Shown here: positions 1 to 64,000 of the stretch, one piece after another | Layout of the letters: every line of letters begins with the position of its first letter | Position numbering within the stretch: the stretch's first letter is position 1 | Assembly (NCBI GenBank): GCA_024103215.1 | Contig: JAGFIY010000122.1 | Coordinates: 1 to 64,000, forward strand | Length of the DNA stretch: 64,000 nucleotides | Direction: 5' to 3' | DNA from: Melioribacteraceae bacterium | GTDB lineage: Bacteria; Bacteroidota; Ignavibacteria; Ignavibacteriales; Melioribacteraceae | Notes under the pieces: generated by a model | What the model was told of the DNA's origin: nothing | Seen by the model: the letters and a program-made list of their open reading frames with translations, nothing else | The model's database searches: none | Position numbers and translations under genes: made by a program

Positions 1-2163
1 TCAACCTTAATCGACAAAGCAATTGATAATCTTTCAACCAAACTCATCGAAGAAAGTATAATTGTTGCACTTGTTATCATCGCTTTCCTTCTTCACGTAA
101 GAAGTTCGCTTGTTGCAATTTTTACACTGCCTACGGCAGTTTTAATTGCATTCATTATTATGAAACTGCAGGGTATTAATGCAAACATAATGTCTCTTGG
201 TGGAATAGCTATTGCAATAGGCGCTATGGTTGACGGTGCAATTGTAATGATTGAAAACGCTCATACTCATATGGTGGCAAATCAAGATGCACCGGAAAAG
301 GAGCGTAGACCGCATTGGTCAATTGTACTCGAATCAGCTAAAGAAGTCGGGCCTTCAATTTTTTATTCGCTTCTTGTGATAACCGTTTCATTTATACCAG
401 TATTTACGCTTGAGCAGCAGGAAGGCAGAATGTTCAAACCTCTTGCCTTCACAAAAACCTATTCGATGGGTGCAGCCGCAATACTCGCTGTTACAATTAT
501 TCCCGTACTTATCGGTTACTTTGTACGTGGTAAAATGAAGCGTGAAGAAGATCATCCTATCACAAGATTGCTTACGAAAATATATCATCCAATAGTTGAT
601 TTTGTAATGGAGAAAAGATGGCTTGTTATAATTGCTGCGGCAATAATTGTTGCACTAACTTATATACCATATTCAAAACTCGGCAGCGAATTTATGCCGC
701 CTTTATACGAAGGTGATCTTTTATATATGCCGACAACATTACCCGGAATTTCCGTCACCAAAGCAAAAGAACTTCTTCAGCAAACGGATAAAATCATCAA
801 ATCATTCCCCGAAGTCGAATCGGTATTCGGAAAAGTGGGAAGAGCGGAAACAGCCACCGATCCCGCTCCCCTTTCGATGATTGAGACAACAATTCAGCTT
901 AAACCGGAAAGCGAATGGCGTGCAGGAATGACTCCTGATAAATTAACAGAAGAACTAAATAACGCAATTCAAATTCCCGGTTTAACAAATGCCTGGACGA
1001 TGCCGATAAAAACAAGGATTGATATGCTTTCAACGGGTATTAAAACTCCGGTGGGGATTAAAATCGCCGGACCAGATTTAAGTGTGCTTCAAGATTTGGG
1101 AAAAGAAATTGAAGAAGTAACACGAAACATTGAAGGAACTCGTTCTGCGTTTGCGGAAAGATCTGTCGGCGGAAACTACATCGATTTGGAAATAGACCGA
1201 AACGCAATCGCACGCTACGGTTTAACAATTGCAGATGTTCAAAATTTATTCAGCAGTGCTGTAGGTGGAATGAATATCACAAAAACAGTTGAAGGACTGG
1301 AGCGCTACCCGGTTAATGTCAGGTATCAAAGAGATTACAGAGAAAATATAGAATCTCTAAAACGAGTTATTGTTCCACTCCCTTCAGGTGGAAGAGTGTT
1401 ACTTTCAGAAGTTGCAGATATTACAATCAAAAAAGGTCCGCCGATGATAAAGACCGAAAATGCTCGTCCAAACGTTTGGGTGTATGTTGATCTTAAGCAG
1501 GATATTGATGTTGGTACTTACATTGAACGCGCGAAAGATATAATAAACAAAGAAGTTCAGCTCCCAAACGGCTATTCAATTACTTGGAGTGGTCAATACG
1601 AATATATGGAAAGAGCAAATGATCGACTTTCTATGCTCATCCCGTTAACACTGTTGATTGTTGTTGTGCTTCTTTATTTCAATACAAAGTCATTTACAAA
1701 AACCGGAATCGTTTTACTTGCACTCCCCTTTTCGATGGTCGGTGCAATTTGGTTTCTCTATCTCTCCGGTTACAATATGAGCGTCGCTGTTTGGGTAGGA
1801 ATTATTGCACTGTTGGGTGTAGATGCTGAAACCGGAGTGGTAATGCTGCTCTATCTCGACATTGCTTACGAAAAATTCAAAAAGAAAGGCTTACTCACAA
1901 ATTTACCAGCGCTTCAAGAAGCAATTTTTGAAGGAGCCGTAAAAAGAATCCGCCCGAAAGTAATGACGGTTATGACGACGTTCTTGGGACTTCTGCCCAT
2001 TTTAATTGGAATGGGAATCGGCTCGGATGTAATGAAAAGAATTGCTGCACCAATGGTCGGCGGAATTTTTACAAGTATGATAATGGAATTAACCGTCTAC
2101 CCGGCAATATTTTTCGCATTAAAGAAGCGAGAATTAAAGAAAGAAAATTTCTTAACAGAGTAA
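1..2163 (+). CDS. cusA: CusA-type heavy-metal efflux RND permease (5' end outside window)
   Basis: This is the inner-membrane proton-driven pump of a tripartite Cu(I)/Ag(I) exporter that would work with a periplasmic adaptor and an outer-membrane channel. The frame is open from base 1, so about a third of the protein lies upstream; 720 residues are visible. The stretch LGGIAIAIGAMVDGAIVMIENAH near base 200-270 is the RND transmembrane helix with the conserved Asp of the proton relay. GVDAETGVVMLLYLD and RIRPKVMTVMTTFLGLLPI near the C terminus hold the partner Glu and Lys seen in E. coli CusA. RIDMLSTGIKTP contains a Met that in CusA lies in the metal-binding cleft. The Met-bearing signature points to a monovalent-metal (HME1-like) pump, not a Zn/Co/Ni one, but this is family inference. 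A His-rich metal-binding protein follows on the same strand, supporting a copper-handling role. Confidence 0.93.
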   Translation, partial: STLIDKAIDNLSTKLIEESIIVALVIIAFLLHVRSSLVAIFTLPTAVLIAFIIMKLQGINANIMSLGGIAIAIGAMVDGAIVMIENAHTHMVANQDAPEKERRPHWSIVLESAKEVGPSIFYSLLVITVSFIPVFTLEQQEGRMFKPLAFTKTYSMGAAAILAVTIIPVLIGYFVRGKMKREEDHPITRLLTKIYHPIVDFVMEKRWLVIIAAAIIVALTYIPYSKLGSEFMPPLYEGDLLYMPTTLPGISVTKAKELLQQTDKIIKSFPEVESVFGKVGRAETATDPAPLSMIETTIQLKPESEWRAGMTPDKLTEELNNAIQIPGLTNAWTMPIKTRIDMLSTGIKTPVGIKIAGPDLSVLQDLGKEIEEVTRNIEGTRSAFAERSVGGNYIDLEIDRNAIARYGLTIADVQNLFSSAVGGMNITKTVEGLERYPVNVRYQRDYRENIESLKRVIVPLPSGGRVLLSEVADITIKKGPPMIKTENARPNVWVYVDLKQDIDVGTYIERAKDIINKEVQLPNGYSITWSGQYEYMERANDRLSMLIPLTLLIVVVLLYFNTKSFTKTGIVLLALPFSMVGAIWFLYLSGYNMSVAVWVGIIALLGVDAETGVVMLLYLDIAYEKFKKKGLLTNLPALQEAIFEGAVKRIRPKVMTVMTTFLGLLPILIGMGIGSDVMKRIAAPMVGGIFTSMIMELTVYPAIFFALKKRELKKENFLTE

Positions 2164-2248
2164 GAAGGAAATCTAAAACACTGAATTAACTAATAATTCA
2201 GTAACCTAATAACTAGGTAACAAAATAACTAAACCAATTGGAGGTATT

Positions 2249-2716
2249 ATGAAAAAAATAATCATATTCACAAATATCATATTTGCAGTTTTGTTTTTCT
2301 CACTCACTCAAATTACTGCACAGGAAAAACCAGCAGAAGTGAAGAAAAATGCAGTAAAATCAGTGGACTCTCTTAAAACCGAGGTCAAAAAAGCGAAATC
2401 CCATAATTGCACAGAAAACTGTGACCACTCAAAAGAGGTGGACAGCACTGAAATGCATTCGGGTCACTCTCATATGATGGACCACGGGACAGATAAAGCC
2501 GATGTAAAATCATCTGAACCAATCATATATGAGGGGAAAATAGACGTACCGAGTATTGATAAAAATCAAGATAATTTTGTTTTTGAATGCCCGATGGATT
2601 GGAATGTAATTTCCGACAAAGCCGGAAACTGTCCAACTTGCGGAATGAAACTCAAAAAATATTCTGTCGAGGAAACAAAAAAGAATCTTGTTAAATACGG
2701 ATATAAATTAAAATAA
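2249..2716 (+). CDS. Secreted His-rich protein with heavy-metal-binding (HMBD) domain
   Basis: A 155-residue exported protein probably binding copper or silver in the periplasm. Residues 1-25 form a signal peptide ending in ITAQ. A Cys/His-rich linker follows (HNCTENCDHSKE, then HSGHSHMMDHG). The C-terminal part has ECPMDWNV around residue 114 and NCPTCGMKL at residues 127-135, the Cys-Pro-Met and Cys-Pro-x-Cys-Gly-Met pattern of the heavy-metal-binding domain often fused to or encoded with CusA/CusB and CopA proteins. A good ribosome site (ggagg) precedes the ATG. It lies 85 bases after the efflux pump and is closed by a strong terminator, so it is the last gene of the metal-resistance operon. 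A role as metal chaperone or sponge for the pump is inferred. Confidence 0.8.
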   Translation: MKKIIIFTNIIFAVLFFSLTQITAQEKPAEVKKNAVKSVDSLKTEVKKAKSHNCTENCDHSKEVDSTEMHSGHSHMMDHGTDKADVKSSEPIIYEGKIDVPSIDKNQDNFVFECPMDWNVISDKAGNCPTCGMKLKKYSVEETKKNLVKYGYKLK

Positions 2717-2721
2717 ATTGA

Positions 2722-2747
2722 GGGGCAATATTTTGCCCCTTTTTTTT
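2722..2747 (+). terminator. Rho-independent terminator of the metal-resistance operon
   Basis: A 7-bp perfect stem (GGGGCAA / TTGCCCC) with a 4-base loop is followed by eight Ts, five bases after the stop codon of the metal-binding protein. Confidence 0.9.
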
Positions 2748-3094
2748 GAACCCTTATTCGAGTGGAAACATCTAACAACCAAGCAGATTTAAATTCTATA
2801 ATATTTTTTATACCTATAAGATATGGACTTATTGACGCATTAATTGTCATACTGACTTTGTAAAGAGTTAAAATTATTTATTCTAACAACTTAGTGTAAG
2901 CTGTACGAATAATTTGCTTTATTTTCACAATCTAATTCAATATATTTATTAGCTGAATTATTGTCGCATGATATTAGAACAAAATCAATCTCAAGAGAAT
3001 ATCAATCCATTGAACTTAAATATCCGTTTTTGGAACAAAATCACTCTTTTTAAGTAAAATCAAAATCATTAATTAAGCCGTAAGGAGAGTTGCC
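2748..3094. other. Intergenic region upstream of the sigma-factor gene
   Basis: About 350 AT-rich bases without a supportable gene. It must hold the promoter of the sigma-factor gene. The only clear signal is the ribosome site taaggag at 3081-3087 before its TTG start. Confidence 0.5.
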
Positions 3095-3955
3095 TTGAAA
3101 ATTACTAAGCAATTTACAAACAGAGAAAGTCAAAGTTTAGATAGATATCTCCAGGAAATAGGTAAAGTTGATTTAATCACCTCTGAGCAGGAAATTGAAC
3201 TTGCCGAGAGGATACGTGAAGGTGACCAAGAGGCATTAGACATTCTTACAAAAGCAAACTTAAGATTTGTTGTTAGTGTTGCGAAGCAATACCAAAATAA
3301 AGGTCTGTCATTAAACGATCTTATAAATGAAGGAAATCTGGGATTAATTAAAGCTGCAAAAAAATTCGATGAAACGAGAGGTTTTAAATTCATTTCTTAC
3401 GCTGTTTGGTGGATTAGGCAATCTATAATGCAAGCAATTGCTGATCAGTCGAGAATGGTTCGTCTGCCTCTTAACAGAGTAGGTGCACTGACAAAGATAA
3501 GCAAAGCCGCTTCACAATTGGAACAGGAACTTGAAAGAAAACCTACCGCCGAAGAAATTGCCAAAGAATTAGATATGCCTGTAGAAGATGTATCTTATGC
3601 ATTAAGACACGCTGGGCGTCATGTATCAATGGATGCTCCAATATCTCAAGGTGATGATAACAAGAGCAGTTTGTTGGATCTTTTATCAAATAATGAACAA
3701 CCCTCTCCAGATTACACTCTTATGGATGACTCATTAAAGAACGATATTGAAAGCGCTCTTTCCACCCTTTCGGAACGTGAAGCACAAGTTATTAAACTTT
3801 ATTTTGGGCTTGATAACGAACACAGCGCAACTCTTGAAGAAATTGGAGAAATGCTTAATCTTACTCGTGAACGAGTTAGACAGATCAAAGAGAAGGCGTT
3901 ACTAAGGCTGCGCCACGCTTCAAGAAGTAAAAACCTAAAGGTATATTTAGGATAA
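3095..3955 (+). CDS. rpoD: Primary (RpoD/SigA-type) sigma factor
   Basis: A 286-residue group 1 sigma-70 factor directing RNA polymerase to housekeeping promoters. Region 1.2 ([16 protein letters not shown]) is at residues 14-29, region 2 with [14 protein letters not shown] and the -10 recognition helix [14 protein letters not shown] at about 56-125, region 3 at about 135-200 and region 4 with the -35 helix [18 protein letters not shown] at about 255-273. The short length without an N-terminal acidic extension is the form found as the main sigma factor in Bacteroidota. The start is a TTG with taaggag upstream; no in-frame ATG exists before the conserved region 1.2. It stands alone between a terminator-flanked promoter region and a convergent gene. 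Confidence 0.95.
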
Positions 3956-3960
3956 TTTTT

Positions 3961-3991
3961 AAAGCCGCTTGATTAAGCGGCTTTTTTTTTT
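3961..3991 (+). terminator. Rho-independent terminator of the sigma-factor gene
   Basis: A 10-bp perfect stem AAAGCCGCTT / AAGCGGCTTT with loop GATT runs into ten Ts, directly after the sigma-factor stop codon and facing a convergent gene. Confidence 0.93.
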
Positions 3992-3998
3992 GAGTTAT

Positions 3999-5045
3999 TT
4001 ATTTTTCAAGCCTGTTTATTTCTTTTTCTATTCTCGCCTTTTGATTCGATGGAGCTATTTCTAATGCCTTTTTGTACAATTCAATTGCTTTTGAATTATC
4101 ATTTAGTTTAACATATGCCTCTGCTAAACTTTGAATCGCATTCCAGGATTCCGGGTATTTATCAAGGTTCGATTTAAAAACATCAATCGCCTTATTGAGT
4201 TCTCCTAAGTTCATCAAAATATTCGCATAATTATTGGCTTGAAACTCATTCGCTTCTCCGATAAATTTTGCAATATCATCCGTTAATGATTCGATATCAT
4301 TACTTCTCCCCAATTGCTGTAATATTGATGCTTTCATCATAAGGTTATGAATATTCTTTTGAGAATTTATTGACTGATCAATCCATTTTAGTCCAAGTTC
4401 AAGTTCAATATTATTTTGCAGACAGTAATTTGCAGCTTGCATCGGACCTTGCCAACCGAAACCGGAAATTCCTTTCAACTGTTCTTTAAAACTCTCAATG
4501 GCAATATTGTGGACATCAAATTCAACTGTAAATGAAACTTTTTTCTTTTCCCAATGCATATAAACATCGATAGAATTTGGAGTATAATTTTCAAATCCAT
4601 AAACTAATCTCTCTTGATGTTCGGCATTGACTGGTTTTACATTAATTCGCAACTGGTCTTTCGAATCATCGTAGAAAAAACTTCCCCAGTTTTTGAATTC
4701 CTTATTAAATATTAGAGTCCATTCATATTGAGTCGGAATTATATGAAAACCATATGTCCCCGCTGGAATATCGTATCCGTTTATCTTTGAATTATCGCTG
4801 AAACTGATTGTAGTATTTTCGTTAGCTCCGGCTCTCCAAATAACATCATACGGTACGAGAACGCCATATATTGTTCTATTGTTTACACCCGGACTTGAAT
4901 AATTGATTTGAATACAACTTAAGCCGATTTCGTGAGATACAGATGCTGCCGGACTCAAACGAGGAGTTTTTATATTTTGTGCAGAAAGTGTAATGCTTCC
5001 AATCAAAAAAATTACACTAATTAAAAAGTGAAATTTATTATTCAT
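3999..5045 (-). CDS. Secreted DUF2911 protein with C-terminal TPR repeats
   Basis: A 348-residue exported protein of unknown function. Residues 1-22 are a signal peptide ending in LSAQ. Residues about 25-175 match the DUF2911 family pattern: SPAASVSHEIGLSCIQINYSSPG, then VWRAGANENTTISFSD and AGTYGFHIIP. The C-terminal third (about 255-345) is built of tetratricopeptide repeats such as ALEIAPSNQKARIEKEINRL and YPESWNAIQSLAEAYVKLND. DUF2911 proteins are common in Bacteroidota and have no established activity; TPRs usually bind other proteins. It is a single-gene unit, divergent from the aminotransferase at 5193. Confidence 0.85.
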   Translation of the reverse strand: MNNKFHFLISVIFLIGSITLSAQNIKTPRLSPAASVSHEIGLSCIQINYSSPGVNNRTIYGVLVPYDVIWRAGANENTTISFSDNSKINGYDIPAGTYGFHIIPTQYEWTLIFNKEFKNWGSFFYDDSKDQLRINVKPVNAEHQERLVYGFENYTPNSIDVYMHWEKKKVSFTVEFDVHNIAIESFKEQLKGISGFGWQGPMQAANYCLQNNIELELGLKWIDQSINSQKNIHNLMMKASILQQLGRSNDIESLTDDIAKFIGEANEFQANNYANILMNLGELNKAIDVFKSNLDKYPESWNAIQSLAEAYVKLNDNSKAIELYKKALEIAPSNQKARIEKEINRLEK

Positions 5046-5192
5046 TTTTTGTCTCCAAGATTATTTGCTATGAAAAAATCGACGAATTATTAAATTTTAA
5101 AAGTTATTTTTACCCCAAAATTACCCAATTAATTTAATCCTATTTTTTATATTTATTCAATCAAAAACGGATATCAATTTAACGAGGAAATA

Positions 5193-6659
5193 ATGACTCA
5201 ATTAGAAAATAAATTTGAAAGTTTCAGAAACAATATAATAGGAATAAATAAAACTTTCATTTCACCTTACGGTAGCCAAAAACTTATTTATGCCGATTGG
5301 ATTGCTAGCGGAAGACTGTACAAACCGATCGAAGAGAAATTGATTGCTGATTTTTATCCTATTGTTGGTAATACTCACTCCGAATCAAGTTTTACGGGTA
5401 CATCAATGACATATGCATATCACTATGCAAAAGATATTATTAGGAAACACGTTAACGCTGCTTCTGATGATGTTATAATTTCACAAGGTACCGGTATGAC
5501 AGGTATGGTTAACAAACTACAAAGAATCTTAGGATTGCGTGTATGTGAGCAACTTGAAACTTATCTGAATTTTCCAAAAGAAGAAAAACCTGTAGTTTTT
5601 ATTACTCATATGGAACATCATTCTAACCATACTTCATGGTTAGAGACAATTTGTGATGTTGTTATAATTGAACCTGATGAAAGAAGCTACATAGATTTGG
5701 AACATCTTGAACACTTGCTTGAACTATATAAAGATCGTAAAGTTAAGATCGGTTCGTTTACAGCCGCTTCAAATGTTACAGGAGTTCGAACAGATTATCA
5801 TAAAATGGCAAAGATAATGCATCGGCATGAAGGATTATGTTTTATCGATTTTGCCGCCGCTGCGCCTTATATTGATATAAATATGCATCCCGATGATCCT
5901 GAGGAAAAACTTGATGCTATTTTCTTCTCTCCTCATAAATTTCTTGGTGGACCCGGAACGACAGGTGTACTTGTTTTTAATTCATCTCTATATAATAGAA
6001 ATACTCCCGATCATCCGGGCGGCGGAACAGTTGATTGGACAAATCCTTGGGGGGAGCATAAATACGTTAATGATATTGAAGCTCGTGAGGACGGCGGCAC
6101 ACCTGGTTTTCTTCAAACAATCAAAGCTGCATTGGCAATCAAGTTGAAAGATGAAATGGGTACAAAAAATATAGTTACAAGGGAACACGAGTTATTAAAA
6201 ATTGCCTTTGAAGAATTTGACAAAATGCCCAGTGTTTATATTCTTGCGCCCGAATTTAATGATAGATTAGGAATAATTTCATTCTACGTCGAGGAGATTC
6301 ATTATAATTTAATGGTGAAGCTGTTGAATGATCGCTTTGGTGTTCAAGTTAGAGGAGGATGTTCCTGCGCCGGGACTTATGGTCACTATTTACTTCACGT
6401 TGATCCAACCCGTTCAAAAAGAATAACCGACAAAATTAACAAAGGTGATCTTTCCGAAAAACCGGGCTGGGTTCGCTTATCGCTTCATCCGACTATGACA
6501 AATGAAGAATTGTACTTTATCTTAAACGCAATTAAAGAAATTATCAATTACGTTGAAAAATGGGAAAAAGATTATACATATTCTCCAAAAACAAATGAGT
6601 ACTATCATATCTCAGGCAACAATAATAAGAAAAATATTGAGATGTGTTTTGAGTTTTAG
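5193..6659 (+). CDS. Class V PLP-dependent aminotransferase / cysteine desulfurase-like enzyme
   Basis: A 488-residue cytosolic enzyme of the aminotransferase class V fold. The PLP-binding lysine is Lys249 in FFSPHKFLGGPGTTG, and the PLP phosphate region includes SQGTGMTGMV near residue 100. The loop VQVRGGCSCAGTYGHYLL has Cys390 and Cys392 where cysteine desulfurases carry the persulfide cysteine, so sulfur transfer from cysteine or a related substrate is plausible. It is about 80 residues longer than SufS or IscS and lies outside any suf or isc cluster, so it belongs to the less studied branch often named selenocysteine lyase-like. The start has the ribosome site gagg eight bases upstream. 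The exact substrate is not evident. Confidence 0.82.
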   Translation: MTQLENKFESFRNNIIGINKTFISPYGSQKLIYADWIASGRLYKPIEEKLIADFYPIVGNTHSESSFTGTSMTYAYHYAKDIIRKHVNAASDDVIISQGTGMTGMVNKLQRILGLRVCEQLETYLNFPKEEKPVVFITHMEHHSNHTSWLETICDVVIIEPDERSYIDLEHLEHLLELYKDRKVKIGSFTAASNVTGVRTDYHKMAKIMHRHEGLCFIDFAAAAPYIDINMHPDDPEEKLDAIFFSPHKFLGGPGTTGVLVFNSSLYNRNTPDHPGGGTVDWTNPWGEHKYVNDIEAREDGGTPGFLQTIKAALAIKLKDEMGTKNIVTREHELLKIAFEEFDKMPSVYILAPEFNDRLGIISFYVEEIHYNLMVKLLNDRFGVQVRGGCSCAGTYGHYLLHVDPTRSKRITDKINKGDLSEKPGWVRLSLHPTMTNEELYFILNAIKEIINYVEKWEKDYTYSPKTNEYYHISGNNNKKNIEMCFEF

Positions 6660-6794
6660 TTCTTAAAACAAAGATGATTTTCTGATATTCTTTTTTTGCC
6701 ATTCAGCAATAATAAAACTATCGAATATGTAACTTTTTAATTAGTCTAAAGTCTATTTTGTAAGTAATAAATTTATGCGACCTTATTATGTTCT

Positions 6795-8081
6795 CTATTC
6801 TTCAAGATATTTATGTTCTCTTGTGCGATTTTCGCGGTATTCTTTTAAACTAAGTGTGAATTTACTTCCTTTGTTAGGTTCACTAGAAACTATGAGCTCT
6901 CCTTCATTTTCCTTAGCGAACATACTTGATATTATTAAACCTAAGCCTGTTCCCTTTTCTTTTTTCCCGCCAATCTTGGTTGTAGGAACATCAATTCTAA
7001 ACAACTTTTCAATATCATCTTGTGTAAGCCCAATACCGTTATCCTCAACGGAAATAAAAATATTTCTATCTTTCTTTTCACAAAATAAGTTTATTTTTCC
7101 TTCGTCACTTGTGAACTTTATTGCATTCGAAATTAAATTTTCGAGGATAACCAAAACCGTCGCCCTATCTGCAATAACTTGTATCGATGGATCGACTTCA
7201 ATCTCAAGCGAAATACTTTTTGTTTTTAAGTCCTTTTCAAAAGAAGGAAGCAACTCATCGAATAACCCTTTAACCGACAACACTTCCCTTTCCGTTACAA
7301 TTTTCCCCATAGTGGATTTCGACCAAAGCAAAAGATTATTAAGCAGACGGAATGAAAACTTGGCCGATTTATAGATTTCATTTAAAAAATTCTTTCTCTC
7401 TTCCTCATCGAAAGATTCGTAATCCTCTAGAAGCATTTCCGAAAAACCAAGCAGCGAAGCAAATGGATTTTTAAGGTCATGCGAAATTATAGAAAAGAAT
7501 TTGTCCTTCATCTCGTTTACTTCGCGCAATTTCCTTTCGGAATCAATTAGTGCTTTTTCAGCTTTACGTTTCTCAGTTATATCGTTCAAAACACCAACAA
7601 CACCAAGTAGATTGTTCCCGAGATCATTATAAACAGATTCTGTGATAATAATGGTTTTTGCTTCGTTCTTTTGAATTGTTGATACAATTTCGTGAGTTGC
7701 AATTCCGTCAATATCCAGTTTACCATCCTTAGTTGATGAAGTGGCATCTGCTATTTCGATAGGAAGCACATCATAAGGTGTTTTACCAATAAGATCTACG
7801 CAACTCAAATGGAAATAATTTTCAAAATGAATATTGCATCCTACAAACCTTCCCTCAGTGTTTAGTATGTATGAAGGATTTGGAATGTTTTTAATTGAAC
7901 TTATCATTAACTCATTGTGAATTTGCGTAAAATCAAATCCCGAAAAGTTACCCAGCTGTTCTAAAAAATCATCTTCCTCTTTTTTTTCTGAAGGTACTAC
8001 TAATTTTTTTTCTTCTAAAAGTTTGTTAAGTCTTTCGATTTCCTTAACAAGTTCTTCTTTTGTCAGATTTATTAAATCCAT
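6795..8081 (-). CDS. Cytoplasmic PAS-domain sensor histidine kinase
   Basis: A 428-residue kinase that would sense a cytosolic signal through a PAS domain and phosphorylate a response regulator. Residues 1-30 form a short coiled coil, about 60-170 a PAS domain (NPSYILNTEGRFVGCNIHFENYF), and the dimerisation helix has the phospho-acceptor His201 in SIISHDLKNPFASLLGF. The ATPase domain has the N box (LENLISNAIKFTS), G1 box (VEDNGIGL) and G2 box (GTGLGLIIS). No membrane helix is present. It is the last gene of the operon starting with fluC at 10074, four bases after the DUF2141 gene. No response regulator is adjacent, so its partner is unknown. Confidence 0.9.
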   Translation of the reverse strand: MDLINLTKEELVKEIERLNKLLEEKKLVVPSEKKEEDDFLEQLGNFSGFDFTQIHNELMISSIKNIPNPSYILNTEGRFVGCNIHFENYFHLSCVDLIGKTPYDVLPIEIADATSSTKDGKLDIDGIATHEIVSTIQKNEAKTIIITESVYNDLGNNLLGVVGVLNDITEKRKAEKALIDSERKLREVNEMKDKFFSIISHDLKNPFASLLGFSEMLLEDYESFDEEERKNFLNEIYKSAKFSFRLLNNLLLWSKSTMGKIVTEREVLSVKGLFDELLPSFEKDLKTKSISLEIEVDPSIQVIADRATVLVILENLISNAIKFTSDEGKINLFCEKKDRNIFISVEDNGIGLTQDDIEKLFRIDVPTTKIGGKKEKGTGLGLIISSMFAKENEGELIVSSEPNKGSKFTLSLKEYRENRTREHKYLEE

Positions 8082-8084
8082 TCT

Positions 8085-8564
8085 TTAATCCAAAATAATG
8101 TTTATTGTTTGATTTGTTGAATCGAATTTGAACAGCGCACTTACAAAATCCGGTATTCCGAAAGTTCCACGTACGTTATTTGAAAAACCATAATCCTCAG
8201 AGGGCATTCCTAAAAAGTTTTTATTTAACTTATAATTCATATCTTCGTCATGAAAAACCTTTAACGTATAAATCCCAAAAAGTAGATTTTCAAAAATAAA
8301 TTCCGATTCAAGATTTACAATTTTAGAAGGTCCACCCAACTCCGGTTCATCTTCACTTTCAAACTCTTCCTCATTCCTTGAAAGAGCAGTGAGAGCAAAA
8401 CCGGTGTTATTTTGGAATCCCGTTATTTTTACAATTAGTCTTCCAGAATCAATTTCTTGCTCATGTGCAAACAAAAACCAATTGCAAGTAAATATCAGTA
8501 AAACCGAAAGTAACAGCAAAATATTTTTATATTCTAAACTCATAATCGAAAAAAATGCAAACAT
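8085..8564 (-). CDS. Secreted DUF2141 protein
   Basis: A 159-residue exported protein of the DUF2141 family. An N-terminal hydrophobic segment (ILLLLSVLLIFTCNWFLFA) serves as signal or anchor. The family core runs from RLIVKITGFQNNTGFALTAL to LYTLKVFHDEDMN, followed by the hallmark FLGMPSEDYGFSNNVRGTFG. Its function is unknown in the family; it is a predicted immunoglobulin-like beta fold outside the cytoplasm. A second in-frame ATG at 8543 gives a cleaner signal sequence and may be the true start. It sits between the PAP2 phosphatase and the histidine kinase with gaps of 9 and 3 bases. Confidence 0.82.
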   Translation of the reverse strand: MFAFFSIMSLEYKNILLLLSVLLIFTCNWFLFAHEQEIDSGRLIVKITGFQNNTGFALTALSRNEEEFESEDEPELGGPSKIVNLESEFIFENLLFGIYTLKVFHDEDMNYKLNKNFLGMPSEDYGFSNNVRGTFGIPDFVSALFKFDSTNQTINIILD

Positions 8565-8573
8565 TTTTAGAAA

Positions 8574-9347
8574 TCATAGTGCAAAATTTATTGAAAATAA
8601 CGGCGTGTTTTCAGGTACTAATTTCTGACTGTTATCGTCAAATTTATGCAGATTAACAACAAATTGTCCTATAAAATAACCTATTGCTCCACCAATAAAT
8701 GCATCGGAAATCCAGTGATGATTTTGATAAATTCTTGAAAAAAAAGTAAATGCAGCAGGAACGAAACTTAATACCTTCATTACATCTGATTGAAAAGAAT
8801 TGCTCAGAACCGAAGAAAGTGAAAATGCTAGTGCATTGTGTCCTGAAGGCATAGAGAAATAATTATCTTCAAACGAATTGAATGGATTAAAATTCCAAGC
8901 ATCATCAGAAATCCTCGGACGCTCTCTGCCTAATGATATTTTGATGACTCCAATAGTAAGAATAGAATAAGCGAAAGTTTGTGCAATTTCGAATCCAAGT
9001 TTTTTATTGGCTTCATTCTTTACTGCGGATCCATGAATCAGAAAAACCGCGCTTAAACAAGCAGAAAAATATGGTTCGCCCCATATTCGGCCAATTTCTG
9101 ATGGGATGTAAAATTCACTGGGTATTTTTGTCTGGCTGAACTGTTTAACATCCTCATCTATAAAAAACATCCCTAAACCGGCGGAAGTAATCAACCCAAA
9201 TTTCAAAAAATCGTTTCCGTTCCAGTTGAGCGGGGATTTAATAAATTCAACAGTTTCATCTCCCAAGCGTTTGAAATTGTAGCTTTGAGAATGTATTAAA
9301 CTTGCAAAAAATAAAAATATGAGAATTTTGTATCTGAGCGAATTCAA
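8574..9347 (-). CDS. PAP2-family membrane phosphatase
   Basis: A 257-residue membrane phosphatase of the type 2 phosphatidic acid phosphatase family, which dephosphorylates lipid phosphates or undecaprenyl diphosphate at the periplasmic face. The three active-site motifs are visible: KISLGRERPR, then MPSGHNALAFS and SRIYQNHHWISDAFIGG with the catalytic histidines. The N terminus (ILIFLFFASLIHSQSYNF) looks like a signal peptide and several further hydrophobic helices follow. It is five bases downstream of the DUF190 gene in the same operon. Substrate choice (lipid A, undecaprenyl diphosphate or phosphatidate) cannot be read from the sequence. Confidence 0.87.
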   Translation of the reverse strand: MNSLRYKILIFLFFASLIHSQSYNFKRLGDETVEFIKSPLNWNGNDFLKFGLITSAGLGMFFIDEDVKQFSQTKIPSEFYIPSEIGRIWGEPYFSACLSAVFLIHGSAVKNEANKKLGFEIAQTFAYSILTIGVIKISLGRERPRISDDAWNFNPFNSFEDNYFSMPSGHNALAFSLSSVLSNSFQSDVMKVLSFVPAAFTFFSRIYQNHHWISDAFIGGAIGYFIGQFVVNLHKFDDNSQKLVPENTPLFSINFAL

Positions 9348-9352
9348 ATTGT

Positions 9353-9700
9353 CTAGGATTTAATTGCGGTATTGATTTTTATTATTTCGGCTTTTTCGAT
9401 AGTGATCAATGCACCGCTGTTAGTCTCCTCAAATAATTTTTCGAGGTAAGGTATGAAATTTTGTACATTCTCTTCCTCATCAACAATTTCGATCACCAAC
9501 GGAAGATCATCACTTATCGTTAAAAATTTTGCTGAATGAATCCTAGAACTGCTGCCAAATCCCATTATTCCCTTATAAACAGTAGCCCCGGCAAGTTTCT
9601 GTCTGCTAGCTTCATGAATAATTACCTCATAAATTGGAATTGAGCCTTTCTTATCAGCTTCACCGACAAATATTCTTAAAAGTTTTGCGTTTTTAGTCAT
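9353..9700 (-). CDS. DUF190 protein, FluC partner
   Basis: A 115-residue small cytosolic protein of the DUF190 family with a ferredoxin-like (PII-like) fold. Visible pattern: LLRIFVGEADKKGSIPIYEVI, then RQKLAGATVYKGIMGFG and LPLVIEIVDEEENV. DUF190 genes are regularly encoded next to crcB/fluC, as here (eight bases after fluC). A regulatory role on the channel is a guess from this linkage. Confidence 0.88.
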   Translation of the reverse strand: MTKNAKLLRIFVGEADKKGSIPIYEVIIHEASRQKLAGATVYKGIMGFGSSSRIHSAKFLTISDDLPLVIEIVDEEENVQNFIPYLEKLFEETNSGALITIEKAEIIKINTAIKS

Positions 9701-9708
9701 ATATCAAC

Positions 9709-10074
9709 TCACCTAAATAATATGTTTGCAACATAGATTCCAACAAGACAAATGATCACGTTTGCGATAACATTTAAGCCGGCGTAAAGAAATTGGGAAT
9801 CTCTCAGAAGAGTAAGTGTTTCATAAGAGAATGTTGAAAAAGTTGTGAATCCCCCACAGAATCCTATCGCAAGGAGAAATTTCATATTTGATGAAAGCAG
9901 TTCTTTATCGTCAAAGCCGAAAATTAATAAACCGAGGAAAAAACTTCCGACCAAATTAACGACGAGAGTACCGAGTGGGAATGAAGAATTAGTTACATTC
10001 ATTATCCAAGAAGAGACAATATAACGAAAACTTCCCCCAAACCCGGCTCCTAGAAAAACGAGTATAAATTTCAT
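9709..10074 (-). CDS. fluC: Fluoride channel FluC (CrcB)
   Basis: A 121-residue, four-helix inner-membrane protein that forms a dual-topology dimer exporting fluoride. The diagnostic motif GFCGGFTTFSTFSYE at about residues 72-86 carries the Phe residues of the fluoride pore and the central sodium site, and NLVGSFFLG carries the conserved Asn. N-terminal GAGFGGSFRY also matches the family. It is the first gene of a five-gene minus-strand operon. I looked for the fluoride riboswitch fold in the leader and did not see it. Confidence 0.95.
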   Translation of the reverse strand: MKFILVFLGAGFGGSFRYIVSSWIMNVTNSSFPLGTLVVNLVGSFFLGLLIFGFDDKELLSSNMKFLLAIGFCGGFTTFSTFSYETLTLLRDSQFLYAGLNVIANVIICLVGIYVANILFR

Positions 10075-10205
10075 AATATATTATTCTGAATATTTTACGA
10101 GGAAATTTATAAATAAATTCAACTAAATTTTCATTTTGAGCAACCTTTTTTGTGAAAATATCGTCAAAAGAACAGTTGATTCAAAAAAAAAACATGGAGT
10201 GGGTT

Positions 10206-11114
10206 ATGAAAAAGATATCAAAAACAAAGTTATTCTTCTCAGTTATTATTTCGCTTGTGGTAATTACTTCTATAGTACAGGCAAAACCTCAAAAATTGTA
10301 CTCAAAAATATTTGATGCGAACAAAGGTGAATTACTTAAACTCAAAACCGATCTTGGTGATATCAAAATCACAAGTTGGAATTCAAATACTGTTGAAGTG
10401 GTAGTTTTCGGTAAAGAAAAGGTTAATGACTATTTCGATTTTATTTTTGAAAAGAGGAATAAGGAAGTTTATGTAGAATGCGACCGCACTTCCAGCAGTT
10501 GGTTGAACATTTTTAGTTCATTCGATCTTAGTTTCGAGATTAGGGTCCCGGAAGAATTTGATATCAATTTAAGAACTGCTGGCGGTGATATCAATATTCA
10601 CGAAGTTAATGGCATGCTTGATACAAAAACATCCGGTGGGGACATAAAAATATCCAATTGCACCGGTGAAAAAGTCTTTTCTACTTCGGGCGGAGATATT
10701 GAAATATCTAATTCTTACGGTATTGCACAAATCAGTACATCTGGAGGCGATATAAATGTGATTGATAATAACGGAGATCTAAAAGCTTCAACTTCAGGTG
10801 GTGATATCCGAGTAAAATCTACCAAAGGAAAAATTTCATTAAGTACATCAGGCGGCGACATAATGATTGAACATCGTGGTGAAAATGATGGAATTTATGC
10901 TGCAACTTCAGGTGGAGATGTAAGAGTTGCAGTCGGTAAAAACGTCAAAGCTAATGTAAAATTGAAAACATCCGGTGGAGATGCCAAATGTAAACACAGT
11001 AATGCGCGTGCAGATATTATAAAAAATCAAAAATATGAAGGAACGATAAACGAAGGCGGAAATTTAATTGAATGCTCTTCATCGGGCGGCGATGTAATTC
11101 TTTCAGAACTCTAA
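10206..11114 (+). CDS. Secreted DUF4097 beta-repeat (adhesin-like) protein
   Basis: About 302 residues, exported, with nine near-identical turns of the form (T/S)-(S/A)-G-G-D spaced about 20-24 residues apart, covering residues about 110 to the C terminus. This is the DUF4097 beta-strand repeat family, which forms a right-handed beta helix outside the cytoplasm. I chose the ATG at 10206 because GGAG lies at 10196-10199 and the protein then begins with a clean signal peptide (MKKISKTKLFF to QAK); an upstream in-frame ATG at 10152 would add 18 poorly conserved residues. Function in this family is unknown. It is followed by a terminator-like hairpin, so it is probably monocistronic. Confidence 0.85.
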   Translation: MKKISKTKLFFSVIISLVVITSIVQAKPQKLYSKIFDANKGELLKLKTDLGDIKITSWNSNTVEVVVFGKEKVNDYFDFIFEKRNKEVYVECDRTSSSWLNIFSSFDLSFEIRVPEEFDINLRTAGGDINIHEVNGMLDTKTSGGDIKISNCTGEKVFSTSGGDIEISNSYGIAQISTSGGDINVIDNNGDLKASTSGGDIRVKSTKGKISLSTSGGDIMIEHRGENDGIYAATSGGDVRVAVGKNVKANVKLKTSGGDAKCKHSNARADIIKNQKYEGTINEGGNLIECSSSGGDVILSEL

Positions 11115-11175
11115 TTCAATAACGGAAATACTAAAAAGAATTATCCAATTGTGAACACCCGCCAATTTATTTTTG

Positions 11176-11221
11176 CGCTGCACTCTAAATCTTTTAACTA
11201 GATGTGCAGCGTTTGGTTTTC
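11176..11221 (+). terminator. Terminator-like hairpin after the DUF4097 gene
   Basis: Arms CGCTGCAC (11176-11183) and GTGCAGCG (11204-11211) pair perfectly, with inner TCTA/TAGA pairing, followed by a T-rich stretch (tttggtttt). The loop is long and the T tract is interrupted, so termination is likely but not certain. Confidence 0.45.
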
Positions 11222-11334
11222 TAATCTTTTTTAAAGAATTAAATCATTTCTATCATTATATCCTTCCCTTTACACTATTTTTTTGCTTCAAAGTTCACTA
11301 TTTTGACATAATTAATAAATTCGGAGATTATAAA

Positions 11335-11577
11335 ATGAAAATGGATTGGAACAACTATATTGATCACACAATAAATGTTACACTTTTCGAAAACTACGGT
11401 GTAGTTTATGGCGAAAGAAAGGATGGAACAACTCCCAATTTTTACGAAATTGTTTTTAAGACCGGCAAACTTGTTGCTGTGTTCGAGGATGCATTTCTTA
11501 TGGAAGCGGTCCGGGACAATCAACTCGTAAGAATTTATATTCCGTTCAGTTCTGTAAAATGTGTTGAGATATTTTAA
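11335..11577 (+). CDS. Small conserved-looking protein of unknown function
   Basis: An 80-residue soluble protein that I do not recognise. It begins MKMDWNNYIDHTINVTLFENYG and ends FSSVKCVEIF; alternating hydrophobic strands suggest a small beta barrel such as an Sm/SH3-like fold. The start at 11335 is chosen because GGAG stands at 11323-11326; the open frame continues upstream to 11173 but that part reads like non-coding, Phe-rich translation. It is two bases upstream of the T9SS plug gene and heads that operon. Confidence 0.6.
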   Translation: MKMDWNNYIDHTINVTLFENYGVVYGERKDGTTPNFYEIVFKTGKLVAVFEDAFLMEAVRDNQLVRIYIPFSSVKCVEIF

Positions 11578-11579
11578 CG

Positions 11580-12788
11580 ATGTTTAGAAAATCTTTCCTT
11601 CCAATCATTTTTCTATGTTTTACGATCCTTGATGCACAGCATGTTGTCCTAAAATCACTTCAAGCATATTCGGGAGCACAGGAAAACTTGCCAATCTTAG
11701 TCCCTAATGGCAAGCTTACAATTGAATTTGATGTGCAGTCGGAATACCAACCGAATCTTTCAATCGTATTTAGATTATGTGATAAGGACTGGAATGTATA
11801 TGAGAACCCATTTCTAAATAATGACGTGAGAAATATTGAAAATAATCTATGGTTTGACTTGCTCCCTTCAATTGTTAAGGAGGCGAGGTATCACTATAGC
11901 GGAAGTTTCCCTAATAAAAATGTAAATTTTAATCGTCCGGGGTATTGGAAATATTTTGTAACATCCTCGCAAAATTACGATGAAGTTTATGCTTCCGGTA
12001 GGTTTGTAGTTGTAGACGATTATCTTCCAATCTTTACGGAATTTACAAAGCGTAAATTGAACCTAAATTTTGATAATAATGCCTTCGAGCGCAGACTGGA
12101 ACTAAAGATCGATTTTACTCTTCCGGATTCTTTGAAAGAGATATTTTTAACAGGAATTGATCTTGTTGAAAATCATAAGCTGAATGCTCCAATTCGTTTG
12201 TATAAAAAAAATGGCGATTACAAATATTACAGTTGGAACGGTTCGAACAGTTTTACATTCGGCGTTGAAAACCTATTTCCCGGAAACAATTATCGTCAAA
12301 CGGATATTCGCGATTCTAAACGGCATATTTATCCCGAAACTACAGCACAACTAGACGCTTTTGAAACATCTAATTTTTATTACCTTCAAGATAGTGATTT
12401 GAATGGCGGTTCAATATTAATGAATTGGCGTGATTCGGAAGCAAGATATTTGTGGGTTGCTTTCACTCTTCATGCTCCGGATTTCTTTGCAAATACAGAT
12501 ATTTATTTAACCGGCGCATTCACGAATTGGGAGATTCTTCCTGAATTTAAAATGTTCAATTCAAACGGACTCCATTCGTTGGAAGTATCACTGAAAAGAG
12601 GAATTTATGATTACGAATATGTGATTTATAATCCTGAAGCTGAACCGCAAAACCGGGTAGACTGGATAAGTCTTGCAGGAAACGAGTGGGAATCCGAGAA
12701 TGATTATTATATTTTTATATTATATCACGATAACACCGATTATCCTTATGATAAAGTAATCGGTTATAAAAAAACGAGAAATAAATGA
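11580..12788 (+). CDS. T9SS plug-family protein (DUF5103)
   Basis: A 402-residue exported protein matching the DUF5103 family, now described as the plug protein of the type IX secretion translocon. In the known system, the plug closes the periplasmic side of the giant SprA/Sov barrel when no cargo is engaged. Residues 1-19 are a signal peptide (ending LDAQ). The N-terminal plug domain spans about 20-140 (ENLPILVPNGKLTIEFDVQS, FRLCDKDWN, RPGYWKYFV) and a second domain follows with YLTGAFTNWEI. It overlaps the Gfo/Idh gene by four bases. Together with the T9SS sorting domain at 57636 it shows that this organism secretes proteins by T9SS. Confidence 0.85.
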   Translation: MFRKSFLPIIFLCFTILDAQHVVLKSLQAYSGAQENLPILVPNGKLTIEFDVQSEYQPNLSIVFRLCDKDWNVYENPFLNNDVRNIENNLWFDLLPSIVKEARYHYSGSFPNKNVNFNRPGYWKYFVTSSQNYDEVYASGRFVVVDDYLPIFTEFTKRKLNLNFDNNAFERRLELKIDFTLPDSLKEIFLTGIDLVENHKLNAPIRLYKKNGDYKYYSWNGSNSFTFGVENLFPGNNYRQTDIRDSKRHIYPETTAQLDAFETSNFYYLQDSDLNGGSILMNWRDSEARYLWVAFTLHAPDFFANTDIYLTGAFTNWEILPEFKMFNSNGLHSLEVSLKRGIYDYEYVIYNPEAEPQNRVDWISLAGNEWESENDYYIFILYHDNTDYPYDKVIGYKKTRNK

Positions 12789-13780
12789 AAAACGTAAGAA
12801 TTGGGGTAATAGGTGTAGGACATCTTGGAAATCTTCACACGAAATTATTTAATACTATTACAAATTGTATTCTAGGTGGCGTTTACGATTCTGATGTTGA
12901 GAAAGCTGAAAAAGTTGCAGGGGAACACGGGACAAAATTTTTTACTTCTCTTGATGAGTTATTAGATGACGTTGACGCAGTTTCAGTTGTTGCAACAACA
13001 TCAGCTCATTACGATCTTGTAAAAAAATCACTAGAAGCAGGAAAACATGTTTTTGTCGAAAAGCCTATAACCTCAAAAATTGATGAAGCCGAGAAGTTAG
13101 TCGAAATTGCCGCTAAAAAGAAACTTATTCTTCAGGTTGGACATATAGAAAGGTTTAATCCCGCTCTTCTTTCACTTGAAAAGTATAATCTAGATCCAAA
13201 GTTTATTCAGACCGACAGACTTGCTCAATTTAATCCGCGTGGAACTGATGTTGCAGTAGTTCTCGATTTAATGATTCACGATATTGATATTATCCTTAGT
13301 CTCATTAAAAGTCCGGTACAAAATATTTCAGCAAGCGGTGTAGCTGTTGTATCAAACAATATTGACATTGCAAACGCAAGATTGGAGTTCGAAAACGGTG
13401 CTGTTGCTAACGTTACAGCAAGCAGAATTTCTCAGAAAAAAATGAGAAAGATGAGAATGTTTCAAAGAGACACATATATTTCGCTCGATTTTATAACCGG
13501 TTCCTCCGAAGTTTATAGACTTGTAAAACCAGAACAATTAACCGGCAGTAATTTTATTTCTTTCGGGGAAATGGGCGTTGGTGACAAGAAAAAAATGGTT
13601 GTTTACGAGCAGCCGGAACTAAAAGAAGTAAACGCACTTCAGTATGAACTTCAGTTGTTCGTAGATAGTTGTTTTCATGGAAAACCTCCGGTTGTAAGTG
13701 GTACTGACGGTTTAAGAGCTTTGCGTATCGCAGAAAAAATTATAGGAAAAATTAATGAGTCTCTCGAAAAAGTATTATGA
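12785..13780 (+). CDS. Gfo/Idh/MocA-family NAD(P)-dependent oxidoreductase
   Basis: A 331-residue cytosolic oxidoreductase. The Rossmann motif GVIGVGHLGNLHTKLF is at residues about 8-23. EKPITSKIDEAEKL near residue 97 is the family signature, and HIERFNPALL starts the C-terminal alpha/beta substrate domain. Homologues act on sugars, sugar nucleotides or similar alcohols; some Bacteroidota members are encoded with lipid A genes. It overlaps the upstream plug gene and the downstream lipoprotein gene by four bases each (ATGA), so translation is coupled. The substrate is unknown; a nucleotide-sugar in envelope synthesis fits the neighbours. Confidence 0.88.
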   Translation: MKNVRIGVIGVGHLGNLHTKLFNTITNCILGGVYDSDVEKAEKVAGEHGTKFFTSLDELLDDVDAVSVVATTSAHYDLVKKSLEAGKHVFVEKPITSKIDEAEKLVEIAAKKKLILQVGHIERFNPALLSLEKYNLDPKFIQTDRLAQFNPRGTDVAVVLDLMIHDIDIILSLIKSPVQNISASGVAVVSNNIDIANARLEFENGAVANVTASRISQKKMRKMRMFQRDTYISLDFITGSSEVYRLVKPEQLTGSNFISFGEMGVGDKKKMVVYEQPELKEVNALQYELQLFVDSCFHGKPPVVSGTDGLRALRIAEKIIGKINESLEKVL

Positions 13781-14346
13781 GATACATAATAATTTTGTGT
13801 ATACTTTTTTTGGTAATATCATGTTCCACATCATCTAAAATTCAAAGAGAAACTCAATTCAGTGGATCAATCGTTAATTTTACTACCATAGAGTTTAACT
13901 CTATTGATCTACTGAATAAAAATTCGATTGGTGAACTTCTCCCCTTCGAATATGTGAAGTTAAACATGGAATTCGAGAGAGGTTCATTAAATCTTGATCT
14001 TGGCGTTATAATTACCTTAAATTATATTGGTTCACAAACATCACCCGTTCTAGGTAAATTCGATTATGATATTTATATAATGAATGAACTTTTGCGTAAA
14101 GGAGAATACAAAAATCCTTTCGATTTCCTTAAACACGATAACTCCATTTTGCTGGATATTCGAGACCGGTTTGAATTGCCGGAGAATTTTTACGAAGATA
14201 ATCTCAAACAAACTCTCGACAGATTCATTGAGTTGACCCAACGAAATAAATCATCAATTTTTATAAAGTTATATAATTTTCATTCATTGCTTGATTCAAC
14301 AATTATCAAAGACACACTTTTTATTAACAGTGAATTAGAGACATAA
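13777..14346 (+). CDS. Putative outer-membrane or periplasmic lipoprotein
   Basis: A 189-residue lipoprotein with the lipobox LVIS-Cys at residues 13-17 of the signal sequence (MRYIIILCILFLVISCSTSS). I do not recognise a domain. The mature part is mostly predicted beta strands followed by a helix around LPENFYEDNLKQTLDRFIELTQ. It is translationally coupled to the oxidoreductase and lies one base ahead of the ROK kinase, so it belongs to the envelope operon. Confidence 0.7.
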   Translation: MRYIIILCILFLVISCSTSSKIQRETQFSGSIVNFTTIEFNSIDLLNKNSIGELLPFEYVKLNMEFERGSLNLDLGVIITLNYIGSQTSPVLGKFDYDIYIMNELLRKGEYKNPFDFLKHDNSILLDIRDRFELPENFYEDNLKQTLDRFIELTQRNKSSIFIKLYNFHSLLDSTIIKDTLFINSELET

Positions 14347-14347
14347 A

Positions 14348-15307
14348 ATGAGTACGAAAAAATATTCAGTAGGGGTTGATCTTGGCGGGACTAATATTAA
14401 AATAGGTATTGTATCCGAGGATGGTAAAATAATTAAAAAGGACAGTCTTTCTTCCAAAGCAGATGAAGGACCTGAAAAAGTAATTCAACAAATTAAAAAA
14501 GCGATAAAGCAGATTTCGAACAAAAGTAAGGTTAAAGTGATCGGAATTGGTATTGGAACACCCGGAATTGTTTCATCAAAAAAAGGGACTGTAGAAAATC
14601 CTCCGAACTTTCCAGGATGGGATAAAGTCCCTTTGAAGCAAATTATAAAAAAAGAATTTCAAAAAGACGTATTTATTGAAAATGATGCTAATGCAGCAGC
14701 AATAGGCGAGTTGATGTACGGTGCCGGCAAAAATAAAGAGAATTTTATAATGATTACACTAGGTACAGGTGTGGGCGGCGGAATAATTTTGGACAGAAAA
14801 ATTTACCGTGGCGAATTAGGCGCTGCCGGTGAGATTGGACATATTACGATTGATCATAATGGACCTAAATGCAACTGCGGTAGTAGAGGCTGTATTGAAG
14901 CTTACGCGGGTAACAGATACATAATTTCGAGAATCAGCAAAGATATTTCTAATCATCCTAATTCCCTTCTCTGCAAAATGGTTAGTTCTGAGGGCAAAGA
15001 ATTAAGCCCAAAATTAATTTACGAAGCTGCTTGCAACAAAGACGATTATGCAATTGGAATCATAACAGATGTCGGTAAATATTTAGGTTACGGTATAGCT
15101 TCTGCAGTGAATCTCCTCGATGTAACAAATATAATTATTGGCGGTGGTGTTGCGGGCTTTGGCAGGATATTATTCGATTCGTTCGAAAAAACTCTTATCG
15201 AAAGAGTTATGAAACCATTTAAGAGCAGAATAAACGTAAAACCGGCAAGATTAAAAAATGATGCCGGAATAAAAGGAGCTGCTTCTTTGGTGTTCTATAA
15301 ATCTTAA
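14348..15307 (+). CDS. ROK-family sugar kinase (glucokinase-like)
   Basis: A 319-residue cytosolic ATP-dependent sugar kinase. The phosphate-binding motif GVDLGGTNIKIGIV is at residues 9-22, ENDANAAAIGE holds the catalytic Asp near residue 114, and LGTGVGGGII is the second nucleotide loop. The ROK zinc site GHITI plus CNCGSRGCIE uses His in GHIT and Cys175, Cys177 and Cys182. Glucose is the commonest substrate of members this close to glucokinase, but N-acetylmannosamine or similar sugars cannot be excluded. It lies in the envelope operon between a lipoprotein and LptD. Confidence 0.9.
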   Translation: MSTKKYSVGVDLGGTNIKIGIVSEDGKIIKKDSLSSKADEGPEKVIQQIKKAIKQISNKSKVKVIGIGIGTPGIVSSKKGTVENPPNFPGWDKVPLKQIIKKEFQKDVFIENDANAAAIGELMYGAGKNKENFIMITLGTGVGGGIILDRKIYRGELGAAGEIGHITIDHNGPKCNCGSRGCIEAYAGNRYIISRISKDISNHPNSLLCKMVSSEGKELSPKLIYEAACNKDDYAIGIITDVGKYLGYGIASAVNLLDVTNIIIGGGVAGFGRILFDSFEKTLIERVMKPFKSRINVKPARLKNDAGIKGAASLVFYKS

Positions 15308-15373
15308 TAATTGGTTAATTTATTCCAACCTTTTAATAACTTTTTACGAGCAGAAATCATCATTTCTTTTTTA

Positions 15374-17992
15374 ATGGAAATTCGACAAGTAATATTTCTT
15401 TTCGTCCTTACTGCTGGTTTTTCATTCGCACAGACGATCGATTCAGTTTACTACAAATCTGAAATAGATTCTTTATCGATATTACCCGATTCAATAATTA
15501 CAGTTCAACAAAGCGATTCATTATTAGTACAAGACACTTTGAAATCACAAACCGATTTGGATGCTGTAATATTTGCATCAGCCACAGATTCAATTTCATT
15601 TGATCTTGTTGATAAAAAAATGTTCGTTTACGGTAACGGCGGATTAAAATACAAAGAAACAACTCTTACCGGCGGTAGGATCGATATTAATTTTAGAACA
15701 AGTGAGATTGCAGCCGAAGGTGTGATTGATACAAGCGATACTTTAACTGCCGGTTTAGCCGAAACTCCGGTTTTAACCGAAGCTGGCGAAGTTTACGAAG
15801 GCACAAAATTAAAATACAATTTCAAAACACAGCAAGGTTTAATATCAGCCGCAAAGAACGCTAAGGACGCTTCTTACTACAAAGGTGATAAAGTTAAAAA
15901 AGTAACAAAAGAAATATTTTTTATAAAGGACGGACAATATTCTACTTGCGATGCCAATCCTCCTCACACACATTTTGAAGCACAAGAAATGAAAGTTATC
16001 CACGGCGATCAAATAATCGCAAAATGGATATTTATGTTTATCGCCGGAGTTCCTGTTCCTGTTCCGATCCCATTTGCGGTGTTTCCAAATCATACCGGCA
16101 GAAGATCCGGTTTTATAATTCCGACGTACGGTTTTACTGGAAGAGAAGGCTCAAACTTTAGAAACTTTGGTTATTTTTTTGCTTTAAGCGATTATTATGA
16201 TTTAACTTTTACTTCAGATTATTTTACGCGCGGTGGTTGGGCTGCTCGTGGAAGAGCAAGATATGCAAAACGATACGACTTTACCGGAAATCTTGAATCT
16301 TCTTACTCAAATAAAATTATAGGCGAAGATGGTGATCCGGATCAGATAAAGCAAAAAGATTGGAAGTTATCATGGTATCATAATCATCAAATTAATCCTA
16401 CTACCAGACTTGATGTGAATCTTCAGTTTCAAAGCGGCTCATATTTTCAGAACAACAGTTTTAACTACAACGATATTTTAACGCGTGATATTATTTCAAA
16501 CGCAACGTTAAATAAACGTTGGGAAGAAAGCGGAAATAATCTTACAGTAAACTATAACAGAAGACAGGAATTATCATCTGGAAATATTTACGAAGAACTT
16601 CCTAGCGTATCCTTTTCGAATCCGGTTATGTATCCGTTTCAAAAATCCGTACAGTCTTCTGATCAAGAATGGTACGAGAAAATCGGTATAAGTTACAACG
16701 GACAATTCCGGAACCGAAGAAACAAAGTAGATGGTGATCTTGATATAAAAGGTGGCTTCCAGCATTCAATTTCAGTAAATAGCAACTCTAAAATCGGGTA
16801 TTTCAATGTCATTCCGAGAGTAAGCTACACTGAAAAGTGGTACAATAAAAGTACAGTAAAAGATAATTTCATTGTAGAAAGATATTCGGAAGGAACAAGT
16901 ACGGTAACCTATGTCGATAGCGTTGTTGACCGTGAAGTCCGTGCGATAAAATTTGTTAGAAATTTCGACATCAGTGTTTCTGCTTCAACTAAATTATATG
17001 GTATGTTTCAGCCAAATGTATTTGGTGTTGAAGCATTCAGACATACAATAGAACCGAGAATTTCATACACTTACCAGCCGGATTTTTCCGATCCCAAATG
17101 GGGATATTACGACTCTTACACAAATGCTTCCGGTGAAGAAGTGAGATACGATAAGTACGCTCAGCAGATTTTCGGCGGCGTTCCATCCGGTGAAAGACAA
17201 AGCATTTCTTTTTCCGTAGGCAACATTTTTGAAATGAAAACAATCAAAGATCCAAACGACACAACTTCTCAATCCAACAAAGTGAGACTACTGAATATTT
17301 CCGCGAACACAGGTTACAACTTTGCGTCGGACAGTCTAAGACTTTCTGATCTAACCGTCAGTTATAGAACACAAATTACGGATTTACTGAACATCTCAGC
17401 AAACACTAGTTATACGTTTTACGATTATGACGGTAGCAGAAAAATTAATACTTTTCTTTCCGATGCCGGTAAAGGTCTTTTTCGTCTAACGAATCTCAGC
17501 ATTTCTGCATCCACTTCAATTTCCGGTGAAAAATTAAAATCATCCGAAAGTCGAGGAGACGAGAGTGAAAAAATTGCAGAGGATCCCGCATTTCAAGAAT
17601 TAAAAGGAGAAGAAACAAGATCAATCTATGATGTGTATGAACCTGATTTTTCTATACCTTGGAATTTAAGTCTAAATTTTAACTACAATATGAACAAAAC
17701 AAATCCATCGGTTGTAACAGAACGATCGTCCGTCGGGTTTAATATCGGATTTAATCTCACTAAAAATTGGAAAATAACAGCTACGGGAAGTTATGATCTT
17801 GAAGAAAAAGAATTAGCAGCACCAACAATTACTGTGTTTAGAGATCTCCATTGCTGGGAAATGAATTTTAGGTGGAATCCTCTAGGCGCTTACAGCGGAT
17901 TCCGTTTCGAGATTAAAATGAAAGCACCAGAATTAAGAGATATTAAAGTTACAAAGTCGGGTGGACTGTATTCCGGTTTTGGAGGATATTAA
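15374..17992 (+). CDS. lptD: LptD-family LPS-assembly outer-membrane protein
   Basis: About 872 residues. LptD is the outer-membrane barrel that inserts lipopolysaccharide into the outer leaflet. The signal peptide is MEIRQVIFLFVLTAGFSFAQ; I therefore choose the ATG at 15374 although the frame is open from a TTG at 15311. After a Ser/Asp-rich linker comes an OstA-like beta-jellyroll (FDLVDKKMFVYGNGGLKY, GGRIDINFRTSEIAAEGV), then a PVPVPIPFAVFPN segment at the plug/barrel border, and a C-terminal barrel of about 600 residues rich in aromatic alternating strands ending LYSGFGGY. This is the Bacteroidota-type LptD, lacking clear paired Cys residues. It implies an LPS-bearing outer membrane. Confidence 0.88.
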   Translation: MEIRQVIFLFVLTAGFSFAQTIDSVYYKSEIDSLSILPDSIITVQQSDSLLVQDTLKSQTDLDAVIFASATDSISFDLVDKKMFVYGNGGLKYKETTLTGGRIDINFRTSEIAAEGVIDTSDTLTAGLAETPVLTEAGEVYEGTKLKYNFKTQQGLISAAKNAKDASYYKGDKVKKVTKEIFFIKDGQYSTCDANPPHTHFEAQEMKVIHGDQIIAKWIFMFIAGVPVPVPIPFAVFPNHTGRRSGFIIPTYGFTGREGSNFRNFGYFFALSDYYDLTFTSDYFTRGGWAARGRARYAKRYDFTGNLESSYSNKIIGEDGDPDQIKQKDWKLSWYHNHQINPTTRLDVNLQFQSGSYFQNNSFNYNDILTRDIISNATLNKRWEESGNNLTVNYNRRQELSSGNIYEELPSVSFSNPVMYPFQKSVQSSDQEWYEKIGISYNGQFRNRRNKVDGDLDIKGGFQHSISVNSNSKIGYFNVIPRVSYTEKWYNKSTVKDNFIVERYSEGTSTVTYVDSVVDREVRAIKFVRNFDISVSASTKLYGMFQPNVFGVEAFRHTIEPRISYTYQPDFSDPKWGYYDSYTNASGEEVRYDKYAQQIFGGVPSGERQSISFSVGNIFEMKTIKDPNDTTSQSNKVRLLNISANTGYNFASDSLRLSDLTVSYRTQITDLLNISANTSYTFYDYDGSRKINTFLSDAGKGLFRLTNLSISASTSISGEKLKSSESRGDESEKIAEDPAFQELKGEETRSIYDVYEPDFSIPWNLSLNFNYNMNKTNPSVVTERSSVGFNIGFNLTKNWKITATGSYDLEEKELAAPTITVFRDLHCWEMNFRWNPLGAYSGFRFEIKMKAPELRDIKVTKSGGLYSGFGGY

Positions 17993-18004
17993 AAGGAGTT
18001 AATC

Positions 18005-18694
18005 ATGGGAAATCCTACTAGAAAAACATTTGTAAGAACAGCCGAATCATTCTTGAAAAAATTAAAAGCAAATAACGACAAAGATTGGTTCGAAAATCAT
18101 AGAGATGAGTTTAATAATTCTGTCCTTGCACCTGCTCAAGAATTAGTTTTTGAAATTGGGATGGAACTACAATCAATTCGACCGGGAATTGTGGCGATAC
18201 CCAAAATTGATAAATCAATTTTCAGACTACATCGCGATGTGAGATTTTCGAAGGATAAAAGACCGTATAAAACGAATATTGGATTGTTGTTCTGGGAGGG
18301 ACCCGGAAAAAAGATGGAAAGGAGCAGTTTTTATTTTCATGTTGAGCCAGGTAAGTTTATTCTCGCAGCAGGATTATATACAATGGAAAAATTGACCCTT
18401 AACAAATACCGCGAAGTTGTTTCCAATAAAACCTCCGGGAAAGAATTGAGCGAGATACTAAAAGAAATTCTAAAAGATAAAACTATTCAGTTGGGTGGGA
18501 AAAATCTTAAACGTTATCCTAAAGGCTATGATTCTGACTCAGATAACTCTGAGCTTTTACTAAATAATGCACTTTACGTTTTCTTGGAGGAGGATATAAA
18601 AAAATATTATGATATTGACATAGTAAAATTATCGATGAAAAAATATATTGCGGCGATGCCTCTTCACGAATGGATTGTAGATAATCTGCATTAA
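18005..18694 (+). CDS. DUF2461 (TIGR02453) protein
   Basis: A 229-residue cytosolic protein of the DUF2461 family. The family signature is clear: FLKKLKANNDKDWFENHRDEF near residue 18, RDVRFSKDKRPYKTNIG near residue 78 and YFHVEPGKFILAAGLY near residue 116. The biochemical role is unknown. An ideal ribosome site (aaggagt) precedes the ATG, 12 bases after lptD. Confidence 0.88.
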   Translation: MGNPTRKTFVRTAESFLKKLKANNDKDWFENHRDEFNNSVLAPAQELVFEIGMELQSIRPGIVAIPKIDKSIFRLHRDVRFSKDKRPYKTNIGLLFWEGPGKKMERSSFYFHVEPGKFILAAGLYTMEKLTLNKYREVVSNKTSGKELSEILKEILKDKTIQLGGKNLKRYPKGYDSDSDNSELLLNNALYVFLEEDIKKYYDIDIVKLSMKKYIAAMPLHEWIVDNLH

Positions 18695-18745
18695 CCAAAC
18701 TCAATATTTATTAGTATATTTGCGCAAGTCTATTGAAAGCAATAA

Positions 18746-19669
18746 ATGAATAAACTCGCTCCTACTGCTGTTATAATTGCCGCCTCCTTATGGGGAATCG
18801 ACGGAATAATTTTAAGACCTTTCTTATATAATTTACCTGTGTCGCTTGTTGTATTTGTCGAAAGTACAATTATTACAATAATTCTTACTCCTTTATTTTA
18901 CAAACAGATCCCTGTAATTAAAAACTTAAACAAGCGTGATTTACTAGCATTTGCCGGCGTTGCTTTCTTCGGCGGTGCGTTAGGAACTATGGCAATTACC
19001 AAAGCTCTTTTCTTCGTTAACTTTGTAAATCTTTCGATTGTTGTTCTTATTCAGAAACTACAGCCTGTTTTTGCAATCAGTCTTGCGGCAATATTTTTAA
19101 AAGAAAAGTTATCAAAGAAATTTTACATATGGGCGGGACTTTCAATTGGAGGGGCTTATCTTCTAACATTCGGCACAAAATTTCCTAATCTTGAAACTGG
19201 AGATACAACTGCCGAAGCTGCTTTCTATGCATTAATAGCTGCACTTAGTTTTGCCGCATCAACTGTTTTAAGCAAACGAGCACTAAGAAATGTAAGTTTT
19301 CAATTGGGAACTTATACACGATTTTTGGTATCTGCGGTTATAATGTTGGTAATTGTTATTTCATTCGGACAAATCGGTCACATCGAAGATATTACATTCG
19401 AACAACTTATGATATTTCTTTTAATTGCATTGACAACGGGCGGACTTGCATTATTTTTGTACTATTACGGACTAAAACGAATCGATGCATCAACAGCTAC
19501 GATATGTGAACTTGCTTTTCCTTTTACAGCGGTGATACTTGAATATCTCGTACACGATAACATTCTTGATATTGTTCAATGGATCGGTGCTGCAATTCTT
19601 CTTTATTCAATTGTGAGAGTGACTAAAATATCTACTCGGAAGAATTTGAAAAAATCAGTTCCTTTATAA
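18746..19669 (+). CDS. EamA/DMT-superfamily permease
   Basis: A 307-residue inner-membrane protein with ten predicted helices arranged as two EamA repeats (about 6-140 and 155-295). Typical family stretches are AALSFAASTVLSKRALRN and ATICELAFPFTAVILEYL. Members export amino acids, nucleobases or other small metabolites; the substrate is not deducible. It is convergent with, and overlaps by 38 bases, the membrane protein on the minus strand. Confidence 0.87.
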   Translation: MNKLAPTAVIIAASLWGIDGIILRPFLYNLPVSLVVFVESTIITIILTPLFYKQIPVIKNLNKRDLLAFAGVAFFGGALGTMAITKALFFVNFVNLSIVVLIQKLQPVFAISLAAIFLKEKLSKKFYIWAGLSIGGAYLLTFGTKFPNLETGDTTAEAAFYALIAALSFAASTVLSKRALRNVSFQLGTYTRFLVSAVIMLVIVISFGQIGHIEDITFEQLMIFLLIALTTGGLALFLYYYGLKRIDASTATICELAFPFTAVILEYLVHDNILDIVQWIGAAILLYSIVRVTKISTRKNLKKSVPL

Positions 19670-20135
19670 TTATTCCCACCATTAGATAGTAAGATAAGTA
19701 CATCAGAACAGCGGAAGTAATCGTTAAATAAACAAAGTTTGCATCTACATATTTTATCCCCCAAATCGAGCCAAATGAAAGCAGAATTGAGATGAGCGGT
19801 TCTATCATCAAGAATATCTTAAACTTTTCCGGAAGAGTTTCAGTAAAGTAAAAAATAATCCCGATCGTTAGAAATATAAATGAAAAACCTATAATGTGGT
19901 TGTGAGTCGTCATTAAAAGTTCATAAAAAGTTTTTGATGATGATTTAGGAATCCCGAACTCATCAATTTCCTCGCTGCCTCTAAATCTTTCAATAGCTCC
20001 TTCCGAAGTGAAAGAAGTTGTATGATTTACAAAAACCAAGCCCATAGATACACCTAATGATAAAACAACTACATAAGTTATGAGAAACTTTTTAATCAGT
20101 GAATCTAGATCTGATAGTTTAATTGTTTTCTTCAT
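19632..20135 (-). CDS. Four-helix membrane protein linked to FMN-binding protein
   Basis: About 167 residues with four predicted transmembrane helices (near residues 18-38, 80-102, 110-128, 135-158). MTTHNHIIGFSF at the second helix carries two histidines that could be heme or quinone-site ligands, but I do not recognise the family. The ATG at 20135 is preferred over a TTG at 20153. It overlaps the FMN-binding gene by 17 bases and follows a porin gene, so it is probably the membrane redox partner of the flavoprotein; this is inference from context only. Confidence 0.65.
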   Translation of the reverse strand: MKKTIKLSDLDSLIKKFLITYVVVLSLGVSMGLVFVNHTTSFTSEGAIERFRGSEEIDEFGIPKSSSKTFYELLMTTHNHIIGFSFIFLTIGIIFYFTETLPEKFKIFLMIEPLISILLSFGSIWGIKYVDANFVYLTITSAVLMYLSYYLMVGIIIKELIFSNSSE

Positions 20136-20661
20136 ATAAAAGATACTCGGCAAGCATTGATAATTTTTGAATTCCCTTTGTGACTGAATTTACCGATATA
20201 GTAGCACCGCTTATACCGTCGATATCTTCACCAACCTTGTATGATGATTTTGAATTCTTTCCCACGAATTGATTGTTCCATGAATCATTACCAACTCCCC
20301 CGCCAATAGTTTCTCTGTATTTAACAATCTTTGAATTGATGATCTCCCCGGTTTTATCAAAAGTTACGCGGAACGTTATCGGAAGAGTTTTGCCAAGAAC
20401 GTTATCAATTATAGATATTGCTTTGAGTTCTTCTCCTTGATATATTTTCCAGACGTATACCGACTTCATAAAAAATCTCTGTTTAACACTTAATTCAATT
20501 TTATTTCTGATTTCGGATGGAATAATAAAATCAGAGAATTCTAACCTCGCACCGGGAAATTCAGAAGCAAGTTTCTTTTCTTCATTATCTTTTATTTCTC
20601 CGGCAGTGAGTGTAATAATTATAAAAAGTACTAAAATCGATATGAGTTTATTTTGTTTCAT
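20119..20661 (-). CDS. Exported FMN-binding domain protein (RnfG/NqrC-like)
   Basis: About 180 residues with a signal peptide (MKQNKLISILVLFIIITLTAGE) and a C-terminal FMN-binding domain. The flavinylation motif DGISGATIS is present, with Thr154 as the residue to which ApbE would attach FMN covalently through phosphate. GGGVGNDSWNNQFVGKNS upstream also fits the domain. Family members carry electrons outside the cytoplasm (NqrC, RnfG, extracellular flavin transfer). I use the ATG at 20661, one base after the stop codon of the porin gene (TGA-A-ATG), instead of 20688. No apbE gene is in the window. Confidence 0.85.
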   Translation of the reverse strand: MKQNKLISILVLFIIITLTAGEIKDNEEKKLASEFPGARLEFSDFIIPSEIRNKIELSVKQRFFMKSVYVWKIYQGEELKAISIIDNVLGKTLPITFRVTFDKTGEIINSKIVKYRETIGGGVGNDSWNNQFVGKNSKSSYKVGEDIDGISGATISVNSVTKGIQKLSMLAEYLLYEENN

Positions 20662-20662
20662 T

Positions 20663-21748
20663 TCAGAACATGTATCCCACACCGACATTGATCAGATCGG
20701 TTTTGCTGTCGTTAAGCTTTACAGTCCTCTGTCCATAATCAAGTTTAAACGCAACACTCTCGAACGGCATAACAGATACACCTATAAGCCACTTTGAAAT
20801 ACTACCAGCTTCTTCTAAAATTCCGTCCGAGACAGTGTGTTGAGCAGTATTATAATTAGTATAACGTATGAATGGAATTACTTGTGTAGTAATCTCAAAA
20901 AAGTTGCCAATGTTATAACCCAAATCGACGTAAAAACCTTGTGATGTTTTTATCTCACCTTCATCGTAGCTGATTCTGCCGAACTCTGCAGTTAGAATTA
21001 CGTTATTAGCTGCATATTTTAGATGTCCTTCGAAAATCATAATCTTATTCGAAGATGAATCACCAACGGCGTTGTTAAATGTTAAACTTGCACCGATAAG
21101 TAATCCCGGGAAACCGGTGTAGTTAATCCTTCCGTTTAACATTCCGCTTTTCGCATTAGCTTGAAAGCCCTTTTGTCTTCCGCTTCTTAGTCCTTGTCGT
21201 AAAATATTTTCTTGCTTCAGTTTATCTGGATTCAACCCTTCCATTAAAGTTAATACATAATCAAATCCGATTGCATTTCCGAACAGTGAAACTCCGTTAC
21301 CAAACCACGTAGTTGGAATTATTCTAATAGCATACTCCGGACGCTCAACACTTAAGAATGTAGGCGGTTCATGAAATTCATTTATAATTCCTACATTTGC
21401 AAGAAGCACACCTGCTTTCAGCCCAATATATTTAGACGGTTTATAACTTACGTAAGCTTGTTCTAGTTCTAACTCCCCTTCATCATCTGCAACGAGATTA
21501 TGCTCAAGTTCTACTTCTGCCATAAATGACCACTGTTCGTTCCAGTGGTAAGAATAAAAAAGTACAAACCTGTGAAAATCTAAAGTTTTCTCGGTTGATC
21601 CGTCATCATATTTTGATACATTATAGTGTAGTTCTCCATAACCTCCTAATTTAGCTTCATCGGAGAAAAACTCATCGAATGATTGTGCGATAAAATTTGA
21701 GCTAAATATTGAAAGAAATAGCCAAAAATTTATGTAGAATCTTTTCAT
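20663..21748 (-). CDS. Porin-like outer-membrane beta-barrel protein
   Basis: A 361-residue exported protein with a signal peptide (MKRFYINFWLFLSIFSSNFIAQ) and alternating amphipathic strands through to the C-terminal LINVGVGYMF, which ends in the aromatic residue typical of outer-membrane barrels. KLGGYGELHYNVSKYDDGS at the mature N terminus and DFHRFVLFYSYHWNEQWSF resemble phosphate-selective-porin/OprP-like proteins of Bacteroidota. It is the first gene of a three-gene operon with the FMN-binding protein and the four-helix protein. Substrate unknown. Confidence 0.75.
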   Translation of the reverse strand: MKRFYINFWLFLSIFSSNFIAQSFDEFFSDEAKLGGYGELHYNVSKYDDGSTEKTLDFHRFVLFYSYHWNEQWSFMAEVELEHNLVADDEGELELEQAYVSYKPSKYIGLKAGVLLANVGIINEFHEPPTFLSVERPEYAIRIIPTTWFGNGVSLFGNAIGFDYVLTLMEGLNPDKLKQENILRQGLRSGRQKGFQANAKSGMLNGRINYTGFPGLLIGASLTFNNAVGDSSSNKIMIFEGHLKYAANNVILTAEFGRISYDEGEIKTSQGFYVDLGYNIGNFFEITTQVIPFIRYTNYNTAQHTVSDGILEEAGSISKWLIGVSVMPFESVAFKLDYGQRTVKLNDSKTDLINVGVGYMF

Positions 21749-21843
21749 TTATAATCCTAGAATAATGATAATTTTATTTAGACTAAATTTAGATAAGGAT
21801 AATAAATTATGCAACATTGTTCACAAAAAAAATATGCTTAATC

Positions 21844-22869
21844 CTATTTTAGGATATAATAGAGAAGATTTATGAAAATGAGTCTAAATCGGGTCGGTAA
21901 TTTTTTGTTTTGTGTATTTTTCCATAAGATTGAAAACACTTTGCGAATTTCCGGAAATAAATCCATCATTATAGTTATATCTTCCGAAAATTGATTCTTT
22001 CGTTTTGCTAAGATTTTTTTGATTAATTTATGAACAAATGGCGCGGCAATTTTGAACCAAACAAAAAGAATAATTGTTGAACGAATCAACATAAAAATCA
22101 CATCATAATCGCTATCCTCAAAGTAACCATTAAACAGATAAGAGAATAATAAAAGTATGCCAAAAAATATTATAATAGCAATTGTTGATTTTCTTTTATA
22201 CCATTTAATTTTCGTTTTATTCTTGTTAAATGATAAAATTTCTTTGTTGTTTTCAACTTCTTTAATTGAAATGATTAAATCTTCTCGATCCAGTAATGAA
22301 GGAATTTTCCCAGATATAAATCCGAATATGATACCTCCTATTGAATGAATAGAGACATAGACTGCTATTATGAACAGACTTAAATCAAAATAATCATCTG
22401 ATGATCGCAGTAATCCGAATTGGGTAAGAATAAACGATGCAAAGTTTGTGACCGATTCCCATAAAGTCATACCAAAGAGTAAAGTGAGAATAATTATTTT
22501 TTGAAATCCAAAAAGTGTTAAAGAAACAAATCCTGTTAATAGTGCAGCAATTCTATAACCAAAATACTTAAAGAAGAATGCTGCAATTACACCTTGAATT
22601 AAAATTGCCGAATATGCTGTAAGCGGGGTGTGAGGACTTACCATTCCTTTAATAACAATTACAGTAAGAGTTGAACGCCAAATATAGGATATTTCCCTTT
22701 TCTGGTAATAAAGCATCGATAAGAAAATCACTGCGGAACCGCCAATAAATAAACCCGTAAGGGGAATTCGAGCAGCGTGAAGAATGCCGCCGAAAGCTGC
22801 TTCAGAAAACGCCCAAAGTGCTGTAGTTCTAATTGCAGCATTATCACTGATATATTTATTCTTATTCAA
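21844..22869 (-). CDS. Polytopic membrane protein of unknown function
   Basis: A 341-residue protein with about seven predicted membrane helices, two of them in the C-terminal half around residues 230-275 after a charged cytosolic loop (EDLIISIKEVENNKEIL). The N-terminal part, ALWAFSEAAFGGILHAARIPLTG followed by more helices, is reminiscent of substrate-binding (S) components of ECF/CbiM-type transporters, but no ATPase or T component is adjacent. I do not assign a function. It is preceded and followed by intergenic gaps and seems to be transcribed alone. Confidence 0.6.
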   Translation of the reverse strand: MNKNKYISDNAAIRTTALWAFSEAAFGGILHAARIPLTGLFIGGSAVIFLSMLYYQKREISYIWRSTLTVIVIKGMVSPHTPLTAYSAILIQGVIAAFFFKYFGYRIAALLTGFVSLTLFGFQKIIILTLLFGMTLWESVTNFASFILTQFGLLRSSDDYFDLSLFIIAVYVSIHSIGGIIFGFISGKIPSLLDREDLIISIKEVENNKEILSFNKNKTKIKWYKRKSTIAIIIFFGILLLFSYLFNGYFEDSDYDVIFMLIRSTIILFVWFKIAAPFVHKLIKKILAKRKNQFSEDITIMMDLFPEIRKVFSILWKNTQNKKLPTRFRLIFINLLYYILK

Positions 22870-22955
22870 CTATAAATACTTTCTACATTATCTAATATTA
22901 GGGATAATAATCGATATGGAAGATATACGTTAATAGGATTAAAATAAATCAAAAA

Positions 22956-23360
22956 TTATGAAACACCTTTCTCTATGAAAAATGCTGCGCAACGTTTATC
23001 CTTAAAATCAAGATGATTATAGAACCAATTTTTAACGCTCTTCAACAACTCTTTATCGACAACGGATCTTCTTTCCTTCTGAAGCCTATCAAAATAATCG
23101 GCTATCTTTCCATAGAATCTGTCGTGTTCAAGTTTATGGGAAATGTAGCCGGGGAATTTGGTCTCGAGCATAAACTTTTCTTCAGTATCAAAATGAAGTC
23201 TTAAATGATCAACTAATTTTCCAAGTAAATCTTTTTCGATTTTCAAATTCTTGATTTCTAGATTATCATAGAGAGCGTTCACCAGATCTATCATTTCTTT
23301 ATGTTGATCGTCAATAATTTTAAATGAAGTTAACTCGTTTTGCGTAATTGTAATATACAT
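22956..23360 (-). CDS. Bacteriohemerythrin
   Basis: About 134 residues folding as a four-helix di-iron oxygen-binding protein. All ligand motifs are visible: IDDQHKEMIDLVNALYD, HLRLHFDTEEKFM, YISHKLEHDRFY and WFYNHLDFKDK, giving the H...HxxxE...HxxxH...HxxxxD ligand set. The ATG at 23360 with agagagg upstream starts the conserved region; the open frame extends to 23435 but that part overlaps the terminator of the preceding gene. Roles in family members are oxygen storage, sensing or delivery, which would suit a facultative or microaerobic organism. Confidence 0.9.
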   Translation of the reverse strand: MYITITQNELTSFKIIDDQHKEMIDLVNALYDNLEIKNLKIEKDLLGKLVDHLRLHFDTEEKFMLETKFPGYISHKLEHDRFYGKIADYFDRLQKERRSVVDKELLKSVKNWFYNHLDFKDKRCAAFFIEKGVS

Positions 23361-23418
23361 CTCAGCCCTCTCTTCATTATTATAGGATTTAGATATCTTA
23401 AAATACGAATTCCTTCGC

Positions 23419-23453
23419 AAAAAAAAAGGGTGCACTTAATTGCGCACCCTTTT
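23419..23453 (-). terminator. Rho-independent terminator of the ZU5-like lipoprotein gene
   Basis: On the minus strand a stem of ten pairs (AAAAGGGTGC / GCACCC plus Ts) with a ten-base loop is followed by about nine Ts, about 25 bases after the stop codon at 23477. Confidence 0.88.
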
Positions 23454-23476
23454 GAAGATCAGTATTGGAGAAGGCT

Positions 23477-24787
23477 TTATCTTGTAAACTGTGCCACTGT
23501 TATTGAAGTGGTATTCGAGTTAAGACTTCCGTTCACAGTATTCACCGTGCCTGCGTTTATAACCCTGCAATTAAAACTTGTGGCATCACCGCTGAATAGA
23601 ACAACTTTAATTTCGTATGCTCCCGTCGGCATTGCTCCAAGACTGTAAATATTTTCCGTTGCTGTACCCTGTGCTGATCTCCAGTCTCTATCCAATTGTA
23701 GACTTCCATCTGCTGAAGTTTTGGCACCATAATAAACGTGCATTCCATTTGGTCCGTACAGGTGTAAATCCACATCAGTTGTGTGTGAGGAATTGTTAAC
23801 CCAAGTCAAAGTGGCTTGAAAGTCACCAGTACCGTAAGTAACAGTTGGAACAGGCCATCCATTTGGTCGGCCTTCAACCCATTCACCGCCACCTGGCAGT
23901 TGGAGTGATGTCCAACCATCACCGTTCGAAAGCGGACCAGTCCAAGTGACTTGTCTACTGATAGTGCCCGAAGCGGGTACTGTATATGTCTCGATTCTTG
24001 GGAGAGTTGACATTGTACCGGGTGTAGTTCTAGTAATCCAAATTTGATATGTTGCTTGAACTAAAATTATGTGTGTGGGTTGTCTTGGCCCGCCAGCCGG
24101 ATATGACCCGGATGATCCAGTATGTCCGATAGGTGGATTTCCAGGCCAAGTCATTTGATATGGATATTTGTAATTTGAGACTGAAGCAACTGTCAGTGTG
24201 TAATAATATCCCGGACTTCCTTGGTACTCAAAGCCACCGTCATAGTCTGTCCTGTCGTCTGTAAATTTTGCTGATGCAGGAAATGTAGCTAAGGAGTAGA
24301 TTCCTAAATTAAGTGCATCAAAATAAATCAATCTTGCTGACGCATCAACTTCAGCTTTAGGGATCATTAACCACTCTTCGTTTAATGCATCATAATAAAC
24401 CACATATACCGCTGAAGGGTTAACATCTTCAGGATAAGGGAGCGACATTTTGACAGGCCATCTAAAATTAAATCCTTCAGGACCAAATTTTGCAGGACTG
24501 CCAATGAACTGTCCACCGCTTGGCAGTGCAGCAGGAGCTTCCACTGGTGATTCTATTGAAAAAGTAACGCTGGCAGATTCGCCTTGTGAATTTTCCGGAA
24601 CTGTTCCAGCAATAACGGAAATTGAAATCCCGGAGTTTGTAGATGTTGTTCCGCCGGCTGTTGATGAAACTGTCATCACCGTTGATTCCGGTTGTGGTAC
24701 TTCCGGACCGCTTGGTGAGTCCTCTTTGTCACAAGCGACAAAGAAAAAAAGCAAAATAATAGTGATAATAGAAAATAATCGTTGCAT
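23477..24787 (-). CDS. Lipoprotein with ZU5-like and DUF2135/YfaP-like domains
   Basis: About 436 residues, surface or periplasmic lipoprotein. The start at 24787 has a strong ribosome site (ggaggagg) and gives a lipoprotein signal MQRLFSIITIILLFFFVAC. Residues about 30-160 (GISISVIAGTVPENSQG, FGPEGFNFRWPVKMSLPYP) look like a ZU5-type domain. The C-terminal part from about 325 has FQATLTWVNNSSHTTDVDLHLYGPNG, the pattern of DUF2135/YfaP-like domains that recall von Willebrand-associated beta folds. No catalytic motif is visible. It is monocistronic, with a clear terminator. Function unknown. Confidence 0.75.
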   Translation of the reverse strand: MQRLFSIITIILLFFFVACDKEDSPSGPEVPQPESTVMTVSSTAGGTTSTNSGISISVIAGTVPENSQGESASVTFSIESPVEAPAALPSGGQFIGSPAKFGPEGFNFRWPVKMSLPYPEDVNPSAVYVVYYDALNEEWLMIPKAEVDASARLIYFDALNLGIYSLATFPASAKFTDDRTDYDGGFEYQGSPGYYYTLTVASVSNYKYPYQMTWPGNPPIGHTGSSGSYPAGGPRQPTHIILVQATYQIWITRTTPGTMSTLPRIETYTVPASGTISRQVTWTGPLSNGDGWTSLQLPGGGEWVEGRPNGWPVPTVTYGTGDFQATLTWVNNSSHTTDVDLHLYGPNGMHVYYGAKTSADGSLQLDRDWRSAQGTATENIYSLGAMPTGAYEIKVVLFSGDATSFNCRVINAGTVNTVNGSLNSNTTSITVAQFTR

Positions 24788-24921
24788 TGCCTCCTCCAAA
24801 TTTCTGTTTTTTCTCCTCTTAAACTTAACTTTGAGGTGGAGATGCAACAATAACGTAGAAAGGCTATTCTCAACCCAGATAGGGACTCATGCGATAGATA
24901 TATAGCACAGATGGACTATAA

Positions 24922-25782
24922 CTAGTCTCTGAAATATTCCACTCCTTCATAATCAACATATCCTACTTTACCATTAAAAAGTACTTCGGCAACTCCGAAT
25001 AAAATTCTTGATATGCCGTCATATTTAATTTCAGATATCTCCTCACCTTTATCATTTATAAGTCCGTATTTTTCTCCAATTCTTACCGGTGCAATTCCGT
25101 GGACAAATTCCCCTAAGCCATCGTATTTAAGATAAGTAATTTCTTCTCCCTTATTATTTATCAATCCCCATTTACCGTTTAACTGTACTTTTGCAAGATC
25201 AGTTTCAAACGGAAATGCCAGATCATAAATTAAGGGAATCACAATCTCACCATCTTTATTTATGTAACCGAACTTACCTCCCTGTTTTACGGGAGCCACT
25301 CCCTTAGAAAAATATCCAGCCCATTCGTACATATTTGGGATTACAAGTTCATTTTCTCTGTTGATATAACCGGCAAAATTATCAATCGTAACAGTGGCTA
25401 AACCTTCGCTGAATCTGCCGGCATATTGATATTGAGTTTCAATTTCAAACTCACCTTTCAGATTTATAAATCCAAATAATGAGTCTTTTGCTACTGAAGC
25501 CCAGCCTTCGCTAAAATCACTAGCTTTTGAAAATGCCGGTTCAATAATTATATTGCCAATGGTATCAATAAACCCAATTTTTTTATCAACTCGAACTCTC
25601 GCTAAACCATCGTTGAATAACCAAACTTCATCATATTCAGGGGCAATCACTTTCGATGAATCCACATTTCTGAATCCAAATTTTTCTTTATTGCCGTCAT
25701 AGAAAGGCAATAATTCAGATTCTTGTGCTATTAGCGTGGTTGAAAAAATTAAAAAAAGGCAAACTAACAAATATCTCTGCAT
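24922..25782 (-). CDS. Secreted WG-repeat protein
   Basis: About 286 residues. A signal peptide (MQRYLLVCLFLIFSTTLIAQ) is followed by about eight WG/KWG repeats of the form GFINxxGExxIxPxYDxAxxFSEGLAxV, for example KIGFIDTIGNIIIEP and GEEISEIKYDGISRILFG. The ATG at 25782 has gaggag upstream, so I prefer it to 25803. WG repeats form beta structures and are thought to bind other molecules; no activity is known. It lies 20 bases downstream of the histidine kinase gene on the same strand. Confidence 0.87.
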   Translation of the reverse strand: MQRYLLVCLFLIFSTTLIAQESELLPFYDGNKEKFGFRNVDSSKVIAPEYDEVWLFNDGLARVRVDKKIGFIDTIGNIIIEPAFSKASDFSEGWASVAKDSLFGFINLKGEFEIETQYQYAGRFSEGLATVTIDNFAGYINRENELVIPNMYEWAGYFSKGVAPVKQGGKFGYINKDGEIVIPLIYDLAFPFETDLAKVQLNGKWGLINNKGEEITYLKYDGLGEFVHGIAPVRIGEKYGLINDKGEEISEIKYDGISRILFGVAEVLFNGKVGYVDYEGVEYFRD

Positions 25783-25825
25783 TATTAACTTCTCCTCTTG
25801 CATGCTTTGTATTAACTAAAATAAT

Positions 25826-27136
25826 TTATCGATGGTCTTGTTCGAGAGGTATTGTAAAAGTAAATTCACTTCCTTTATTAATTTCGGATTTTATGAACAT
25901 CTCACCTCCGAGCCGTTTTACAAACTCTACACATAAATTTGTTCCCAAACCTGTGCCTTTTTCTTGATCTGTTCCCGGTGTTGTAAAGGTTACCGAAGTA
26001 TCCAATATTTTTGGAATGTTTTCTTCTTCGATTCCCATTCCGTTATCACAAACAGAGATTTTCATGAATCCATCGACGATTTCTGCATCAATTTTTACAG
26101 TTCCATTGGGATATGTAAATTTCACGGCGTTTGACAACAGATTTCGCATAATCAAAAATACAATGTTTTTATCTGAATTTAACTTGGGCAAATTGGTGAT
26201 TTGATATTCGAACTTAATATTTTTCTTATGTGCGTTTTGTTGTTGAAGTGAAACTGCATCATCAATTATATCATAGATATCAAACTCTTGAGAAATGAAA
26301 TCTAAATTTCCGGATTGAAGTCTTGCCCAGTCAAGCAATTCTTCAATAAAAGAAAGAACTAATCTTGAAAGATCGTTGACCTTGGTTGCCATCATTTTTA
26401 CTTCTTCGGGAGTAAGTTCTTCCGAATCTTCTTCAAGGATTTGAGTCAATCCCAATATTGCATTGAATGGACTTCTTAAATCGTGAGAAAGAATTTCGAA
26501 AAATTTATCCTTGTTTTGATTTTCTTTTTCCAATTTTATACTGCGTTCTTTTAATTTTGTATTTGTTTCAACTAATTCCTCAGTAGTTCTTTCAAGATGA
26601 GCGAACTCGTTTTGCAGTTCGTTTTCGAATAATGGAATTTGCTCTTTATCAGTATTTTCCTGCTTAATAAAATCAAGTGTAATCAATAATCTCGGTAAAT
26701 CCAAAGATACTTCCGATGAACCGTGAAGATTTATTACTAAATCTTTCTTACTTGTATATTTAGGTTTTAATACCCAATTATTTTTGGATGACCATTTTCC
26801 TGTATTTATAAACTCGTCAATAGCAGATTTCAGACTTTTATTTTGATTATCTTTATGAAATAAATCAATCAATTCGCTGCCGATTATAGAATCGTCATAT
26901 AGATCAAATAAATTTCCTGAAGCATCATTGCAAAAACTTATTTTTCCTTTTGAGTCTAATAATATAACCGGTTCTTGTATTAAATTTGCTAACGTTTCGA
27001 ATTGAATGTTATCTTTGGATTGACGGTATGAGTGATCCGGAATATTTGAATTATTTTTATCTAATTCATTCAAATTATTAAGTAAATACGAAATTTTTTC
27101 TTCGAGATACTTTATAGTCTTATCCAGATCACTCAT
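25826..27136 (-). CDS. Cytoplasmic PAS-domain sensor histidine kinase
   Basis: A 436-residue kinase without membrane segments. Residues about 1-25 form a coiled coil, 50-115 a PAS domain (PVILLDSKGKISFCNDASGNLF), about 170-205 a second coiled coil, then the dimerisation domain with the phospho-acceptor in ILSHDLRSPFNAILGLTQIL, and the ATPase domain with LLSNAVKFTYPNG, VCDNGMGI and GTGLGTNLCVEF. It is built like the kinase at 6795-8081. No response regulator is adjacent; the WG-repeat gene follows it. Confidence 0.9.
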   Translation of the reverse strand: MSDLDKTIKYLEEKISYLLNNLNELDKNNSNIPDHSYRQSKDNIQFETLANLIQEPVILLDSKGKISFCNDASGNLFDLYDDSIIGSELIDLFHKDNQNKSLKSAIDEFINTGKWSSKNNWVLKPKYTSKKDLVINLHGSSEVSLDLPRLLITLDFIKQENTDKEQIPLFENELQNEFAHLERTTEELVETNTKLKERSIKLEKENQNKDKFFEILSHDLRSPFNAILGLTQILEEDSEELTPEEVKMMATKVNDLSRLVLSFIEELLDWARLQSGNLDFISQEFDIYDIIDDAVSLQQQNAHKKNIKFEYQITNLPKLNSDKNIVFLIMRNLLSNAVKFTYPNGTVKIDAEIVDGFMKISVCDNGMGIEEENIPKILDTSVTFTTPGTDQEKGTGLGTNLCVEFVKRLGGEMFIKSEINKGSEFTFTIPLEQDHR

Positions 27137-27162
27137 AAAAATTATTATACTAGTTTAATTGC

Positions 27163-27756
27163 TCAATTAAAATTATAGGCAGCCATTCCGCCGAATGCAA
27201 TTGCACTTGTTATTAAACCTATTACTACATATACGACAATTGTTACAATTATTACTACAACAAAATAACCAGCGTATTTTTCTGGTGGAACATTTTTTAA
27301 TGCCTTAAGACCTAAAAAGAATAGATATAATGAATAAATACCGGCAATTAATGTCAAGAATGAAAGCACTGGAATAATCGAAAAAATTCCACCTACCCAA
27401 GATGCCGTGTACGCAAATGCAACCGCTTTAACGGACGCAACCATATCTTTTGTTCCGCCGAAATTTGGAGCCAGTACATCTGCAATGAATGCAACAACAT
27501 ATACTCCAACCAAGGAAAGGATATAAGTTACAACAGCCCAGATAATTCCATCACCAATGGGCACTTTAAAAGTACCAAATCCGTATGAATGACCAACAAA
27601 ACTGTAACCTATGAAACCTGCAATCGCTGGAATTGCTGCGAGAATAACTACATACTGCGTGAAGATTTGGGAGATTGTCATCGATTCATTTTTGATGACT
27701 TCCCATTCTGATTTTGGAGAAAAAAGAACATTTTTAGCACGTTCGACTAAGTTCAT
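27163..27756 (-). CDS. Yip1-family membrane protein
   Basis: A 197-residue inner-membrane protein with five predicted helices. The N terminus MNLVERAKNVLFSPKSEWEV is the conserved amphipathic lead of bacterial Yip1 (DUF1282-type) proteins, followed by AIPAIAGFIGYSFVG and the helix pair in the C-terminal half. Function in bacteria is unknown. Ribosome site aaggaggt precedes the ATG. It lies 27 bases upstream of the histidine kinase gene and may share its transcript. Confidence 0.82.
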   Translation of the reverse strand: MNLVERAKNVLFSPKSEWEVIKNESMTISQIFTQYVVILAAIPAIAGFIGYSFVGHSYGFGTFKVPIGDGIIWAVVTYILSLVGVYVVAFIADVLAPNFGGTKDMVASVKAVAFAYTASWVGGIFSIIPVLSFLTLIAGIYSLYLFFLGLKALKNVPPEKYAGYFVVVIIVTIVVYVVIGLITSAIAFGGMAAYNFN

Positions 27757-28058
27757 ATTACCTCCTTATTTTGTGAATGCAAAAGAGCCCTCATTAATAT
27801 CTTCTAATATACACTAAATCCAAATAACTTGTAATAGCATCGTTTTTTCTTTTATTTTCTAAAATAAACGAATGTGTGAGGTTTCACTTAAAGACTCAGT
27901 AAAAAATTTTTATAGTCGGGACGCATTTCTAAAATAAGCAGTCTATTTATTCTCGTGCTGTAAAATATCTATAATTGATTATAACTTATTGATTTCATTT
28001 TTTAAGTAATTATAGAAATTTCTATAATGTATTGATAATTATTTCTTCGCGATGTAGT
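27757..28058. other. Intergenic region with a 20-bp palindrome
   Basis: About 300 AT-rich bases between two minus-strand genes. Besides the leader of the Yip1 gene's promoter region, the only structured sequence is the palindrome described separately at 28009-28028. No gene is supported. Confidence 0.5.
28009..28028. repeat. Perfect 20-bp palindrome
   Basis: ATTATAGAAA followed directly by its reverse complement TTTCTATAAT, 30 bases downstream of the M28 peptidase stop codon. It could be a weak hairpin or a dimeric-protein site; no T tract follows, so it is not a standard terminator. Confidence 0.4.
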
Positions 28059-29627
28059 TCATTCATACTTTTTATCAACGATCAGTCTATGTTCAAAATT
28101 AGCAACATCAGAAGCGATCTGGTAAACAAGGCTGCACACTTTTAATATTTTTTCAAAATTTATTTCATGCGCATCGTCGCTTGACCGATGGTAATCCTCT
28201 TGCATATTATCATAAAAAAACACAATAGGAATATTTTTTCTTGCGTAGTGAACATGATCACTTCTGTAATAAAGTCTTTGTGGATCGTTAGGATCATTAA
28301 ATGAATAATCGAGAATGAACTCAGAAGATTGTTGATTTGCGTGACGTACAATTTTATCCAGCTCAGTGCTTAATTTATCACTGCCGATACAGTGAAGTGA
28401 ATCACTACTTTCTCTTCCGACCATATCTATGTTAATGTTGACTACTACATCGGAAATATTTTCAAAATTTTCAGTGAAATATTTTGCTCCCAATAAACCT
28501 TTTTCTTCAGCGGAATGGAAAACCACCATTATTGATCTATTGTTTCCCCTTTTTTCTGCAATAGCCCTAATAACTTCAAGCATAGTAACCGTGCCCGAAG
28601 CATTATCATCAGCCCCGTTATACACTTCACCGTTCCTAGTCCCTATATGATCATAATGTGCTCCTAGCGAAACAATTTCATGTTTTAATTCCGGGCTATT
28701 ACCTTCAACAATTCCAACAACATTCCTTGCGATGACAGTTGAATCCTTTAGCACGAAATTGAATTTGATATTTTTAGATAGTTCAAATTTTGTAAAATCT
28801 TTATTTTCCGAAATCAATTTCATAATTTGAGTTAAATTTAACTTCTCGTTATCGAAAAGTTCAATTGCTAACTTCTCAGTTATTATTATTTCGGGAATTG
28901 AGTTTTTTCTCTCTGAGGTAGAATCCGGAAGACGATAAGAAGCCGCATCAGCGTTTGAAGAATAATAATCCCAATATTTTTCAATCCTTTCGCTTGCAAT
29001 CATCACAATTCCTGCAGCTCCGTTTTCCAAAGCATTTTGGATTTTTTGATTTCGAGATTCAAAACCTTTCGGAAAATCAACACCTTCGAAGCGGGGATTT
29101 TTCCTCAAATTTTCTCCTGAAAGAATTACAATAACTTTATCTTTAACATCGATTGTTTCATAATCGTTTATATTATATTCTGGGATTACTAATCCGTAAC
29201 CGGCAAAAACCATTTTATAAGACTTGTTCAATTTAGCAGTATCAATTTTCGAACGGTTGGGAATTATAAAATTTTCACCAAGAAAATCAGTGATAGTTTT
29301 TTTGTTATCAACAAATAAATCCACAGTTGATGCTTTAGAAAATCCTATCGTATTTAATTTGAAGTTCTGAAAATATGTCCCATTATCTCCGAAAGGTTTT
29401 ACGTCGTATTTTTTCAATTCCGATGCAATAAAAAGAGAGGCCAATTGTTCTCCCCTGCTCGCGGCTTCTCTTCCTTCCAATAAATCATCAGCAAGAAATT
29501 CCAAATTACTCTTTAAGTAGTCTTCAGAAAAATTGAAATTTTGAGCAAAAGAATGGTTTGTTAAAATCAGAATTGTAAAGAGAAAGTGAAAAAACACCCG
29601 AATTTCTAGTTGTAAAAAATTATGCAT
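28059..29627 (-). CDS. Secreted M28-family zinc peptidase
   Basis: A 522-residue exported metallopeptidase, probably an aminopeptidase using two zinc ions. Signal peptide is residues 1-28 (ending SFAQ). A protease-associated (PA) insert spans about 150-220 (NGAAGIVMIASERI). The M28 core follows with metal ligands in SLGAHYDHIG (His324), NGADDNASG (Asp), HSAEEKGLLG (Glu pair), NINIDMVGRE (Asp) and EDYHRSSDDAHE (His). All five ligands are present, so it should be active. It is a single gene. A second M28 peptidase of the same build lies at 31894. Confidence 0.9.
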   Translation of the reverse strand: MHNFLQLEIRVFFHFLFTILILTNHSFAQNFNFSEDYLKSNLEFLADDLLEGREAASRGEQLASLFIASELKKYDVKPFGDNGTYFQNFKLNTIGFSKASTVDLFVDNKKTITDFLGENFIIPNRSKIDTAKLNKSYKMVFAGYGLVIPEYNINDYETIDVKDKVIVILSGENLRKNPRFEGVDFPKGFESRNQKIQNALENGAAGIVMIASERIEKYWDYYSSNADAASYRLPDSTSERKNSIPEIIITEKLAIELFDNEKLNLTQIMKLISENKDFTKFELSKNIKFNFVLKDSTVIARNVVGIVEGNSPELKHEIVSLGAHYDHIGTRNGEVYNGADDNASGTVTMLEVIRAIAEKRGNNRSIMVVFHSAEEKGLLGAKYFTENFENISDVVVNINIDMVGRESSDSLHCIGSDKLSTELDKIVRHANQQSSEFILDYSFNDPNDPQRLYYRSDHVHYARKNIPIVFFYDNMQEDYHRSSDDAHEINFEKILKVCSLVYQIASDVANFEHRLIVDKKYE

Positions 29628-29748
29628 TTAAGTTTCCTAAAATTTCTCGAGCAATTTAAGACAATTTATCTATTATTAACAATTTTCTTTACCATTATTT
29701 TTTTAACTTAGAACTCGTTTTTTTTACAATAATATTAATTGGAGAGAT

Positions 29749-30501
29749 ATGAAATCGGTAATTGGAATTATAACAACACTACTTATATTTTTAATCTTAT
29801 TTAGTGCGTGTGGGGAAGATTCAAAAGATAAAACAATTGAAAACACGAAACCGACATCCACTAATGTACACGCCTGCAAAGTAGTGGAAATAGAGCATAC
29901 ACCGGACTACACTTACTTAAATGTTGAAGAAAACGAGAACACATACTGGATTGCTGTCCCTCGATTAGATATAAAAGAGGGAGAAAATGTTTACTTTAGT
30001 CGTTTTATGGAAATGAAAAATTTCGAAAGTTCGGCTCTTAAAAAAACATTTGAATCCGTATTGTTTGTAGAGGATATATCTTTCTCACCTCATTTAGGAA
30101 ATCAAAGCGGTATGGTGATGGGAGACCAAAGCGCAGAAACAATGCATGGCAGAAATGTTGTTTCGCAAGTAACTAATGTTGAAGTCCAACCTCTAAGCGA
30201 TGGAAAAACAATCTCCGAGATATATGAAAAAGGAGCTGAGTTAAAGGGACAAAAAGTAAAGGTACGTGCCAAAGTCACTAAGTTTAACCGAAGCATAATG
30301 GATAGAAATTGGGTTCACCTTCAGGACGGTACTAATTTTAATGGTAAATTCGATTTGTTAGCAACAACTCTCGATGAAACACAAGTAGGAGCTGTTGTAA
30401 TTGTTGAAGGGATAGTTGATAAAGACGTTGATTTCGGTGCCGGTTATAAATATGACATAATGCTCAAAGACGCTAAGGTAACAGTAGAAACAAATTTATA
30501 A
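29749..30501 (+). CDS. Lipoprotein with OB-fold-like domains
   Basis: A 250-residue lipoprotein; the signal sequence ends with the lipobox LFSAC at residues 17-21. Two OB-fold-like beta segments follow: about 42-115 (TYLNVEENENTYWIAVP) and about 165-250 (GAELKGQKVKVRAKVTKFNRSIMDRNWVHLQDGT), the latter resembling the nucleic-acid-binding-type OB fold seen in many Bacteroidota secreted proteins. Ligand unknown. Ribosome site ggag precedes the ATG, and its stop overlaps the rmuC start by one base (TAATG). Confidence 0.72.
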   Translation: MKSVIGIITTLLIFLILFSACGEDSKDKTIENTKPTSTNVHACKVVEIEHTPDYTYLNVEENENTYWIAVPRLDIKEGENVYFSRFMEMKNFESSALKKTFESVLFVEDISFSPHLGNQSGMVMGDQSAETMHGRNVVSQVTNVEVQPLSDGKTISEIYEKGAELKGQKVKVRAKVTKFNRSIMDRNWVHLQDGTNFNGKFDLLATTLDETQVGAVVIVEGIVDKDVDFGAGYKYDIMLKDAKVTVETNL

Positions 30502-31784
30502 TGGATTATATTTTTTTTGTAATCGGTTTAATCATTGGAAGCACAGGTACTTTTCTTTACCTTAAAGGAAAGTATGCTTCCCAAATAAGTTCTCTCAAGG
30601 AACGCTCTGCTATTCTTGACGAGAACAATCAAAGATTAGATGCAGAAATAAGAACCATCAGAGATGAAAATACCAAATTGCAATCCCGGCTTTCGAGCAA
30701 TCTTACCGAGATAAAAAATTTGCAACAGAAATTATCCGAAGAAAAAGCAGAGATAGAAGAATTAAACAAAAGATTATCAAAAGAATTTGAAAATCTTGCA
30801 AATAAAATATTTTCACAGAACAGCACACGCCTTTCCGAATTGAACAAAGAGAAAATTTCGAGTGTGCTTAATCCTCTTGGAGAAAAAATCAAAGCATTTG
30901 AAAGCCGGGTTAATGAAATTTATTCTAGTGACACGAGAGACAGAGCCGCTTTAAAAGAACAGATAAAAATGCTGAGTGATCTTAATCAACAGATGAGTAA
31001 AGATGCGGATAATCTCACAAAAGCGCTAAAAGGTGAGACAAAAACTCAAGGTACATGGGGTGAATTTATTCTCGAAACAATTTTGGAAAAGTCCGGTCTT
31101 GTGAAAGGCGAACAGTATAAGATACAAGAAAGTATAACGCAAGAAGACGGGAGACGACTTCAGCCTGATGTGGTGGTTTATCTTCCCGAGAATAAAACTT
31201 TAATAATAGATTCTAAAGTATCTCTAACTGCTTACGAAAGATTCACTTCGAGCGATGAGGATGAGGAAAGGAAAAATTTTCTTAAGCAGCACATCGACTC
31301 CATAAGAAATCACATAAAATCACTGAGCGAAAAAAACTATCAAAATATATCTAAACTTAACTCACACGATTTCGTATTAATGTTCTTACCAATAGAACCT
31401 GCATTTGCACTTGCTGTTCAAAACGAGGAAAACATTTTCAATTATGCTTTTGAGAGAAATATTGTTATCGTAAGTCCTTCGACGTTATTTGCAGTGCTTA
31501 GAACAATTGAAAGCATTTGGAGGCAGGAAAAGCAATCAAAATATGCTCAAGAAATTGCTGTTCTAAGCGGAAGATTGTACGACAAGTTCGTTAATTTCTT
31601 GAGTGATTTAGACCAGGTAGGACAACGTTTGGAACAAGCCCAAAGATCCTTTGAAAGTGCAAAGCGCAAAATTAGCGACGGGCAAGGAAACATGATAAGT
31701 ACAGCCGAAAAAATTCGTGAACTCGGTGCAAAAAATTCTAAAACCCTTCCAGATAATTATACTGATAAAGCATTAGATGAATGA
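30501..31784 (+). CDS. rmuC: RmuC-family protein (DNA recombination)
   Basis: A 427-residue protein with an N-terminal membrane anchor (MDYIFFVIGLIIGSTGTFLYL), a coiled coil over about 25-110, and the RmuC nuclease-like domain from about 185: KTQGTWGEFILETILEKSGL, then LQPDVVVYLPENKTLIIDSKVSL with the Asp and the DSK of a PD-(D/E)XK fold. RmuC limits inversions and sequence rearrangement at short inverted repeats in E. coli. The gene overlaps the upstream lipoprotein by one base and the frame of the following peptidase by eight. Confidence 0.92.
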   Translation: MDYIFFVIGLIIGSTGTFLYLKGKYASQISSLKERSAILDENNQRLDAEIRTIRDENTKLQSRLSSNLTEIKNLQQKLSEEKAEIEELNKRLSKEFENLANKIFSQNSTRLSELNKEKISSVLNPLGEKIKAFESRVNEIYSSDTRDRAALKEQIKMLSDLNQQMSKDADNLTKALKGETKTQGTWGEFILETILEKSGLVKGEQYKIQESITQEDGRRLQPDVVVYLPENKTLIIDSKVSLTAYERFTSSDEDEERKNFLKQHIDSIRNHIKSLSEKNYQNISKLNSHDFVLMFLPIEPAFALAVQNEENIFNYAFERNIVIVSPSTLFAVLRTIESIWRQEKQSKYAQEIAVLSGRLYDKFVNFLSDLDQVGQRLEQAQRSFESAKRKISDGQGNMISTAEKIRELGAKNSKTLPDNYTDKALDE

Positions 31785-31893
31785 TGTTACAACTTCGGTT
31801 ATTCTTCTTACTTTTATAAAACATCTCAAAAATACTACTGCAATAAATATTATATTGCTTTTAATTCTTTCTGCAATTTGGAGTACAACTAAA

Positions 31894-33378
31894 ATGAAAG
31901 CTACTTTATCAATCTTACTTCTTATTTTTTCTTTTTCTACACTCACTGCACAAGATAATGCTACAAAAAATATTGCATCTACAATAAAATCAGAATCTCT
32001 AATAAATACCGTTAAATATCTTTCGTCCCCGGAATTGGAAGGAAGACTATCCGGAAGTAAAGGATATTTTAAAGCTGCTCAGTTTATGGCGGATGAATTT
32101 AAATCACTTGGTCTATTACCGGTTGAAAACAATAATTATTTTCAATCATTCAAAATAGAGTTGAATGAAATTATTCCACCCAGCGAATTGAGTATAATTG
32201 TAAACGGTTTGAATAAGAAGTATAAACTCGGGAGAGATTATGTCTACAGAGGATTTAGCGGAAGTGGCGATTTTAATGCCGAAGTTGTGTTTGTCGGATA
32301 TGGAATGTCAATACCTGCAGAAGGTTATGACGATTATAACGAAATTGATGTTAAAGACAAATGGGCAATGATGTTTAAATACTCGCCAAGTTGGAGAGTT
32401 AACGATACTATAAATTGGAGTGGAACTTCGATACGAGGAAAGGCTCATACCGCAGTAAAACATGGGGCAAAAGGAGTTTTATTTGTTTCACTTCCTAATT
32501 CGGAAAACCCCCAGAAACCAATCGGAAGTGTCCTAGCAGGTGAAGAAGAACATCTCGAAAACATCCCGCTTATTCACATTGATATTCCAGTTGCTGATGA
32601 AATTCTTTCTGCTTCCGGATTTAACTTAAGCATGCTTCAGACAATAATTGATTCAACGAAATCCCCTAACTCAATCAGAACAAAAACTCATATTAAAACT
32701 ATCACCAACACTGTATATAACAAAAATGCTGTAACAGTGAATGTAGTCGGTTTTCTCGAAGGAAATGATGAAGTTTTAAAGAATGAATATATTGTCGTAG
32801 GCGGACATCTTGATCACGTAGGACAGCAAGCAGGCGAAATCTACTTCCCCGGTGCTAACGATAATGCTTCAGGATCAGCGGGAGTTCTGGAATTAGCACG
32901 TGCGTTTTCAAAAATTAAGGATGAATTAAAGCGATCAATTATATTTGTTCTCTTCGCCAGCGAAGAAGCAGGACTCTATGGCGCCCAGCACTATGTCAAC
33001 AATCCCCCCTTTCCCCTAGAAAAAACAGTTGCTATGATAAATATGGACTGTATTGGTTATGGGGATAGCATAAGGGTGGGCAACGGTTTGAGCGCACCAA
33101 ATTTGTTTGAGATTGCAAAACAAAATGATAAACTCTACACAAAGATGATGGTAGATAACACTTGGAAAGGCGGTGGTGCGGATGCAACTCCATTTCATCG
33201 AAAAAGTATACCTTCACTTTATTTTGTCACAACTAACAGTTACGACCATCTTCATTGGCTTACTGACACATATGAAACTCTAAACCCGGAATTGTTTGAG
33301 AGATTAGTTCAATTAGTTTTTTATACTGTGAATGATATAGCTTCGGGAGATTATAAAAAAGAGGAAGTGATAGATTAA
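31894..33378 (+). CDS. Secreted M28-family zinc peptidase (second copy)
   Basis: About 494 residues. The start at 31894 gives a clear signal peptide (MKATLSILLLIFSFSTLTAQ) with ggag at 31880-31883; the open frame reaches back to 31777 without coding character. A PA-type insert (GAKGVLFVSLPN) precedes the M28 core, with zinc ligands in VGGHLDHVG, PGANDNASGSAG, FASEEAGLYGAQ, MINMDCIGYG and YDHLHWLTDT. It shares architecture with the peptidase at 28059-29627 but is far from identical, so these are old paralogues. Likely role: peptide trimming outside the cytoplasm for nutrition. Confidence 0.9.
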   Translation: MKATLSILLLIFSFSTLTAQDNATKNIASTIKSESLINTVKYLSSPELEGRLSGSKGYFKAAQFMADEFKSLGLLPVENNNYFQSFKIELNEIIPPSELSIIVNGLNKKYKLGRDYVYRGFSGSGDFNAEVVFVGYGMSIPAEGYDDYNEIDVKDKWAMMFKYSPSWRVNDTINWSGTSIRGKAHTAVKHGAKGVLFVSLPNSENPQKPIGSVLAGEEEHLENIPLIHIDIPVADEILSASGFNLSMLQTIIDSTKSPNSIRTKTHIKTITNTVYNKNAVTVNVVGFLEGNDEVLKNEYIVVGGHLDHVGQQAGEIYFPGANDNASGSAGVLELARAFSKIKDELKRSIIFVLFASEEAGLYGAQHYVNNPPFPLEKTVAMINMDCIGYGDSIRVGNGLSAPNLFEIAKQNDKLYTKMMVDNTWKGGGADATPFHRKSIPSLYFVTTNSYDHLHWLTDTYETLNPELFERLVQLVFYTVNDIASGDYKKEEVID

Positions 33379-33388
33379 TATCACTTCC
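33363..33388 (+). terminator. Hairpin overlapping the M28 peptidase stop codon
   Basis: A 10-bp perfect stem GGAAGTGATA / TATCACTTCC with a six-base loop that contains the stop codon. It lies between convergent genes. The following T tract is poor (ctattt), so termination is plausible only. Confidence 0.45.
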
Positions 33389-33404
33389 CTATTTGAAAGT
33401 AGTT

Positions 33405-35093
33405 CTAAAGTACTGATTCGAGTTTATCTAAAGTATCTTTAACATCTTTTGTAAATATCGAGACGACATTTCGTTTCTTGCTCAATAATGATTCTCGATC
33501 TCCTAATGCCTGCGCGACTTTCAGTACATTGAAAGTAAGTTTAGATTCATTTCTCCCGGCATCATCTGGAATAGCAACATTCTCCTCATTAAGAGAAATT
33601 ATTTGAAGGAACAATCCGTTGCCGCCATCACCTTTGTGAAGTTGACCCGTTGAATGTAGAAATCTTGGACCATAACCGAAGGTAGTTGCAATTTTGTATT
33701 CAGATAAGATCTTGGAGCGCAGTGGATCAAATAAAGCTTGATCATATTTTATCGGATCGACAAACGCCTGTATCGCAAAATATGAATTGCTTTGCTTTTC
33801 TATTCCACTTTCAACTAGTTTTTTAACACAATCGAAAGATTTACATTCTCCAACTGATGAAACGATCTCAGTATTTTCATCTATACGAATTGTGTCGGTC
33901 ATCGATAATTTTCCGGTTTCCTGATATGCAGAAAGAAATTTTCGTGTTTCAGACTTTGCCGATTCAACATCAGGCTGATCGAAAGGCTGAATTTTCATAC
34001 GCCAGCCGGCAATTGCCGTAATCATTTCCCATAAGAAGAATTGTGCCCCCAGCGAATAATTTCCATCAACAGAGATATCGATAACCGGAAAATTTTTATC
34101 GATCAATTCTTTTTTTAGTGAATAAGTACTACTTTCATTTTCGAACGACGTGAGAACAAAAATTCTATCCTTCGAATAATTCTCAATATTTGAAAGAGGT
34201 TCAAGATCAACAGGCAATATTCCTTTTCCAACTTTTCCTGTACTTTCTGCAACTAATTGCTCGACCCAAGCACCTAAATATTTTTGATTTCCTGAATTTA
34301 CAAGCGTTAGTTTATTGATATTATTAATCGCAGCTTCACCTAATAAACAACCGATTTTGACTGATGCAAATTCAGTAACCCTATTGTGAAAATCCTTATG
34401 TTCAAGCACAATTTTATTTGCTTCGATTAATAATTTTCTAACATCAATTCCCATCAAAGCTGCGGGAACAATCCCAAACAAGGATAATGCAGAATAACGT
34501 CCCCCGATGTTTGCATCATTTAAAAATATTTTACGGAATCGCAGTTCTCTAGCCATTTTTTCCAATCCGCTTCCCGGATCGGTTATAGCAACAAAATGTC
34601 TCCCGGCATAATCACCAATTTCGTTTACACATTTTGTAAAGAAATATTTCATAAATGAGATTGTTTCAACCGTTCCGCCCGATTTTGTAGAGACAACATA
34701 TAGCGTTTCTGATGACTTTAATGTTTGCGAATAATATTTGATTGTATCAGGATCGGTACTGTCCAGAACCAGCAATATTGGATACCCGAATTTACGCTCG
34801 AATATTTTGCTGAACACTTCCGGAGCAAGACTCGATCCACCCATCCCAAGCAGTAGAATATTTTTAAACTTATCTTTAATCTCTTCTGCAAACGAAAGAA
34901 TCGAATCAATCGATTCAAGAGTCGTTTCGACCGAATCAAGCCAGCCGAGTCTGTTGGAAATCTCATCCGGTTTTTCACTCCAAACCCGGTAGTCTTTAGC
35001 CAAAATTCTTTTCAAGATATTTTCATTAGCAAAATCTTTAAGAGCAGAACCAAAATGATTTCCTAATCTTCCGGGATAAACTTTTACTTTCAT
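33405..35093 (-). CDS. pgi: Glucose-6-phosphate isomerase (TalPgi-type Pgi domain)
   Basis: A 562-residue cytosolic isomerase interconverting glucose 6-phosphate and fructose 6-phosphate. LLLGMGGSSLAPEVFSKIF near residue 79 and VVSTKSGGTVETISFMKYFF near residue 133 form the sugar-phosphate (SIS) site; GIVPAALMGI and TGKVGKGILPVDLEPLSN follow. The sequence resembles the isomerase half of transaldolase/phosphoglucose isomerase fusions more than the classical Pgi, and here no transaldolase part is attached. Single gene, convergent with the M28 peptidase. Confidence 0.87.
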   Translation of the reverse strand: MKVKVYPGRLGNHFGSALKDFANENILKRILAKDYRVWSEKPDEISNRLGWLDSVETTLESIDSILSFAEEIKDKFKNILLLGMGGSSLAPEVFSKIFERKFGYPILLVLDSTDPDTIKYYSQTLKSSETLYVVSTKSGGTVETISFMKYFFTKCVNEIGDYAGRHFVAITDPGSGLEKMARELRFRKIFLNDANIGGRYSALSLFGIVPAALMGIDVRKLLIEANKIVLEHKDFHNRVTEFASVKIGCLLGEAAINNINKLTLVNSGNQKYLGAWVEQLVAESTGKVGKGILPVDLEPLSNIENYSKDRIFVLTSFENESSTYSLKKELIDKNFPVIDISVDGNYSLGAQFFLWEMITAIAGWRMKIQPFDQPDVESAKSETRKFLSAYQETGKLSMTDTIRIDENTEIVSSVGECKSFDCVKKLVESGIEKQSNSYFAIQAFVDPIKYDQALFDPLRSKILSEYKIATTFGYGPRFLHSTGQLHKGDGGNGLFLQIISLNEENVAIPDDAGRNESKLTFNVLKVAQALGDRESLLSKKRNVVSIFTKDVKDTLDKLESVL

Positions 35094-35140
35094 TGAATTC
35101 CTTGTAAAGTATAAGCAATGATTATTGTTAGCAATAATTT

Positions 35141-36355
35141 TTATTCAAACTTTTTCATTAAATCTGAAACAGCATCTTTATGAATCATAAAATCCATCAT
35201 CTTCAGTTTTACATAATCTTCATGAAAGAAATAATAACCGAAATTATTTCCATCTCTTGCACTTGCACCGGAATCTTTTATTAAAAACCAATCCTTTCCG
35301 TCTTTTTCAAGATAACCAACAAGATGAATTCCGTGATCGTCGGTTGTTGTGCCGTTTGAAAATCTGAACTGTCGAGAATTCTCATCGATATATTCTGAAG
35401 GAATGTCGAATGTAGGAACAACAAACACATCAAGTTCGGTTACTTTTCCTGCTTCCGAAACATCTCCGCCAATACTTACTGTGTATCCTTCTCTAACTGC
35501 TTTTTTAAGAGTATTTATAAATTCATCGAGCGGCACATTGTGATAATCGGAATTTTTCCACCAGTTGTCCGGAACCGGATAATCGACTTTTGTGAAATAC
35601 GGTTTTTGGAGAAGCGACAAGATATCTATATAATCATCAGGATTTACTTTTATTACCTCACTCATAAATTGAAGCGGAGTGTAATCCTTTCCCTCGAATT
35701 CAAAACTTACTGGTGGTTTACCCATGTATGAATCCAAAATTGATATTATTGTTTCCATCACAACTGATTCATTCCACATCGAATGCTTTTTCACGGTCTC
35801 AAGATAGTTTCTCATATCTTTATGCATTTTGCTGTGATTATGAAATTTTTGTCCGGGCAGCATTCCGTCATAAACAGAGATCGGGACTATTCCGTATTTT
35901 CTCCATATTTTTGTAACTGCATTTGCTTCAGAACCTTCTTCAAAAATCGTTTCCCCTTTTGAGTGAATATAACCCAAAGCTTTTTCGATGTATTCAAAAT
36001 AGACAGTGTACATCTCGCTTAATTTAATCTTCTTTCCGGTTAGTCTAAAGATTTCCGATTCAAAAAAAGAAGTTGTGGAATAGGACCAGCATGTTCCCGT
36101 ATTTCCTTGTGAGACCGGTTCGTTGTGCCACTGAGAAGTAAACTCATCAACTGATTTAGGAAGATCATACGATGTTAGGTCAACTTGAAAGAATTTTCTT
36201 TCCGGTTTGTCCTTCTGTTCAAACTCTTTAATTCCCTTAAGAATTTCGTTAACATAAAATCCGCTCTTCCTTTCAACAAAAGCACCCTTATCCTGTGAAT
36301 AAATACTAATACTTATAAATAATAATATTAGAACTAATTTAATTAAATTTTTCAT
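35141..36355 (-). CDS. Secreted papain-like C1 peptidase (bleomycin hydrolase-like)
   Basis: A 404-residue exported cysteine peptidase. Signal peptide about 1-21. The oxyanion Gln83 and nucleophile Cys89 are in SQGNTGTCWSYSTTSFFESE, with the papain spacing. The catalytic His lies in TTDDHGIHLVGY near residue 338. At the third position the sequence reads WFLIKDSGAS, so the usual Asn of the triad (NSW in papain and bleomycin hydrolase) is replaced by Asp. Long inserts between Cys and His fit the bleomycin hydrolase/PepC branch, which are usually cytosolic; this one is secreted. Ribosome site ggag precedes the ATG. Confidence 0.85.
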   Translation of the reverse strand: MKNLIKLVLILLFISISIYSQDKGAFVERKSGFYVNEILKGIKEFEQKDKPERKFFQVDLTSYDLPKSVDEFTSQWHNEPVSQGNTGTCWSYSTTSFFESEIFRLTGKKIKLSEMYTVYFEYIEKALGYIHSKGETIFEEGSEANAVTKIWRKYGIVPISVYDGMLPGQKFHNHSKMHKDMRNYLETVKKHSMWNESVVMETIISILDSYMGKPPVSFEFEGKDYTPLQFMSEVIKVNPDDYIDILSLLQKPYFTKVDYPVPDNWWKNSDYHNVPLDEFINTLKKAVREGYTVSIGGDVSEAGKVTELDVFVVPTFDIPSEYIDENSRQFRFSNGTTTDDHGIHLVGYLEKDGKDWFLIKDSGASARDGNNFGYYFFHEDYVKLKMMDFMIHKDAVSDLMKKFE

Positions 36356-36440
36356 TTGTACTCCTTTTTATGTAATGCATTTCAAAATTAGTAAATAATG
36401 CTAAAAATTGATAGAAGAAGCGTTGTGGGTTGGGTTTTTG

Positions 36441-38030
36441 TTAAAACCGTTTGGTGAGATTGAGATAAAATCTTCCGTACGTAATATTCTCTTGAAATGT
36501 ACCTTCATAATTAAATGAAAGTGATAATTCTCTCATGATTTTCCATCCGAGATCAAACATAACAGTTTTCTGATTAAGTTTTGAATTGGTGTTCAAATAT
36601 TCATAATCCACTAAGCGAACACCTAAACCGCTGTAAATAATTCCTGAGATAATATCCCGTGACATTCTTAGCGCAAATATATTTCCATCCACATAATTTG
36701 TCTCAAGTGAATTATAATTAATACTGAGTGATGCTTCAACAAAAGGAACTCTAGTGTAAGAAGCAGAAGCTCCGAAAGTGATAGAAGGATTTTGATCGCC
36801 TTCTGTTTTTCTATAGCCATAATTTGCCGATAGCATCAAGTATTTTATTGGGCGTACTGTTGTTCTAATTCTTATACCTTGACGTCTGGCTGATTCAAGA
36901 AGACTATCGGCATAATCTTTAAATGTTTCATAATAAATAACGTTTTTTCGTGAATCATAACTTACCGAAAAACTTAATTCCGAAATTGGTCTGTACGAAA
37001 CTGAACCATAAATACCTGTGAATGAAAAATCGGATTTTTCTTGGTTGTTCTCGCGTTTGTACAAATCGATCTCTGCTGAGAGAAACAAATGAACGTTTTC
37101 AATAAAACTATTGTTATGTTGAAGATATAAAAATCTTCTATCTGTATTGAAATCGTTAGTCTGCTGAAATGCAGCTAATGATGTTTGAATAAGTCTATTT
37201 TTTATCGTATCGGAATGAGAGATGAACGCTCCATATTCAAATAATTTTATGTTATAACCGTAATCTGAAAAATTTGGACGTGAACCTACAATGGCTCCGG
37301 TGGAAAAATCACCAAAATTGCTTTCGAACTGAAATCCGTCAATTGCGCCGATATTTGAAACTTTTCTATTAATTTTTCTTCCGATGCTTAAGGTCATTCT
37401 TTCGTTTAATTCATAGCCGGCATTAAGACTGTAAATTTTAACAGCTTTTCCAATATTTTCCGTTATTTTAGCCCATTCGGTAGTTCTATAGTTAAAAGAA
37501 AGATAAGACTCAACCGAAACCGGGGTCTCGCCAAGATTTTCTCCTCTAAACGATGCGGTATAACGCCAACGTTGATAATCAATTGAGTTTGTATTCGATA
37601 AATTCGAATAAGTCGATATTGAGAGTTTTCCATTAATATTTTCTTTGAACGAACTTTCGAGCACTTGCGTTATTTCGCTATCCTGTTTGATTAATTCATC
37701 ATCGGTTACTTCTTTTTCCTGCACATCAACAATTGGTTTTTCGGCGATCGATTTTTTACCATAAATTTTATCTCCTACTTTAAGATCATAACCATTAATT
37801 GGTTTTCCCGCAGCTGAAGTTGTCGATAAAAATTCAATTAAAATCGCTGGGTTCATTACATTATTTGAAAGTGTAAAGAGAGTATCTTCGACAGATAAAC
37901 CTGTAGTATTACTAAACCTTACATATACATTTTGAGAAGAAAGATATGATACTTCGCCCTCTATTAAATTTGACTGTGCTAAAGCTGTTACAACAGATAT
38001 AAGAAATATGTATACTATTTTACTTATCAT
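36441..38030 (-). CDS. Outer-membrane beta-barrel protein of the multiheme operon
   Basis: A 529-residue exported protein with signal peptide MISKIVYIFLISVVTALAQ. A short globular N-terminal part (about 20-110) is followed by about 400 residues of alternating beta strands with aromatic girdles, ending YGRFYLNLTKRF, typical of an outer-membrane barrel. I do not recognise the family. Its start codon overlaps the stop of the giant cytochrome gene (ATGA), so the two are translationally coupled. By analogy with MtrB/PioB-type porin-cytochrome conduits I infer that it is a sleeve or anchor that lets the multiheme cytochrome reach the outside; no direct homology to MtrB is visible. Confidence 0.72.
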   Translation of the reverse strand: MISKIVYIFLISVVTALAQSNLIEGEVSYLSSQNVYVRFSNTTGLSVEDTLFTLSNNVMNPAILIEFLSTTSAAGKPINGYDLKVGDKIYGKKSIAEKPIVDVQEKEVTDDELIKQDSEITQVLESSFKENINGKLSISTYSNLSNTNSIDYQRWRYTASFRGENLGETPVSVESYLSFNYRTTEWAKITENIGKAVKIYSLNAGYELNERMTLSIGRKINRKVSNIGAIDGFQFESNFGDFSTGAIVGSRPNFSDYGYNIKLFEYGAFISHSDTIKNRLIQTSLAAFQQTNDFNTDRRFLYLQHNNSFIENVHLFLSAEIDLYKRENNQEKSDFSFTGIYGSVSYRPISELSFSVSYDSRKNVIYYETFKDYADSLLESARRQGIRIRTTVRPIKYLMLSANYGYRKTEGDQNPSITFGASASYTRVPFVEASLSINYNSLETNYVDGNIFALRMSRDIISGIIYSGLGVRLVDYEYLNTNSKLNQKTVMFDLGWKIMRELSLSFNYEGTFQENITYGRFYLNLTKRF

Positions 38031-41000
38031 TTAAAAGTGTTTTTTAATCTCAACATCAATTTATCGCTTCCATCCGGGTGACAGTCATAACATGCTTCGC
38101 TTTGATAAACATAACCGTTCACATCACTGTGTTCGTCGTCCATATCGGCTTGATTGTGCTCGTGACAATCAATACAGGAAAAGATTGAATAGTCATTAGC
38201 ATTAGTATGACAATCGGCGCAGACATTCCATTCTCCTTGATGTTTCCCGGAATAAATTGGGAAATATTGTCCATCGTGGTTAAATGTTGAAGGCACCCAA
38301 GCATTTGTATTATGGCATACTTCGCATGTCGTCGGGAATTGTGCCGACGCGTGCGGAGGATTTGTTGAATTATTATAATCGTCCTGATGACATCCAATAC
38401 ATTCATTTGGTGTATTATTGTAATCCCCGTTATGGCAATCAGCACAGTTATCTGCAATGGCTGCATGAGCACCCAGCAGAGGAAAGTAATCGTTATGAAT
38501 CGGAAATAGTGCAGGTTCCCAATTAGGTGCGGGTGTATGACAAGTTTCACACTGAAGCGGTAATCCCAGTGCTTGATGATTTGGATTTAGTGAATTATTA
38601 AAATCATCATTGTGACATGAATTGCAATCAGTTGGAGTTCCACTATAGCCTTGACTATGACATTCGCTGCATTCTACATTTTGATGTTCTCCAACAAGTG
38701 GAAAATCTGTGTTATCGTGGTCGAAACTCGTTTCTTCCCAACTATTAAAATTATGGCACATTTCACATTGAGTTGGGAAACTTTGGCTTAAGTGTTCTGG
38801 AGCCGAATTATATTCCTCTTCATGACATGAAAAACACAGAGGACTAGTGTTGGTTGTTGAGCCTTCATGACAACTTGAACATTGCTGAATTATTGCATGT
38901 TGACCCAATAGTTCAAATCCGGTTGTGGAATGATTAAAAGTTGATGGAACCCACCCGTTCGTGTTATGGCATGATTCACAATCAACTGATATTCCGGCAG
39001 CTGAATGATTTGGATTTTGTGTATTTGTATAATTATCATTATGGCAACTATTACAATCTTTCGGTGTGTTTGTGTATCCGTTTGTATGACAATCAGAGCA
39101 GTTTACATTTGTATGCTGTCCAGTTAGAGGAAATTCTGTAGTATTATGATCAAATGTTGTCTCTTCCCATGCATTTGAATTATGACACATCTCGCAAGTT
39201 GTTGGATATTGCTGAGCTAAGTGTTCGGGAGCTGAATTGTATTCGGTTTCATGACAAGCCAAACATAAAGGACTTGTGTTGCTTGTCGATCCTTCGTGAC
39301 AGTTCGAACATTGCTGAATATTTGCATGCTGACCTAATAATTCAAACCCGGTTGTGGAATGATTAAAAGTTGATGGATTCCAAAGAGTTGTTGTATGACA
39401 AGTTTCACACGTTGTTGCAATTCCCGCATCTTGATGATTCGGATTTGCTGCACTAGTGTAATTTGAATTATGACAATCAAAACATATTGTGGATGTTCCC
39501 GAATAACCTGTTGTATGACAAGCACTGCAGTCAGTATTTATATGAGAACCTGTCAGTGGGAATTGAGTATCATCGTGGTTAAATGAAGTTTCCTCCCAAG
39601 TCTGCGAATTATGACACATCTCACAAGTTGTCGGATAACGTTGGTCTATATGACCGGGAGCTGAATTATATTCATCTTCGTGACAAGCAAAACATTCCGC
39701 ACTGGTATTTGATGTCGAACCAACATGACAGCTTGAACACTGCTGAATTAATGCATGCTGACCCAATAATTCAAATCCGGTTGTAAGATGATTAAATTCC
39801 GATGGTTTCCAAACAGATGTGCTATGACAAGTTTCACATTCTAGTGAAATACCAGCTTCTGTATGATTTGGCAGAATCGCAGATGAATAATCATCACTGT
39901 GACAATCTTTGCAGAGTGAAGGTGTTCCTGAATAACCAGAAGTATGACAAACCAAACAATCAACATTTATATGTGAGCCAGTTAAGGGGAAATCTGTATT
40001 ATCGTGAGAGAATGATGTTTCCTCCCAACCAACCGGAGAATGACACATTTCGCATTCCGTCGGATAAGCTTGGGAAACATGCTCCGGTGCTGTATTATAT
40101 TCCTCATTGTGACATTCAAAACAAATTAAAGGAGTGTTTTGAGTTGTTCCCAAATGGCAATCGGAACACTGTTGAATTGAAGAATGCAGACCAATTAATT
40201 CAAAACCTGTTGAGGAATGATTAAAGTTAGAAGGTGTCCAAGCGTCCGTGTTATGGCATGTTTCACACTCCTGAGGAAGCCCAGCCGCTGTATGATTTGG
40301 GTTTAAAGAACCGGTGTAATCATCATTATGACATTCATTACAAAATATAGGTGTGTTTGCATAACCGTTTGAATGGCATTCGAAACAATCAATTGTTCTA
40401 TGTGCACCGGTTAATGGGAAATTTGAATTTGCATGATTAAAACTTTCATCCCCGCTCCCTGTTGGATGACATGCGAAACACTCAGTGGACTGATAAATAT
40501 ATCCATCTACACCCTGGTGTTCTTCGTCAGTATCCGTGCGGTTATGCTCGTGACAATCAATGCAACTGAAAATTGAAAAATTATTTTGAACTGTATGGCA
40601 ATCAGAACATTCAACCCATTCACCATTGTGTTCGCCTGAGTAAATTGGGAAATATTGTGCATCGTGATCAAATGTTGCCGGTTCCCAAGCAGTTGTTGTA
40701 TGACAAGTTTCGCAGTCAGTCGAAAATCCTGCTGATGTATGGTTTGGATCTTGTGTGTTATTAAAATCATCAGAGTGACAGTTAAAGCAATTGTTTGGAG
40801 TAGATGTATATTGACCTTCGTGACAAGAAAAACAATCATTGGCAATTAATGAATGCGCCCCATCCAATACAAAAAACTCATCATGAATTATAAACTGAGC
40901 CGGTTCCCAACCAGCCACGGTTGTGTGACAATCTTCACATTGTTGAGAAATTGAAAGTTCAATATGATTTGGATTTATCGCAGAATTATAGTCAGTTGTA

Positions 41001-42583
41001 TGGCAATCGAAGCATAGGTTAGGTGTATTTGAATAACCAGATGAATGACATTCAGAACAATCATTTACTGAAGCATGTGCTCCATCTATTACAAAGAACT
41101 CATTATGAACGGGAAACTGCGCAGGCTCCCATCCCGGAAGGGCTGAATGACAATCAGCACAATTAGTAGATAAACCAAGTTGTTGATGGTTTGGATCAGA
41201 ACTTGAATTATAATCCTCTAAATGACAAGATGAACATTCGGTTGAAGTTCCTTGATAACCGGAAGCATGACAGTCAACACATTCTGTAAAAAGGTGAGAA
41301 TCAAGAAGTGGAAAATCAGTTAATGAATGATTAAAACTATCTTCGGAACTGCCGTTCGGATGGCAAGCATAACAACTTTGGCTGTCGTAATTATAACCGT
41401 TAACCCCACTGTGCTCCTCATCCATATCCGTTTGATTATGCTCGTGACAATCAGTGCAGCTGAAAAATGTAAAGTCAGTACTATTTGTATGACAATCCGT
41501 GCAATTATCCCATTCGCCGAAATGCTCTCCTGAATAAATCGGGAAATATTGTCCATCGTGATCAAATGTCGAAGGAGTCCATGCAGTAGAATTATGACAT
41601 TCTTCGCATTCAGTTGAAAAATTTGATGTTGAGTGCGGCGGATCTAAAGTGTTGTTGTAATCTGATTCATGACAACCGAAACACAAGTTCGGCGTATTGT
41701 TGTATCCAGTAGTGTGGCATTGTACACAATCATTTCTAATTTCGTTATGCGCTCCGATTAACGGATATATATCATCATGATTAACAAAACTTGCAGGCTG
41801 CCATCCTGGATTAAGCGTATGACATGTTTCGCAGTTTTGCGGAAAACTATTCTCAATGTGGTTTGGATTTGTGGTTGTGCTATAATCTTCAGAGTGGCAT
41901 TGGTAACACTCTTGAGATAAACCGGAAAATGAGTCTTGATTATGGCATGCGAAACAATCACCAATTGAATGTCCTTGAACTAATGGAAAGAAATCATGTG
42001 AAATATTCTGTGTTGTCCATGTCTGATCGGTTAATTGATGACATTCGAGACAATCGGTTGGAAATCCTGCTTGAACGTGATTAGGATTCTGACTGTTAAG
42101 GTAATCTTGCTGATGACACACAAAGCATTCGATTTCGAAAGGTTCAAAACGAAGCAGCGAACTCGTTTGATGACATGCATAACAATCTGCTGTTCTGTGA
42201 GCACCAAGTAATGGAAATCTGCTAAGCTCATGGATTTCGATAATGTTTGATACGACCCATGATTGCGGTTCGTGACACCTTGCACAGTCGTTACCAAGTG
42301 TAGTTTCATGGATATCGGTGTGACATTCAAAACAATTTGTTGGAGCTTGATTGAAAACCAAAGACTCGTGACAGTCAATACAATTGACTGATTTGTGTTG
42401 TCCTGATAATTCAAAATTTGTGCTGGAGTGATCGAACTTTACTTCATCTAAATTTATTTCCCAATTAATATTGTTATGACAATTTTCGCAGTCAAGTTTA
42501 AAATCTTTTCCGTGTGGAGATTGAGCAAACGAAAACGATAAAAAACCTATCAATAAAAAAATTATTCGTGACAAGTTTTGCAT
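38027..42583 (-). CDS. Giant 61-heme c-type cytochrome
   Basis: A 1518-residue exported protein with signal peptide MQNLSRIIFLLIGFLSFSFAQ and, by my count, 61 CXXCH heme-attachment motifs, one per 25 residues. Many motifs stand in a context F-x-H-x-x-T-x-F-x-L-x-G-x-H, which supplies distal His ligands for bis-His c-type hemes. Residues about 795-1367 are four tandem units of exactly 143 residues (six hemes each). A three-heme module around CxDCHEHNxTDxDEEH and CYACHPxG occurs near residues 350, 645 and 1440, the last copy ending the protein. Function: long-range electron transfer outside the cytoplasm, probably to an extracellular acceptor or between cells. It overlaps the 20-heme gene upstream by 22 bases and the barrel gene downstream by four. 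Confidence 0.93.
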   Translation of the reverse strand: MQNLSRIIFLLIGFLSFSFAQSPHGKDFKLDCENCHNNINWEINLDEVKFDHSSTNFELSGQHKSVNCIDCHESLVFNQAPTNCFECHTDIHETTLGNDCARCHEPQSWVVSNIIEIHELSRFPLLGAHRTADCYACHQTSSLLRFEPFEIECFVCHQQDYLNSQNPNHVQAGFPTDCLECHQLTDQTWTTQNISHDFFPLVQGHSIGDCFACHNQDSFSGLSQECYQCHSEDYSTTTNPNHIENSFPQNCETCHTLNPGWQPASFVNHDDIYPLIGAHNEIRNDCVQCHTTGYNNTPNLCFGCHESDYNNTLDPPHSTSNFSTECEECHNSTAWTPSTFDHDGQYFPIYSGEHFGEWDNCTDCHTNSTDFTFFSCTDCHEHNQTDMDEEHSGVNGYNYDSQSCYACHPNGSSEDSFNHSLTDFPLLDSHLFTECVDCHASGYQGTSTECSSCHLEDYNSSSDPNHQQLGLSTNCADCHSALPGWEPAQFPVHNEFFVIDGAHASVNDCSECHSSGYSNTPNLCFDCHTTDYNSAINPNHIELSISQQCEDCHTTVAGWEPAQFIIHDEFFVLDGAHSLIANDCFSCHEGQYTSTPNNCFNCHSDDFNNTQDPNHTSAGFSTDCETCHTTTAWEPATFDHDAQYFPIYSGEHNGEWVECSDCHTVQNNFSIFSCIDCHEHNRTDTDEEHQGVDGYIYQSTECFACHPTGSGDESFNHANSNFPLTGAHRTIDCFECHSNGYANTPIFCNECHNDDYTGSLNPNHTAAGLPQECETCHNTDAWTPSNFNHSSTGFELIGLHSSIQQCSDCHLGTTQNTPLICFECHNEEYNTAPEHVSQAYPTECEMCHSPVGWEETSFSHDNTDFPLTGSHINVDCLVCHTSGYSGTPSLCKDCHSDDYSSAILPNHTEAGISLECETCHSTSVWKPSEFNHLTTGFELLGQHALIQQCSSCHVGSTSNTSAECFACHEDEYNSAPGHIDQRYPTTCEMCHNSQTWEETSFNHDDTQFPLTGSHINTDCSACHTTGYSGTSTICFDCHNSNYTSAANPNHQDAGIATTCETCHTTTLWNPSTFNHSTTGFELLGQHANIQQCSNCHEGSTSNTSPLCLACHETEYNSAPEHLAQQYPTTCEMCHNSNAWEETTFDHNTTEFPLTGQHTNVNCSDCHTNGYTNTPKDCNSCHNDNYTNTQNPNHSAAGISVDCESCHNTNGWVPSTFNHSTTGFELLGQHAIIQQCSSCHEGSTTNTSPLCFSCHEEEYNSAPEHLSQSFPTQCEMCHNFNSWEETSFDHDNTDFPLVGEHQNVECSECHSQGYSGTPTDCNSCHNDDFNNSLNPNHQALGLPLQCETCHTPAPNWEPALFPIHNDYFPLLGAHAAIADNCADCHNGDYNNTPNECIGCHQDDYNNSTNPPHASAQFPTTCEVCHNTNAWVPSTFNHDGQYFPIYSGKHQGEWNVCADCHTNANDYSIFSCIDCHEHNQADMDDEHSDVNGYVYQSEACYDCHPDGSDKLMLRLKNTFK
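38484..40200 (-). repeat. Four tandem 429-bp repeats inside the giant cytochrome gene
   Basis: The segment coding for GFEL(L/I)G(Q/L)H...IQQC recurs with its plus-strand marker ttcaaa(t/c)cc at 38912, 39341, 39770 and 40199 (ttcaaaacc in the last), three intervals of exactly 429 bp. Each unit codes for 143 residues and six CXXCH motifs in the order CSxCH, CFxCH, CEMCH, CxxCH, CxxCH, CETCH. Confidence 0.9.
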
Positions 42584-44136
42584 TTTATCTCTTCATATTT
42601 ATATTTAACGAACACTCCTGTCTTTAAGTTCTTTTTGGGATGACACTTTTCACAGCTTACATTAATATGAGCTCCATCCAATGGGAAATCTGTTTCAGAA
42701 TGATTGAAATTTACAGGCTTCCAATCGAAATACCCATGACATCTAGCGCAGTCGGTTTTCCCATTTATTCTAAATTGTTGAAAATGTTGGTCCTCATGGC
42801 AGAACTCGCAATCTTTAGGTAACCCTTGAAATTGTTGAACATTATTACCCTGTTTATCTTTAAAATGACAGTTCCTGCAGCTTGTTTTTAGATGTGTCCC
42901 AATCAATTCAAAACCTGTTTTAGAATGATCGAAGTTATTCACAGACCAGCTATCCGAATTATGGCAATTTTCACAACCATTTTCAATGAAAAACTTATCA
43001 CTTATTTCATTTTTGTGAATGTTTTCATGACACGCAACGCACGAAATATCATTGAACAAAAAACTCCACTTATCATTTTTGTAATGACAATTAATACATG
43101 GCACGGCTAGATGACTTCCCTTTAGTTCAAATCTTGTTTTCGTATGTTCTATGATTCCAATAAGCGATGGAGAAAACCCTTGTTCTGTATGACATACACT
43201 ACAATCACGAAAATTATTTTTTACTAATTCTCCTTTATGATAATCCTCGTGACAATCTGAACATAATTCGTGTTTTATTTTTACCGTATAAGATTCTTTA
43301 TGACATTTACTGCATTCGATATTTGCATGTTTCCCTATAAGTGTAAAGTTTGTTTTAGAGTGATCAAATCTTTGAAGATTTACAGTATTCCTAAATGATA
43401 TTTCATTATGGCATTCAAGGCAATTGTTGCCGAACTTTCCCCTGTGTACATCTTCATGACAATCGATACATTTTTCGAAATTTTGTATTCTGAATATCTT
43501 CGTATTCTCACTTTGTATGTTTTTGTGACAAGTAAAACACTCGACCTTAACATGAGCCCCCTTTAAAACAAATTTCGTTTTATTGTGATCAAATAAATCC
43601 GCCGGTTTAAATGATTTAGTAGAGTGACAAGTCTGGCATTCATTTCCCAGTGTTTCATTATGTTTATCTTCATGACAGCTGATACATCTATTATTCAAAC
43701 CAAGGAAAGTATTTTTTCTCTCTACTGTAAAACTGCTGAATTTACTGTTATGACAACTGTTGCACTCAATTTTAATGTGCTTCCCCTGTAATTGATAACC
43801 GGTTAAATCGTGATTGAATGATTTTTGATCAAATCTGATTAACTCAAAATTTCTTCCATGATGTTCGCTGTGACAGTCGTAACATTCTTTACCTTTTACT
43901 TCCGATGAAGAATGATATCCCTCATCATCATCAATTCTTGTTTTAATTTCTGAATGACATTCTAAACATTTAGAATTATAAACTTTTTCACCGAGAACAT
44001 GACATTTTGTACAGTTGCTCAACCCTTCCAAATCTTTATGTGCGTTTGATAAATCCCCTGGAGAAAGCTGGGCAAAGATTGAATTTGAAAGCAGCAGAAT
44101 TACAATAATTATAAATAATCGATTATTTCTTTTCAT
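42562..44136 (-). CDS. 20-heme c-type cytochrome
   Basis: About 524 residues with signal peptide MKRNNRLFIIIVILLLSNSIFAQ and 20 CXXCH motifs. The spacing pattern F-x-H-(S/N)-K-T-x-F-x-L-x-G-x-H-x-x-x-x-C-x-x-CH repeats about every 60-70 residues, the same building block as in the giant cytochrome. It should be a periplasmic multiheme wire linking the inner-membrane oxidoreductase to the surface cytochrome. I choose the ATG at 44136 because it gives the canonical signal peptide; the frame opens at 44157. It overlaps the oxidoreductase gene by 14 bases and the giant cytochrome gene by 22. Confidence 0.92.
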   Translation of the reverse strand: MKRNNRLFIIIVILLLSNSIFAQLSPGDLSNAHKDLEGLSNCTKCHVLGEKVYNSKCLECHSEIKTRIDDDEGYHSSSEVKGKECYDCHSEHHGRNFELIRFDQKSFNHDLTGYQLQGKHIKIECNSCHNSKFSSFTVERKNTFLGLNNRCISCHEDKHNETLGNECQTCHSTKSFKPADLFDHNKTKFVLKGAHVKVECFTCHKNIQSENTKIFRIQNFEKCIDCHEDVHRGKFGNNCLECHNEISFRNTVNLQRFDHSKTNFTLIGKHANIECSKCHKESYTVKIKHELCSDCHEDYHKGELVKNNFRDCSVCHTEQGFSPSLIGIIEHTKTRFELKGSHLAVPCINCHYKNDKWSFLFNDISCVACHENIHKNEISDKFFIENGCENCHNSDSWSVNNFDHSKTGFELIGTHLKTSCRNCHFKDKQGNNVQQFQGLPKDCEFCHEDQHFQQFRINGKTDCARCHGYFDWKPVNFNHSETDFPLDGAHINVSCEKCHPKKNLKTGVFVKYKYEEIKCKTCHE

Positions 44137-45463
44137 GCTTGAGAATCGCGTCCCCAAATTTTTTAGTAATTCTAATCCCGGCAGATTCTAAAAATTTAGT
44201 TGGTAACTCACCGCCGGCAAATATGTAAACCAGATCATTCTGAAATGTTTTAACTTCTCCTTCAATATCGATAATAACTTCTTCTTCCTTTATCTCAATA
44301 AGATTGGAATTATAAATAACATCCAACTTTTGCTTTTCAAGAGCTTCTTTTAATTTTGATTGGTTCTTTGGTTTGATTCTCGCAAATTTATCCTTTCTAT
44401 AACTAAGTTTTACTTCGTTGGTGTCAATTAACATCATTGCAGATTCAATTGCCGAATCGCCGCCGCCTACAACGATAATTTTTTTATCATTTATATTTTC
44501 CGGTTCAAGCAAACGATATGCAACGTTCGGGCTATTCTCACCTTTGATACCTAATTTTCTAGGCGTTCCACGCCTTCCGATTGTTAACAACACTTTCTTC
44601 GATTTAACAGAAGTACCTTGATTAGTAGTAACTATGAAACCTTCATCAACTTCATCAATTGATTCAATTTTTGTTCTTTCTGTTATTTCGATTTTATTTT
44701 CCGATAAAACCTTGTTCCATAATTTTAACAATTCCGATTTATTTGTTTCAACAAATTTAACTTTCCCATATAAAGGAAGATCCATAGGTGAGGTCATTAC
44801 TAATTTCGCTCGTGGAAAAGTATAAACAGTTCCGCCAAGACTATCCTGTTCGAATATCTGAAAATTTAATTTATTTTTTTTTGCCTCCAGCGCCGCAGAA
44901 ATACCTGCAGGACCGGCACCGATAATAACCAGGTCTAGTTTATCGGTATTTTTGTTCCCTTTTAATGTCGCGCAAATTGATTGAACAGCTTGCTTCCCTT
45001 GTTCAACCGCATTCTTTATCAAACCCATCCCGCCTATTTCACCGGCAATAAAAATTCCTTCAACATTTGTTTCAAAACTCGGTGAAACGTGCGGAAGTTC
45101 CACTCCCCTTTTTTCAGTACCGATACACAGGGTTATTGCTTCAACGGGACATGCATGAAAGCAAGCACCATGACCGATACATCTTGATGCATTTATTGTT
45201 TGTGCTTTCCCGTTTCTAATCCCGAGAATATCCTTCTCTGGACATGCTGCAATACATGCACCGCTTCCTATACAAGTATCTTGGTCAACAACTGGATGAA
45301 GAGATACAGGTTCAAAAAGTCCATCTGCTTTAGCGGCTTCAATCTTTTGTGAAACTACTTCAGAACTTTTTCTTCCTTTCCGGATATAAACTAAAATGAC
45401 AGCAACTACGAAAATGGAAACAATTCCGTAAACAAGAATTTCTTCAATTAAGACTTCGCTCAT
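44123..45463 (-). CDS. Membrane-anchored ferredoxin-FAD/NAD(P) oxidoreductase
   Basis: About 446 residues. An N-terminal helix (residues about 9-28) anchors it in the inner membrane. Two iron-sulfur motifs follow: CIGSGACIAACP (Cys64, 70, 74) and CIGHGACFHACP (Cys95, 101, 105); in both, the usual second Cys is replaced, by Ser67 and His98. Then comes IAGEIGGMGLIKNAVEQG, an FAD-binding Rossmann fold (LVIIGAGPAGISAALEA near 183) and an NAD(P)-binding fold (IIVVGGGDSAIESAMML near 330) as in thioredoxin-reductase-like enzymes. It probably moves electrons between NAD(P)H, FAD and Fe-S clusters toward the cytochromes. Its ATG at 45463 follows the cytochrome b-like gene's stop after one base. Confidence 0.88.
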   Translation of the reverse strand: MSEVLIEEILVYGIVSIFVVAVILVYIRKGRKSSEVVSQKIEAAKADGLFEPVSLHPVVDQDTCIGSGACIAACPEKDILGIRNGKAQTINASRCIGHGACFHACPVEAITLCIGTEKRGVELPHVSPSFETNVEGIFIAGEIGGMGLIKNAVEQGKQAVQSICATLKGNKNTDKLDLVIIGAGPAGISAALEAKKNKLNFQIFEQDSLGGTVYTFPRAKLVMTSPMDLPLYGKVKFVETNKSELLKLWNKVLSENKIEITERTKIESIDEVDEGFIVTTNQGTSVKSKKVLLTIGRRGTPRKLGIKGENSPNVAYRLLEPENINDKKIIVVGGGDSAIESAMMLIDTNEVKLSYRKDKFARIKPKNQSKLKEALEKQKLDVIYNSNLIEIKEEEVIIDIEGEVKTFQNDLVYIFAGGELPTKFLESAGIRITKKFGDAILKHEKK

Positions 45464-45464
45464 A

Positions 45465-46331
45465 TTAAAATATCCAGCGATAACCAAAAACAATTGTTAC
45501 CGCAACATGAACCAACATTATTACAAGCATAATTATAGCAAATGGAAGATGAGCTACGTGCCAGTACTTAAATAATTTTTGCATTGTACGCAGTTGACTG
45601 ATTCTTCTCTTTATTGTGAGTTTTCTTTTGACAAGTTTTACTATTTGTTTGTAGCGTTCACCGGTAATTTGATTTTTCTTTAAGTTATTTTTTACGGATG
45701 ATAATTCGGAAAAGTACAATTTGTATTGATCGATAACTTGTGAAAAAAGATTCCTTTTTTTATCTGAAGATTTACGAACATCTTTTTCAATCTCATAAAT
45801 AAAATCATCCGGCAAATTATAATCTGATTTAATCTCAGAGGAAATTCGTTCATTTAATTCTTCTATTTCCCTCACTGTCAATTCCCTTCCCTCAATGGTT
45901 CTAGGTATTTGAATATAAATAAATCTTCCTATCACACCGCTTAAAACAACAGCTACCATCGAAAAAAAACTTATCGATACAATCCCGCCGAACTTAAAAG
46001 CCGTATGATATAAAACCAATATTGGCCCGAGAGTGCATAAGAATATATGAAACTCAAGCCAGTGTTTTAAGATACCAATTCTTCCGAACTTACGAACTCT
46101 TTTCCTAAGCATGTATGTTGAAACACCTATCAGCATAAAAAGAGAGCCGGCAATTCCTAAACCATGGCCTATAATTCCACTCGGCTTAAACAATTGGTGA
46201 GATTCGTGAAAGAATCTTTCTTCAAGTGAGGTTAAGTAATATGAGTATCCTTCATAACCAATAATTATAGTTGCAAATATTACGATAAAAACAAAAGTGC
46301 CAATATAAATACGGTGAACTGTTTTAGTCAT
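45465..46331 (-). CDS. Cytochrome b-like membrane protein of the multiheme operon
   Basis: A 288-residue inner-membrane protein with about five helices: near residues 9-28, 52-75, 92-112, 118-137 and 258-282. Histidines sit at helix positions fit for heme b: GIIGHGLGIAG, KHWLEFHIFLCTLGPILVLYHTAFKFGG and the last helix YWHVAHLPFAIIMLVIMLVHVAV. Between helices 4 and 5 is a charged, helical cytosolic domain of about 110 residues. I do not see a named family match, but the pattern suggests a di-heme b-type quinone-reactive subunit. It is the first gene of the five-gene operon, and so would feed electrons to the cytochromes from quinol. Confidence 0.75.
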   Translation of the reverse strand: MTKTVHRIYIGTFVFIVIFATIIIGYEGYSYYLTSLEERFFHESHQLFKPSGIIGHGLGIAGSLFMLIGVSTYMLRKRVRKFGRIGILKHWLEFHIFLCTLGPILVLYHTAFKFGGIVSISFFSMVAVVLSGVIGRFIYIQIPRTIEGRELTVREIEELNERISSEIKSDYNLPDDFIYEIEKDVRKSSDKKRNLFSQVIDQYKLYFSELSSVKNNLKKNQITGERYKQIVKLVKRKLTIKRRISQLRTMQKLFKYWHVAHLPFAIIMLVIMLVHVAVTIVFGYRWIF

Positions 46332-46406
46332 TTAACCGATTTATGAAAGTGAAGGTAATAAATTAACAATAATTAAGGAGGCTGCTTCGCCAATGCAATA
46401 TTTCAA

Positions 46407-46444
46407 AATTATTGCAGTAAATCAAGATGAGTACTGTAATAATT
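46407..46444 (-). terminator. Terminator-like hairpin after msrB
   Basis: Arms AATTATTACAGTA and TACTGCAATAATT (read on the minus strand) pair at 12 of 13 positions around a 12-base loop, directly after the msrB stop codon, and end in four Ts. It separates msrB from the cytochrome operon promoter. Confidence 0.5.
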
Positions 46445-46891
46445 TTATTTAATATCCTTGGCCGGAATAAATTTCATTGAAATTGAATTTACACAATGTC
46501 TCGTGTTTTTTTCTGTAAATCCCTCACCAAGAAAAACGTGACCGAGATGACCTCCACATTTTGCACAAATGATTTCAGTTCTTCTTCCATCCGGATCAAG
46601 AATTCTCTTCACAGCTCCGTCAATCTCATCATCAAAACTTGGCCAGCCGCAATGTGAATCGAATTTGTTTTCCGATTTGTATAAATGAGCCCCGCATCTT
46701 TTACAAGAATAGATTCCATGTTCTTTATTATTGAGATACTCTCCAGTGTAAGGTCTCTCCGTTCCTTTATGGATGATAATTCTTTCTTCTTCAGGCGTAA
46801 GTTTGTTGTAATCCATTGTATCCCTTTCTTGTGCTAAAATATTTACAAAAATGGATAAGTATATAATGAATAATAATCTAACTATTAACAT
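46445..46891 (-). CDS. msrB: Secreted peptide-methionine (R)-S-oxide reductase MsrB
   Basis: A 148-residue enzyme reducing methionine R-sulfoxide in proteins. Unlike typical MsrB it starts with a signal peptide ([21 protein letters not shown]), so it repairs periplasmic or outer-membrane proteins. The zinc site uses CKRCG and CAKCG, the substrate region is [13 protein letters not shown], and the catalytic Cys is in [13 protein letters not shown]. The sequence is intact. A cytosolic MsrA is encoded 1.3 kb away on the other strand. Confidence 0.93.
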
Positions 46892-46970
46892 AAAGTATTT
46901 CCTAAAATTTTGTTGTTACATTATAAAATTTTCGCAAATAATACATGGCAAAAAATTACACCATATTTTG

Positions 46971-47001
46971 GACAAGTAAAAGAATAATTATATTACTTGT
47001 C
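46971..47001 (+). promoter_or_regulatory. Inverted repeat upstream of the esterase gene, possible operator
   Basis: Arms GACAAGTAA (46971-46979) and TTACTTGTC (46993-47001) pair perfectly around a 13-base AT-rich spacer, ending 17 bases before the ATG. It could be an operator for a dimeric regulator or a 5'-leader hairpin. Confidence 0.4.
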
Positions 47002-47018
47002 AAATTAAATCAATTACT

Positions 47019-47855
47019 ATGAAAACAACTCTAAAGACAATAGGAATTTGTTTCATTACATACTTTTTCTCGTTTGCTCAGGCGGGAAAGTTGGATTCCG
47101 TTAATCTTGTACCCAATTATTCCGTTGTAGAAAAATATTTTTCGGAGGATATTAAAGATACTTTTTATGTTTATCTTAAACTTCCAAAAAATTATAAACC
47201 AAATGAAAAATATCCTGTATTGTATCTGCTTGACGGCGATATTGCCTATACAATGGCTTACAGTATTGTTAGATATCTTCAGTATAATAACGAAGTTCCG
47301 GATATAATTATTGCAGCAATAGGTTATGGCAATTTAATAAACGGTAGCGCTGAAAATATGCGGTTGAGGGATTATTCAATTTCAAAATTAAATTATGATG
47401 ATATTTCCGGTGGAGCAGATAAGTTTTATGATTTTCTTACCGGGGAAATTATTCCTGCACTTGAGAGCAAATACAAAATTGATGATGGCAACAGATCGAT
47501 TTACGGACATTCACTATCTGGATTATTTAGTATTTATTGTCTTATGAAAGGAACAAATTTCTTTTCATATTATATTGTAAGCAGTCCTTATACCACTGAT
47601 GATTTGGATAATATTTTAAGTACTTTTTCAAAAAAGCATTTTGAAAATTTTGATGGGAAAATATTTATATCTTTTGCCTCTGAAGAAGACTCTGTTTTAT
47701 ATCACGAACCTATTACTAAGATATACAACACAATCGGGAATAACATATTGAATAAAATGAATATTGAACTTTGTGAAATTGATAAAGCAACACATTTCAG
47801 CGCGCCGCCAATATCCATGACAAAAGGTTTACAGTTTATTTACAAAAAAAATTAG
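47019..47855 (+). CDS. Secreted esterase-like alpha/beta hydrolase
   Basis: A 278-residue exported hydrolase of the PF00756 esterase family (esterase D, IroE/BesA-like). Signal peptide MKTTLKTIGICFITYFFSFAQA. The family core shows YPVLYLLDGD near residue 68, the nucleophile elbow IYGHSLSGLFS near residue 168, and a C-terminal catalytic His in KATHFSAPP near residue 263; an acidic residue in SFASEEDSVLYH completes a likely triad. Substrates in the family range from ferric-siderophore lactones to carbohydrate esters. It precedes the DUF493 gene by eight bases. Confidence 0.85.
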   Translation: MKTTLKTIGICFITYFFSFAQAGKLDSVNLVPNYSVVEKYFSEDIKDTFYVYLKLPKNYKPNEKYPVLYLLDGDIAYTMAYSIVRYLQYNNEVPDIIIAAIGYGNLINGSAENMRLRDYSISKLNYDDISGGADKFYDFLTGEIIPALESKYKIDDGNRSIYGHSLSGLFSIYCLMKGTNFFSYYIVSSPYTTDDLDNILSTFSKKHFENFDGKIFISFASEEDSVLYHEPITKIYNTIGNNILNKMNIELCEIDKATHFSAPPISMTKGLQFIYKKN

Positions 47856-47863
47856 GTGAATAA

Positions 47864-48133
47864 TTGATTTTAGGAAATGATAATTCAAAACCATCTATCG
47901 AATACCCATGTAATTGGAAATATAAAATAATCGGGGATAATCTTGAAGAGATGCTTAAAGCAATTGATGATTTACTGATAGATAAATTCGAGTATTATAT
48001 AACACCGTCCAACATAAGCAAAAAAGGAAATTATTACAGTCTCAATTTAATAGTACGAGTTGACAGCGAAGATGAAAGAGTATTAATTTATAATTCACTT
48101 TCCGAAAATATTTCGATCAAATATGTTTTATAA
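47864..48133 (+). CDS. DUF493 (YbeD-like) protein
   Basis: An 89-residue protein with an ACT-like alpha/beta fold. The motif IEYPCNWKYKIIGDN near residue 12 and KGNYYSLNLIVRVDSEDE near residue 54 are typical of DUF493; E. coli YbeD is encoded near lipoate genes and its role is unclear. The start is TTG with taggtg upstream. It is cotranscribed with the esterase. Confidence 0.8.
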   Translation: MILGNDNSKPSIEYPCNWKYKIIGDNLEEMLKAIDDLLIDKFEYYITPSNISKKGNYYSLNLIVRVDSEDERVLIYNSLSENISIKYVL

Positions 48134-48166
48134 TACATCCAACATTTTTTTTAGAAAGGTATATAT

Positions 48167-48715
48167 ATGAAAAATGAATTTGAACAAATTACATTCGGAG
48201 CCGGATGTTTCTGGTGCGTTGAAACAATATTTTCAAAACTAAAAGGAGTTGAAAAAGTAGTTTCCGGTTATAGCGGTGGGAAAAAAGAAAATCCTACATA
48301 TCAAGAAGTATGTACAGGGAATACAGGACACGCTGAAGTATGTCAAATTACATACAATCCTAATATTATTTCGTTTGAAGAACTCCTTGAAATATTTTGG
48401 AAAACACATGATCCGACGACTATAAATCGTCAAGGTGCCGATGTTGGAACACAATACCGTTCTGCAATTTTCTACCACAATGATGAACAGAAAAATCTGT
48501 CCGAAAAATACAAGCAAGCACTGCATAACTCCGGAATATTTGAAAATCCGGTTGTTACCGAAATCTCACCGTTAATAAATTTTTATCCCGCCGAAAATTA
48601 TCATCAAAATTATTTTGAAGAAAACAGATCACAGCCTTACTGCAGTATGGTAATTTCACCGAAGGTAAAAAAGTTCGAGCAAATTTTTGGTGAAAAGATT
48701 AAACGGTCGCAATAA
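48167..48715 (+). CDS. msrA: Peptide-methionine (S)-S-oxide reductase MsrA
   Basis: A 182-residue enzyme reducing methionine S-sulfoxide. The active site is FGAGCFWCVE with catalytic Cys14 and Cys17; VVSGYSGGKKENPTYQEVC and FWKTHDPTTINRQGADVGTQYRSAIF are family signatures. There is no signal peptide, so it is cytosolic. Ribosome site agaaagg precedes the ATG. It complements the secreted MsrB at 46445. Confidence 0.95.
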   Translation: MKNEFEQITFGAGCFWCVETIFSKLKGVEKVVSGYSGGKKENPTYQEVCTGNTGHAEVCQITYNPNIISFEELLEIFWKTHDPTTINRQGADVGTQYRSAIFYHNDEQKNLSEKYKQALHNSGIFENPVVTEISPLINFYPAENYHQNYFEENRSQPYCSMVISPKVKKFEQIFGEKIKRSQ

Positions 48716-48748
48716 TTTTGTAAATCAAGGAATCTTCCGATTTGCTTA

Positions 48749-49249
48749 TTAAATCAGTTCTTTTATTTCTTTTTGAAGTTTTCGTTTTATATCGAGAAGA
48801 TCCTGACTTATTACTTTTACTTCGCCTATGGTGGGCATAAAGTTTGTATCACCATTCCATCTTGGCAGGATATGATAATGCAGATGAGTATCGATCCCTG
48901 CACCGGCAGCTTTTCCTATATTTGCGCCATAATTAAATCCTTGCGGTTTCATTATGTTTATTAATGCTTTTATACTCAATTTAGATAGTTTGAATATCTC
49001 GAGAGTTTCATTTTCGGTCAATTCCAACAGATGGTTTATGTGACGGTTAGGAACAATCATTAAATGTCCGCCGTTGTAAGGGTATAAATTTAGAACAATA
49101 AATGAATTCGATCCCTTATAAACCACTAAGGAACTATCATCATCCGGATTTTTTGAAGCAGCCTTGCAGAAAACACATTCCTCATTTTTATCTTTATCTT
49201 TAAATGAATCGATATAATTTGAACGCCACGGAGACCAAAGTTTTTCCAT
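48749..49249 (-). CDS. HIT-family nucleotide hydrolase or phosphorylase
   Basis: A 166-residue cytosolic protein of the histidine triad family. The HIT motif is HLHYHILPRW near residue 122. The N terminus MEKLWSPWRSNYI plus CVFC marks the branch that includes the mycobacterial diadenosine tetraphosphate phosphorylase. Likely substrates are dinucleoside polyphosphates. It lies downstream of a long inverted-repeat element. Confidence 0.9.
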   Translation of the reverse strand: MEKLWSPWRSNYIDSFKDKDKNEECVFCKAASKNPDDDSSLVVYKGSNSFIVLNLYPYNGGHLMIVPNRHINHLLELTENETLEIFKLSKLSIKALINIMKPQGFNYGANIGKAAGAGIDTHLHYHILPRWNGDTNFMPTIGEVKVISQDLLDIKRKLQKEIKELI

Positions 49250-49263
49250 CTTTTACCTCAAAT

Positions 49264-49436
49264 AAAAAGAGGCTTTCTCAAAAGGTCATTTCGATACATC
49301 GGCAAGCTGAGTACAAATACGTCCGAAAAGCATCGGACTACTCAATGACCGATGAATATTGACGGTTTTCGAGTGTTCCGACGAAGTATGTCGGAATGTA
49401 TCGAGAAAACCAAAGATTTTGAGATAGCCTCTTTTG
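49264..49436. repeat. 173-bp inverted-repeat element with 20-bp ends
   Basis: The left end (49264-49283, beginning AAAAAGAGGCTTTCTCAAAA) and right end (49417-49436) pair at 18 of 20 positions; inner segments such as CGATACAT and ATGTATCG pair too, so the whole element folds into a long hairpin. It lies between the EF-G-like gene's stop codon and the HIT gene. It may act as a terminator with an insert or be a MITE-like repeat. Confidence 0.7.
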
Positions 49437-49448
49437 CTTAAATCGAAT

Positions 49449-51536
49449 TTATTCTTCTTCTTTCGCTTTGTTAAATTCTTCGATTATCTTTGCTTCCAGA
49501 TCTTTAGGAACTTCTTCATAATGAGAAAATTGTCGGGTATGCATTCCCCTTCCCTGTGTTAAGCTTCGCAGTTGAGTCGAATATTTATATAGTTCAGCCA
49601 ACGGAACTTTTGCTTTAATAATTTGGAAAGGTCCTTCGCTATCCATCCCGGATATTTTACCTCTTCTAGAAGAAATATCACCCATAACGTCGCCCATAAA
49701 TTCTTCGGGAACTTTTACTGTAATATCAAAAATCGGTTCAAGAATTACTGGTTTTGCCGAAAGGAATCCTTTCTTAAAAGCTTGTGAAGCTGCAATTTTG
49801 AACGAGATTTCGTCGGAGTCAACGTTATGAAAAGTTCCATCGAACAAGGTAACTCTCACATCAATAACCTTACTGCCTGTTTGAATTCCCTTGTTCATTA
49901 TTTCAACAAGTCCTTTTTCCACTGCAGGAATAAAACGTCCCGGAACAACTCCTCCTACAATTGCATCAACAAATTCAAATCCGGTTCCTCTTGGGAGCGG
50001 TTCTAACTTTAGGTGAACGTGTCCATACTGTCCTCTTCCGCCGGATTGTTTTTTGTGTTTATATTCTGCATCCTCACAAACACCTTTTATTGTTTCGCGG
50101 TAAGGGATTTTAGGTTCAATAAGATCAACTTCAACACCGTATCTGTCTTTTAACAATTTAATAGCAAGCGAAAGTTGAAGTTCCCCTTGCCCAGAAATAA
50201 TTGTTTGTCCAAGTTCAGGATCAAATTTCACAGAAAGTGTCGGGTCTTCTTCGTGAACAGTATGAAGTCCTGAGGATATTTTATCTTCGTCACCTTTTGA
50301 TTTTGGTCTTATCGCCCCGCGAATTACGGCTGCTGGGAATTCAATATCGGGAAGTTCAACACTAAAATCCTTTGAAGCCAATGTGTTGCCGGTGTGAGTA
50401 TCTTTAAGTTTAACAACAGCTCCAATATCTCCGGCTCCGAGTTTTGTAACTTCTTTACGATGTTTTCCATTAAGAATAAAAAGCTGTCCCAGTCTTTCGG
50501 CTTTATCCCTCGAAGTGTTCATTAAATCCATTCCGGCTTCCATCACGCCAGAGTAAACTTTAAATATTGAGAGTTCACCAACGTGCTGCTCGTTTAGGGA
50601 TTTGAAAACCTGTGCAACAACCTTCCCATTTAAATCGCATTTAATTTCAACTTCTTGATCATCTTTAAGTTTTGCTCTTACCGGTGTTCTTTCTACAGGT
50701 GAAGGTAAAAAATCAGAAGCAAAATCAAGAAAAGATTCAAAACCCACACCCTTGTTTGCTGAAGCTGCGAACACCGGAATTAAACTAAAATTATTAATTG
50801 CTTTCTTCAATCCGGTTTTCAAATCTTCTGCTGAAAGAGTGCCTTGTTCAAAAAATTTCTCCATTAATGATTCGTCTGATTCTGCAACTTTTTCGATCAA
50901 TTCTTCGTGAAGCTGTTCAGCTCGTTCCTTTAGATCATCTGGGATATCTTCTTCCGATGAATTTTTGGTGCTAGGATCGGAAACAGTAATTTTTTTCATT
51001 TTAATAATATCAATTACCGAATCAAAGTTTATTCCTTCGCTTGCCGGGAATGTAATTACCGTACAATCGTGAGAAAGTCTTTCCTTTATCATCTCAAAAG
51101 TTTCATCGAACTTAGAATGTTCGTTGTCAACTTTATTAACAATAACTGCTGCAGGAATTGATTTGTTCTTCACAATATCCCATGTTGCTTCGGTGCCGAC
51201 TTCAATTCCTTCAGCACTTTTAACAATCGCCACCGCCGTATCGGCAACGTGAAGACTGCTTATAACTTGTCCGATAAAATCCGAATAACCGGGCGTGTCA
51301 ATAATATTTATCTTTGTGTTTTTCCAATCGAGATGAAGAGGTGATGCCCCGATTGATACCTGTCTTTCGATCTCATTTGGATTAAAGTCTGAAGTAGTGT
51401 TTCCTTCTTCAATGGTACCTATTCTGTTAATTTCTCCTGCCCTAAATAGTAAGTATTCGGAAATGGTGGTTTTACCGCTGCCGCCATGTCCAATAAACGC
51501 AAGATTGCGTATAGCTTCTGGATTATATTCTTTCAA
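49449..51536 (-). CDS. EF-G-like translation GTPase
   Basis: A 695-residue GTPase of the elongation factor G superfamily. The G motifs are GHGGSGKTT at residues 17-25, DTPGYSDF near 79 and NKVDNE near 133. Domain II to V follow, with YEHKKQSGGRGQYGHVHLKLEP-like domain IV sequence split here as KQSGGRGQYGHVHLKLEP, and GRGMHTRQFSHYEEVP at the end. The sequence belongs to the second EF-G type (FusA2-like) of Bacteroidota, not to the canonical fusA that sits with ribosomal protein genes, so it may serve ribosome recycling or stress. Ribosome site lies upstream, and two small envelope genes precede it. Confidence 0.9.
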   Translation of the reverse strand: MKEYNPEAIRNLAFIGHGGSGKTTISEYLLFRAGEINRIGTIEEGNTTSDFNPNEIERQVSIGASPLHLDWKNTKINIIDTPGYSDFIGQVISSLHVADTAVAIVKSAEGIEVGTEATWDIVKNKSIPAAVIVNKVDNEHSKFDETFEMIKERLSHDCTVITFPASEGINFDSVIDIIKMKKITVSDPSTKNSSEEDIPDDLKERAEQLHEELIEKVAESDESLMEKFFEQGTLSAEDLKTGLKKAINNFSLIPVFAASANKGVGFESFLDFASDFLPSPVERTPVRAKLKDDQEVEIKCDLNGKVVAQVFKSLNEQHVGELSIFKVYSGVMEAGMDLMNTSRDKAERLGQLFILNGKHRKEVTKLGAGDIGAVVKLKDTHTGNTLASKDFSVELPDIEFPAAVIRGAIRPKSKGDEDKISSGLHTVHEEDPTLSVKFDPELGQTIISGQGELQLSLAIKLLKDRYGVEVDLIEPKIPYRETIKGVCEDAEYKHKKQSGGRGQYGHVHLKLEPLPRGTGFEFVDAIVGGVVPGRFIPAVEKGLVEIMNKGIQTGSKVIDVRVTLFDGTFHNVDSDEISFKIAASQAFKKGFLSAKPVILEPIFDITVKVPEEFMGDVMGDISSRRGKISGMDSEGPFQIIKAKVPLAELYKYSTQLRSLTQGRGMHTRQFSHYEEVPKDLEAKIIEEFNKAKEEE

Positions 51537-51576
51537 TGTTAACTCCGCTAAATATTACCAATACAACAATTATCAA

Positions 51577-51951
51577 TTATTTAATTTTCGATACAAACGC
51601 AGCTATCCCTCTTGATAGGGCTTTCAGTTCTGTAATCAGTCCTAAAACCGGTTCCGATTTTGATTTTATTTTACCAGGATGTAAAAGGAAGGAAAATTTA
51701 TCTTTGATACTATCAATAACGTTCGAGACCTCTTTTACTCTTGATGACGCATCACTTGAAATTTTTACAGCGTTTGAAGTTAGTTCTTCTAGATTATTTA
51801 AAACGGGTATTGTTTTTTCCTTCATCTCGGCAATATCGCTCTGAATTTGAAACCAGCAGTTTTCAAGCCGTTTCATCCATGATATTACAAAACCGATTAA
51901 AATGATTGCAGCAACAATTAAAATGGAGAGAAGTATATCGAGGAGAGGCAT
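51577..51951 (-). CDS. DUF948-like membrane-anchored coiled-coil protein
   Basis: A 124-residue protein with one N-terminal helix (LLDILLSILIVAAIILIGFVISW) and a heptad-like helical body (DIAEMKEKTIPVLNNLEELT and SRVKEVSNVIDSIKDKF). This matches the layout of DUF948 proteins, whose role is unknown and which often sit next to YtxH proteins, as here with a gap of seven bases. Confidence 0.72.
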   Translation of the reverse strand: MPLLDILLSILIVAAIILIGFVISWMKRLENCWFQIQSDIAEMKEKTIPVLNNLEELTSNAVKISSDASSRVKEVSNVIDSIKDKFSFLLHPGKIKSKSEPVLGLITELKALSRGIAAFVSKIK

Positions 51952-51958
51952 ACTTTAC

Positions 51959-52387
51959 TTACGCCTCATCCTTTTTATTTTTCTCACTCTTATAAGTATC
52001 AATACCGGCTTTTACAGCACTTTTTAGTTTTGAACTTTGCTCTTCGACCCTTGATTTACCAGTCTCGAGATAGTCGTCGGTTTTAGTTTTAGCATCTCTT
52101 AAAATCTTTTGAGCTTCTTCCAAAAGACCATCTGCTTTTTGTTTAGCATCTGCAATTAAGGATTCGGATTTTTTCTTCCCATCATTAATTAATGCGTTTG
52201 CTTTTACTTTTGCCTTTTCGACATATTCTTCAACGTCGTCTAAAAGTTCATCGGATTTTTCTTTTATGTCACCTCTAAGTTCTTTTCCCGATTTTGGAGC
52301 AAACAACAAAGCAACAACAGAACCCACAATTGAACCGGTAAGAAACCCAACTATTAATCCTTTTCCTAATCCATTATCATCTGCCAT
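51959..52387 (-). CDS. YtxH-domain protein
   Basis: About 142 residues. An N-terminal glycine-rich helix GLIVGFLTGSIVGSVVALLFAPKSGKELR is the YtxH signature, followed by about 100 residues of Lys/Glu/Ala-rich amphipathic helix. The ATG at 52387 has ggagga at ideal distance, so I prefer it to the ATG at 52399. YtxH proteins are general-stress-associated in Bacillus; the role here is unknown. Confidence 0.83.
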   Translation of the reverse strand: MADDNGLGKGLIVGFLTGSIVGSVVALLFAPKSGKELRGDIKEKSDELLDDVEEYVEKAKVKANALINDGKKKSESLIADAKQKADGLLEEAQKILRDAKTKTDDYLETGKSRVEEQSSKLKSAVKAGIDTYKSEKNKKDEA

Positions 52388-52523
52388 TTCATCCTCCATT
52401 AAGTTTTTTTTAAGTTATTAAAGATAAATACGGACTACAATAAAATCAAGGATATGGAAGTCTCTATTGATATGTTTTAATTATTACTCGAAAATTTGTT
52501 CAATATAGTGAAAAACATATCAT

Positions 52524-53480
52524 TTAACCAAGTTGAATTTCGGAAAGTTTCCCAATCCTTTTTTGATATAGCAATAAACTAACAATTCCAACCAAAATAG
52601 CAAACCAGAGAGTGGCAGCTCTGATAATTATTGTAGCAGCAACTGCCAAATCTTGTGGAAATCCTTCTCGGATTATTAAAAAAGTGAGTGAGCCATCAGT
52701 CACTCCAAGTCCTGCCGGCAGCATAGTAATCGAACCAATTATTGTCGCAAATGCATATGCGAAAACAGCCCACATAACCGATATTTCCACACCGAAGTTA
52801 ATAAGAATGATATAAAATCCTAAGCATTCAAAAAACCAAGAAACGGTACTTAGTAAAACCATTTTTATTAACGGGATCAGTCTAAGCATATCATATGAAC
52901 TTTGATAGGCGGATTCGATGGAAAGAACGTATTTTTTTAGGAAAGAAATTCTTTTTATAAAGGTGATAAGTTTTAGAGCCAATGCTCTGTTCGAAATCAT
53001 ATAAACAGTTATTAAGAAGAATATACCGGTCCCAATCACTATCACTTTTCCGTAATCATAAATTACAGATCCTACAAATGCAAGTATCACAACCGAAATG
53101 AAATCAGTAATTCTTTCGGCAAAAACTATCGGTGCAGTTTTAGAAATCGGTTCACCGGAAATTTTTTTAACTATATATGTTTTTAGCAATTCACCCATTT
53201 TCCCCGGAGTAATACTCATTATTAACCCGGACATAAAAATTCCGTAAGAATCTTTCCATTCAAGATTGATATTCAATAATCTCAGATAGTAATTCCATTT
53301 TAGAAATCTCGTATGATAGTTAAGGTAAGAAAGAAATAGAACGAATGGGAAGAATAACCAATTAAAACTTGAAAATGATTTTATCACTTGTTCGTAATCA
53401 GCATATATCGCAAGTACCAAATAAATAGCCGCAGCAGCAATCAGGCCAACAATTATACTTTTTACTGCACGTTTAATCAA
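52524..53480 (-). CDS. Flippase-like LPG-synthase membrane-domain protein (YbhN/UPF0104 family)
   Basis: A 318-residue inner-membrane protein with about eight helices. The family signature GIFMSGLIMSITPGKMGELLKTYIVKK near residue 80 and PIVFAERITDFISVVILAF near 117 are clear, as is TMLPAGLGVTDGSLTFLI in the C-terminal half. The family resembles the membrane half of lysylphosphatidylglycerol synthase and is thought to move lipids across the membrane. It abuts the maf gene with one base between. Confidence 0.88.
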   Translation of the reverse strand: MIKRAVKSIIVGLIAAAAIYLVLAIYADYEQVIKSFSSFNWLFFPFVLFLSYLNYHTRFLKWNYYLRLLNINLEWKDSYGIFMSGLIMSITPGKMGELLKTYIVKKISGEPISKTAPIVFAERITDFISVVILAFVGSVIYDYGKVIVIGTGIFFLITVYMISNRALALKLITFIKRISFLKKYVLSIESAYQSSYDMLRLIPLIKMVLLSTVSWFFECLGFYIILINFGVEISVMWAVFAYAFATIIGSITMLPAGLGVTDGSLTFLIIREGFPQDLAVAATIIIRAATLWFAILVGIVSLLLYQKRIGKLSEIQLG

Positions 53481-53481
53481 T

Positions 53482-54063
53482 TCACATTACTTCTTCTAAT
53501 GATTTGTATAAATTGGCAAGTGGAAGTCCTACGACATTGTAGTAACAACCATTAATTTTTGAGACGAACACAGCACCGAAATCATCTTGAATTCCATATG
53601 CACCGGCTTTATCAAGAGGACTACCGGTCTCTACATAGTCGTTTATCTCATTATTCATCAAATTTCTGAAAGTTACACTCGTCTTCTCATATCGAATTAA
53701 AAGTTTATTATTCGATGTATTCATCACTCCAAAACCTGTATAAACTAAGTGGGTTCGTCCACTCAACATCCTAAGCATTCTTTTAGCATCAATTTTACTT
53801 TTAGGCTTACCGAGTATTGTGCCATCAAGCATTACAATAGTATCTGCCGTTATGATTATTGCATCCGATTTTACTCTGGAATTTGCTTCATTCATTTTTT
53901 CGGCAGCTAATCTTTTAACAGCAATCACCGGGGATTCATATGGGATTAACTTTTCCTCAAAATCAAAAGTGAGGGTTCTGAATTCCAATCCTATCTGTTT
54001 TAATAATTTTTTTCGTCTTGGTGATTTGGAAGCTAAGTAAATTGGTAGATTAGTATCGATCAT
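53482..54063 (-). CDS. maf: Maf-family nucleotide pyrophosphatase
   Basis: A 193-residue house-cleaning enzyme hydrolysing non-canonical or canonical nucleoside triphosphates (dTTP/UTP type). ASKSPRRKKLLKQIGLEF at residues 12-29 is the phosphate-binding motif, ITADTIVMLDGTILGKPK near 71 holds the catalytic Asp, and GIQDDFGAVFVSKINGCYYNVVGLPL near the end is typical. Length is normal. Confidence 0.94.
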   Translation of the reverse strand: MIDTNLPIYLASKSPRRKKLLKQIGLEFRTLTFDFEEKLIPYESPVIAVKRLAAEKMNEANSRVKSDAIIITADTIVMLDGTILGKPKSKIDAKRMLRMLSGRTHLVYTGFGVMNTSNNKLLIRYEKTSVTFRNLMNNEINDYVETGSPLDKAGAYGIQDDFGAVFVSKINGCYYNVVGLPLANLYKSLEEVM

Positions 54064-54104
54064 AAAAAAATAATTATGGAGGAAATAAATGTGTGATTTT
54101 AGAA

Positions 54105-54503
54105 TTATCTAAAAAGTGCTTTTATGCTTCCCCAGGTTCTTCTTACACTGGAAACACTATGGGAAACAGAAATCTCTCCGGAATGTTCAATATCACCGTT
54201 TTTACTAACGATTTTCAATCTATAGATATAAACGGCATCCGTGGTTTTATAAGCATTCTGATCAATAAATTCGTAATTGGAATTCGAACCTTTAGCAATA
54301 ATGTTTTCAGAAATAGGGCCAAAAGAAGAGTTGATGCTTCTTCTTTCAACAACAAAATAATTGAGATCGATTTCCTGCGAAGTTGTCCATTTTACAACAA
54401 TATTTTCACCGTCGCTTTCCGCACTAATATTTACAATAAACGCACCGGCAAAAACAGCGGGAACAATAAGAATTAATAGAAATATGAGAAATTGCTTTTT
54501 CAT
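54105..54503 (-). CDS. Small secreted protein with fibronectin III-like domain
   Basis: About 132 residues. A signal peptide (MKKQFLIFLLILIVPAVFAGAF) is followed by one beta-sandwich-like domain: VVKWTTSQEIDLNYFVVERRS, then DAVYIYRLKIVSKNGDIEHS. This is the kind of Fn3-like module often found next to sorting domains in T9SS cargo, but no sorting domain follows; the protein ends SIKALFR. The ATG at 54503 gives the signal peptide; the frame opens at 54539. Function unknown. Confidence 0.65.
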   Translation of the reverse strand: MKKQFLIFLLILIVPAVFAGAFIVNISAESDGENIVVKWTTSQEIDLNYFVVERRSINSSFGPISENIIAKGSNSNYEFIDQNAYKTTDAVYIYRLKIVSKNGDIEHSGEISVSHSVSSVRRTWGSIKALFR

Positions 54504-54671
54504 AACTAATAATATATTAGAGTTACTTGAGAGAAGCAAGTATTTTTTTCATAAATATTTTGGTTGAAAAATTTATTTCCAATTAAAATTATATTTTCTA
54601 TATTGAGAAAAAGATTTACACAATCTATATATCAGAATAAACTTATCTGTTAACTTTTATTTGGAGTTACT

Positions 54672-55217
54672 TTGAGTTATCGCGAAGAAATAAATTCATT
54701 GATCAACTCGCTCGGAATAAAAGAAAACTGGCTTGCCGACAAACTTGAGATTAAATCCACTGTTCTAAACTATTTGCTGCATGATTCCAATGATCTTGAC
54801 CGAGATATTTACGAGAAGATCAAGGAATTGATTGATTCATACCAATTCGAACTTGATATCAATAACGATGAAGCAATAGATAATTACGATCTTTTTGAGG
54901 AAGAAGATTTAGGAAAAGGTATAGGCAATCGTATAAGAATTTTTGCTAAGAAAAAATATAATACACTTAAAAAACTTGCCGAAGCAATGGAAATTTCACC
55001 GCAGCAGCTTCAGCAATATGTTAGCGGTAAACGTGAGCCAGGTTCGAAAATTTTAGCAAAACTAATGCGATTGGGATGTGATATAAATTGGATACTCGGT
55101 GGAGCTGAATCGTTTGAATCTTACAAAATTTACAAGCTTGAGCGTGAACTTAGAGAAAAACAGAAAGCGCTTTATGAAATAAGCGAAATAATTGACACCA
55201 CTTTTAAATCAAAATAA
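54672..55217 (+). CDS. Helix-turn-helix (XRE-type) transcriptional regulator
   Basis: A 181-residue DNA-binding protein. It has a degenerate N-terminal HTH (NWLADKLEIKSTVLNYLLH) and a clear XRE HTH near residues 90-135 (TLKKLAEAMEISPQQLQQYVSGKREPGSKI). The C-terminal 35 residues form a helical tail. The start is TTG with ggag upstream. Two tiny membrane ORFs follow on the same strand. Confidence 0.8.
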   Translation: MSYREEINSLINSLGIKENWLADKLEIKSTVLNYLLHDSNDLDRDIYEKIKELIDSYQFELDINNDEAIDNYDLFEEEDLGKGIGNRIRIFAKKKYNTLKKLAEAMEISPQQLQQYVSGKREPGSKILAKLMRLGCDINWILGGAESFESYKIYKLERELREKQKALYEISEIIDTTFKSK

Positions 55218-55227
55218 GTTTTAAGTA

Positions 55228-55311
55228 ATGAAGAATAATGAAAATCTCATATCGATTGTAACTTTTCTAATTGTTGCCCTCTGTGTATTTATAATCAACG
55301 TTATCATCTAA
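55228..55311 (+). CDS. Possible 27-residue membrane peptide
   Basis: A short ORF ten bases after the HTH regulator codes MKNNENLISIVTFLIVALCV plus FIINVII, a charged head and one hydrophobic helix. No ribosome site is obvious. Supported only by position and helix pattern. Confidence 0.35.
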   Translation: MKNNENLISIVTFLIVALCVFIINVII

Positions 55312-55326
55312 CCAAGAAAATACCAT

Positions 55327-55452
55327 ATGCATGAAAATCAGGGAACAAAATCTAAGGGATGTTTTCTAAAATTTATAAGTGTATGGACTGTCCTATTTTT
55401 TATGCTCGCAACTTTTTTGTTTATTGTGTGGTTGATAGGCTCGGGAAGATAG
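55327..55452 (+). CDS. Possible 41-residue membrane peptide
   Basis: A second short ORF 15 bases on codes MHENQGTKSKGCFLKFISVW followed by TVLFFMLATFLFIVWLIGSGR: a basic head, one transmembrane helix and a short tail. Start context is weak. It pairs with the 27-residue ORF in the same direction after the HTH gene. Confidence 0.4.
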   Translation: MHENQGTKSKGCFLKFISVWTVLFFMLATFLFIVWLIGSGR

Positions 55453-55777
55453 ATCAGATATTTTTCTAGTTATATTATATTCAATATTTTAGTCATCGAC
55501 ATCAATTTCTAAATATAATTTATCTTCTTAACCTTTAAGTAGTTTAACTTTTTGCCAGCAATAAGTAGACATTATCCCATCCTCTCTTCCCTTTAATGTT
55601 AATTATCTCCATAATTCATTAATTACTGACATGACTTATTATAAATTTCAACGTATTTTTTATTTATCACAGTTCAATAATTATAAATTATAAGTAAGGC
55701 ATCTATTTCTCTTCTAATCCTCTGTCGCATTCTTTAGCATATATTGCTTTTATATAAATAAATAGTTTGTCCAATAA
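55453..55777. other. Intergenic region
   Basis: About 325 AT-rich bases ahead of the FG-GAP surface-protein gene. I see no gene, tRNA or strong hairpin; it must hold that gene's promoter. Confidence 0.5.
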
Positions 55778-57636
55778 ATGCTGCGAGGTGCCAAGTTGTC
55801 TAAATATCTTTATTGCTCACCCTTCATTTTTATTTTTTCGCTCATATTTTCAACTTTTCTCTCTAATTATCCCCTATTATGTCAAACTTCTAAAGAAAGT
55901 ATGCTCAAAAAAGTATTTAATAATCCGCGACTTGTTTCGGAAGTCTTTTTCGATGACCTTGGTGATGAAATTCTGAAAATAACCGACACTTCCATAAATT
56001 ATTCCCGGTACAAAATTATCAGTAATTATAAAAATAATAACAAAAATTCATTTCCCGGGTTTGATACAACCAGTTACAATGTTTATGACTTAGATTCTTC
56101 TGTATATTCCGGTATTTATGAAGAATGGATTTGGACCGGAATAACCGGGAGAGCAACTCGTCCGTTTAAGGTGGGTGATATCAATAATGATGGAATCCCG
56201 GAGTTCTACGGACGAAGATACGACACTCGAACAAATCCTATAACTGATTATTGGGGTATTGCCGAATACGATCCTTCAAATGAAAAAATTATCGAAAAGC
56301 ATACTTGGATTCCAAGCGTCTTCGATCTTTTTGTTTACAACGGTCCTATTTATGACATTGATAAGGATGGTAATGATGAAGTATATATGATTGGGGTATC
56401 TCTCTATGACACACTTCTTTACTTCTACGGGCGATCTTATAAGGAAAACCCGGAAACCGGACTTGCAACCGATATTAATTTCGATTTTAGAGATTGGGGT
56501 CAAATGAATGGTACCGAATTTGGAGATTTTGACGGTGATAATTTTACTGATATTGTCTACTTTATGGACGGTCCTTCAACAATCAAAATCGGTAAATTCA
56601 ATCCGGGTATAGTAAATTTTGATTCAACTTTCTGGTATAGAACTTATCCGGAAGCTGCTTTTGCCGCGGGATTCTCAACCGGGGATGTTGATAATGACGG
56701 TTATGCTGATATTGTACTTGCTACCTCAAGGGGTATTATCTGGGTCTATGAGTATCAGCCGGACATAGAAAACTACGTGAGAATTTTTGAAGCAGATGCG
56801 GGAATATTTAACACATATACTCATTTCAACACAAATGATATAGACGGAAACGGAAAAATAGAGTTTTGGGTTGGGGGTGATGCATTCTTCAACGGCGAAG
56901 CCATAACCCGGTATTTTTGCTTTGAGTCGGACGACAACAACAGTTACAAACCGGTTCATATGATTGAATTAAGGGGTATATTTTCTACCAATGCTTATAA
57001 TGCCTTTGAAGTGGATATAGATAAAGACGGTAAAAGTGAAATAGGTTTTTGTCACGATCAAACATTTTATATCTTCAAATTTACCGGGTTGAACCGTACC
57101 CCAAATACGAACTCTTTTATTTTTTAATAAACTCACGACTAGGTGAACCGGATTATGTACTATTCTATGGCGGAATTATGTATGACATTGATAATGACGG
57201 ATTCCCGGGAATTATTATAAATCAATCCGGATTGGAACAAATCGGTTATAATGAGTTTGATCGTTATGATTTTTCTCTTGTTTACAAACCAACGTCCGTT
57301 GTAAGTGCTGATTATGATTATAATATCAACTTACCGACTGAATATAAGCTCTATCAAAATTATCCTAATCCTTTTAATCCGACAACAACAATTAAGTTTT
57401 CAATTCCCGCTGTCATTGCGAGTGCCGATGGAATAGATGCGAAGCAATCTCATAATACAACACTGAAAGTTTATGACATACTCGGAAGAGAAATTACGGT
57501 ACTGGTAAACGAATATTTGTCCCCGGGAAATTATGAAGTCGAGTTTAATGCGGAATATTTATCTTCAGGGGTTTATTACTACAGGCTAACTAATGGTACA
57601 TTTTCACAGACAAGAAAAATGAATCTTTTGAAGTAA
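55778..57636 (+). pseudogene. FG-GAP/VCBS-repeat T9SS cargo protein, frameshifted
   Basis: A surface or secreted protein of about 619 residues broken into two frames. The first (55778-57127) has a signal sequence and six calcium-site-like turns such as DINNDGIPEF, DIDKDGNDEV, DFDGDNFTDI, DVDNDGYADI, DIDGNGKIEF and DIDKDGKSEI, a beta-propeller pattern. The second (in frame from about 57120 to 57636) has one more turn (DIDNDGFPGI) and the T9SS type A sorting domain YQNYPNPFNPTTTIKF ending QTRKMNLLK. One extra T in the run of six Ts at 57119-57124 would join them, giving NSFIFLINSR. So this is either a recent one-base deletion or a sequencing error. The sorting domain also holds an inserted repeat. 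Confidence 0.82.
57411..57453 (+). repeat. Palindromic repeat inserted in the T9SS sorting domain
   Basis: The bases TGTCATTGCGAGTGCCGATG and the following GGAATAGATGCGAAGCAATCTCAT match the common form of short dispersed bacterial repeats (GTCATTGCGAG ... GAAGCAATCTC). Read in frame it adds AVIASADGIDAKQSH between the two beta strands of the sorting domain. Confidence 0.6.
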
Positions 57637-57832
57637 TGTTATACTAAGCCGGGTTCTGCCATATACCGTTTAATTGAATTCCCTTATTTGAAGGAGCGGG
57701 TAAGTTGTCTGCCTAAGCCGGGTATGGTTTGAACGGAACTTGAGCGAAACTTGAACGGCTCTATTACGGTTTCAAATACTTTTCAAATACTTTTTAAATA
57801 GGTTTCATATCGCAAGTTGAAAGTCACAAATT

Positions 57833-57968
57833 GTCATTCTGATCGAGCTGTTTTTGGACGAGAGAGGAATCTCACTTAAAAATCGCTGAAAATATCATCT
57901 TTTTTGGGTGAGATTCTCGCATAGCGATGCCTTTGGCATTCATTCCGCTCCGCTGCATCCAGAATGAC
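57833..57968. repeat. Palindromic MITE-like element with GTCATTCT / AGAATGAC ends
   Basis: 136 bp bounded by perfect 8-bp inverted repeats GTCATTCT and AGAATGAC, with inner pairing between ggaatctcac and gtgagattctc. No coding capacity. The form resembles small non-autonomous dispersed repeats. Confidence 0.6.
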
Positions 57969-57985
57969 GGTTGTACCTCACACTC

Positions 57986-58058
57986 TTAATCCATGGGTTA
58001 ATCAGAAAAAAGTAAAGATTTTGAACAGTTTTAACTGTTTATATATAGCGGTTAACTT
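57986..58058 (+). repeat. 73-bp direct repeat, copy 1
   Basis: Matches 59318-59390 at about 69 of 73 positions at a constant offset of 1332 bases; the core is TTTTGAACAGTTTTAACTGT. Together the copies bracket the toxin-antitoxin pair. Confidence 0.8.
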
Positions 58059-58242
58059 GAGTATTTAACAAAGAATCACAAAGCGGAAAACTTGTGATTA
58101 GGAAATCTTTTTAATAAGAATTGTTTTTTTCCCGAAGGGATGCCTTTGGCAAACAACTTGTCCCGTCTTGTCGGGATAACGGTCGTTGGGTGTAATAAAA
58201 AAATAATTTGATATATATCGTCCATTGGCGTATATTTGATTT

Positions 58243-58560
58243 ATGAAAATAATCGAAACTTCTATTTTTACTAAAAAAATAATTTCTTTATTAAAAGATG
58301 AGGAATACCGTAATCTTCAAAATGATTTAATTCTTAACCCGGAAATTGGTAATGTAATTAGTGGTAGTGGTGGACTAAGAAAAATGAGATGGGGAATTTT
58401 GGGAAAAGGAAAGAGAGGTGGTATTCGAGTGATTTATTACTGGCTTGATAAAAAGGAAATACTATTATTATTGCTTGCATTTCCAAAAAATGAACAAGAA
58501 GATTTAACTTCAGAACAGTTAAAAGTGCTTAAAAAAATAGTAGAAAAGGAATTACAATGA
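58243..58560 (+). CDS. RelE/HigB-family toxin
   Basis: A 105-residue protein of the RelE/ParE fold, probably a ribosome-dependent mRNA nuclease of the HigB2 branch. Visible pattern: LILNPEIGNVISGSGGLRKMRWG near residue 30, GKRGGIRVIYYWLD near residue 56 and LLLLAFPKNEQEDLTSEQ near residue 74, which is the usual HigB2/RelE C-terminal layout. It overlaps the antitoxin gene by four bases (ATGA), toxin first, as in higBA-type modules. Confidence 0.88.
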   Translation: MKIIETSIFTKKIISLLKDEEYRNLQNDLILNPEIGNVISGSGGLRKMRWGILGKGKRGGIRVIYYWLDKKEILLLLLAFPKNEQEDLTSEQLKVLKKIVEKELQ

Positions 58561-58850
58561 AAAACGAATTATTTGAAGAATTAAAGGCTAGCATAGAAGA
58601 AGGCGGAAAGATACTTAAAGGAAAAAAGAAACCTAGTAGAGTATTTAGTTATGAAAATCCGGATCCCAAACAGATTCGAGAAAGATTAGGATTATCACAA
58701 AATAAATTTGCTAAGTTACTAGGAATAAGTATTTCTACTCTTCAAAATTGGGAGCAAGGTCGTAGAAAACCAGAAGGTCCAGCAAAAGTATTATTAAATG
58801 TCGCAGCAAAATATCCAGACGCCATCCTAAACACGGTTTACAATCATTAA
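58557..58850 (+). CDS. HigA/NadS-type antitoxin with XRE HTH domain
   Basis: A 97-residue DNA-binding antitoxin. The N-terminal half (EELKASIEEGGKILKGKKKP) is the toxin-binding helix-strand; the HTH is at about 44-80 (IRERLGLSQNKFAKLLGISI, then STLQNWEQGRRKPEGPA). It would neutralise the toxin and repress the operon. Coupled to the toxin by a four-base overlap. Confidence 0.9.
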   Translation: MKNELFEELKASIEEGGKILKGKKKPSRVFSYENPDPKQIRERLGLSQNKFAKLLGISISTLQNWEQGRRKPEGPAKVLLNVAAKYPDAILNTVYNH

Positions 58851-59446
58851 TAAGACTTACGCATAACACCTTTAATCCACCAATAGGGTGGTGGACAGGT
58901 AAGTAAAAAGTCCCTTGTTCGCTAGAAAGCAACTTTGGAGGACAAGACCTCCTCCGTAAAATGGAAACTTCGGAGGGCGGGCATTCGGACATAAATTTTC
59001 CTGACAAATAAATTTGTAAAAAGTGCTTTGTAAATAAATCTAAACTAACTATAAATCGGCGTTGCGGTTATTTGATAGCTGGCCCCCATTTGTGGGATAG
59101 TCATATATTAAAGCGAAATTGTCCCGATGTATCGGGACGTATAACAACTTGTTCGCCTATGGCGAAGGATTTCCCATTTATATAGAGTATTAACTATTTC
59201 GTAAGTTGGTCTAGATAAAGAATTTAATTAACTCAAATTCACCGCCTAAATAACAGTGAAGTAAAAAACCGTTGAAACGGTTCTAATAAATTGTTTTTCG
59301 TTTTATTAACCCACGGATTAATCCGTGGGCTAATGAGAAAAAAGTAAAGATTTTGAACAGTTTTAACTGTTTATATATAGCGGTCAACTTGGCAATTAAG
59401 AAAGAGTCAACCTTTTTCAGGATGCTTCAGTATAAAATAAAACTTG
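58851..59446. other. Repeat-rich intergenic region downstream of the antitoxin
   Basis: About 600 bases with no gene that I can support. It holds a hairpin TCCACCA/TGGTGGA at 58876-58895, an 8-2-8 palindrome GTCCCGAT-GT-ATCGGGAC at 59121-59138, a palindrome around CCCACGGATTAATCCGTGGG at 59310-59329, and the second copy of the 73-bp direct repeat. Confidence 0.7.
59318..59390 (+). repeat. 73-bp direct repeat, copy 2
   Basis: Second copy of the repeat at 57986-58058, with the same orientation. It begins inside a 20-bp palindrome that copy 1 holds only in degraded form. Confidence 0.8.
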
Positions 59447-59519
59447 TGGAGCTAAGCGGGTTCGAACCGCTGACCTTCTGACTGCCAGTCAGACGCTCTC
59501 CCAACTGAGCTATAGCCCC
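59447..59519 (-). tRNA. tRNA-Ala (anticodon GGC)
   Basis: On the minus strand the sequence folds as a standard cloverleaf: acceptor GGGGCTA/TAGCTCC with one G-T pair, D arm GCTC..GAGC, anticodon arm TCTGA-CTGGCAG-TCAGA with anticodon GGC, and T arm AGCGG-TTCGAAC-CCGCT. The discriminator base is A. The CCA end is not encoded. Length is 73. Confidence 0.97.
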
Positions 59520-59563
59520 AAACAGTAATGGCAAAAGTAAATAACTTAAAAAGAATAATCAAT

Positions 59564-60889
59564 TTATTTCAATTCGTTTTCGTGTATTGAGATTTTATAA
59601 AGTTCATTTCCATTGACATCAAAAATTTTGCAAGTCATTGTCCTGTCATTTCTCTTCCCACTGAAAGAAAATTCGGCAAAATTATGCTGTTTCATTAGTG
59701 ATCCTTCCACTCTCAAAAAATTCGGTTCATCAGGATAATTATTTACGCCAGCCGTGAGCGACGAAATTGTAAAATCATATAAAGGATAAGTACCGCGTCT
59801 TTCAAGTTTTGAAATCTCAGACATATGTCTGTCCCCATCAAGAAAAACAACACCGGTTATTCCCTCTTTTCTAATTGCATTTAAAAGTTTTTCTTTTTCT
59901 TCCGGAAAAATGGCATAAGTTTCTGCCCAAGTTGTAGGATTTAAAACTTGTCCGCCGATCACTACAAACTTGAATGGCGCATTGCTGTTGGATAAAGCAT
60001 CAATCAACCAATTTAATTGCTCATCTCCAAGCATCACTCTCTTACCGGTTCTTCTATCATTTGGAGTTCTGAAGTATCTGTTATCTAAAAGGAAGAAATC
60101 CACATCGCTCCATTGGAAATATGTAGTAATTCCCTTATTTCCGTTTACCCCATACCCGGGATTTGCCCAGAATAGCTTGAACAATTCAAGTACAGTATCT
60201 TTATGAATATATGATCGATCACTGTTATTTGGACCGAAATCATGATCATCCCATATAGCATAATGGTGTTTGGTTGCCCAAAGTTTCTGCAATTCCGGAA
60301 TGCTTCTGTCATGTGTTATTCTTTTTATCATTCCGGTTCTTGAATAATAATCAGCCTCCCGGTAATAATAATTATCACCCAGCCAAAGCATAAAATCTGC
60401 CGGATTCTCAGCCATCGTTTCGAATATTTTGTACTCACTCCCGTAAGGTTTACCAGGTCTATCATATTGTTCTTCATTTATGTAAGCACAGCTTCCGGTA
60501 ATGAAAGAAAATTCCGGTGGGTCGGTTCGCCACTGCCAGAGAGTTTGAGTTTTAAATTCAAGCTCATATTCTCTTTCGACAACTTGATCATTAATATAGA
60601 TTCGGTAACCATAGATCATTCCCGGTTCTACTTGATCGGCAACAAGGTTAGCAGTAAATGCTTTTTCCTTTTTAGTTACGATTTCATCAGTAAAAAAGTG
60701 CTCTGAATTTTCTTTCTTAACCCAATACTCAGCTTTTACTGCCGCTTCTGACTTTGTTTGTAACCAGAGTGCAACTTCCCTCATTTGCGAATGACCGATC
60801 ATGGGACCATTTTGCAGTAAATCAGATTGGGCAATAACGAGATTAGGGATAATGAATATGAGAATAAGTAATATCAATGTTTTTTTCAT
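59564..60889 (-). CDS. Secreted PhoD-like alkaline phosphatase
   Basis: A 441-residue exported metallophosphatase of the PhoD/PhoD-like family. Signal peptide MKKTLILLILIFIIPNLVIAQ. A Fn3-like N-terminal domain is followed by the catalytic core: FITGSCAYINEEQYD near residue 130, FMLWLGDNYYYREADYY near 165 with metal ligands, YAIWDDHDFGPNNSD near 213 and VVFLDGDRHMSEISK near 350 with the C-terminal metal His. Substrate: phosphodiesters or phosphomonoesters; the exact one is unknown. Single gene beside the tRNA. Confidence 0.87.
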   Translation of the reverse strand: MKKTLILLILIFIIPNLVIAQSDLLQNGPMIGHSQMREVALWLQTKSEAAVKAEYWVKKENSEHFFTDEIVTKKEKAFTANLVADQVEPGMIYGYRIYINDQVVEREYELEFKTQTLWQWRTDPPEFSFITGSCAYINEEQYDRPGKPYGSEYKIFETMAENPADFMLWLGDNYYYREADYYSRTGMIKRITHDRSIPELQKLWATKHHYAIWDDHDFGPNNSDRSYIHKDTVLELFKLFWANPGYGVNGNKGITTYFQWSDVDFFLLDNRYFRTPNDRRTGKRVMLGDEQLNWLIDALSNSNAPFKFVVIGGQVLNPTTWAETYAIFPEEKEKLLNAIRKEGITGVVFLDGDRHMSEISKLERRGTYPLYDFTISSLTAGVNNYPDEPNFLRVEGSLMKQHNFAEFSFSGKRNDRTMTCKIFDVNGNELYKISIHENELK

Positions 60890-60987
60890 AGGATCTCCTT
60901 AGCGGTTACCGAAAAATAGTGACTCAATTATTCAATTGAAATTAATAATTCGTTAAATTATGTTTTAAAAAAAATTTATGAAAAATA

Positions 60988-61383
60988 ATGATTCCACGTA
61001 AATTAATTTTATTTCATTTTCTTTTAATGATAACTATGTTGGTATCAGGATGTGATGATACAATCCCCAACGATATAGATATACCTGCCGAAAATGTAAG
61101 TTACAGCAGACATATTCAACCAGTGCTAAATGTGAAGTGCGCAACAAATCTTTGTCATGATTCTGCCACGCGTGCCGGTAATTATGCGATGCAGAGTTGG
61201 ACAGAAACAAACACTTCTCCATACGTAATTGCCGGTGATCCTCGTAATAGTGTAGCCGTCCTCGTTGCTTCCGGAGAAATTCCTCCAATGATGCCGCCGC
61301 AAAATTCGAGTGTTCTACCATTTTCTGATCGAGAACTTGAAGGATTTAAAACCTGGATAAAAGAAGGTGCAAAGAACAATTAA
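60988..61383 (+). CDS. Lipoprotein with CX4CH heme-type motif
   Basis: A 131-residue lipoprotein with lipobox Cys22 (TMLVSGCDD). It shows the pattern of a small c-type cytochrome domain of the planctomycete (PSCyt1) type: YSRHIQPVLNVKCATNLCHD, with Cys51, Cys56 and His57, then IPPMMPPQNSSVLPFSDREL, whose Met residues could be the sixth ligand, and FKTWIKEGAKNN. The spacing is CX4CH instead of CXXCH, so heme attachment is possible but not certain. It overlaps the next gene by 17 bases. Confidence 0.75.
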   Translation: MIPRKLILFHFLLMITMLVSGCDDTIPNDIDIPAENVSYSRHIQPVLNVKCATNLCHDSATRAGNYAMQSWTETNTSPYVIAGDPRNSVAVLVASGEIPPMMPPQNSSVLPFSDRELEGFKTWIKEGAKNN

Positions 61384-61825
61384 AGATAATTCCGGAGTTT
61401 ATCTTCTTGAAATATATTTAACTAGATCAATAACCGTCTCCATTAAAAAATTCCGCGGGCAAAATTTGGTTAAAGGATATTATTACTATACCGGGAGTGC
61501 TCAAAAAAATTTAATGCAAAGAATTGAAAGACATCTGAGGAAAGAAAAGAAAATTCATTGGCATATTGATCATCTGACAACAAATAAACACGCATCATTA
61601 AAAAATATTTTTATGATTTTAAGTGCTTCTAAAAATGAGGAATGTGATCTCGGCTTAAAATTGAGAACAATCTTTGGGATTTCTAATTCACTGACCGGTT
61701 TTGGAAATTCAGACTGTAGAAATTGCGAAACACATTTATTCCATGCAAAGAAAAGAATAAATCACAACCACTTGTTGTCTCTGTACCAGGATATCGTGTT
61801 GCTCAAAGCTTCTTCTAAAGTGTAA
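61367..61825 (+). CDS. DUF123 GIY-YIG-family protein
   Basis: A 152-residue protein of the DUF123 family, a branch of GIY-YIG endonucleases. Visible pattern: GVYLLEIYL near residue 10, KGYYYYTGSAQKNLMQRIERHLR near 36, KIHWHIDHLTTNKHAS near 62, and TGFGNSDCRNCETHLF near 108. GTG start. The family may act as a nuclease but its biological role is unknown. Its 3' end overlaps the minus-strand epimerase by 64 bases. Confidence 0.85.
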   Translation: MQRTIKDNSGVYLLEIYLTRSITVSIKKFRGQNLVKGYYYYTGSAQKNLMQRIERHLRKEKKIHWHIDHLTTNKHASLKNIFMILSASKNEECDLGLKLRTIFGISNSLTGFGNSDCRNCETHLFHAKKRINHNHLLSLYQDIVLLKASSKV

Positions 61826-62757
61826 TCTTCTCTAAAATTTAGGTCCTTTTTAGCTTTTGAGATTTCCATTGTCCATGCTTCTTGCACAAAGTCTTTTGCT
61901 TTTTCTATATTAAAAGTTGCGGCGTTTTTACTGAAATAAGAAAAAAATTGTGCGACTGCCGCAACCATAAATACAATTGAATGAGGTATTCTGAGTGTTA
62001 AAGCTTTTTTCCCAAAAACTTTCGAGATTATATCCCCTATTTCCGTCCAAGTGTATTGTTTTTCCGAACCGATAAAATATGTCTCATTCACGGCTTTGTC
62101 TATTACAGCACTTAAGTAAATTCCCTTCACTAAATCTTTTACATAGATTAAACTCAATTCTTTACGGTTAAACCCAATCAAGGTCATTAATCTCATTTTT
62201 TTGTAAGTACGAAAAACAAGATATATTTCAGTATCACGCTCACCGAAAACAGCAGGTGCTCTAACTATCGTGATCGGAATTTTATCCATATATGATCTAG
62301 CCAGATTTTCCTGTTCTAACTTACTTTTTCCATAGCGTGTAATAGGGTGCGGTTCAATTTCCTCATTTACGTGCTCACCCAGTTTATTTGGGCCTGCTGC
62401 GGTTTGACTGCTTACAATGACAACTCTCTTTATTTTTGGATTGACGTCCAAAATTACATCAAGTAAATTTTTTGTTGTCTCTACATTTCCTTTTCTATAT
62501 CCTTCCTCATTTTTAGCTTTGACGACACCGGCGACGTGAAAAAGATAATTCGCATCTTTTAACACATTTTTCAATCCATTCTTGTCAAACAAACCGCAAT
62601 CATAAATCTCAACATTTTTATTTTCTAACCATCTAAGATTGCTTGATTTTCTGACAATACATCTAACTTTATGATTTTTTTCAAGAAGGTAATCAACCAA
62701 ATGGCTTCCGACAAATCCGTTTGCACCCGTCACGACAGAAATTCTATTTTCTTCCAT
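61762..62757 (-). CDS. NAD-dependent epimerase/dehydratase (extended SDR)
   Basis: A 331-residue enzyme of the extended short-chain dehydrogenase family. Rossmann motif VTGANGFVGSHLVDYLLEKN is at residues about 9-28; the catalytic YxxxK is in ITRYGKSKLEQENLA near residue 144, with the Ser in VIVSSQTAAG. RAPAVFGERDTEIY follows. A hydrophobic helix near 258-275 (SIVFMVAAVAQFFSYF) suggests membrane association, as in NAD-dependent sterol/sugar-lipid dehydrogenases. Substrate unknown. Divergent from the alpha-oxoamine synthase. Confidence 0.87.
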   Translation of the reverse strand: MEENRISVVTGANGFVGSHLVDYLLEKNHKVRCIVRKSSNLRWLENKNVEIYDCGLFDKNGLKNVLKDANYLFHVAGVVKAKNEEGYRKGNVETTKNLLDVILDVNPKIKRVVIVSSQTAAGPNKLGEHVNEEIEPHPITRYGKSKLEQENLARSYMDKIPITIVRAPAVFGERDTEIYLVFRTYKKMRLMTLIGFNRKELSLIYVKDLVKGIYLSAVIDKAVNETYFIGSEKQYTWTEIGDIISKVFGKKALTLRIPHSIVFMVAAVAQFFSYFSKNAATFNIEKAKDFVQEAWTMEISKAKKDLNFREDYTLEEALSNTISWYRDNKWL

Positions 62758-62877
62758 AACACCTTATTATTAAACGAGTTAATTTGATTTTGAGTTCTTT
62801 TAGTTATACTTTTGCATGCTTTTCACAAAGATACAAATTGTAATTGAATAAAATAAATTAGAAGACCGGAGGTATAG

Positions 62878-64000
62878 TTGGATCTTTTCAAAAAATGTTA
62901 CGAATTCACAAGAGCGGATGAAGTTAAAGCTGCCGGATTTTACCCTTATTTTAGAGCGATCGAAGAAAACGAGGGTCCTGAAGTTATGATTGAGGGACAG
63001 AAAAAAATTATGGCCGGATCAAATAACTATCTCGGTTTAACAAACCATCCAAAAGTAAAAGAAGCTGCACAAAAAGCTCTCGATAAATATGGTACGGGAT
63101 GTTCCGGTTCAAGATATTTAACCGGCACTCTTGATCTTCATGAACAACTTGAGGAAAAGTTAGCGAAGTTTTTCGGTAAAGAGGCTGTTTTACTTTTTAG
63201 TACAGGTTATCAGACTGCTCAAGGAATAATTCCAACTTTAGTTCAACGCGGAGAATATGTAATTTCCGACAAAGACAACCATGCATGTATTGTAGCAGGA
63301 AACTTAATGGCAAGAGGAGCAACCGCTGATGTGCTGCGATACAAACATAATGATATGAGCGATCTTGAAAGAGTACTCAACAAGGTTCCAAAAGAAACTC
63401 CAAAATTAATTGTTAGCGATGGTGTATTCAGCACCGGCGGTGAAATTGTCGATCTTCCAAAACTTGTTGCTCTTGCTAAAGAGTATAATGCACGAACTTT
63501 AATCGATGATGCACATGCCGTTGGAGTTATAGGAAAAGGCGGAAGAGGAACCGCAAGCGAATTTGATTTAGTTGATGATGTTGATCTTACAATGGGTACT
63601 TTCAGCAAAACTTTTGCTTCGTTGGGAGGGTTTGTAGCCGGGGATGCAAAGGTAATAAATTATATAAAACATCATGCGCCTGCTTTAATTTTTAGCGCTT
63701 CACCCACCCCATCATCAGTCGCGGCTGCAATGGCAGCGTTGGAAATTCTCGAGCAAGAACCCGAAAGAGTTAATCAACTTATTTCAAATGCCAATTATAT
63801 TCGTGAAAATTTAACAAAAGCGGGTTTCACCATAATTGAAGGCAGAACGGCAATTGTTCCTGTAATTGTTGGAGATGATCTTCTTGCATTTAAAATGTGG
63901 AGAATGTTATATGATGCCGGTATTTTTGTAAATGTATTCATTTCTCCTGGGGTACCTCAAGGAAGACAAATGATGCGTACGAGTTATATGTCTACACATA
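62878..64000 (+). CDS. Alpha-oxoamine synthase (serine palmitoyltransferase-like), 3' end outside window
   Basis: 374 residues are visible. This PLP enzyme family condenses an acyl-CoA with an amino acid. The start is a TTG with GGAGG five bases upstream; no ATG fits. [21 protein letters not shown] near residue 12, [11 protein letters not shown] near 48, [19 protein letters not shown] near 72, [16 protein letters not shown] near 216 and the PLP lysine Lys244 in [12 protein letters not shown] match the family. The N terminus resembles Bacteroidota serine palmitoyltransferases, which make sphingolipids, more than glycine C-acetyltransferase. A nearby epimerase with a membrane segment may serve the same lipid pathway. 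Confidence 0.88.

What the first reader, a model, noticed from the sequence alone, without database searches (positions are those of the whole stretch)
36441..46331. Five-gene operon with features of a complete transmembrane electron conduit to the cell surface
The genes overlap or abut in one direction and encode, in order, a cytochrome b-like membrane protein, an Fe-S/FAD oxidoreductase with a membrane anchor, a 20-heme cytochrome, a 61-heme cytochrome and an outer-membrane beta barrel. That is a natural path: quinol or NAD(P)H at the inner membrane, periplasmic wire, outer-membrane sleeve, surface cytochrome. None of the proteins is visibly MtrCAB, OmcS or PioAB, so this could be an undescribed extracellular electron-transfer system. 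The direction of flow (export or import) cannot be read.
Basis: partly seen in the sequence, partly recalled or inferred. Interest (0 to 1): 0.85.

Follow-up and report, generated by a model that had tools for sequence, protein, structure and literature searches.

The report
NADPH-linked multiheme electron conduit operon
A conserved set of five genes, found in many uncultured relatives of Bacteroides, appears to build an electrical wire from the NAD(P)H pool inside the cell to its outer surface; it resembles the little-studied PCC3 system of proteobacteria but carries its own NAD(P)H-oxidising input enzyme.

Summary
Five genes on the minus strand (46331 to 36441) abut or overlap: a 5-TM b-type cytochrome, a membrane-anchored 2xFe-S/FAD protein, 20-heme and 61-heme cytochromes, and a barrel modelled with 22 strands. 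The module recurs in about 85 full copies among fetched loci of Ignavibacteria and Bacteroidia, including isolate Labilibaculum sp. K2S and a plasmid of Emticicia oligotrophica. In 58 genomes of the order, full-length cytb and Fe-S/FAD genes occur in exactly the same 27. The small cytochrome nearly always has 20 hemes (23 mainly in Saprospiraceae); the large one has 10 to 67, mostly 3n+1, as tandem ~75-aa triheme units. Layout and inner-membrane motifs (WX3HX13H twice, SGXXG) match PCC3, described in 2017 in proteobacteria, so 'undescribed' is only partly right. New relative to published PCC3: the dedicated NAD(P)H-type flavoprotein, the Bacteroidota-wide distribution and the triheme length ladder. 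Best reading: NAD(P)H to FAD to Fe-S to two b hemes to a fixed-length periplasmic wire to a variable-length wire at the barrel, mainly electron export. Direction, surface exposure and substrate are untested. The Fe(III) reducer Melioribacter roseus lacks it.

The parts
45465..46331 (-). cytb / PCC3-type inner membrane protein, 288 aa, 5 TM helices; WX3HX13H at W91 (TM3: H95, H109) and W257 (TM5: H261, H275), SGXXG at 131 (TM4); predicted to hold two stacked b hemes
   Evidence: family of 479 relatives; no Pfam or NCBIfam model reaches its cut-off
44123..45463 (-). Fe-S/FAD oxidoreductase: N-terminal TM anchor, ferredoxin-like domain with invariant C74, C80, C84, C105, H108, C111, C115, then YpdA/TrxR-type FAD/NAD(P) domain with invariant R366 (NADPH-type site). 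ORF can be read from 45493; alignment favours the start at 45463
42562..44136 (-). MHC20, periplasmic c-type cytochrome, 20 CXXCH, signal peptide; heme number nearly fixed across the family
38027..42583 (-). MHC61, 1518 aa, 61 CXXCH as tandem ~75-aa triheme units plus one; Sec signal peptide, no lipobox; the C-terminal cap-like segment occurs three times
36441..38030 (-). outer-membrane barrel, 529 aa: signal peptide, N-terminal beta domain (22-92), disordered linker (93-130), 22-stranded barrel (131-528) ending in F

Best explanation
The operon encodes a whole-envelope electron conduit of PCC3-type architecture with its own cytoplasmic NAD(P)H input. NAD(P)H (probably NADPH) reduces FAD on the anchored Fe-S/FAD subunit; electrons pass through two Fe-S clusters to two b hemes stacked across the inner membrane in cytb, then to the 20-heme cytochrome, whose nearly fixed length suits spanning the periplasm, then to the variable-length triheme-repeat cytochrome held at the 22-stranded barrel, and on to an acceptor outside the cell. 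The main direction is export, for disposal of reducing power to extracellular oxidants such as minerals, humics or partner cells. Shown: genes, order, heme counts, motifs, conservation, co-occurrence, barrel model. Inferred: complex formation, NADPH specificity, heme-b content, periplasmic span, threading of the barrel, surface exposure, direction, acceptor.
For: Gene set and order conserved: 60 loci as in the window plus about 25 in variant orders, most of the rest cut by contig ends. In 58 genomes of the order full-length cytb and Fe-S/FAD occur in the same 27 genomes; the full-length barrel is in 26 of them, the 27th being cut by a contig end. PCC3 IMP motifs exact. Barrel model. 25-27 residues per heme, in the 'wire' range given for PCC3 (PMC5566968). 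Conserved basic residues after the Fe-S/FAD TM helix and the cytb RKR loop place the redox domains in the cytoplasm (positive-inside rule). The flavoprotein is closest to YpdA/Bdr and TrxR-type ferredoxin-NADP reductases but its only invariant cysteines are Fe-S ligands, so it is not a disulfide reductase. Independent support for NAD(P)H: distant cytb homologues (23-25% identity, tblastn E down to 1e-12) on plasmids sit in modules of a different FAD/2Fe-2S reductase, cytb and a heptaheme cytochrome, and in Bradyrhizobium BTAi1 such a module lies among the NADPH-pathway genes gnd, zwf and tal.
Against: No experiment exists. MHC61 has no lipid anchor or evident surface-sorting signal. Fold search matches the barrel to generic large barrels (TM-score at most 0.49 in the rows shown), not to MtrB in particular; cytb has no confident fold match. 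Fe(III)-reducing M. roseus (identified by its 3,300,414-bp chromosome) lacks all three genes tested, while Emticicia oligotrophica, an aerobe to my knowledge, carries the operon. A reverse direction is not excluded.
Confidence: 0.6

Rival explanations
1. Same conduit run inwards: extracellular electrons (Fe(II), minerals, partner cells) enter through MHC61 and MHC20, and cytb plus the flavoprotein use the proton motive force to make NAD(P)H.
For: PCC3 was proposed for Fe(II) oxidation with electrons entering the quinone pool. TrxR-type FNRs are reversible. Emticicia, an aerobe with the operon, would have O2 as its acceptor. The window genome has two COX1-type oxidases.
Against: Energetically uphill by several hundred mV; no CO2-fixation link was tested; the plasmid-borne relatives sit beside NADPH-producing enzymes, which fits export.
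Confidence: 0.17
2. Quinone-linked PCC3: cytb exchanges electrons with menaquinone, as proposed for proteobacterial PCC3, and the flavoprotein is a side input or regulator.
For: The HX13H pairs are also those of quinone-active cytochromes b; He et al. 2017 drew this model.
Against: The flavoprotein is full-length in every genome of the order with full-length cytb (27 of 27) and nowhere else among the 58; distant cytb relatives also pair with a flavoprotein. No quinone-site evidence was found or sought.
Confidence: 0.13
3. A periplasmic electron store or detoxification reductase (for metals, peroxide or copper), with the barrel as an ordinary porin.
For: Distant cytb modules lie in copper-resistance regions of plasmids and have no barrel; methionine sulfoxide reductase genes lie nearby in the window.
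Against: The barrel is strictly co-inherited and adjacent to the large cytochrome; no terminal reductase is in the operon.
Confidence: 0.1

Closest known systems
PCC3 (porin-cytochrome c complex 3; He et al. 2017, PMC5566968; Gallionellaceae survey PMC10734462)
   Same: Porin, a periplasmic MHC (21, 24 or 27 hemes there; 20, 23 or 26 here), a variable large MHC (10-85 there; 10-67 here), about 25 residues per heme, repeat-built sequence, and a ~300-aa five-TM inner membrane protein with WX3HX13H on TM3 and TM5 and SGXXG on TM4.
   Different: Here an NAD(P)H-type Fe-S/FAD subunit belongs to the operon; the hosts are Ignavibacteria and Bacteroidia; the barrel is modelled with 22 strands, whereas PCC3 porins were predicted with up to 42 TM segments. 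Sequence homology to proteobacterial PCC3 proteins could not be tested.
MtrCAB / PioAB / MtoAB
   Same: Multiheme cytochrome and barrel adjacent in one operon.
   Different: No MtrB_PioB match in the whole genome; the large MHC is far below the DmsE (MtrA) cut-off and the 10-heme forms do not match it at all; no lipoprotein MtrC.
Geobacter Omb-Oma-Omc / Ext PCCs, and the I. album pcc cluster (IALB_1838, 14 hemes; PMC4245776)
   Same: Outer-membrane porin-cytochrome principle.
   Different: Inner-membrane and NAD(P)H parts are in the operon, and the heme numbers differ. The OmbB and Ext porins were not compared by profile here.
NADPH oxidase / ferric reductase (FRD) superfamily
   Same: Two HX13H pairs on TM3 and TM5 and an NAD(P)H-FAD electron input on the cytoplasmic side.
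   Different: Separate Fe-S/TrxR-type flavoprotein instead of a fused FNR domain; output to multiheme cytochromes; no Pfam FRD match.
Plasmid-borne FNR, cytb and heptaheme modules (Alteromonas, Sphingobium, Methylophaga, Bradyrhizobium BTAi1)
   Same: Distantly related 5-TM cytb with a flavoprotein and a periplasmic multiheme cytochrome.
   Different: Unrelated FNR/2Fe-2S flavoprotein, 7 hemes, no barrel and no long cytochrome.

Membership tests
PCC3 | Adjacent genes for porin, two large MHCs and an IMP | tested here: met
PCC3 | IMP ~300 aa, 5 TM, WX3HX13H on TM3 and TM5, SGXXG on TM4 | tested here: met
   Window cytb: W91-H95-H109, W257-H261-H275, SGVIG at 131; against PMC5566968. Several distant family members lack the TM3 tryptophan.
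PCC3 | Low residue-to-heme ratio (22-39, median 26) and repeats | tested here: met
   Family medians 26.7 and 25.9, window 26.6 and 24.9
PCC3 | Sequence homology to proteobacterial PCC3 proteins | not testable with these tools
   No PCC3 sequence could be fetched; plasmid hits were barrel-less relatives
PCC3 | Large MHC is extracellular | not testable with these tools
   Predicted only; signal peptide without lipobox
Mtr/Pio/Mto | MtrB/PioB-family porin (PF11854) | tested here: not met
   Barrel has no Pfam match; no match in the genome
Mtr/Pio/Mto | MtrA/DmsE-family decaheme cytochrome (TIGR03508) | tested here: not met
   63.6 bits against a cut-off of 192.2; the three short forms scanned (10, 10 and 13 hemes) have no match
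Geobacter OmbB/Ext PCC | OmbB- or Ext-family porin | not tested
   No such profile was available; PDB and NCBIfam gave nothing for the barrel
TrxR / bacillithiol disulfide reductase | Redox-active cysteine(s) for disulfide chemistry | tested here: not met
   Invariant cysteines are only the Fe-S ligands; TIGR04018 155 bits against a cut-off of 339.9

The most novel reading that the evidence does not exclude
A quinone-independent, NADPH-driven whole-envelope conductor: one operon wires the cytoplasmic NADPH pool to the cell surface in hundreds of Bacteroidota and Ignavibacteria not considered electroactive, with the outer wire lengthened or shortened by gain and loss of triheme units, and exchanged between classes.
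Probability: 0.4. Interest if true: 0.85.

Novelty: new variant of a known kind. Interest (0 to 1): 0.62.

Why it matters
Known trans-envelope conduits are generally thought to take electrons from the quinone pool. A dedicated NAD(P)H entry would let fermenting cells dump reductant outside without a respiratory chain. The system is common in Bacteroidota of sediments, lakes and groundwater, where electron transfer to the outside is hardly considered; its marker genes (cytb, barrel) have no family model today, so surveys miss them. The isolate Labilibaculum sp. K2S and the type strain Emticicia oligotrophica DSM 17448 carry it, so the idea is directly testable. The contrast between a fixed 20-heme and a variable 3n+1-heme cytochrome gives a testable rule about what spans the periplasm and what extends beyond it.

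Tried and rejected
MtrCAB/PioAB identity: rejected by family scans. PDB sequence search of cytb, barrel and both cytochromes: nothing credible. Fold search of cytb: no confident match; of the barrel: only generic barrels, so neither was used to name a family. My hope that the operon would mark known Fe(III) reducers failed: M. roseus lacks it. Guessing that another single-contig relative (G119) was I. album was dropped, since I had no source to check its length (3,665,746 bp) against.

Full report
Observation. The five genes lie on the minus strand at 46331-36441 and abut or overlap. Heme motifs number exactly 20 and 61, with no other cysteine in either protein. The window is contig C166 of a 3.2-Mb, 186-contig assembly.

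Conservation. The barrel protein, alone, finds relatives in 47 of 197 genomes of the class. Fetched neighbourhoods show the same five genes almost every time. A cytb profile found 479 relatives in genome contigs; the best 80 are mostly Bacteroidetes (Bacteroidales, Prolixibacteraceae, Saprospiraceae, Marinifilaceae) plus Ignavibacteria, again with the full operon where the contig is long enough. Two orders occur: cytb, Fe-S/FAD, MHC20, large MHC, barrel (60 loci; the window's) and cytb, MHC20, large MHC (sometimes with a separate 10-heme protein), barrel, Fe-S/FAD (other families of the class and other parts of the phylum). In 58 genomes of the order, full-length cytb and full-length Fe-S/FAD are in the same 27; full-length barrel is in 26 of these, and in the 27th, G469, the operon is cut by a contig end. 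Two further genomes carry remnants: in G125 a truncated cytb is followed directly by the last part of the barrel, and G513 keeps only a broken barrel end.

Parts. cytb: five TM helices (mean pLDDT 77), invariant H95, H109, H258, H261, H275. HX13H pairs on TM3 and TM5 are the ligand pattern of two stacked b hemes. Fe-S/FAD: TM helix followed by conserved basic residues, so the domain is cytoplasmic by the positive-inside rule; the second cluster motif is CxxHxxCxxxCP with H108 invariant in 31 sequences, and the second ligand position of the first is Ser, Thr or Cys. Its nearest solved relatives are YpdA/Bdr and TrxR-type ferredoxin-NADP reductases. Y365-R366 aligns with the His-Arg of the E. 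coli TrxR NADPH site (own knowledge), hence probable NADPH preference. Barrel: N-terminal beta domain, linker, 22 strands. A 22-strand barrel has an estimated backbone radius near 20 A against about 24 A for 26 strands (standard barrel geometry), so a thin cytochrome could fit; this is inference.

The two cytochromes behave differently. MHC20 has exactly 20 hemes in 76 of the complete homologues and 23 in 14; the rest are 19, 26 or broken pieces. The large one ranges from 10 to 67 hemes and 66 of 93 counts are 3n+1; related sequences are not independent, so this is a pattern, not a p-value. The window protein reads as twenty ~75-aa triheme units plus one heme. Short forms of 10 and 13 hemes share an N-terminal SPHG segment and a C-terminal cap; the cap-like segment occurs three times in the 61-heme protein and more than once in many other long forms. 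He et al. cite about 100 A for the 10-heme MtrA; 20 hemes would give about 200 A, near the width of the periplasm (own knowledge). A fixed length suits the periplasmic wire and a free length the outer one. This is inference and agrees with the PCC3 model.

Known relatives. PCC3 (PMC5566968; PMC10734462) has porin, periplasmic MHC of about 21 hemes, variable MHC and an IMP. The IMP motifs are met exactly in the window protein. PCC3's function is untested (PMC12442390). PCC3 was listed in Alpha-, Beta- and Gammaproteobacteria with a quinone-pool model and no flavoprotein. No held paper contains PCC3, multiheme and Bacteroid- together. Ignavibacteria are known for other PCCs. I file the operon as PCC3-like in architecture and motif, with homology to proteobacterial PCC3 untested.

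NAD(P)H input. Besides strict co-occurrence, distant cytb homologues on plasmids lie between an FNR-type FAD/2Fe-2S reductase and a 7-heme cytochrome. In Bradyrhizobium BTAi1 this module sits among gnd, zwf and tal. So this cytb kind repeatedly pairs with NAD(P)H flavoproteins of two unrelated types.

History. In a cytb plus Fe-S/FAD tree the window branches next to a clade of Bacteroidia and Saprospiria (SH-aLRT 100) that is nested among sequences of the window's own family and order (midpoint root, drawing only). Transfer between classes is likely, from Ignavibacteria outward if the root is right. Plasmid carriage in Emticicia offers a vehicle.

Physiology. The chromosome length identifies G153 as M. 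roseus (3,300,414 bp), an Fe(III) reducer without cytb, Fe-S/FAD or barrel. The window's genome has two heme-copper oxidases. Thus the operon is neither required for Fe(III) reduction in the class nor limited to strict anaerobes. Export is favoured because NAD(P)H oxidation is downhill, but direction remains open.

Noticed in passing
L181:1514-2636 (G125 C56), G513:C41:10025-10348: Decayed operons: in G125 a truncated cytb is followed directly by the last part of the barrel gene, the middle being gone; G513 keeps only a broken barrel end.
   Followed up: partly
L172:8899-21483 (plasmid pEMTOL02): Emticicia oligotrophica carries the operon (23 and 40 hemes) on a 100-kb plasmid, directly behind a ccsA-type cytochrome c maturation gene.
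   Followed up: partly
L179:4484-13130; L173:7974-19307; L178:4025-7812: Plasmid modules of FNR-type flavoprotein, 5-TM cytb and multiheme cytochrome (7 hemes where counted): among NADPH-pathway genes in Bradyrhizobium BTAi1, beside a NiFe hydrogenase in Alteromonas, in metal-resistance surroundings in sphingomonads.
   Followed up: partly
window:44126-45493 (residues 74-116): Ferredoxin-like domain with an invariant His in place of one cluster cysteine (CxxHxxCxxxCP), and Ser, Thr or Cys at the matching place of the other cluster.
   Followed up: partly
G066:C91:57593-58546, G019:C35:112053-113006 and five other genomes: A different ~830-850-aa open frame carries the same type of flavoprotein domain (E about 1e-80).
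   Followed up: no
G180:C1 2452606-2469678: cytb is separated from the rest of the operon by about 15 kb, apparently an insertion.
   Followed up: no
L102: cytb and Fe-S/FAD without any multiheme or barrel gene downstream in an Ignavibacteria MAG.
   Followed up: no
window:46445-46891 and 48167-48715: Apparent methionine sulfoxide reductase B and A genes (judged from sequence) close to the operon; the msrB-like gene is on the same strand just upstream.
   Followed up: no
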